Shown one piece after another: positions 1 through 22,403 of a stretch of DNA of 22,403 nt (the first letter of the stretch is position 1; every line of letters starts with the position of its first letter). This DNA comes from a virus. The notes under the pieces were generated by a model that saw only the letters and a program-made list of their open reading frames with translations, ran no database searches and was not told the origin of the DNA. The DNA lies in the IMG/VR virus record IMGVR_UViG_3300010160_000250, positions 1-22,403 of that record. The stretch is one strand, 5' to 3'. The position numbers and the translations under genes are program-made.

Positions 1-756
1 GAAGTAGCAGTAAAAGAGACCAACGCAATTGCATTGGCAGGTGACTTTGAGCAGGACGCTCAGAGTGGTTTTGAGAACATGAATCAGGACGATTTCGCCC
101 TGCCATTCTTAAAGCTTTTGACCAACACAAGCCCTGAAGTAGGTGAGGTTGACGGCGCTTTGCCCGGCATGATCCTCAACAGCGTCACGGGTCAGTTGTA
201 TGACGGCAAAAAAGGCATCATGGTGCTGCCCGTAGCCTATGTACGTCAGTACATTGAGTGGGCTCCACGTGGTTCTGGCTCTGGTGCCCCAATGAATATC
301 TATCCCGCCACGTCTGACATCCTAAGTCGCACACACCGCGAACCGGGCGACAACAAGGACTATCTCGATAACGGCAACTACATCGAGAACACGGCAAACC
401 ACTATGTGATGATCATTGGCGACTCTGGTATTCCTGAGCCTGCATTGATTACCATGAAGTCAACGCAACTTAAAAAATCGCGCAAGTGGAACAGCATGAT
501 GATGTCCACAAAGATGATGGGAGCCAATGGTCCCTTCACTCCACCCATGTACTCACAGGTGTATCGCCTGACGACACAGGCTGAGTCCAACGACAAGGGT
601 AAGTGGTTTGGTTGGGAAGTCGAGAAGATCGGTCCTGTAGAAGACATGAACGCTTACAAAGCGGCCAAGTCCTTCGCTACCCAAGTGGGTACAGGCGAAG
701 TAAAGGTTAAGCACGAGCACGAGAGCGCCCCTAACGCTAACGACGTACCGTTCTGA
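1..756 (+). CDS. Putative single-stranded DNA-binding-like phage protein (5' end outside the window)
   Basis: The frame is open from base 1, so the true start lies upstream; the TTG at 34 is only an internal candidate and is not needed. About 251 residues are visible. No family is recognised with certainty. The protein ends in an acidic, asparagine-rich tail with NANDVPF as its last residues. This resembles the D-D-(I/V)-P-F tip that bacterial and phage SSB proteins use to recruit partners, and the next genes encode a primase, a helicase and a polymerase. The body is mixed polar and hydrophobic, with conserved-looking segments such as FALPFLKLL and LPGMILNSVTG and no enzyme motif. Seen: the tail and the context. 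Inferred: ssDNA binding in replication or recombination. It could instead be another recombination-associated structural protein. Confidence 0.6.
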   Translation, partial: EVAVKETNAIALAGDFEQDAQSGFENMNQDDFALPFLKLLTNTSPEVGEVDGALPGMILNSVTGQLYDGKKGIMVLPVAYVRQYIEWAPRGSGSGAPMNIYPATSDILSRTHREPGDNKDYLDNGNYIENTANHYVMIIGDSGIPEPALITMKSTQLKKSRKWNSMMMSTKMMGANGPFTPPMYSQVYRLTTQAESNDKGKWFGWEVEKIGPVEDMNAYKAAKSFATQVGTGEVKVKHEHESAPNANDVPF

Positions 757-846
757 TTACCGGGGGGAAAGTTTGGCAAGGTTTGCTTTTTCGAAAGCTT
801 GCGGACGACTTGTCATTCCGGTACCCCCACCTTTATAGAGTGAAGC
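757..846 (+). other. Short intergenic spacer with a possible hairpin
   Basis: This 90-nt gap between the SSB-like gene and the primase holds a small dyad, GCTTT-ttcg-AAAGC (785-798). A run of G at 762-767 could pair with CCCCC at 824-828 and close a longer stem around it. No T run follows, so it does not look like a standard terminator. It could be a processing or attenuation structure. No promoter consensus was recognised here. Confidence 0.3.
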
Positions 847-2379
847 ATGACCGACATAACAAAATTCAAAGCGATATTCAGCGGTCTGGATATAGCTTAC
901 GGAACCTACCGTATTAAAAAGGAGCGCGGTGATGGGAAGCAGGCGGGGCAAGCTACGGTTGTTAGGAAGCCACCAACAGATGACCTCTGGGTACAGCATC
1001 TTGATGGTGTTGATCCTTCCCTTGGGATTATTCCTATCCGTGCTGACAATACTTGTATTTGGGGCTGTATCGATATTGATCAGTACCCTCTTGACCATAA
1101 AGGCTTGGTGGACAAAGTTGCGCAGCTAAAGCTGCCCATGGTTGTCTGCCGCAGTAAATCCGGAGGAGCACATGTCTTCTTATTTTCTAGGGAGCCGGCT
1201 CCGGCTCGGGAATTCCAAGAATATCTCAAAAATGCGGCAGCTCTCCTCGGTGAAGCGGGCCGTGAGATTTTTCCTAAACAATCCGAAATATTGGTTGAGC
1301 GAGGAGACACAGGAAACTTTCTCAACCTACCGTACTTCGGGGGCGACAACGGTACGCGGTATGCATTCAATGCCGACGGGTCCGCGGCCACGCTTGAAGA
1401 GTTCTATGCACTCTATGAAGCCGCCGTCCAAGAGTTGCCGCTCATTGTTCCAGAGCCGCCGAAGCAAGCGGAGAGTCCCGTCAAAGATGGTCCGCCTTGC
1501 CTACAGGCTTTGTGCGCCCAAGGCTTTCCCGAGGGCACCCGTAACAATGGACTATTCAACATTGGAGTCTTTCTTAAGCGCGCATTCCCCGCTGCTTGGG
1601 AAGACAAAATGGTCGAGTACAACTTCAAGTATGTATCCCCGCCCCTGCCTAACAATGAAGTCCAAATTCTTGTTAAACAAGTTGGCAAGAAAGAATACCT
1701 TTATAAGTGCAAAGACGCGCCGCTCAATAGCTTTTGCAACTCGGGCCTATGTCGATCACGCAAATATGGCATCGGAACAAACGGTCCTGATGCGCCTCAG
1801 ATAGCAGCCTTGTCTAAGTACGCCAGTGAGCCACCCCTGTGGTTCCTTGATGTCAATGGCAGACGCGTCGAGCTAGACACCGAGAGCCTCTTCACACAAG
1901 TGGCTTTCCAAAAGGCTTGTCTTGAAAAGCTGAACGTGCTGCCGCCCACCTTGCGCAAGCAAGATTGGGAACAGATGCTCAACGCCCTTCTCAAAGAGAT
2001 GGTGGAGACAGAGCAGATCACCGATGCACCAGAGGACACAAGCATCACTGGCCGCTTCATGGATCTGCTTGAAGAATTTACAACCCATATGCAAGAAGCA
2101 ATGGACCGCGAAGAGATGCTCATGGGCCGCCCGTGGACGGATGTCGATGAAGCGAAAACCTACTTCCGGATCAAGGACCTCGAAGCACACTTGAAGCGCA
2201 ACAACTTCATTGGCCTCACGGCTCCGAAGATGGCTCAGCGCCTTCGCGACATGGGTGGCGAGCCAATACCGCTATTTCTCAAAGGCCGGACTGTGCGCTG
2301 TTGGCGTATTCCGCGCTTTCAGAAACAGGACGCACCTTTTGAGTCACAAACCAAACGCACCGCAGGGAGCCCATTCTGA
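847..2379 (+). CDS. Archaeo-eukaryotic-type DNA primase (TOTE/AEP primase domain)
   Basis: 510 residues. The N-terminal half carries AEP primase motifs: CIDID at 74-78 gives the metal-binding Asp76 and Asp78, SKSGGAHVF at 103-111 is the nucleotide-binding (S)GG-x-H motif, and GNFLNLPYFGG at 156-166 is typical of the TOTE-type AEP domain. The C-terminal half has Cys218 and a cluster Cys288-x8-Cys297-x4-Cys302 followed by RSRKYGIG. This could bind zinc or an iron-sulfur cluster, as in large primase subunits; that is inference. Likely role: synthesis of primers for the phage polymerase encoded downstream. The ATG at 847 follows a weak GTGAAG ribosome site. The stop overlaps the next ATG by one base, so the gene heads a coupled replication operon. 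There is no helicase domain in the protein; a separate helicase follows. Confidence 0.88.
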   Translation: MTDITKFKAIFSGLDIAYGTYRIKKERGDGKQAGQATVVRKPPTDDLWVQHLDGVDPSLGIIPIRADNTCIWGCIDIDQYPLDHKGLVDKVAQLKLPMVVCRSKSGGAHVFLFSREPAPAREFQEYLKNAAALLGEAGREIFPKQSEILVERGDTGNFLNLPYFGGDNGTRYAFNADGSAATLEEFYALYEAAVQELPLIVPEPPKQAESPVKDGPPCLQALCAQGFPEGTRNNGLFNIGVFLKRAFPAAWEDKMVEYNFKYVSPPLPNNEVQILVKQVGKKEYLYKCKDAPLNSFCNSGLCRSRKYGIGTNGPDAPQIAALSKYASEPPLWFLDVNGRRVELDTESLFTQVAFQKACLEKLNVLPPTLRKQDWEQMLNALLKEMVETEQITDAPEDTSITGRFMDLLEEFTTHMQEAMDREEMLMGRPWTDVDEAKTYFRIKDLEAHLKRNNFIGLTAPKMAQRLRDMGGEPIPLFLKGRTVRCWRIPRFQKQDAPFESQTKRTAGSPF

Positions 2380-2627
2380 TGCTAAAAATTGATGGACATG
2401 ATGACGCAGTAATTGGCCCCGCAATGATTTGGGGCCACGGTGGAACCCGTATATCAGTTTTGGTATACGACGCAGAAGCCATTCGCAATACGCTCATGGA
2501 GCGCGACAACATGGATGCTGACGAAGCACGCGAATACATTGAGTTCAACATCGAGGGCGCTTACATGGGACCCGACACACCTATCCTTGTTTGGATGGAA
2601 GATTTGTGGGATGAGGAGTATGACTGA
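2379..2627 (+). CDS. Small acidic protein of unknown function
   Basis: 82 residues, very acidic, with many Asp and Glu and an end of DLWDEEYD. No family is recognised. The start ATG shares its A with the primase stop (TGATG), and its own end overlaps the helicase ATG by 8 nt, so translation is probably coupled on both sides. The middle (EAIRNTLMERDNMDADEAREYIEFN, in parts) looks helical, and the segment after it (GAYMGPDTPILVWMEDL) looks like a short strand region. Its position inside a replication operon suggests an accessory replication factor or a modulator of the primase or helicase; this is context only. Confidence 0.75.
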   Translation: MLKIDGHDDAVIGPAMIWGHGGTRISVLVYDAEAIRNTLMERDNMDADEAREYIEFNIEGAYMGPDTPILVWMEDLWDEEYD

Positions 2628-4119
2628 TATCCGCAAGGTCTTTGGCCCTCCGGGATCTGGCAAGACAACCTACCTTCTGAATGTTGTTGACCGCGAGTTG
2701 GCGTCTGATCTGTCCTCGATGCAGATTGGCTACTTCTCGTTTACCAAGAAAGCAGCAACAGAGGCCAAGGACCGAGCGATTGCGAAGTTTCCTGCCTTGA
2801 ATGCTAAGACCGATTTTCCGTACTTTAGAACCCTGCACAGCTTGGCTTTCCACTGCCTTGCCGTTAGGGTGGACTTCATGATGAAGCCCGCAGACTACCG
2901 AGAGTTTGCAGCACAGGCAGGCATTCAAATGAACGTGGTCCAAGAAGATGATGTGGACATGGCCAAGGCCGACAACCCAATACTGAACGAGATCAACCTA
3001 GCCCGCATCCGCGGCGTAGATCTGCGCGAGCACTACAACCAGTGCGGCCTCGATATCGAATGGCATCACTTTGAATTTGTCGAAAGATCCTATCGGCACT
3101 ACAAACGCAGCAAAGAACTCCTCGACTTCACCGATCTTCTGGAAATGATTGTGGTGCAGCCCGAGCGCCTGCCGTCCCTTGAAGTGCTGATTGTTGACGA
3201 AGCACAAGATTTGTCCCGCCTGCAATGGCAGCTTGTCGAATCCCTCGCTAAAAAATCCAAACGGGTATTCCTCGCCGGAGACGACGATCAGGCAGTGTTC
3301 ACTTGGGCAGGGGCAGATGTCAAGAGCTTCTTGTCATTTGAGGGCCAGATCACAGTTCTTGATCAGTCCTACCGCGTCCCATCAATCGTCCACAAACTTG
3401 CCAACAAAGTTGTGGAGCAAATCAAACAGCGCCAAGAAAAAGAATGGAAGCCCCGCGACTACGAGGGTGCAGTCATGACCTACTACCGGTTTGAAGATGT
3501 ACCGATTGATGACGGCCAATGGCTCATCATGGGCAGCACCAACTATCTTTTGAACCCTGTGCATGAATGGCTCAGGGCCTCTGGAATCCTTTTTGAGCGC
3601 TCGGGTGTACCAAGCCTTAGCCTGACCCTTTTAAAAGCCGTACAGGCATGGGAAAGGCTGCGCAAAGGGGAGTTCCTGTATGGCGATGAGATCAGGAACG
3701 TCTACAAATACATTGGCGCTGAATATATAACCAAGGGCTACCGCACTTTCAAGGGCGAGGCGCTTCTTGAATACAGCATCAAGGACCTGCAGAATAGCTT
3801 TGGATTGCAGACCGATGCAATCTGGCATGAAGCCTTATCCCGCATTACCGAAGACAAGCGTTTCTACTTGACCGCGGTCCTTAGACGCGGAACCAAGCTT
3901 TCAACCATGGGCCGGATTAAACTGTCCACGATTCACGGAGCCAAGGGCGGGGAGGCGGACAATGTGCTGCTGCTCATGGACCTCTCACCAAGATTTGCCA
4001 AGGAATACGCAAGCAACGGGGACAATGTTCACCGGCTCTTTTACGTGGGAATAACCCGCGCCAAACAAACACTTCACCTTGTGCTGCCAAAACATATAGA
4101 AAAAGGCTTCAAAATATGA
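2620..4119 (+). CDS. SF1A (UvrD/Rep-type) DNA helicase
   Basis: 499 residues from the ATG at 2620. That start is chosen because the protein begins MTDIRKVFGPPGSGKTT, with Walker A at once after the N-terminus; the longer open frame back to 2440 only reads through the preceding gene. Motifs are in order: Walker A GPPGSGKTT (9-17), motif II VDEAQD (192-197), motif III GDDDQAVFTWAGA (220-232), motif IV QSYR (249-252), motif V STIHGAKGGEADNV (436-449) and motif VI YVGITRAK (475-482). It is shorter than cellular UvrD (about 720), with a reduced 2B region and no clear Q motif before Walker A. Likely role: ATP-driven 3'-5' strand separation at phage forks or in recombination. Its stop overlaps the polymerase start (ATGA). 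Confidence 0.93.
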   Translation: MTDIRKVFGPPGSGKTTYLLNVVDRELASDLSSMQIGYFSFTKKAATEAKDRAIAKFPALNAKTDFPYFRTLHSLAFHCLAVRVDFMMKPADYREFAAQAGIQMNVVQEDDVDMAKADNPILNEINLARIRGVDLREHYNQCGLDIEWHHFEFVERSYRHYKRSKELLDFTDLLEMIVVQPERLPSLEVLIVDEAQDLSRLQWQLVESLAKKSKRVFLAGDDDQAVFTWAGADVKSFLSFEGQITVLDQSYRVPSIVHKLANKVVEQIKQRQEKEWKPRDYEGAVMTYYRFEDVPIDDGQWLIMGSTNYLLNPVHEWLRASGILFERSGVPSLSLTLLKAVQAWERLRKGEFLYGDEIRNVYKYIGAEYITKGYRTFKGEALLEYSIKDLQNSFGLQTDAIWHEALSRITEDKRFYLTAVLRRGTKLSTMGRIKLSTIHGAKGGEADNVLLLMDLSPRFAKEYASNGDNVHRLFYVGITRAKQTLHLVLPKHIEKGFKI

Positions 4120-5984
4120 AAAAGACAATCCCACTTTTCCCTACAACCACAGAGTGGGTGGCACCGGAAGTGTTCCCTAACCTATCTACAGCGAAAGAGA
4201 TTGCAATTGACCTTGAAACTTGTGACCCCAACTTGGAATCCATGGGCCCGGGATGGCCTCGGAACGACGGTTTCGTTGTCGGCTACGCCATTGCCGTCGA
4301 TGGATGGTCTGGATATTTTCCGGTGGCGCATCAGGGTGGTGGAAATTTGGACAGACGCAGAGTGGAAAGATGGCTCACGGACGTACTGGCTTACCCTTCC
4401 GATAAGGTTATGCATAACGCCGCCTATGACTTGGGGTGGCTACAAGCAAGTGGTTTTAAGGTCAACGGACGGATCGTTGATACCATGCTCGCTGCCCCAC
4501 TTCTTGATGAAAACCGTTTCAGCTACGCTCTCAACTCGTTGGGATTTGACTATCTCCAAGAAGTCAAGTCAGAACAAGGTCTCAAACAAGCCGCTGCGGA
4601 CTTCGGAGTTCATCCAAAAAAAGAACTTTGGAAACTACCCGCCATGTATGTGGGAGAGTACGCTGAGCAGGATGCCGCGCTCACACTGAAACTATGGCAA
4701 GCCTTTAAGATCCGCATGCGTCAGGATGAAGTCGAATCCATCTTCAACCTCGAAACAGAAGCCTTCCCCGTCCTGCACAACATGACAAGCCGCGGCATTC
4801 GCTTTGACCGCCCTAAATGTGAGCAGCTAATTGACCAATTGATTCAGCGTGAGAAACAAATCCACAAGGACCTCAAATCACTTGTCGGATCCAACGTCGA
4901 TATCTGGGCCGCACAAAGCATCGCCCTAGCCTTTGACAAGCTTCAATTGCAGTATGCAAAGACCGAGAACGGCCAACCGAGCTTTACAAAAGGCTTCTTG
5001 GATGGCTGTGAGCACCCGATCGCCAAGATGATTGTGGAGGCGCGCGAGACTAACAAAACGCACAGCACCTTTCTGCAGCCGTACCTCAACTTCAGTGCCA
5101 AGACAGGACGGATCCATCCGCACGTCAACCAGATGCGCTCAGACGATGGCGGCACCGTTACAGGACGTCTGTCCATGGCCAACCCGAACTTGCAGCAAGT
5201 CCCTGCCCGCCACGAGATCATTGGCCCCATGGTTCGCAGCCTGTTCCTGCCAGAAGAGGGCGAAATGTGGGCATCAAACGACTTCTCCTCACAGGAGCCA
5301 AGGCTCTTAGTTCACTACGCTTCGCTCCTCGATTTACCCGGAGCCGACAAGATGGTGGGGGCCTATCAGAACGACCCTAACACCGACTTTCACCAGATGG
5401 TTGCTGACATGGCAGGCATCAAAAGGAAAGCAGCCAAGACCATTGGTCTGGGTTTGATGTACGGCATGGGCAAGAACAAACTGGCCGCGCAACTGGACCT
5501 GAACCTAGACGAAGCGTCAGAGCTCATCGACCAATTCCACAGGAATGTCCCGTTCCTTAAAGGCACAGTCAATGCTGTGATGAAACGGATCGAGCACCCC
5601 GCATCTGGCGGCTCCATCCGAACCCTTCTCGGACGCAAGTGCCGCTTTCCACTTTGGGAGCCCATGGAGTGGGGCGTGAACAAAGCTCTCCCACGTGAGC
5701 AAGCCATCATGGAATACGGTCAGAGGATCAAGCGCGCAGGCACCTACAAGGGGTTGAACCGCCTCATCCAAGGGTCAGCCGCTGACCAGACAAAGGCAGC
5801 AATGGTGGCTCTTGCTCGGGAGGGGATCATGCCCATGCTGCAGGTTCACGATGAACTGGCATTGAGCGTCAAGACAAAGGAAGAAGCGCAGCGTGCAGCA
5901 GAAATTATGGCAACGTGCGTCAATATGCAAGTCCCCAGTCGGTGCGATGTGGAAGTCGGACCGAACTGGGGTGAAGCAAAATAA
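4116..5984 (+). CDS. polA: Family A DNA polymerase with 3'-5' exonuclease domain
   Basis: 622 residues, the phage-type layout without the 5'-3' exonuclease domain. Proofreading motifs: IDLET (31-35; Asp32, Glu34), NAAYDLGWL (101-109; Asp105) and YAEQD (182-186; Asp186). Polymerase motif A is SNDFSSQEPRL (387-397; Asp389). Motif B runs from Arg437 through Lys441, Leu445 and Tyr449, ending LMYG. Motif C is QVHDE (576-580; Asp579). The residue equivalent to E. coli Phe762 is Leu445, a variant known from environmental phage polymerases and linked there by hypothesis with lifestyle or fidelity. All catalytic residues are present, so the enzyme should be active. It starts inside the helicase stop (ATGA) and ends one base before the leftward DUF6378-like gene. 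Confidence 0.97.
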   Translation: MKKTIPLFPTTTEWVAPEVFPNLSTAKEIAIDLETCDPNLESMGPGWPRNDGFVVGYAIAVDGWSGYFPVAHQGGGNLDRRRVERWLTDVLAYPSDKVMHNAAYDLGWLQASGFKVNGRIVDTMLAAPLLDENRFSYALNSLGFDYLQEVKSEQGLKQAAADFGVHPKKELWKLPAMYVGEYAEQDAALTLKLWQAFKIRMRQDEVESIFNLETEAFPVLHNMTSRGIRFDRPKCEQLIDQLIQREKQIHKDLKSLVGSNVDIWAAQSIALAFDKLQLQYAKTENGQPSFTKGFLDGCEHPIAKMIVEARETNKTHSTFLQPYLNFSAKTGRIHPHVNQMRSDDGGTVTGRLSMANPNLQQVPARHEIIGPMVRSLFLPEEGEMWASNDFSSQEPRLLVHYASLLDLPGADKMVGAYQNDPNTDFHQMVADMAGIKRKAAKTIGLGLMYGMGKNKLAAQLDLNLDEASELIDQFHRNVPFLKGTVNAVMKRIEHPASGGSIRTLLGRKCRFPLWEPMEWGVNKALPREQAIMEYGQRIKRAGTYKGLNRLIQGSAADQTKAAMVALAREGIMPMLQVHDELALSVKTKEEAQRAAEIMATCVNMQVPSRCDVEVGPNWGEAK

Positions 5985-6530
5985 TCAGCGGATCCGCCCT
6001 TCAAGGCGGTCTGCTACCAACTTGGCGTAGCCGGCAATATCTAACCAGTGGTCCACCACATCAGGATTGCCGTTCACAATGCGGCCAATCTTGTGGATGA
6101 TCATGTCCATGGCCTCAGCCTGATCATGTGCCAAGATCTTGTCACGATTGTTCAACGCTGCCTGTACAACACGTTTTAGCATCTGCATGACTTCAGCGCC
6201 CTCGATAAACTTGCCGTACTCCACGGCCCGAGCGTCAAGGGTTGCGTCTACTTCGTCTTCGTACATCTCAATTTCCAGTGGTGCGCTGCCGGCAGCGCTC
6301 TGCTGCTCAGGATTTTGGTAATACTCCGGTACAGGACCGGCAGGGGCAAGTGTGGCAAACTGCTCTGATCTCTTAGCCGGCTTCCATCCATCTTTCCTCA
6401 ATTTGCTGCGCAGAACATAAACAGCTTGTTTGCTTAGATCAAATCGATACGCTATCTCATTTGGGGACGCTGCAGGATGACTCTGCATAAATGAGCGTGC
6501 TCGGGAAGTTTTTGTGTTTTTACGTTTCAT
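5985..6530 (-). CDS. HTH-domain protein with DUF6378-like C-terminus
   Basis: 181 residues. The N-terminal 50 residues look like a helix-turn-helix: ARSFMQSHPAASPNEIAYRF is followed by DLSKQAVYVLRSKLRKDGW. The C-terminal part has the DUF6378 pattern: an R-x-x-EYGKF-like segment (AVEYGKFIEGAEVM), then AMDMIIHKIGRIVNGNPDVVDHW and LDIAGYAKLVADRL. DUF6378 proteins are small phage proteins of unknown activity; here the domain is joined to a probable DNA-binding head. The ribosome site GAGGAGAG lies about 7 nt before the ATG. This is the last gene of the leftward operon, and its stop touches the polymerase stop with no spacer. Possible role: a DNA-bound regulator or nucleotide-related factor; function unproven. 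Confidence 0.8.
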   Translation of the reverse strand: MKRKNTKTSRARSFMQSHPAASPNEIAYRFDLSKQAVYVLRSKLRKDGWKPAKRSEQFATLAPAGPVPEYYQNPEQQSAAGSAPLEIEMYEDEVDATLDARAVEYGKFIEGAEVMQMLKRVVQAALNNRDKILAHDQAEAMDMIIHKIGRIVNGNPDVVDHWLDIAGYAKLVADRLEGRIR

Positions 6531-6590
6531 AGTGGGCTCTCCTCATATTGCGATAAATCGCGTTGGATTGGTTTTGGAAATAACTTCGGG

Positions 6591-6827
6591 TCAAGTCGAG
6601 TGAAAGGCCACCACGCCTTCAACTCCTCTTGGCTCAAAGGTTTTTGTGGCTCTTTGGACTGCAGCTTCTTCTGGTTTTTTAAACACTTCATAATATTTTC
6701 TTGGTTTGGTTCTCATCATCTTGCGAAGCCAATCGGCCCCGCCTAATTCATTAAAGGCTGCCCACTCAGAGTCAGACATCCTCACGGATCTTGGTTTTAA
6801 GATTTCCTGTGGTTTTGGTCTTGGCAT
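6591..6827 (-). CDS. Small protein with ribbon-helix-helix-like N-terminus
   Basis: 78 residues from the ATG at 6827. A TTG three codons earlier, at 6836, sits closer behind the GAGGAA ribosome site and is the alternative start. The segment KPRSVRMSDSEWAAFNELGG, followed by ADWLRKMM, has the look of a strand followed by helices seen in small phage proteins related to ribbon-helix-helix DNA binders. The C-terminal 40 residues are basic and have no recognised motif. It overlaps the upstream zinc-ribbon gene by about 56 nt, the longest overlap in this operon, so one of the two ends may be diverging. Role unknown; DNA binding is a guess. Confidence 0.65.
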   Translation of the reverse strand: MPRPKPQEILKPRSVRMSDSEWAAFNELGGADWLRKMMRTKPRKYYEVFKKPEEAAVQRATKTFEPRGVEGVVAFHST

Positions 6828-7005
6828 GTTGTACAAGGTTCCTCGTTGTTACTCGTTTGGTCCAACAGCAAGCGCATATCCATCTTGCTGCACTCATTTG
6901 AATCCCACCTTCCGGTGGCCGCATCTCTTCGCATTTATTGCAAAGTTGTAATTGATGCACAGGCTGCTTACTTCCAAGCGCCAGATGTTGATTAGTAAAG
7001 CTCAC
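6772..7005 (-). CDS. Small zinc-ribbon-like protein
   Basis: 77 residues, GTG start, with an AGGAA ribosome site 8 nt upstream that lies inside the preceding gene (14-nt overlap). The core has two CxxC pairs: CNKC, then about 18 residues with RPPEGGIQM, then CACCW. This spacing fits a zinc ribbon of the kind found in many small phage proteins. The tail after the second pair is strongly basic and threonine-rich (TKRVTTRN, KTKTTGNLKTK), which suits nucleic acid contact. The last 19 codons lie inside the next gene's coding frame. Function unknown; metal binding is well supported by the pattern, DNA or RNA binding is inferred. Confidence 0.7.
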   Translation of the reverse strand: MSFTNQHLALGSKQPVHQLQLCNKCEEMRPPEGGIQMSAARWICACCWTKRVTTRNLVQHAKTKTTGNLKTKIREDV

Positions 7006-7204
7006 GTTTCATGTTCCTGATATGGACAGTAAAACTGCTTATTGTGTCAGGGCCAAAAGCTTTCATCGTTTCAATTTCCTTGGCCACCTCTTCAAGGACC
7101 ACGTTGCGAACCTTTTCAGTGATTTCATTCCTGTTTAACTGCGCTTCGACCATTTGGCGCTTACGCCAACCCATGGCCTTCTCAAAGAAACTCAGGTCTT
7201 TCAT
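6992..7204 (-). CDS. Small helical protein of unknown function
   Basis: 70 residues from the ATG at 7204, which has a good GAAAGGA ribosome site 6-7 nt upstream; an in-frame start 12 codons earlier would lie inside the preceding mini-gene and is not preferred. The protein begins MKDLSFFEKAMGWRKRQMVEA and is largely helical, with alternating charges (EITEKVRNVVLEEVAKEIETM), ending in a short FGPDTISSFTVHIRNM segment. No family is recognised. Its ATG overlaps the stop of the 29-residue membrane protein gene upstream (ATGA), and its end overlaps the GTG of the zinc-ribbon gene by 14 nt. Confidence 0.7.
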   Translation of the reverse strand: MKDLSFFEKAMGWRKRQMVEAQLNRNEITEKVRNVVLEEVAKEIETMKAFGPDTISSFTVHIRNMKRELY

Positions 7205-7290
7205 GGTTGTCCTTTCAAAATAAAAATAGCCCAACCCCAAAAGGCAATCAGGGTTACCAATATGACTGCGTAAACTTTAAAGTTGTTCAT
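7201..7290 (-). CDS. 29-residue single-pass membrane microprotein
   Basis: A 29-codon gene: MNNFKVYAVILVTLIAFWGW followed by AIFILKGQP. Residues 6-25 form one hydrophobic helix that would cross the inner membrane; the short N-terminus and KGQP end are polar. Support for translation: a strong purine-rich site (AAAGGAAAAGGA) directly before the ATG, and ATGA overlaps on both sides, with the upstream 51-residue gene and the downstream 70-residue gene. Such tiny membrane proteins in phage early operons often act on host membrane proteins, but nothing here shows the target. It is not holin-like in size. Confidence 0.65.
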   Translation of the reverse strand: MNNFKVYAVILVTLIAFWGWAIFILKGQP

Positions 7291-7442
7291 TCCTTTTCCT
7301 TTAACTTGTCTTTTGCCTGTTCCATCATCAGTCGATAGATCTCAGGATCTTTCTCTTTAAGCCGCCCCAAAAACAACGGCAGCCATGTTTCATCAGTGGG
7401 CAGATTGCGCATCAACTCACCCAGTTCTTTGTATGTGGTCAT
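7287..7442 (-). CDS. 51-residue helical protein of unknown function
   Basis: Starts MTTYKELGELMRNLPTDETW and ends LKEKE. The N-terminal part resembles short phage proteins with a YKELGELIR-type opening, and the C-terminal half is a charged helix (DPEIYRLMMEQAKDKLKEKE). The start ATG overlaps the stop of the upstream Cys/His protein gene (ATGA), and the stop overlaps the ATG of the membrane microprotein (ATGA), which is strong evidence that the frame is real. The ribosome site is weak, so it probably relies on coupling. No function is recognised. Confidence 0.65.
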   Translation of the reverse strand: MTTYKELGELMRNLPTDETWLPLFLGRLKEKDPEIYRLMMEQAKDKLKEKE

Positions 7443-7633
7443 GTTTTAGGCTCCTCGTATGCACTGCACTCTTCCAACCAAATAGGGTCAAAATTCCACG
7501 GCCAATGGAACCAACCCTTCTGCGCTGCCCTCGCATTGCCAGAGATCTGCGCCTTGGGCTCCAAGCATTGGATGTGATGCGTCATGGGCAAAGGATCGCG
7601 GTTCACGCATTTGTGGCAATCAGGTTTGTTCAT
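7439..7633 (-). CDS. Small Cys/His-rich protein, probable metal binder
   Basis: 64 residues from the ATG at 7633, chosen over the ATG two codons upstream (7639) because it has better spacing from the AAAGGA site. The start MNKPDCHKCVNRDPLP is followed by MTHHIQC; a CxxC pair, a histidine pair and a further Cys make a treble-clef or knuckle-like metal site likely. This pattern recurs in small phage proteins that open with CxxC and then a HxxC motif. The second half is tryptophan-rich (KGWFHWPWNFDPIWLEEC). It overlaps the upstream gene by 14 nt and couples to the next by ATGA. Role unknown. Confidence 0.7.
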   Translation of the reverse strand: MNKPDCHKCVNRDPLPMTHHIQCLEPKAQISGNARAAQKGWFHWPWNFDPIWLEECSAYEEPKT

Positions 7634-7817
7634 ACTCATCCTTTATCTTCTGACGATTGATCATGGCCTGCATGGGATCGGTGTCACCCATCAGCACTTC
7701 AAGCAGCAGCCGGTCTATCTTTTTCAAGTGCTGCTCCAACTTAAAGTTTTGATCCACCAACTTGCCACACTCCGTTACATATGGCCGCAACAGTTCTAGT
7801 TCTCTTTGCTCAGTCAT
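7620..7817 (-). CDS. Small coiled-coil-like protein
   Basis: 65 residues, nearly all predicted helix: MTEQRELELLRPYVTECGKL then VDQNFKLEQHLKKIDRLLLEVL, with leucines at heptad-like spacing, ending in a short acidic tail. The ribosome site GAGGA lies about 7-9 nt before the ATG. Its ATG overlaps the stop of the upstream gene (ATGA). No family is recognised; oligomerisation or binding of a partner helix is plausible. Confidence 0.7.
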   Translation of the reverse strand: MTEQRELELLRPYVTECGKLVDQNFKLEQHLKKIDRLLLEVLMGDTDPMQAMINRQKIKDEYEQT

Positions 7818-8074
7818 ATTACGTTCCTCATTTCTTCAAAATAAATAGGTGCGTCCTGCTCAATCCGAAAAATCACATCCGGATGCAAAACCCCGCTCAA
7901 GTCAACAGAACTGTTAGGCAAGAACACCGAAACAAGAGTCCACACCTCCGGATAGTCAGGCTCCAATTTCATCCCAGACATGGGCTCAACAGAGCCAACT
8001 TCAGCCGGCTCATACTCAAACAAACATTTGAGCGCTAAACCCAACTCGTCACATTCGTAAAGAAACTCGTGCAT
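7814..8074 (-). CDS. Small acidic protein of unknown function
   Basis: 86 residues from the ATG at 8074, which lies two bases after the stop of the upstream gene. The longer frame back to 8137 would read deep into that gene and has no better ribosome site. The protein is acidic and looks like a mixed alpha/beta fold: MHEFLYECDELGLALKCLFE, a hydrophilic turn, then VWTLVSVFLPNSSVDLSGVL and DVIFRIEQDAPIYFEEM. No motif is recognised. It ends in an ATGA overlap with the next gene. Confidence 0.68.
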   Translation of the reverse strand: MHEFLYECDELGLALKCLFEYEPAEVGSVEPMSGMKLEPDYPEVWTLVSVFLPNSSVDLSGVLHPDVIFRIEQDAPIYFEEMRNVI

Positions 8075-8076
8075 AT

Positions 8077-8322
8077 TTACCCCATCAAAGTTATTAAAAG
8101 AATTGCCAAGATTGCAGAACCAAGGATCACGGGCCACGCAGGGGCCGGACGATACATCGAGCCCGTACCCAACAAAACCGATTGAATGATTTCTTCCGAG
8201 GAAGTCATCTCAGGAGGCGGGGGTTGGTACAACAAACCAATCTGCACCTTCCCCGTGTTAAATGGCGTCAAGCACTGATTCGTGCGCCTAACAGGCACGT
8301 AATTGTCCGCATTAATGATCAT
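8077..8322 (-). CDS. Proline-rich protein with a C-terminal membrane anchor
   Basis: 81 residues. The first 60 are polar and contain a QPPPPE run and a PAPAWP hinge; the last 19, starting WPVILGSAILAILLITLMG, form one hydrophobic helix that ends at the C-terminus. This predicts a tail-anchored inner-membrane protein with its N-terminus in the cytoplasm, or the opposite if exported; there is no signal peptide or lipobox. A run of G lies 8-12 nt before the ATG, and the start overlaps the preceding gene by 11 nt. It does not match holins or spanins, and it is not next to a lysis gene. Function unknown. Confidence 0.68.
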   Translation of the reverse strand: MIINADNYVPVRRTNQCLTPFNTGKVQIGLLYQPPPPEMTSSEEIIQSVLLGTGSMYRPAPAWPVILGSAILAILLITLMG

Positions 8323-8560
8323 AAGATGCCCCCATGTCCTTCTTGGCCTTCATCGCATCGCTGTATGCGTGCTCAAAGCCCTCCAAGAACTTCTCCAAGG
8401 GCACACTTAATTCTGCAGTCAAGATGGCTGCAGAAACAAGGCTCGCGAACCACGCGTCAGCAGGTTTGACAAAAGTAGTTGCGCAAAAGTTAAGCAAAAT
8501 CTGCGCATCGTCCATGATTTGTTCAATGTCTTTATCCGTAGTATCCGTGTTTTTAACCAT
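8312..8560 (-). CDS. First gene of the leftward operon, unknown function
   Basis: 82 residues. An acidic N-terminus (TDTTDKDIEQIMDDAQ) is followed by a mostly helical body with an alanine- and leucine-rich stretch (ADAWFASLVSAAILTAELSV) that is too polar to be a clear membrane span. No family is recognised. The ribosome box AGAAAGGATAG (8575-8565) sits 4 nt before the ATG and is the same box used by the cassette genes at 10.4-14.5 kb. The operon promoter lies 60-90 nt upstream. As the first gene it should be the most strongly expressed member of the group. Confidence 0.72.
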   Translation of the reverse strand: MVKNTDTTDKDIEQIMDDAQILLNFCATTFVKPADAWFASLVSAAILTAELSVPLEKFLEGFEHAYSDAMKAKKDMGASYDH

Positions 8561-8589
8561 ATCACTATCCTTTCTTTGTTACAGTGGTT

Positions 8590-8614
8590 TGTCCACCTTT
8601 TATCTAAGTGGACA
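8590..8614 (-). promoter_or_regulatory. 5' leader hairpin of the leftward operon
   Basis: Inverted repeat TGTCCAC - 11 nt - GTGGACA (7-bp perfect arms, extendable by two inner pairs). It begins 5 nt after the -10 box on the minus strand, so it would form at the very 5' end of the transcript. The same placement is seen in the leaders at 12102, 13749 and 14402, with different arm sequences. It may protect the mRNA 5' end or act as an operator. Confidence 0.65.
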
Positions 8615-8619
8615 GGGTT

Positions 8620-8648
8620 ATTATCATGCTTTTATCTAGTTAGGTCAA
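8620..8648 (-). promoter_or_regulatory. Sigma70-like promoter of the leftward small-gene operon
   Basis: On the minus strand, -35 TTGACC (8648-8643), a 17-nt spacer and -10 GATAAT (8625-8620). Both boxes are near consensus and the spacing is ideal. It would direct transcription of the eleven genes from 8560 down to 5985. No other promoter of this quality was seen inside the operon. Confidence 0.75.
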
Positions 8649-9055
8649 TTACTTGGAATGTACTATTTCCTAGGGGTTTTCCCTTGGTTTGGGGGTTTTA
8701 GTGTGATGCATTATTGTACTGGGTGGATGTACAGTGTGTTTTGGTGGATGGGTGGGGGACCGCGGACCGAGGGTCAAAAGGGGTGAAAATAGGCCAAAAA
8801 GTAATACTAAGGTTTAGGTGCTATAGACCTTTTAGGGGTAAGAGGTGTTTTTTTTTTTATTTTTGTGAGATTTGACGTAATAGACGTAATGCCGTAAGAA
8901 GTGAGAGAAATCAATACGTTACGAGCATTCGGCAAATTACGTCTGGAGATTCAGTGTAATATTTCTAGGGGGGCTCCGCGAGATGAAAAGTAAAAAAATA
9001 AAAACACACTACACCCTCCAAAAGTTCTATAGGGAGCCCTGATTGCTTTTGTTGG
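8649..9055. other. Noncoding divergent control region, candidate origin
   Basis: About 400 nt with no convincing gene on either strand, between the leftward operon promoter and the rightward promoter at 9056. It holds a G-rich stretch (8731-8770), an 11-T tract followed by a second T run (8848-8864), the GACGTAAT repeats (8874-8944), and a distant GGGCTCC / GGAGCCC pair near 8975 and 9035. AT-rich DNA beside short iterated repeats resembles replication origins, but no initiator gene lies next to it. A switch region binding a phage regulator is the main alternative. Confidence 0.45.
8874..8944. repeat. GACGTAAT short repeats (iteron- or operator-like)
   Basis: GACGTAAT occurs at 8874-8881 and 8883-8890, followed by the degenerate GCCGTAA at 8891-8897, a 9-nt period. 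An inverted copy ATTACGTCT lies at 8936-8944 and matches AGACGTAAT (8882-8890) perfectly over 9 bases. Between them is TACGTTACG. The cluster lies directly beside the T tracts at 8848-8864. Confidence 0.55.
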
Positions 9056-9084
9056 TTGACTCTGGGGGCGACACTCGTTATACT
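9056..9084 (+). promoter_or_regulatory. Strong sigma70-like promoter of the terS operon
   Basis: TTGACT (9056-9061), 17-nt spacer, TATACT (9079-9084). It lies 25 nt before the first ATG. Transcription should run through the DUF7303-like gene, terS and the VRR-NUC-like gene. Unlike the cassette leaders it has no hairpin and no AGAAAGGATAG box; translation uses GGGAG. Confidence 0.78.
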
Positions 9085-9109
9085 CGTGGTAGTTCTTTTA
9101 CGGGAGTTA

Positions 9110-9328
9110 ATGATGGTACATATTGATCAGGGAATAGCCCTGCCAACCAATCGATCCAAATATCCTTTTGGGGAAATGGAGGCGGGAGACAGCATTCTGT
9201 TTGGCGTGCGCAAGCAGGCTGAAAGCTGCAGAGTGGCTGCCCTTCGCTTCACACGTGTGCATCAGCCTAAATGGGTGTTCACGCTGCGCAAGGTGGACAA
9301 TGGTTGGCGTTTGTGGAGAATCAGCTAA
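9110..9328 (+). CDS. Small DUF7303-like phage protein
   Basis: 72 residues. The ATG at 9110 is chosen because it follows a CGGGAG ribosome site; a second ATG comes directly after it. A longer frame begins at the TTG of the -35 box and cannot be the start. The pattern PTNRSKYPFGEMEAGDSILF, followed by SCRVAALRFTR and later DNGWRLWRIS, is that of small phage proteins with a YPF-x-x-M-x-x-GDS motif and a C-terminal WRI (DUF7303-like; assigned from memory). Their role is not known; the sequence suggests a small beta-rich fold. The stop shares its last A with the terS ATG (TAATG), so the two are translationally coupled. Confidence 0.72.
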   Translation: MMVHIDQGIALPTNRSKYPFGEMEAGDSILFGVRKQAESCRVAALRFTRVHQPKWVFTLRKVDNGWRLWRIS

Positions 9329-9996
9329 TGGCCAAGAAAGACGTTTGGAATGTTCCCCCTGTCATGCCTGACAAGGCACAGAAACGAATGTCTACTGAGG
9401 TGGCCCCGCTGCGGCAGCAGCGCAGGAAGCTAACAGCCAAGGAATGGACCTTTGTCACTGAGCTTGTGAGTGGTGACGGACGGGTGACCATGAAAGAGGC
9501 AGCCATAAGGGCCGGATACAAGTCCACCAGCGCTTCTGTGATGGCATGGAAGCTGACAAACCCTGATATCAATCCCCATGTGGTCTCGGCTATTCAGGCC
9601 TATCGTGCTGACTTGGCATCCAAGTACAACACGTCCTATGAGCGTCATATGCGGGATTTGCAGATCATTCGAGACAAAGCTTTGGATGCCGGTGCATTTG
9701 CTGCAGCCGTCCAAGCAGAGTATCGTAGGGGCCAAGCCTTGGGAACGATCTATGTGGAGCGTAAAGAGATCCGCCACGGCACGATTGACAGCATGAGCAA
9801 GGAAGAGGTGCAGCGTAAGCTTGACGAGCTTAAAAAGCTGTATGGTGGGCCTCCACCTACTGCCTTGATCGATGCGGACACAGGAGTGGTGATTGAAAGT
9901 GCAGCAAGAGAAAAAGATCCTGAATTTGACGCAGGAGTGGAGCAGCCTCCACCGGATATCTTTGAACGAGATTTGGGGGGATCAGATGACACCTGA
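9328..9996 (+). CDS. terS: Terminase small subunit
   Basis: 222 residues. Residues 33-80 (RKLTAKEWTFVTELVSGDGR, then VTMKEAAIRAGYKS and VMAWKLTNPDIN) are the N-terminal helix-turn-helix of Terminase_2-type small subunits: the opening LT-x-KE and AA-x-RAGY are typical. This part recognises the packaging start site on phage DNA. The middle (85-170) is helical and would form the oligomeric ring, and a proline-rich acidic tail (PPPTALID, EQPPPDIFERDLGG) may touch the large subunit. The start at 9328 overlaps the preceding stop. It overlaps the nuclease gene at its end by 11 nt. Unusually, the large subunit lies 5.2 kb downstream. Confidence 0.85.
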   Translation: MAKKDVWNVPPVMPDKAQKRMSTEVAPLRQQRRKLTAKEWTFVTELVSGDGRVTMKEAAIRAGYKSTSASVMAWKLTNPDINPHVVSAIQAYRADLASKYNTSYERHMRDLQIIRDKALDAGAFAAAVQAEYRRGQALGTIYVERKEIRHGTIDSMSKEEVQRKLDELKKLYGGPPPTALIDADTGVVIESAAREKDPEFDAGVEQPPPDIFERDLGGSDDT

Positions 9997-10390
9997 AGCT
10001 AGATTTTCGGCTAGGGTAAAAGCCGGCCTTCTCAACTGCAGCATTGAGCGCATTGAGAATCGTGTAAATCTTGGCATCCCTGATATGTTGGTGGGTATCG
10101 GGGATCGCTTTGTTTTGCTTGAGTTGAAAGTGGTTGCTAAGGGGTTAAAAGTTGGGCTGCGTCCCCATCAAATCGCTTTCATGACTCGGCATGCTGCTAA
10201 GGATAGGCCTTGCTTTGTGCTTGTCCTTGATATGGGTAATACACTACGCCCTTCAACCATTCGTTTGTATCAGGGGAGCGATGCTATGAGATTGGCTGCA
10301 GAGGGCATAAAACTTGAGCCGCTGCGGTGTTGGCCTTCAAGGGGGATGCCATGGGCAGAACTAGAGGAAACCCTAGGTTTAGTAAAATAA
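9986..10390 (+). CDS. VRR-NUC-like PD-(D/E)xK nuclease
   Basis: 134 residues from the ATG at 9986 inside the end of terS. The catalytic pattern is visible: ENRVNLGIPDMLVGIGDRFV contains G-I-P-D33, followed by LLELK with Glu46 and Lys48, i.e. PD-x(n)-E-x-K. GLRPHQIAFMTRHA (57-70) and PCFVLVLD (75-82) are the conserved second half, with the helix and strand of VRR-NUC domains. Members cleave branched or structured DNA in phages and in the eukaryotic FAN1 protein. Likely role: resolving replication intermediates before packaging, given its overlap with terS. No ribosome site stands out, so coupling with terS is likely. Confidence 0.85.
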   Translation: MTPEARFSARVKAGLLNCSIERIENRVNLGIPDMLVGIGDRFVLLELKVVAKGLKVGLRPHQIAFMTRHAAKDRPCFVLVLDMGNTLRPSTIRLYQGSDAMRLAAEGIKLEPLRCWPSRGMPWAELEETLGLVK

Positions 10391-10403
10391 ATGTAAAAAA
10401 GTG

Positions 10404-10443
10404 TTGCAAGGTACAAAAACCTTGCTATACTGGCGATGCCGGT
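10404..10443 (+). promoter_or_regulatory. Promoter with an operator-like dyad between -35 and -10
   Basis: TTGCAA (10404-10409), 16-nt spacer, extended -10 TGCTATACT (box 10426-10431). The spacer region holds a perfect dyad GCAAGGT-acaaaa-ACCTTGC (10406-10425), which a repressor dimer could bind. A second dyad ACTGGC-gat-GCCGGT (10429-10443) overlaps the -10 and start region, and its arms are identical to those of the leader hairpin at 12102-12120. Regulation by a phage or host repressor is inferred. Confidence 0.7.
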
Positions 10444-10473
10444 GCTTGATCCGGTTCCTTAGAAAGAATAGAG

Positions 10474-10644
10474 ATGAAAACATACAAAGTGATTGCAGCA
10501 AGTACAAGCTATGTCTATTGCTTGGTCCAAGCAGAAGACGAGCAGCAAGCATGGGATAAGGCACGCGAAATCGATGGTGGTGATTTTGAAGACGCGGGCT
10601 ATGGCAGTTGGGGTATTGACACCGTTGAAGAGGTGACAAAATGA
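10474..10644 (+). CDS. 56-residue DpnD/PcfM-like small protein
   Basis: Starts MKTYKVIAASTSYVYCLVQA and continues EDEQQAWDKAREIDGGDFED. The plan of a strand (YKVIAA), a second strand ending in A-E-(D/S), a helix with EQQAWDKA and a final GDF-x-D...W-x-ID strand resembles DpnD/PcfM-like proteins, which have no firm function. The ribosome box AGAAAGAATAG (10461-10471) ends 2 nt before the ATG. The stop overlaps the next ATG (ATGA). It is the first gene of the accessory cassette behind its own promoter. Confidence 0.72.
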   Translation: MKTYKVIAASTSYVYCLVQAEDEQQAWDKAREIDGGDFEDAGYGSWGIDTVEEVTK

Positions 10645-11021
10645 AAAAGTTGACCATTGAACAACGGGCTTTTTTAGAGGCATACGACAATGCCGTTGCC
10701 AGTGCCCCTCGCGAAGAGGTGGTTCGCTTTTTGACTGTGACTTCTGAAGAGCGTAGCAGCCGCGCTTTTTATGATTCTATGTCGGATATTTACACGTCAA
10801 TTTTTGATGCATGGGAGGTTTGGAATCAGGCGCTTAAATTTGCTCGCGCTGATAAGGGTATGACAGTTGGCAAATTGTCGGCTGCGCTCGCTAATTTGCC
10901 GCAAGATTTGCCCATCGTGATTTGGGATGCCGGCACCCGTTTAGGGCTTGCCCATATTGACGATAGCTTTATAGAAGACGAATACCCGCGCCTTGAGTTG
11001 AACACCGACCGCGACGATTAA
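10641..11021 (+). CDS. Protein of unknown function with a small C-terminal phage domain
   Basis: 126 residues in two parts. The N-terminal 75 are helical (KKLTIEQRAFLEAYDNAVAS, then SDIYTSIFDAWEVWNQALKF). The C-terminal part MTVGKLSAALANLPQDLPIV, then IWDAGTRLGLAHIDDSFIED, follows a pattern common in small phage proteins: a T-V-x-x-L helix, a PxDxPV turn and strand, and a strand pair. No activity is known for that pattern. The gene starts within the stop of the DpnD/PcfM-like gene (ATGA), so the two form a pair. It ends acidic (NTDRDD). Confidence 0.75.
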   Translation: MKKLTIEQRAFLEAYDNAVASAPREEVVRFLTVTSEERSSRAFYDSMSDIYTSIFDAWEVWNQALKFARADKGMTVGKLSAALANLPQDLPIVIWDAGTRLGLAHIDDSFIEDEYPRLELNTDRDD

Positions 11022-11038
11022 CCCAGAAAGGATAGAAA

Positions 11039-11284
11039 ATGCCAATTTACAAATACGATGTGTGCTTTCCCAATTCTCAAAGTGTGATTCGCACCTTCCC
11101 TTCGCTTGTTCGCGCTCGTGACTTTATGCGCGTTATGTCGGCCGATGATTTGCCCTTTTTGGTTATGCCATGGGACGAAAACAGCAGCCCCTTAATTGTG
11201 CGACGCGTGAAAACCCCTAGAAAATATCATACACAAAAGGCCGTTAAAGTTGATATACTAGGCCCCTCACAACAGAAAGGATAG
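11039..11284 (+). CDS. Small basic protein of unknown function
   Basis: 81 residues. The ribosome box AGAAAGGATAG (11025-11035) ends 3 nt before the ATG; no separate promoter is seen, so it probably shares the 10404 transcript. MPIYKYDVCFPNSQSVIRTF, followed by SLVRARDFMRVMSADDLPFL, suggests a small alpha/beta fold like the product of 10474. The tail (KTPRKYHTQKAVKVDILG) is basic. No family is recognised. The end overlaps the putative -10 box of the next leader. Confidence 0.68.
   Translation: MPIYKYDVCFPNSQSVIRTFPSLVRARDFMRVMSADDLPFLVMPWDENSSPLIVRRVKTPRKYHTQKAVKVDILGPSQQKG
11254..11259 (+). promoter_or_regulatory. Possible extended -10 promoter before the GP88-like gene
   Basis: TGATATACT has the extended -10 form TGnTATACT and sits 30 nt before the ATG at 11289, inside the end of the previous gene. 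No good -35 box lies at the expected distance, and no hairpin follows, so it is weaker evidence than for the other leaders. The box AGAAAGGATAG follows at 11274-11284. Confidence 0.4.
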
Positions 11285-11288
11285 AGAA

Positions 11289-11993
11289 ATGTTAAAAACA
11301 GTACGTATTAGCGCGAACAGCAAAACCGGCCCAATAGCAGTTACTTATCGCAGCGGCGAACATGAAACCTATGGCACGTGCCCGACAAGCTGCAGCCTTC
11401 ACCCGAAAAGTGAAACCGGCACGACACAAATAGACAGCGAATATTTACAAGCTGTTTTTGATAGCGTCCCGCGCGGTGGTCAAGCTTGGACTTATTCACA
11501 CTTTGCAGCCGAAGCGCTCCCGCTGCCTCAACCAAATAAAACAGTTATAAATGCAAGCTGCGACAATGTGGCCGATGCTGTGCGAGCTGTAGAACTTGGC
11601 CGGCCTGCTGTATATGCTGCCCCCTTAGAATCGGCCGACCAATGGCCACAAAAAATTCACGGCGTGCAATTTGCCCGATGCCCTGCAGAATTGGCCGAAA
11701 ATTTTAGCTGCCAACAGTGTGGTGGTGGCCGGCCATTGTGCGCACGTGGTGCCCGCGAATTTGTGGTGGTTTTTGTTGCGCATGGCACCGGAAAAAAGAA
11801 AGTAGGAACCGACGCGGCCGGCGGCTGCTATGCTGCCAGTGGACCGACGGCGATACAGTGGCACAACACCAGAAAAAACGGCGCGAAAAACGATGCTGCA
11901 GCGCTTCGCGAATTCGTGCGGACTCTCCCGCATGGCTCTTTTTTGCGCCACCATATCGCGGGTGATTGTGGGCGGGAATTGGGGGCCCCTTGA
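11289..11993 (+). CDS. Cysteine-rich GP88/DUF7227-like phage protein
   Basis: 234 residues. It opens with ISANSKTGPIAVTY, then GTCPTSCSLHP (Cys31, Cys35), later RCPAELAENFSCQQCGGGRP and LCARG (Cys131, 141, 144, 151), and GGCYAASGP (Cys180). The order NSK-TG, CPxxC, a CxxC cluster and G-x-CYA is that of a phage family I recall as GP88- or DUF7227-like; the assignment is from memory. The cysteines could hold zinc or an iron-sulfur cluster. The end LPHGSFLRHHIAGDCGRELG looks like the conserved R-x-H-x-x-GD motif, and the protein then stops quickly, so the C-terminus may be shorter than in relatives. Function unknown. The ribosome box AGAAAGGATAG lies 4 nt before the ATG. Confidence 0.72.
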   Translation: MLKTVRISANSKTGPIAVTYRSGEHETYGTCPTSCSLHPKSETGTTQIDSEYLQAVFDSVPRGGQAWTYSHFAAEALPLPQPNKTVINASCDNVADAVRAVELGRPAVYAAPLESADQWPQKIHGVQFARCPAELAENFSCQQCGGGRPLCARGAREFVVVFVAHGTGKKKVGTDAAGGCYAASGPTAIQWHNTRKNGAKNDAAALREFVRTLPHGSFLRHHIAGDCGRELGAP

Positions 11994-12055
11994 TATTCGT
12001 AATAATTGTGATTTTTTGGGCGCTTTGGTGGCTTATTGATCAATTTGAAAAATAA
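11990..12055 (+). CDS. Possible membrane microprotein overlapping the preceding gene
   Basis: A frame read from TTG 11990 encodes 21 residues, LIFVIIVIFWALWWLIDQFE plus K (Met at the start codon), which is one membrane span. It overlaps the stop of the GP88-like gene by 4 nt. The ribosome site is a run of G only 4-9 nt upstream, and the start codon is weak. The hydrophobic content is striking but could be chance in AT-rich DNA. Confidence 0.22.
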   Translation: MIFVIIVIFWALWWLIDQFEK

Positions 12056-12089
12056 ATGTAAATAAAACGTGCAAAGTGTAAAAAGTATG

Positions 12090-12120
12090 TATAATTCAAG
12101 CACTGGCATAAATAGCCGGT
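12090..12120 (+). promoter_or_regulatory. -10 box and leader hairpin of the DUF932 gene
   Basis: TATAAT (12090-12095), with a poor -35 (GTGCAA about 15 nt upstream). The hairpin ACTGGC-ataaata-GCCGGT (12102-12120; one G-T pair) follows 6 nt later and would lie at the mRNA 5' end, then TTTTTA. Upstream sequence (AAATAAATGTAAA, then TGCAA) matches the region before the 10404 promoter, so the two are related. The T run after the stem makes an attenuator possible. Confidence 0.6.
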
Positions 12121-12147
12121 TTTTATCAACTTAGAAAGGATAGCGTA

Positions 12148-13104
12148 ATGGCTCACATGATCGACACAACAACAGGCACTGCAGCAATAGCTTATTCAGG
12201 CTTAGCCCCTTGGCATAAACTAGGGCAGCAATTGACAGCGGGCGCGACAATTCAAGAATGGACACAACAGGCCGGCCTTGCTTATGACGTATTAGAAAGC
12301 CCCGTATTATTTAATACACCGGCCACCAGTGCCCCTCAAGCATGGCCTGATCGCAAGGTTTTGCACCGGAGCGATACGGGCGCGCCCTTGGCTGTAGTTT
12401 CACAGGGTTATAACGTGGTGCAACCCTCTGAGGTTATGGGGTTTTTTAGTAAGTTGGTAGACCTTGGCGGGTTTACCATGGAAACCGCGGGCGCTCTCAG
12501 TTACGGCCGGAGGGTTTGGGCTCTGGCAAAAGTAAGCGAAGGGGCCGATATTGTCGAGGGCGATACAGTGCGCCCTTATGTTTTGCTTGGCACGTCATAC
12601 GATGGGACAATGGCCACCATCGCAAAATTTACCAGTGTGCGCGTGGTATGCAATAACACAATCACGGCAGCAGTGAATAATAGTGAATCTCAAATCAGGG
12701 TTTTGCATTCTGAGCGTTTTAATGCGGACGATGTCCGGCTGCAGCTTGGAATTGTGGCCAACCAGTGGGAGCGCTTTCTAGTGCAATCCCGCAAATTGGC
12801 GGGCGAAAAAATGACAAGCGAAGAGGCCGATTCATTCGTGACCGAATTATTGAAGCCCTATCACACTGGCAAAATTGAAATTAAAGATAGTCGCGCATTC
12901 AAGCGAATTATTGAATTATTCAACGGGCGCGCTATTGGTTCCGATATTGTGGGCGTGGCCGGCACGCGATGGGCCGCATTAAATGCTGTCACTGAATTAG
13001 TCGATCATGAGCGCGGCCGCTCTGACAATACCCGCATTGAATCGGCTTGGTTTGGAACCGGTGCGGCATTGAAAAATAGAGCGTTAGAACTGCTATCGGC
13101 TTAA
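12148..13104 (+). CDS. DUF932 (phage/plasmid-like, TIGR03299) protein
   Basis: 318 residues, full length for the family. The signature is clear: a start with IAYSGLAPWHKLGQQL, then VVSQGYNVVQPSEVMGFF, GALSYGRRVWALAKV, and the middle motif LLGTSYDGTMATIAKFTSVR followed by VVCNNTITAA, ending in a helical region with AWFGTGAALKNRALELL. DUF932 proteins are widespread in phages and plasmids, often near DNA metabolism genes; the activity is not established. The ribosome box AGAAAGGATAG (12133-12143) is 4 nt before the ATG. It is the largest gene in the accessory cassette and is followed by a terminator 175 nt later, so it is probably a one-gene transcript. Confidence 0.9.
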   Translation: MAHMIDTTTGTAAIAYSGLAPWHKLGQQLTAGATIQEWTQQAGLAYDVLESPVLFNTPATSAPQAWPDRKVLHRSDTGAPLAVVSQGYNVVQPSEVMGFFSKLVDLGGFTMETAGALSYGRRVWALAKVSEGADIVEGDTVRPYVLLGTSYDGTMATIAKFTSVRVVCNNTITAAVNNSESQIRVLHSERFNADDVRLQLGIVANQWERFLVQSRKLAGEKMTSEEADSFVTELLKPYHTGKIEIKDSRAFKRIIELFNGRAIGSDIVGVAGTRWAALNAVTELVDHERGRSDNTRIESAWFGTGAALKNRALELLSA

Positions 13105-13279
13105 CCATGGAATGGGAGGGGCGATATTATACCCCTTCCCCCTCTGAAAGGTTATGCAAAAAACGCATAAAGTGGCCGGTAAAGTAAACCCTATAAACTA
13201 GGCCCTCGGCCCCTGACGCTTGCCACTGTCAACGTGAGCCGTGGCCCTTGGGCCTTGCTCCATGGGCCGTGGCCCATGG
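13105..13279. other. Noncoding hairpin-rich region after the DUF932 gene
   Basis: No gene was found. It contains TTATGC-aaaaaac-GCATAA (13152-13170), a bulged GGGAGGGG/CCCCTTCCC stem around a TATTATA loop (13114-13140), GGCCC-tt-GGGCC, and a 9-bp dyad CCATGGGCC-gt-GGCCCATGG (13260-13279) that touches the terminator stem. The stacked GC-rich dyads may strengthen termination or form a processing site. Confidence 0.5.
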
Positions 13280-13309
13280 CCCGCGCGCCGTTAGGCGCGC
13301 GGGTTTTTT
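13280..13309 (+). terminator. Rho-independent terminator
   Basis: Perfect 10-bp GC stem CCCGCGCGCC-gtta-GGCGCGCGGG (13280-13303) followed by six T. It ends transcription from the DUF932 gene and isolates the next promoter at 13400. Confidence 0.88.
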
Positions 13310-13350
13310 CTCTGCAGCCGGTTTTGTTTTCCTGAATTTTTTCCCTGATT

Positions 13351-13378
13351 TGGTGGTGGCGGGGGTGGGTGGGCCCGC
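13351..13378 (+). repeat. 28-bp G-rich direct repeat, copy 1
   Basis: Identical over 28 bases to 14961-14988. It starts TGGTGGTGGCGGGGG and ends GGGCCCGC. Both copies are preceded by TTCCCT and lie in noncoding DNA downstream of a terminator. The G runs could form a two-layer quadruplex. Confidence 0.85.
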
Positions 13379-13399
13379 TAATTTTTTTTGTTTTTGTTG

Positions 13400-13428
13400 T
13401 TGCGGGATTGCTGGCGCGGTGTTATACT
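13400..13428 (+). promoter_or_regulatory. Sigma70-like promoter of the 13455 gene
   Basis: TTGCGG (13400-13405), 17-nt spacer, extended -10 TGTTATACT (box 13423-13428). It lies 26 nt before the ATG. No hairpin fits between the -10 and the ribosome box AGAAAGGATAG (13441-13451), unlike the two leaders that follow. Confidence 0.7.
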
Positions 13429-13454
13429 GTGGTCTCATTTAGAAAGGATAGAGA

Positions 13455-13712
13455 ATGAGTTACTTTGAAATTGACTATTTGCGCAAACCTAGCCGGCCCC
13501 AGTTAGTTGCTGCTATTCGCAAGGGTTTGATTGCCGGCAATGATCTGCTGCACCTGACTTGGGGAGAGAATCGAATCGAGGTCCGCGTTACCCAGTACGG
13601 GGTTATTGGTTCGGGATGGATAGGCCGCAATGGCGGGAATGATCTTGTTAAAGCACTAAACCCCACCCGCGTACCACTGGACCGAGGAGGCATGATATTT
13701 ATTAATAAATAG
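13455..13712 (+). CDS. Small basic protein of unknown function
   Basis: 85 residues. MSYFEIDYLRKPSRPQLVAA, then IRKGLIAGNDLLHLTWGENR and IEVRVTQYGVIGSGWIGRNG: a short helix followed by an apparent beta-hairpin (IEVRVTQYG / VIGSGWIG), with several glycines and basic residues. No family is recognised. It has its own promoter and ribosome box AGAAAGGATAG 3 nt before the ATG. The next leader's -10 box starts 24 nt after the stop, with no terminator between, so read-through into the acidic repeat gene is possible. Confidence 0.72.
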   Translation: MSYFEIDYLRKPSRPQLVAAIRKGLIAGNDLLHLTWGENRIEVRVTQYGVIGSGWIGRNGGNDLVKALNPTRVPLDRGGMIFINK

Positions 13713-13735
13713 CAGTAACTAACGTAAAACAGTGC

Positions 13736-13766
13736 TATAATTCAACTGTCTAATCGGCCGATTAGA
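13736..13766 (+). promoter_or_regulatory. Extended -10 promoter and leader palindrome of the acidic repeat gene
   Basis: TGCTATAAT (box 13736-13741) without a clear -35. Seven bases later comes an 18-bp perfect palindrome, TCTAATCGG followed by CCGATTAGA (13749-13766), which starts about at the expected +1. It is followed by TACAACCCTAGAAAGAAGAG, shared with the leader at 14402. RNA could fold it as a 7-bp stem with a GGCC loop. Confidence 0.7.
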
Positions 13767-13794
13767 TACAACCCTAGAAAGAAGAGAGAACGCA

Positions 13795-14385
13795 ATGACA
13801 AACCCAGTCACCCCTTTCCGTAATAACCTGTTTGGTTCACGTCCCACAATCCAAGAAGCTTTGGATTATGCGGAGATCATGATCAATAACTTGAGCGCCC
13901 CTGATCAAGTGGCAATCCGGACGGCCTTTGGTGTTTTGATAAACACCATCGACAACAAGGTGACCAACACTCCCGAAAGAATTGCAGTAGTTCAACTGAT
14001 CAGTTCCATTATTAATGAGCAATTAAATGTCACGATGAATGACGTGGATGAACAAGTCAGCAACTGGATGGACAGTCACTTGTATGACCGGCTTGACGCG
14101 CACAAGGTTGTTCGCGAAGATGCCATCGGTGACGTTGTGGATGCCCACATCCACAATCTGGATGACAAGATTGAAGATTGGATGAAGCACAACCTGCGCG
14201 ACAAGGTCATGGACATTGTGGCCGACGACGACGTGGATGACCAGATCAGCAACTGGATGTCAAACAACTTTGACATTGAAGAATACAACGTGGGGGATGC
14301 AATAGAATCTTGGGCCGATAGGAACCTAGAAGACAAGATCCAAGAAACAATAAATAATTTAACTTTTAGCGTAACAGTAAGTTAA
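13795..14385 (+). CDS. Acidic tandem-repeat protein of unknown function
   Basis: 196 residues. The C-terminal half has five related units: VDEQVSNWMDSHL (84-96), IGDVVDAHIHNL (111-122), LDDKIEDWMKHNL (122-134), VDDQISNWMSNNF (147-159) and VGDAIESWADRNL (166-178). The common plan is D-x-(V/I)-x-x-W-(M/A)-x-x-(N/H)-L, with W91, W129, W154 and W173; the second unit has His118 there. Residues 81-196 hold about 30 Asp/Glu and only 9 Lys/Arg. The N-terminus (PTIQEALDYAEIMINNLSAP) is a separate helical part. At DNA level 14041-14070 and 14230-14259 match at 27 of 30 bases, so the repeats arose by duplication. The function is unknown; acid-rich proteins can mimic DNA or bind basic partners, a guess only. 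Confidence 0.8.
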   Translation: MTNPVTPFRNNLFGSRPTIQEALDYAEIMINNLSAPDQVAIRTAFGVLINTIDNKVTNTPERIAVVQLISSIINEQLNVTMNDVDEQVSNWMDSHLYDRLDAHKVVREDAIGDVVDAHIHNLDDKIEDWMKHNLRDKVMDIVADDDVDDQISNWMSNNFDIEEYNVGDAIESWADRNLEDKIQETINNLTFSVTVS

Positions 14386-14392
14386 ACTGGTG

Positions 14393-14427
14393 TATAATCC
14401 ATGTACTGGATCAGCCGATCCAGTACA
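14393..14427 (+). promoter_or_regulatory. -10 box and leader hairpin of the 14458 gene
   Basis: TATAAT (14393-14398), no convincing -35. The hairpin TGTACTGGATC-agcc-GATCCAGTACA (14402-14427) has 11-bp perfect arms and a 4-nt loop and begins 3 nt after the -10. The following text CCCTAGAAAGAAGAGAG equals that of the 13749 leader. The stem arms differ from those of that leader, yet pairing is preserved. Confidence 0.72.
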
Positions 14428-14457
14428 ACTTAAACCCTAGAAAGAAGAGAGCAAATC

Positions 14458-14769
14458 ATGACTAAAGTAATTACCATTGACAGTAACCGCTATGTGTTAC
14501 CAACTGAAATGTCCAACAAGGACATTCAATCACTGGCCGGTTTCCTGATCACTCTAACCAAAGTGGATTATGAGTGGATGTATGGCCAAGAAGAAAGCTT
14601 GTATTTCGCGAACGAAGGTGCAAAGGTCAGCATAGACCAGTTTGAAATGGTCAGCAAAGAGGAAGCAAAGACCAGAGCGAACAAGGCCCGTGATGTTTAT
14701 CAGGCCAAGAAAGACGCAGAAGAAAGAGCCAAGGCCGGTGACCTAGTCGGCCTACACGTCAACCAGTAA
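14458..14769 (+). CDS. Last gene of the cassette, unknown function
   Basis: 103 residues. The N-terminus MTKVITIDSNRYVLPTEMSN looks like two strands and a turn, followed by a helix (KDIQSLAGFLITLTKVDYEW), a strand segment (SLYFANEGAKVSIDQFEMVS) and a long lysine/glutamate-rich helix (KEEAKTRANKARDVYQAKKD). No family is recognised. The ribosome box AGAAAGAAGAG (14439-14449) lies 8 nt before the ATG. The gene is followed after 8 nt by a 26-bp palindrome and then a terminator, which closes the cassette. Confidence 0.75.
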   Translation: MTKVITIDSNRYVLPTEMSNKDIQSLAGFLITLTKVDYEWMYGQEESLYFANEGAKVSIDQFEMVSKEEAKTRANKARDVYQAKKDAEERAKAGDLVGLHVNQ

Positions 14770-14777
14770 GCGCTGGT

Positions 14778-14803
14778 CTAGGGTGTATGTACATACACCC
14801 TAG
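14778..14803. repeat. 26-bp perfect palindrome
   Basis: The half CTAGGGTGTATGT is followed directly by its reverse complement. As RNA it gives an 11-bp stem with a GUAC loop. It sits 8 nt after the stop of the last cassette gene and 14 nt before the terminator. It could be a protein-binding site or an RNA processing hairpin. Confidence 0.85.
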
Positions 14804-14817
14804 GAATCACAAACACG

Positions 14818-14843
14818 AAGGCAGCCGACTGGCTGCCTTTTTT
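14818..14843 (+). terminator. Rho-independent terminator closing the cassette
   Basis: AAGGCAGCC-gact-GGCTGCCTT (14818-14839), with the T run 14838-14843. Seven GC-rich core pairs and an adjacent U tract are classical. It separates the accessory genes from the large terminase transcript. Confidence 0.88.
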
Positions 14844-14852
14844 ACTGGCCAG

Positions 14853-14876
14853 TACTCTACCCTACTGGGTAGAGTA
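14853..14876. repeat. Inverted repeat with 10-bp perfect arms
   Basis: TACTCTACCC-tact-GGGTAGAGTA. It lies 9 nt after the terminator T run and has no T run of its own. Confidence 0.8.
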
Positions 14877-14878
14877 TC

Positions 14879-14898
14879 ACAGGGCCCATGGGCCCTGT
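14879..14898. repeat. 20-bp perfect palindrome
   Basis: ACAGGGCCCA followed by TGGGCCCTGT. It starts two bases after the previous inverted repeat. Three perfect dyads plus a terminator stem within about 120 nt is far more than expected by chance. Confidence 0.8.
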
Positions 14899-15133
14899 AG
14901 CCTTACCATGCCATGCTTACGCGCCGCTTACACTTTCCCTTTTTTATTATTCTTCCCTCATGGTGGTGGCGGGGGTGGGTGGGCCCGCGTGTACCTCTTG
15001 TCTACGTATAGGGGTTACATCCTTTAGAGGGGGAGGGCCATAATCAGCCCAGTTAGCTCAGGCCAAACCTTCGCCCAGTTTTAGCCAAATTTAGAACCTT
15101 TTTAAACTTGGTCCCCGGAAAAGACCCCCCTTG
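14899..15133. other. Noncoding region upstream of the large terminase gene
   Basis: No gene was found in about 235 nt. It contains the second copy of the 28-bp G-rich repeat (14961-14988), G-rich GAGGGGGAGGG (15028-15038) and C-rich stretches near 15115 and 15125. A packaging signal (cos or pac) is possible, given terL next door, but nothing in the sequence proves it. Confidence 0.4.
14961..14988 (+). repeat. 28-bp G-rich direct repeat, copy 2
   Basis: Identical over 28 bases to 13351-13378. Flanks diverge apart from the preceding TTCCCT. It lies 117 nt after the cassette terminator, as copy 1 lies 41 nt after the DUF932 terminator. Confidence 0.85.
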
Positions 15134-15162
15134 TTGTTTTAAATGCAATCAGGGGTTATATT
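15134..15162 (+). promoter_or_regulatory. Possible promoter of the terL operon
   Basis: TTGTTT (15134-15139), 17-nt spacer, TATATT (15157-15162). Expected start near 15169, 18 nt before the terL ATG. The boxes are imperfect, but it is the only fit between the upstream terminator and terL. Confidence 0.42.
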
Positions 15163-15186
15163 TATGCAAATTTCAAAACGTGGCCT

Positions 15187-16656
15187 ATGCACTCTATAAA
15201 ACCTGATGACGTCCAAGAAGAACAGCTTCGCTTGGAGTTGCGACTCAAACTCTTGGAGGCTCAGGAGCGTGCAACAACAGACTTCCTGTCCTTCTGCCAG
15301 TACGTCTGGCCCGAGATGCTCGTTGGGGAACACCACAAACGAATCGCCAAAGCTCTGGACCGTGTAATAACCGGCGAGTGCAAACGCCTGATGATCGCGA
15401 TGCCTCCCCGTCACGGCAAATCCCAGCTTGGCAGTTATCTGTTCCCAGCATATCTGATGGGTAGAAACCCTGACACCAAACTCATTGTCGGCTCCCACAC
15501 TGCAGAGTTAGCGCAGCGTTTTGGCCGGATGATCCGTAACCTTGTCGATGACGAGAAGTACAAGGAATTATTCCCAAAGATGGCCTTGTCAGTTGACAGT
15601 AAGGCTGCCGGCAGGTGGAACACGGCCCAAGGAGGTGAGGCCTTTTTCATTGGTAAGGGCGGTGCGATGACGGGCCGTGGTGGTAATGTTGTTGTGCTGG
15701 ATGATATTTTGGACGAGCAGGATGCTGTGTCTGAAACTGCGATGGAGAACACGTGGGAGTGGTACACATCCGGTCCTCGTCAGCGTTTGCAACCGGGCGG
15801 CGCGATCATTGTGATTAATACGCGTTGGAAGACAGACGACCTCTCTGGCCGCCTCTTGAAACAACAGGGTTATCTGAAGTCTGACCAGTGGGAGATCTTG
15901 GAATTCCCTGCCATCCTGCCTAGTGGTAAACCCTTGTGGCCTGATTACTGGAGCCTTGATGAGTTAGAAAAGGTCAAGGTCTCTATTGGTTTGAAGAAGT
16001 GGAACGCCCAGTGGCAGCAGCAGCCAACGAATGATGAGGGTGCGATCTTGAAGCGTAACTGGTGGCGCAAGTGGAAGTACGATGATCCACCGGAGTGTGA
16101 GTATCTGATTCAGGTATACGACACGGCGTACTCAAAGAAAGAGACTGCTGACTTCTCTGTCATCAGCACATGGGGCGTGTTTTATCCTGATGCTGATTCT
16201 GGTGCCAATCTGATGCTGCTTAATGTGCGCAAGGGCCGTTGGGATTTTCCTGAGCTTAAGCGCATGGCTAAAGATGAATACATGTATTGGAAGCCTGATA
16301 ATGTTTTGATTGAAGCAAAGGCTACCGGTACGCCGCTCCAGCAGGAACTTCGTAAGATGGGCATCCCTGTCACGATGTTCTCGCCCGGCGGTCGCAAGTC
16401 TGGTCAGGACAAGGTCAGCCGAGCCAATGCTGTTGCTCCCTTACTAGAGTCCGGCATGATCTGGTACCCTGAAGGTAAGGAGTGGGCCGAGGACCTTGTA
16501 GAGGAATGCGCGGCTTTTCCTAATGGGAACAATGACGACCAAGTGGATACTGCGGTGATGGCTTGGACGAGATTTCGTGCTGGCAACTTTATTGCGTTGG
16601 CCTCGGACGACGATACAGAAGACGAGCCTGATACAACACCGGTTGAGTATTATTGA
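15187..16656 (+). CDS. terL: Terminase large subunit
   Basis: 489 residues. The ATPase motor has Walker A PPRHGKS (73-79) and Walker B VVVLDD (168-173), with the coupling segment IIVINTRWKTDDLSGRL (207-223). The C-terminal RNase H-like nuclease has Asp312 (QVYDTAYSKKETADFS), Glu376 (LIEAKATG) and Asp450/451/454 (NNDDQVDT), all present. This fits the PPRHGKS group of phage terminases with Terminase_6C/TIGR01630-type nuclease ends. It cuts and pumps phage DNA into the head through the portal encoded 3.8 kb downstream. The ribosome site is weak. A short out-of-frame reading from the ATG at 15164 (AGGGG site, 11 codons) overlaps the start and might couple translation. The C-terminal tail is acidic. 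Confidence 0.96.
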   Translation: MHSIKPDDVQEEQLRLELRLKLLEAQERATTDFLSFCQYVWPEMLVGEHHKRIAKALDRVITGECKRLMIAMPPRHGKSQLGSYLFPAYLMGRNPDTKLIVGSHTAELAQRFGRMIRNLVDDEKYKELFPKMALSVDSKAAGRWNTAQGGEAFFIGKGGAMTGRGGNVVVLDDILDEQDAVSETAMENTWEWYTSGPRQRLQPGGAIIVINTRWKTDDLSGRLLKQQGYLKSDQWEILEFPAILPSGKPLWPDYWSLDELEKVKVSIGLKKWNAQWQQQPTNDEGAILKRNWWRKWKYDDPPECEYLIQVYDTAYSKKETADFSVISTWGVFYPDADSGANLMLLNVRKGRWDFPELKRMAKDEYMYWKPDNVLIEAKATGTPLQQELRKMGIPVTMFSPGGRKSGQDKVSRANAVAPLLESGMIWYPEGKEWAEDLVEECAAFPNGNNDDQVDTAVMAWTRFRAGNFIALASDDDTEDEPDTTPVEYY

Positions 16657-16702
16657 AATGCCGCATAAAATGTCTTGAATATTTGATCAAGGACCTCGAG
16701 CC

Positions 16703-19700
16703 ATGGCCCAACAGACGTTTGAAGAGTTAGTAGCTGCTGTAAAGCTTGCGGAGAGCCGCGGCAAACGCTACAAGGATGACGGTAAAACTCTGACCACCAG
16801 CCCCAAGGGTGCCCTTGGTGAGATGCAGGTCATGCCCAAGACTGTCCTTGACCCCGGCTTTGGTGTTGTTCCTGCTAGAGATAAATCCCCTGATGAAATT
16901 GCGCGGGTAGGTGTGGATTATTTGCAAGCCATGAAGCAAAAGTATGGCGATACGGATAAGGCTTTGATTGCGTACAACATGGGCCCCGGCGCTACAGACA
17001 AATGGTTAGCTTCTGGTGCAAAGCCCGAAGCCCTGCCGGCAGAGACAAGGACGTATGTCCAGCGCGTCAAAGGTCTTCTTGGCAAAGATGTTTCACGTGA
17101 AACAATGGCCAAAACAGAACCTACTCCTGCTGAGGAGATCATGACAAAGGCTTTGCCAGCGGGGACCACGGCCCAAGCGCCAAAAGCAACAACCATGGCG
17201 AAGATGGACATCAAATCCATGCCTGCCAGCTATCAGGCGGCGTTTGCTTTAGCGGCTTTGGCGGATGCGCAGGATGAAGAGGATGATCGGGTATACAACG
17301 AGAACAAAGATACGGAAACATCTAAGTTCTTTGCCGACTACAAGCCTGTTAATCATTTGGCTTCTCTTGATTTAAGCGTTGCTCCCATAACCATGGCAGA
17401 TGGTGGTGAGGTAACCGAGCGCAAAGATGAGCCATTTTTTGATGCGGCTTCGCGGACCTATGTGGATGTTTTGACGGGCCGCCGCACGCCTATTACTGAA
17501 AAAGATTTTACGGCCAAGGAACAGATGGCCATGATGGATGCGGTAAAAAAAAGTCAAGCGCGAGGTGGTAAGGGCCGTGTAGATTATGAGGATTACCCTG
17601 ATACCAAGAACGCCGGTCCGGGGTACGTGGACATTAGAAATACGCTGGGTGGTTTTCAGTACAAGCAAAATCCTGATGGCTCCACCAGCATTTCAGATAA
17701 GTACGATTTCCACGGACCGCGGGTTGCGGAGTACGAGAAGATGGGCACAGGCGAAAAGTTTGTCAAGTCTGCCAAGAATGCTTTGGTGGAGTTTGTCAAA
17801 GGTGGTTTTAGCCCACGTGATTTGGCTGGGGAATTGGGCAGGGCGTATATAGGCAGTAAGGGCCCAGAAGTCAATATCCGTATTCCTGTCAATCGTGCAG
17901 ACGGAAGTCCTGAAGAGGGTGAGCGCCTGACCCCGCAGCAGATTGAACGGTTGGCAATGGAGAGCAACACCCCTGCTTTTATTGCACAGAAGTCTGGTAT
18001 TGGTCGCAAAGCGGGCAATATATCCAGTGCTTTAAACAGCGGAACGGCATACCCAGCCATGGCTGCTGGTGCATCGGACGTGCCTTACGATCTTGCTGGC
18101 TTGCCGGTTGATTTAACAACTATGGCAATGCGTCCTTTTGGATACAGTAATCAGAAACCTTTTTTGGGTAGCGAGTATTTAAAAGAAAAAGCTACGGATG
18201 TGGGCATTCGCAGGCCAACGCCTGAAGACCCAACGCTCAAGGGTTTTCATACCTTTGGTGAATTAGCTGCTGGTTTAGCTTCACCGGGTAAAGTGATTGA
18301 AGGTGCGCAAGCTTTGAAGGGCGCAGCAGCAGATGCATTGGCCGGTTTTAAAGCAGGGTACAAATCCGAGAGGCCCGGAATGACGGGTCAGCGCGTAGAT
18401 GCTCCCGTACAAGATGACCAAGCCATAACCAATGCCATCTTTGACAATCTTGCAGGCGTTAATCAACAACAAATTGCAGCGGACGTAGCTGCGGGCAGAT
18501 TGCCACAATCTGTTGCTCCAAGACCTGAGTTACTCCAAGCAGAACAAAACATTGCTAGATTGCCAGCGGATGCGCAAGAACAGTTACGTTTGTTTGAAGA
18601 AGCTACGGCTCGTCCGCGTCCCGTTGCAATCAGGCGTCAAGGCCCTGCACCAGAGATAGTACAACCCCCACCAACTACAGCAGTTGCAGTTACACGGCCT
18701 GCAGCGCAGTTGCCCCCACCCCCACCTTTTGTTGCACCACCTGTGCAAGTTAGTGCAGAGTTTCCGTTTGTTGGACGCTTGGATGAGTTTGCTGCAGGGA
18801 TGACTGGTCCTGCACAAAAGGAGCAGTTGATCAATCAGGTCAAGGGCAAGTTCCGTGAGCATGATGTTGCGCGCCTTGAAGAAGCGTTGGCTGGATTGGG
18901 ACCTAAGGACAAAGTAACGCCTGCCATGCTCCAAGAATCATTGGCCAATACGTATTCACCAAGTCGTTTCCGTTCTGTTGATGTTCCTGCGGGAAACGGC
19001 GGAATGTACAACGTGCATGACAATATTTTTCAAGCAAACAAACCTATTGCTGGGTCAATGAACTTGTATTTGAAAGAGACACCTGAGACAGCAGCACTTT
19101 ATGGTAATTATCTTGCAGCTAAAAAAGCGGCAGAAAAAGTTTTGTATGGACGCAAGCCTGAAGATATTACCGTTGCTGTTGAATCTTTAAAGAACAACCC
19201 GCTTACAGCCAAGGTTCCTGAAATAAATACTTTAATAGACAGAATGGAAGCTGCGTTGCCGGCGTACACAAAGTTTGGAAAAATGCAAGATGAAGTAAAT
19301 CATGCCGAAAACATGATTATGTATCCAGTGCTTTACAGTGAAAATGGATTTAATTTCCATAGGGAAATTGACCGTCGTACTGCACCCTTCTTGGAGGGGA
19401 TGACTATGGCGGAACGAAATAACGCAATGTGGCCGATAAGAAAACAACAAGAAACACAGTTGACAGAAGAGTTGATGCGAAAAGGTTCTGACAAATTGGT
19501 TGCACTGGGTGGAGACCCAATTGATGTACCGGCCTTTATGCAGCGAAACGCAAACCATCCCAGCCCAAATCTAGCGGGTGGAAGCGATCAGGCATTAATC
19601 ACCGAACTAAAAGATATCACAGCGCCTATTAAAGACGGCATTAATGCGGCGATGCGCAAGGTCAGGGAAAATATTCACACATCATATGACAAGGTGTATG

Positions 19701-20425
19701 AGGAATTGCGGCCGTATACCGGCTACAAAGGTCAACATGAAAGCGTGACCAACAAAGAAATTAATCCAATTGGATTCTCTCGCTACACAGAACATGCAGT
19801 GGACATGAATGGCAAACAACTGAATGGCCGTCACGTGCATGAGTTGCAGTCTGACCTTGCGCAAGATGTCAAACAACTTGGTCCTAAAAATAAATCTTTG
19901 GAAAAAGATCGTGAAGAATTAGCGACGTTGAAGAGCAAACTTGCAGGGATTGATGAGCTTGATCCTACCCAAAAGATAGAAAAAGCAAAGCTTGATAACC
20001 GGATAGATACACTAGAAAGACGAATCACGGTGACTTCTCCGGGCAAATACTTTTTAGAGCAGCCGTTTGCGGGCTTTGAGACAAGCCCTTCTGTAGAAAT
20101 GCAGTTGTTGATGAAAAACGCAATTCAGGCCACAATGCGTGCAGGCCAAGACTTTGTAACCTTCCCCGGTAAGGAGTCCGCCAGACCAGCGTTGTATGAG
20201 AAAGTTTTGCCAAACTTAAAGCAGGCCGTAAAAGATTTAGGTGGCGAAAAAGCTGGATTTGACATCAAACCCATTACACTGCCAAATCCCGGTGGAACAG
20301 AGCCAACAGTCTGGGGCGTGGTTTGGTCACCTGAGACTGCAACCAAAACCTTGGAAAAGGGCATTCCGTTCAAAAAGGGTGGAATGGTTGAGCGCAAAAA
20401 CGACGATAACCGCAGATATCTGTAA
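16703..20425 (+). CDS. Giant virion protein: lytic transglycosylase fused to a large polyvalent-type region
   Basis: 1240 residues. Residues 1-125 are a lytic transglycosylase domain: KLAESRG with catalytic Glu17, KGALGEMQVMP (35-45) and ALIAYNMGPG (87-96), which cuts peptidoglycan. The linker ends near 231 in MADGGEVTERKDEP. The middle has SDKYDFHGPR, seen in phage internal proteins, and a proline-rich stretch (about 640-680). Residues about 1010-1220 resemble the EIQSDW-type region of large polyvalent proteins: GFSRYTEHAVD, then GRHVHELQSDLAQD (about 1043-1056), then MQLLMKNAIQATMRAGQDFV and later WGVVWSPE. The last residues are FKKGGMVERKNDDNRRYL. Likely an internal or ejected protein that opens the cell wall during DNA entry, like T7 gp16. 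The polyvalent-type part has no proven activity. Site AAGGA lies 9 nt before the ATG. Confidence 0.85.
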   Translation: MAQQTFEELVAAVKLAESRGKRYKDDGKTLTTSPKGALGEMQVMPKTVLDPGFGVVPARDKSPDEIARVGVDYLQAMKQKYGDTDKALIAYNMGPGATDKWLASGAKPEALPAETRTYVQRVKGLLGKDVSRETMAKTEPTPAEEIMTKALPAGTTAQAPKATTMAKMDIKSMPASYQAAFALAALADAQDEEDDRVYNENKDTETSKFFADYKPVNHLASLDLSVAPITMADGGEVTERKDEPFFDAASRTYVDVLTGRRTPITEKDFTAKEQMAMMDAVKKSQARGGKGRVDYEDYPDTKNAGPGYVDIRNTLGGFQYKQNPDGSTSISDKYDFHGPRVAEYEKMGTGEKFVKSAKNALVEFVKGGFSPRDLAGELGRAYIGSKGPEVNIRIPVNRADGSPEEGERLTPQQIERLAMESNTPAFIAQKSGIGRKAGNISSALNSGTAYPAMAAGASDVPYDLAGLPVDLTTMAMRPFGYSNQKPFLGSEYLKEKATDVGIRRPTPEDPTLKGFHTFGELAAGLASPGKVIEGAQALKGAAADALAGFKAGYKSERPGMTGQRVDAPVQDDQAITNAIFDNLAGVNQQQIAADVAAGRLPQSVAPRPELLQAEQNIARLPADAQEQLRLFEEATARPRPVAIRRQGPAPEIVQPPPTTAVAVTRPAAQLPPPPPFVAPPVQVSAEFPFVGRLDEFAAGMTGPAQKEQLINQVKGKFREHDVARLEEALAGLGPKDKVTPAMLQESLANTYSPSRFRSVDVPAGNGGMYNVHDNIFQANKPIAGSMNLYLKETPETAALYGNYLAAKKAAEKVLYGRKPEDITVAVESLKNNPLTAKVPEINTLIDRMEAALPAYTKFGKMQDEVNHAENMIMYPVLYSENGFNFHREIDRRTAPFLEGMTMAERNNAMWPIRKQQETQLTEELMRKGSDKLVALGGDPIDVPAFMQRNANHPSPNLAGGSDQALITELKDITAPIKDGINAAMRKVRENIHTSYDKVYEELRPYTGYKGQHESVTNKEINPIGFSRYTEHAVDMNGKQLNGRHVHELQSDLAQDVKQLGPKNKSLEKDREELATLKSKLAGIDELDPTQKIEKAKLDNRIDTLERRITVTSPGKYFLEQPFAGFETSPSVEMQLLMKNAIQATMRAGQDFVTFPGKESARPALYEKVLPNLKQAVKDLGGEKAGFDIKPITLPNPGGTEPTVWGVVWSPETATKTLEKGIPFKKGGMVERKNDDNRRYL

Positions 20426-20434
20426 GGACACAAC

Positions 20435-22403
20435 ATGCCAATAGAAAAGAACATGACAATTGACGACTTGCCTGAGGGCGATGTCGCCATTGAGATGGAC
20501 GATGAGCCGGCGTCAAATATTGATATTGAGTATGACTTAGATACTGGTGCGGCGCTCGTAAACATTGGCGAAGAAGAAGACGATGTTGCCTATGACAGCA
20601 ACTTGGCCGAGGTCATTGAGCCTGATGTCTTGCAGCTTATCTCTTCTGACTTGATGTCTTTGTTTGATGCTGACAAGTCTTCACGCAAGGAGTGGGAAGA
20701 GCAGTACAGCAAGGGCATGAAAATGCTGGGCTTCACCTTTGAAGAGCGCACCAAGCCGTTCAAGGGCGCGTGCGGCGTGCAGCACCCACTTTTGACAGAG
20801 AGTATTGTGCAGTTCCAGTCACAGGCGCTCAAGGAATTGATGCCGGCCGGCGGTCCTGTGCGCACGCAAGTGTTGGGCAAAGAGACACGCGAAAAGGTCA
20901 TGCAGGCAAACCGTGTCAAGGACTTCATGAACTACCAAATCACCACGGTGATGGAAGAGTACACGCCTGACTTTGACCAATTGCTGTTCTATGTTGGCTT
21001 TGGCGGTTCTGCATTTAAGAAGGTCTACTTTGATGAGACCAAGGGCCGCATGGTAAGTGCTTTGGTGCTGCCTGATAATCTGTATATACCGTATACGGGT
21101 TCATCGGTGATGAGCGAATGCCAGCGGATCACGCACCGCGTTCCGATGTCCACCAACGATTACCGCAAAGCAGTGATTCGTGGTCAGTACTTGGATACAG
21201 CGCAGATGACGACTGCGGCAGAGACTGGCCAAAGCATCATCAAGAAGGAAGTGGACCGCACAACAGGTGTTGATCCTACTGGCGTAGAGGAAGAGATCTG
21301 TTTGCTGGAGTTCTTGGTTGATCTGGACATCCGCGGCTTTGAGCACAAGGATGAAGACGGCGAAGAGACAGGTATCAAGCTGCCTTACATCGTCACCATT
21401 GACGAAATCTCTCAATCTGTTGTAGGTGTGCGCCGCAACTGGAAAGAGGCTGATCCTTTGTTTGCCCGCAAGCAGTACTATGTGCATTATTTGCTGGTCC
21501 AAGGCCCCGGAGCGTATGGCTTGGGCTTCTTGCATTTGGTTGGTGGTTTGACAAAGACGGCTACTTCTGCACTGCAGCAATTGGTGGACGCTGGAACGCT
21601 GGCTAACTTGCCTGCAGGCTTTAAAGCCAAGGGTGCGCGCATTGCAAACGACGATACACCGTTGCAGCCCGGTGAGTTCAGGGACATGGATGCTGGTGGC
21701 GCGGAGTTGTCTGCATCGTTGCTGCCTTTGCCGTACAAAGAGCCAAGCCAGACCTTGTTTGCTTTGCTTGGTTTCTGCGTAGATGCTGGTCGCCGTTTGG
21801 CAAGCATCACCGACATGCAGGTGGGCGATAGCAACCAGAATGCTGCTGTTGGAACGACGATTGCATTGCTTGAAAAAGGCAGTTCGGTCATGTCGGCAAT
21901 TCACAAGCGTTTGCACTACAGCCAGCGCATGGAATTTCAGTTGTTGGCCAAGGGTTTTGCAGAGTATTTGCCACCTGAGTATCCATACGATGTGCCCGGT
22001 GAGAGCCGCAAGATCAAGGCAAGAGACTTTGATGACCGCATTGATGTCTTGCCTGTCTCTGACCCTAATATCTTCTCTGTTGCCCAGCGTATCACGATGG
22101 CGCAGACACAGTTGCAACTGGCGCAGAGCGCACCGCAGATGCACAACATGTATGAGGCATATCGCCGCATGTATGAAGCCATTGGTGTGCGGGATATTGA
22201 CCAAATTCTCAATTCACAAAACGTGGACAAGCCAAAGGACCCTGCAAGCGAGAATGCACAGGCGCTTGATGGCTCACCACTGAAGGCTTTTGCGGGTCAG
22301 CAGCACGATGCGCACATCATGACGCACATTTTGTTTGGTTTGAACCCAATGATGCAGGGTATGCCCAACGTTGCGGTCAATGTGCAGAAACACATCTTTG
22401 AGC
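20435..22403 (+). CDS. Portal protein (3' end outside the window)
   Basis: 656 codons are visible and the frame is open at the window end. The ATG at 20435 follows AAGGA by 6 nt, nine bases after the previous stop. The first 60 residues are acidic and probably disordered. Then come a helical region with KGACGVQHPLLTESIVQFQS and ALKELMPAGGPVRTQVLG, the conserved DQLLFYVGFGGSAFKKVYFD, ALVLPDNLYIPYTG, a beta domain, and SITDMQVGDSNQNAAVGTTI followed by a helical stem region. This is the pattern of large portal proteins of short-tailed phages with P22-like heads. It forms the twelve-subunit ring at the head vertex where the terminase docks. The order terL - internal protein - portal suggests that the head genes continue to the right. 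Confidence 0.88.
   Translation, partial: MPIEKNMTIDDLPEGDVAIEMDDEPASNIDIEYDLDTGAALVNIGEEEDDVAYDSNLAEVIEPDVLQLISSDLMSLFDADKSSRKEWEEQYSKGMKMLGFTFEERTKPFKGACGVQHPLLTESIVQFQSQALKELMPAGGPVRTQVLGKETREKVMQANRVKDFMNYQITTVMEEYTPDFDQLLFYVGFGGSAFKKVYFDETKGRMVSALVLPDNLYIPYTGSSVMSECQRITHRVPMSTNDYRKAVIRGQYLDTAQMTTAAETGQSIIKKEVDRTTGVDPTGVEEEICLLEFLVDLDIRGFEHKDEDGEETGIKLPYIVTIDEISQSVVGVRRNWKEADPLFARKQYYVHYLLVQGPGAYGLGFLHLVGGLTKTATSALQQLVDAGTLANLPAGFKAKGARIANDDTPLQPGEFRDMDAGGAELSASLLPLPYKEPSQTLFALLGFCVDAGRRLASITDMQVGDSNQNAAVGTTIALLEKGSSVMSAIHKRLHYSQRMEFQLLAKGFAEYLPPEYPYDVPGESRKIKARDFDDRIDVLPVSDPNIFSVAQRITMAQTQLQLAQSAPQMHNMYEAYRRMYEAIGVRDIDQILNSQNVDKPKDPASENAQALDGSPLKAFAGQQHDAHIMTHILFGLNPMMQGMPNVAVNVQKHIFE

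Follow-up and report, generated by a model that had tools for sequence, protein, structure and literature searches.

Eight genes of this viral DNA carry the same short sequence immediately ahead of their start codons, which raises the question of what their leaders are selected for. In the window, by which we mean the whole 22,403-nucleotide stretch of DNA analysed, an exact search for AGAAAGRAKAG finds eight sites, each ahead of an ATG, and no further copy; the earlier note had listed the same eight, 2-8 nt from the ATG. The reversed motif, used as a control, has 0 matches in the window. From gene 8560 to gene 14458, in map order, the gaps between box and ATG are 4, 2, 3, 4, 4, 3, 8, and 8 nt. 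One box lies on the minus strand (AGAAAGGATAG, 8565-8575), ahead of accessory gene 8560 (8312-8560, 82 aa, no family match). The others are on the plus strand: AGAAAGAATAG at 10461-10471 for accessory gene 10474 (10474-10644, 56 aa, no family match), 11025-11035 for accessory gene 11039 (11039-11284, 81 aa), 11274-11284 for the DUF7227 gene 11289 (11289-11993; PF23872, E 7e-33), 12133-12143 for the DUF932 gene 12148 (12148-13104; PF06067, E 2e-56), 13441-13451 for gene 13455 (13455-13712), and AGAAAGAAGAG both at 13776-13786 for accessory gene 13795 (13795-14385, 196 aa) and at 14439-14449 for accessory gene 14458 (14458-14769, 103 aa). Searches of the module proteins with PADLOC, Pfam, and PHROG gave a confident domain in the DUF7227 and DUF932 proteins only, and zero defence-system matches.

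The idea that one leader design serves all eight genes stands for the box, and the rest of the leader comes in three forms. A sigma-70-like -10 element is present for seven of the eight boxed genes, and in five (8560, 10474, 12148, 13795, and 14458) a dyad starts at the predicted transcription start, placed at the 7th nt downstream of the -10. Genes 11289 and 13455 have a promoter (-10 TATACT at 11254-11259 and at 13423-13428, giving predicted starts at 11266 and 13435, respectively) and a short leader from which the hairpin is absent; since two of the seven promoter-bearing genes do without it, the hairpin is not essential. Gene 11039 has the box only, with neither promoter nor hairpin ahead of it, and its box follows the stop codon of the preceding gene in an operon-like arrangement.

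The hairpins predicted at the 5′ end of the RNA differ greatly in stem length and letters from cassette to cassette. For gene 8560, on the minus strand, a -35 element TTGACC (8643-8648) and a -10 element GATAAT (8620-8625) are followed by a hairpin at 8591-8613, with the predicted +1 at 8613. On the plus strand, the -10 TATAAT of gene 12148 (12090-12095) precedes the hairpin ACUGGC/GCCGGU (12102-12120) and then a U-tract, the TGC-extended TATAAT of gene 13795 (13736-13741) precedes GUCUAAUC-GGCC-GAUUAGAU (13748-13767), and the TATAAT of gene 14458 (14393-14398) precedes ACUGGAUC-AGCC-GAUCCAGU (14405-14424). These four leaders are arranged as had been described, and the dyad placed near the same position in the 10474 leader resolves into two. 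The promoter of this gene, TTGCAA-16-TATACT (10404-10431), has its -35/-10 spacer filled by the dyad GCAAGGT-acaaaa-ACCTTGC (10406-10425), which adjoins the -10, and a short hairpin, GCCGG/CCGGU (10438-10455), lies at the predicted +1. All five leader RNAs fold with base 1, the predicted +1, paired. Folding is stronger than in dinucleotide shuffles for 8560 (z -3.8), 14458 (z -3.0), and 13795 (z -2.0); taken singly, 12148 (z -0.6) and 10474 (z -0.5) fold no better than shuffles, and the case for these two hairpins rests on comparison with relatives, in which the 12148 stem is re-paired. Rfam 15 covariance models gave no significant match to positions 8000-15300 of the window.

The box itself reads as a ribosome-binding site. 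In a first pool of relatives, 559 of 575 distinct boxes lie ahead of an ORF start, the reversed pattern matching once in total, and in a larger pool of 346 loci a start codon follows 625 of 629 distinct boxes. On ten contigs of 37-63 kb, by our own count, 62 of 72 boxes lie within about 7 kb, from just before the small terminase gene to the large terminase gene. Its core, AGAAAGGA, is complementary to the 16S 3′ tail UCCUUUCU, and the spacing to the start codon is normal. Because of this match we take the box to be an extended Shine-Dalgarno site, the host being inferred from one metagenome-assembled genome (MAG) bin. Conservation extends to the flanking KAG(AG), which 16S pairing does not account for, and, unlike a plain extended Shine-Dalgarno sequence, the box occurs mainly before genes of a single class.

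Relatives also keep the hairpin in a fixed place. A stem starts at predicted +1 to +3 in 97 of 179 distinct leaders; in a set of 139 distinct leaders, 83 have a hairpin, compared with 10 in shuffles, and in 51 the 5′ end of the stem falls 7-8 nt after the -10, although these counts overstate independence because the leaders are related by descent. Leaders with an exact TATAAT and the box carry a hairpin in 59 of 65 cases, starting at 6-8 nt in 46, whereas those with TATAAT and no box do so in 38 of 133 (16 of 133 at 6-8 nt) and those with a looser -10 and no box in 55 of 2314. The majority of the structured ‘no box’ leaders have variant boxes, such as ATAGAGGATAGAG.

Pairing within these stems is kept while the letters change. 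Orthologous leaders display compensatory change at 8 of 8 pairs. In an alignment of 41 leaders, 92.3% of cells are paired, a value inflated by the restriction of the leaders, by hand, to a common 34-nt geometry, and the covariation score is 0.683 against 0.251 when shuffled and at most 0.113 when slid. The G.U test is unaffected by this restriction. When non-Watson-Crick pairs inside stems are scored without favour over the predicted transcribed bases only, G.U outnumbers A.C by 12 to 2 (p 0.006), or by 18 to 2 (p 2e-4) with lighter deduplication. A first count, which allowed two mismatches and stems reaching past +1, gave no asymmetry (24 G.U, 22 A.C); the restriction to transcribed bases was chosen after that result had been seen, and the p values should be weighed accordingly. 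We think that the asymmetry was missing from the first count due to C.A cells outside the predicted transcript. On this comparative evidence the hairpins are RNA structures, and their shape appears to be selected, as position and pairing are kept while the letters change.

How well other explanations fare depends largely on these observations. Were selection to act on the Shine-Dalgarno box only, the dyads being incidental, a box in eight of eight genes with a dyad in only five, and the hairpin-less 11289 and 13455, would be as expected; the covariation and the excess of hairpins in TATAAT-box leaders over those without the box make this reading extremely improbable. The dyads could instead be DNA palindromes serving as operators for dimeric repressors, and perfect dyads at +1 to +20 do occupy the classic operator position, that of 13795 being a perfect DNA palindrome. 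Yet within one genome the arms vary from promoter to promoter, as they do from orthologue to orthologue, a pattern that no single repressor fits, and tolerance of G.U but not of A.C is an asymmetry of the RNA strand that a DNA operator would not give. We consider operators very unlikely, and the preference of the earlier note for selection on RNA structure over one DNA operator is borne out by the covariation, the G.U asymmetry, and the stem fixed at predicted +1.

Among roles for an RNA hairpin, regulation is an unlikely competitor, the hairpins then being bound by an RNA-binding protein of phage or host, or acting in cis as a put-like antitermination RNA. Loops recur strand-specifically among the 83 hairpins (AGCC in 16, GGCC in 10, CGG in 7), the distance from hairpin to box is fixed, and the hairpins are shared by a gene class. 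Among known short structured RNAs of phage leaders, HK022 put and lambda nut/boxB have conserved sequences, which polymerase or N/Nus proteins recognise. Nothing comparable is seen here: loops and arms vary widely among the cassettes of one genome and among orthologues, no conserved unpaired motif besides the box is seen, Rfam models find no match, and many boxed genes have no hairpin. Terminator or insulator stem-loops that stop or trim upstream read-through RNA, as in the promoter-early stem-loops (PeSLs) of T4-type phages, are an unlikely reading. Dense promoter/stem-loop cassettes amid shuffled genes are the PeSL setting (PMC4503421), the 12148 hairpin with its U-tract looks terminator-like, and many relatives have a second dyad occupying the -35/-10 spacer. 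However, distant orthologues of 12148 have no U-tract, nor is one found after most 5′ hairpins. Placed at +1 to +20, a terminator would also hit its own transcript, and terminators need no lock to the promoter start point such as these stems display.

Protection of the 5′ end is the account that we favour, with better than even confidence: host-transcribed accessory cassettes in which a sequence-independent 5′-terminal hairpin, like those of ompA and papA, blocks 5′-end-dependent decay and is combined with a strong ribosome site. Position, pairing, compensatory change, G.U tolerance, the association with the box, and the swapping of genes have been established by comparison of sequences, and by analogy the selected shape probably acts as a shield at the RNA end. 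On this account, the region flanked by the two terminase genes, together with one divergent gene, would be a series of small gene cassettes open to exchange; typically a cassette has its own putative host-type sigma-70 promoter, a leader, and the extended Shine-Dalgarno box. In most cassettes the mRNA would open, at its predicted first base, with the first paired base of the hairpin, and about 5-9 unpaired bases would separate the hairpin from the box. The remaining cassettes have no hairpin, and their box would lie about 6-9 bases from where the RNA is predicted to start. If transcription begins at the predicted base, the hairpin would deny RppH and RNase E access to the 5′ end and so lengthen the life of the mRNA, and it may also hold the ribosome site open regardless of the downstream gene. 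RppH and RNase E require single-stranded 5′ ends, and bla mRNA is stabilised by an added 5′ hairpin; as a counterweight, only ~10% of E. coli mRNAs are affected by RppH (PMC3997798).

The leaders of E. coli ompA and papA, each a single host gene, bear stabilising 5′-terminal stem-loops. Like them, the phage hairpins come before the ribosome site, at what is predicted to be the start of the mRNA, and would work by structure rather than sequence. They differ in that, throughout a phage clade, each genome uses one architecture for several genes, with stabilisation as its presumed effect. These leaders appear to form a natural library of many stems at one fixed site, the predicted first mRNA base, with shape kept and letters free, and this ready collection offers a direct test of whether 5′-end protection alone suffices for a phage leader.

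Some cassettes, in which a dyad takes up the entire -35/-10 spacer and adjoins the -10, with the 5′ hairpin on the other side, may have a further property, although we regard it as quite unlikely: they would be boundary elements built of two hairpins and unconstrained in sequence. Read-through RNA would contain hairpin-UAUAAU-hairpin; were it cleaved in its AU-rich centre, one hairpin would remain at the 3′ end of the upstream mRNA and the other at the 5′ end of the downstream mRNA. A gene inserted between two boundaries of this kind would then be transcribed independently, with both ends protected.

Exchange of the genes themselves is apparent from a slot between two conserved genes, occupied in the window by gene 13455 between the DUF932 gene and gene 13795, that holds more than 20 unrelated boxed gene families across 57 loci. 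Leader families are common to up to 12 protein families. With such diversity in one slot, the claim that accessory genes are swapped as promoter-leader-gene units holds; exchange may proceed by homologous recombination at the recurring leader sequences. The box does not occur at equal frequency elsewhere, and relatives preserve the pairing; the opposite outcomes had been named beforehand as counting against the proposal. Its description of the module as undescribed is right only in part, because gene-shuffling PeSL cassettes are known in T4-type phages and are the nearest precedent. The titles of Arbiol 2010 and Comeau 2014, both cited in PMC4503421, reportedly call PeSLs promoter-terminator motifs. 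In both systems a sigma-70-like promoter and an adjacent stem-loop recur in small cassettes within a variable-gene region, with unrelated genes exchanged behind the element. In contrast to a promoter-terminator, the stems described here mostly have no U-tract, only that of 12148 appearing terminator-like by sequence; they start at predicted +1 within the leader, vary freely in letters, and precede a lineage-specific ribosome box. PeSLs are reported to mediate gene shuffling between related phages (PMC4503421). The present cassettes reveal a route to exchanging accessory genes without losing expression in phages beyond the T4 group. Promoter, +1 hairpin, and box together provide a search key for swapped accessory genes in metagenomes, some of which may counter host defences.

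The module belongs to a family of lake viruses of bacteria that are not T4-like. Genomes of the relatives are ~60 kb, the DNA polymerase is of family A, and the terminase is closest to those of DSL-LC04 and the pelagiphages HTVC027P and HTVC023P. The two pelagiphages were rejected as carriers of the module, as their recurring leader motifs differ, and isolate contig L202, which matches the box pattern, was set aside for having a single box. DSL-LC04, the one nucleotide relative among GenBank phage records, has no box, and a hairpin still precedes its DUF932 gene. We infer Rhodoferax as the host from one MAG bin. The 16S end was sought in that MAG itself and not found; in genomes of the genus, which were used instead, it reads ...CCTCCTTTCT. 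The contig binned in the Rhodoferax MAG carries the same module, with a terminase 87% identical and seven boxes.

This 22.4-kb virus contig (IMG/VR) carries genes for a family A DNA polymerase, a helicase-like protein, and the small and large terminases, as well as for a primase-like protein (847-2379) with a hit to PF22548, the model for the primase domain of TOTE conflict systems (E 2e-12). The motif AGAAAGRAKAG occurs exactly eight times in the window, 2-8 nt before the ATG of the genes starting at 8560 (minus strand), 10474, 11039, 11289, 12148, 13455, 13795, and 14458, as the earlier note had claimed, and a scan of the whole window with the reversed pattern gives no match. The note's single leader design for eight genes is true of this ribosome box only: the promoter extends to seven of them and the hairpin to five. 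No -10 hexamer was found ahead of the box of gene 11039, which looks like an operon member. A dyad lies directly 3' of the -10 in genes 8560, 10474, 12148, 13795, and 14458, and genes 11289 and 13455 have short leaders with no dyad found after the -10.

A first pool comprised the window and 218 loci (219 sequences), and 559 of its 575 distinct boxes are placed 2-14 nt upstream of an open reading frame of at least 35 codons; most of the pool came from IMG/VR via two window proteins and one pattern, that pattern being the box itself, so that part of the pool was selected for having it, and start-codon position played no part in the choice. The reversed pattern matches once in all these sequences. 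In an enlarged set of 346 sequences, a start codon follows 625 of 629 boxes. Because AGAAAGGA is exactly complementary to UCCUUUCU, the 16S 3' tail in genomes of the genus Rhodoferax, the box is read as an extended Shine-Dalgarno site, though conservation of its final letters, KAG, exceeds what pairing requires. A contig binned to a Rhodoferax MAG carries seven such boxes and a large terminase 87% identical; this one bin therefore points, if weakly, to a host probably of the Rhodoferax kind.

Ten longer contigs hold 72 boxes, 62 of them in the stretch that opens shortly ahead of the small terminase gene and reaches the large one. The outlier box examined in three of these genomes belongs to a single conserved gene of about 115 codons. 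This gene, isolated from the main cluster of boxed genes (G001:47183, G002:31923, and G006:12039; loci L224-L226), encodes a conserved product of about 115 amino acids containing VYVVQEMPNHDIA, and its short leader shows no hairpin in the three genomes.

With the predicted transcription start (+1) defined as the seventh nucleotide after the -10, nucleotide 1 is paired in the folds of all five window leaders that carry a dyad, two of which, taken singly, are no stronger than shuffles. Among relatives, 83 of 139 distinct leaders have a hairpin of at least six consecutive pairs, compared with 10 in shuffles; 51 of these hairpins have their outermost pair 7-8 nt past the -10. Comparison of promoters with and without the box provides a strong control. 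Where an exact TATAAT precedes the box, 59 of 65 leaders contain a hairpin and the stem starts 6-8 nt after the -10 in 46; without the box the corresponding figures are 38 and 16 of 133, and the structured leaders counted here mostly turn out to have variant boxes. For looser -10 sequences without a box, a hairpin starts 6-8 nt downstream in 55 of 2314.

The earlier note attributed these dyads to selection on RNA structure, and covariation bears this out. Aligning 41 leaders from genes of the 14458 and 13795 types shows both-sided changes at all eight pairs and a covariation score of 0.683 (0.251 shuffled, at most 0.113 slid), and RNAalifold recovers the same stem unprompted; 92.3% of cells are paired, a percentage raised by picking the leaders for common geometry. 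Within stem interiors, with every non-Watson-Crick pair scored equally, G.U outnumbers A.C by 12 to 2 among the most distinct leaders and by 18 to 2 under lighter deduplication, the limit to predicted transcribed bases having been adopted after a looser version, which allowed stems past +1, gave 24 versus 22. Since such strand asymmetry separates RNA from DNA structures, the hairpins are, on these sequence patterns, real structures acting as RNA.

The leaders fall into two classes. Among families with a good -10, none of 11 with a -10-to-box distance of 18 nt or less has a significant hairpin, versus 40 of 65 long families (26-45 nt). The unpaired stretch ahead of the box is alike in both, about 5-9 nt past the stem or 6-9 from the predicted +1, and thus the hairpin looks like a 5'-added module on an otherwise constant short leader. 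Separately, some boxed promoters have a perfect dyad that fills the entire -35/-10 spacer up to the -10, its arms differing from case to case (window 10406-10425; relatives L109, L110, L121-L123, L125, L132, and L134). Spacer dyads occur in 30 of 193 distinct boxed promoters versus 2.75 in shuffles, and in 41 of 183 promoters with the box versus 61 of 1315 without.

As sigma-70-like elements are present, host RNA polymerase would transcribe each cassette. The paired first base of the mRNA should then withhold a single-stranded 5' end from RppH and RNase E, and the box would bring in ribosomes. Secondary structures at the 5' end are known to stabilise mRNA in this manner, and an appended 5' hairpin stabilises bla mRNA (PMC3997798). 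In predicted position and in structure, the leaders also resemble the 5' stem-loops of the Escherichia coli ompA and papA mRNAs; by analogy, the hairpin most likely protects the 5' end. Some copies could possibly serve as protein-binding sites or terminators. At the DUF932 gene 12148 (12102-12125), the U-tract behind the hairpin is shared with close relatives alone, and therefore this copy might also attenuate transcription. At gene 8560, a second helix encloses the box in the fold (8565-8590) and could place this divergent gene under translational control. The roughly 400 bp separating this gene from the small terminase region (8640-9050) contain a T run and no convincing gene.

Because a protective hairpin requires no particular sequence, leaders would be free to diverge inside one genome, which might also curb unwanted recombination among them. 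Hairpins of orthologous genes occupy the same place with unrelated letters. The proposal that accessory genes are swapped as units is also upheld: across 57 loci having both the DUF932 gene and a 13795 orthologue, over 20 boxed protein families unrelated to one another occupy the slot between them, and the 13455- and 10474-type leader families precede 12 and 9 protein families, respectively. The observation in the earlier note is confirmed and most of its interpretation stands, namely RNA structure and modularity, but not one design in eight genes. A 27-bp G-rich sequence, GGTGGTGGCGGGGGTGGGTGGGCCCGC, follows a pyrimidine tract, runs in the direction of the large terminase gene, and is conserved to the letter even among distant relatives (164 of 349 loci). 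Of the two window copies (13352-13378 and 14962-14988), one stops about 200 nt short of that gene and the other precedes the swapped gene. Possible roles for the sequence are in packaging or replication, and as a target for recombination.

The closest known system is the PeSL of T4-type phages, in which cassettes of promoter plus stem-loop mediate gene shuffling (PMC4503421). Both combine promoter, stem-loop, and gene swapping. However, PeSL stem-loops are described as terminators, whereas most of the hairpins here have no U-tract and keep a fixed position at the start point; hence no claim is made that they are PeSLs. No Rfam family gave a significant match in window positions 8000-15300. The phage group is closest to phage DSL-LC04 and, by terminase, to HTVC023P-type pelagiphages. 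DSL-LC04 has a different ribosome-site context, yet the same +1 hairpin ahead of its DUF932 gene, which suggests that the hairpin architecture predates the box. At 13353-15891 of DSL-LC04 (OR003939), the accessory genes have in common a ribosome-site context particular to them, ACATACAGGAGAAA with its variants; some of these genes carry +1 hairpins.
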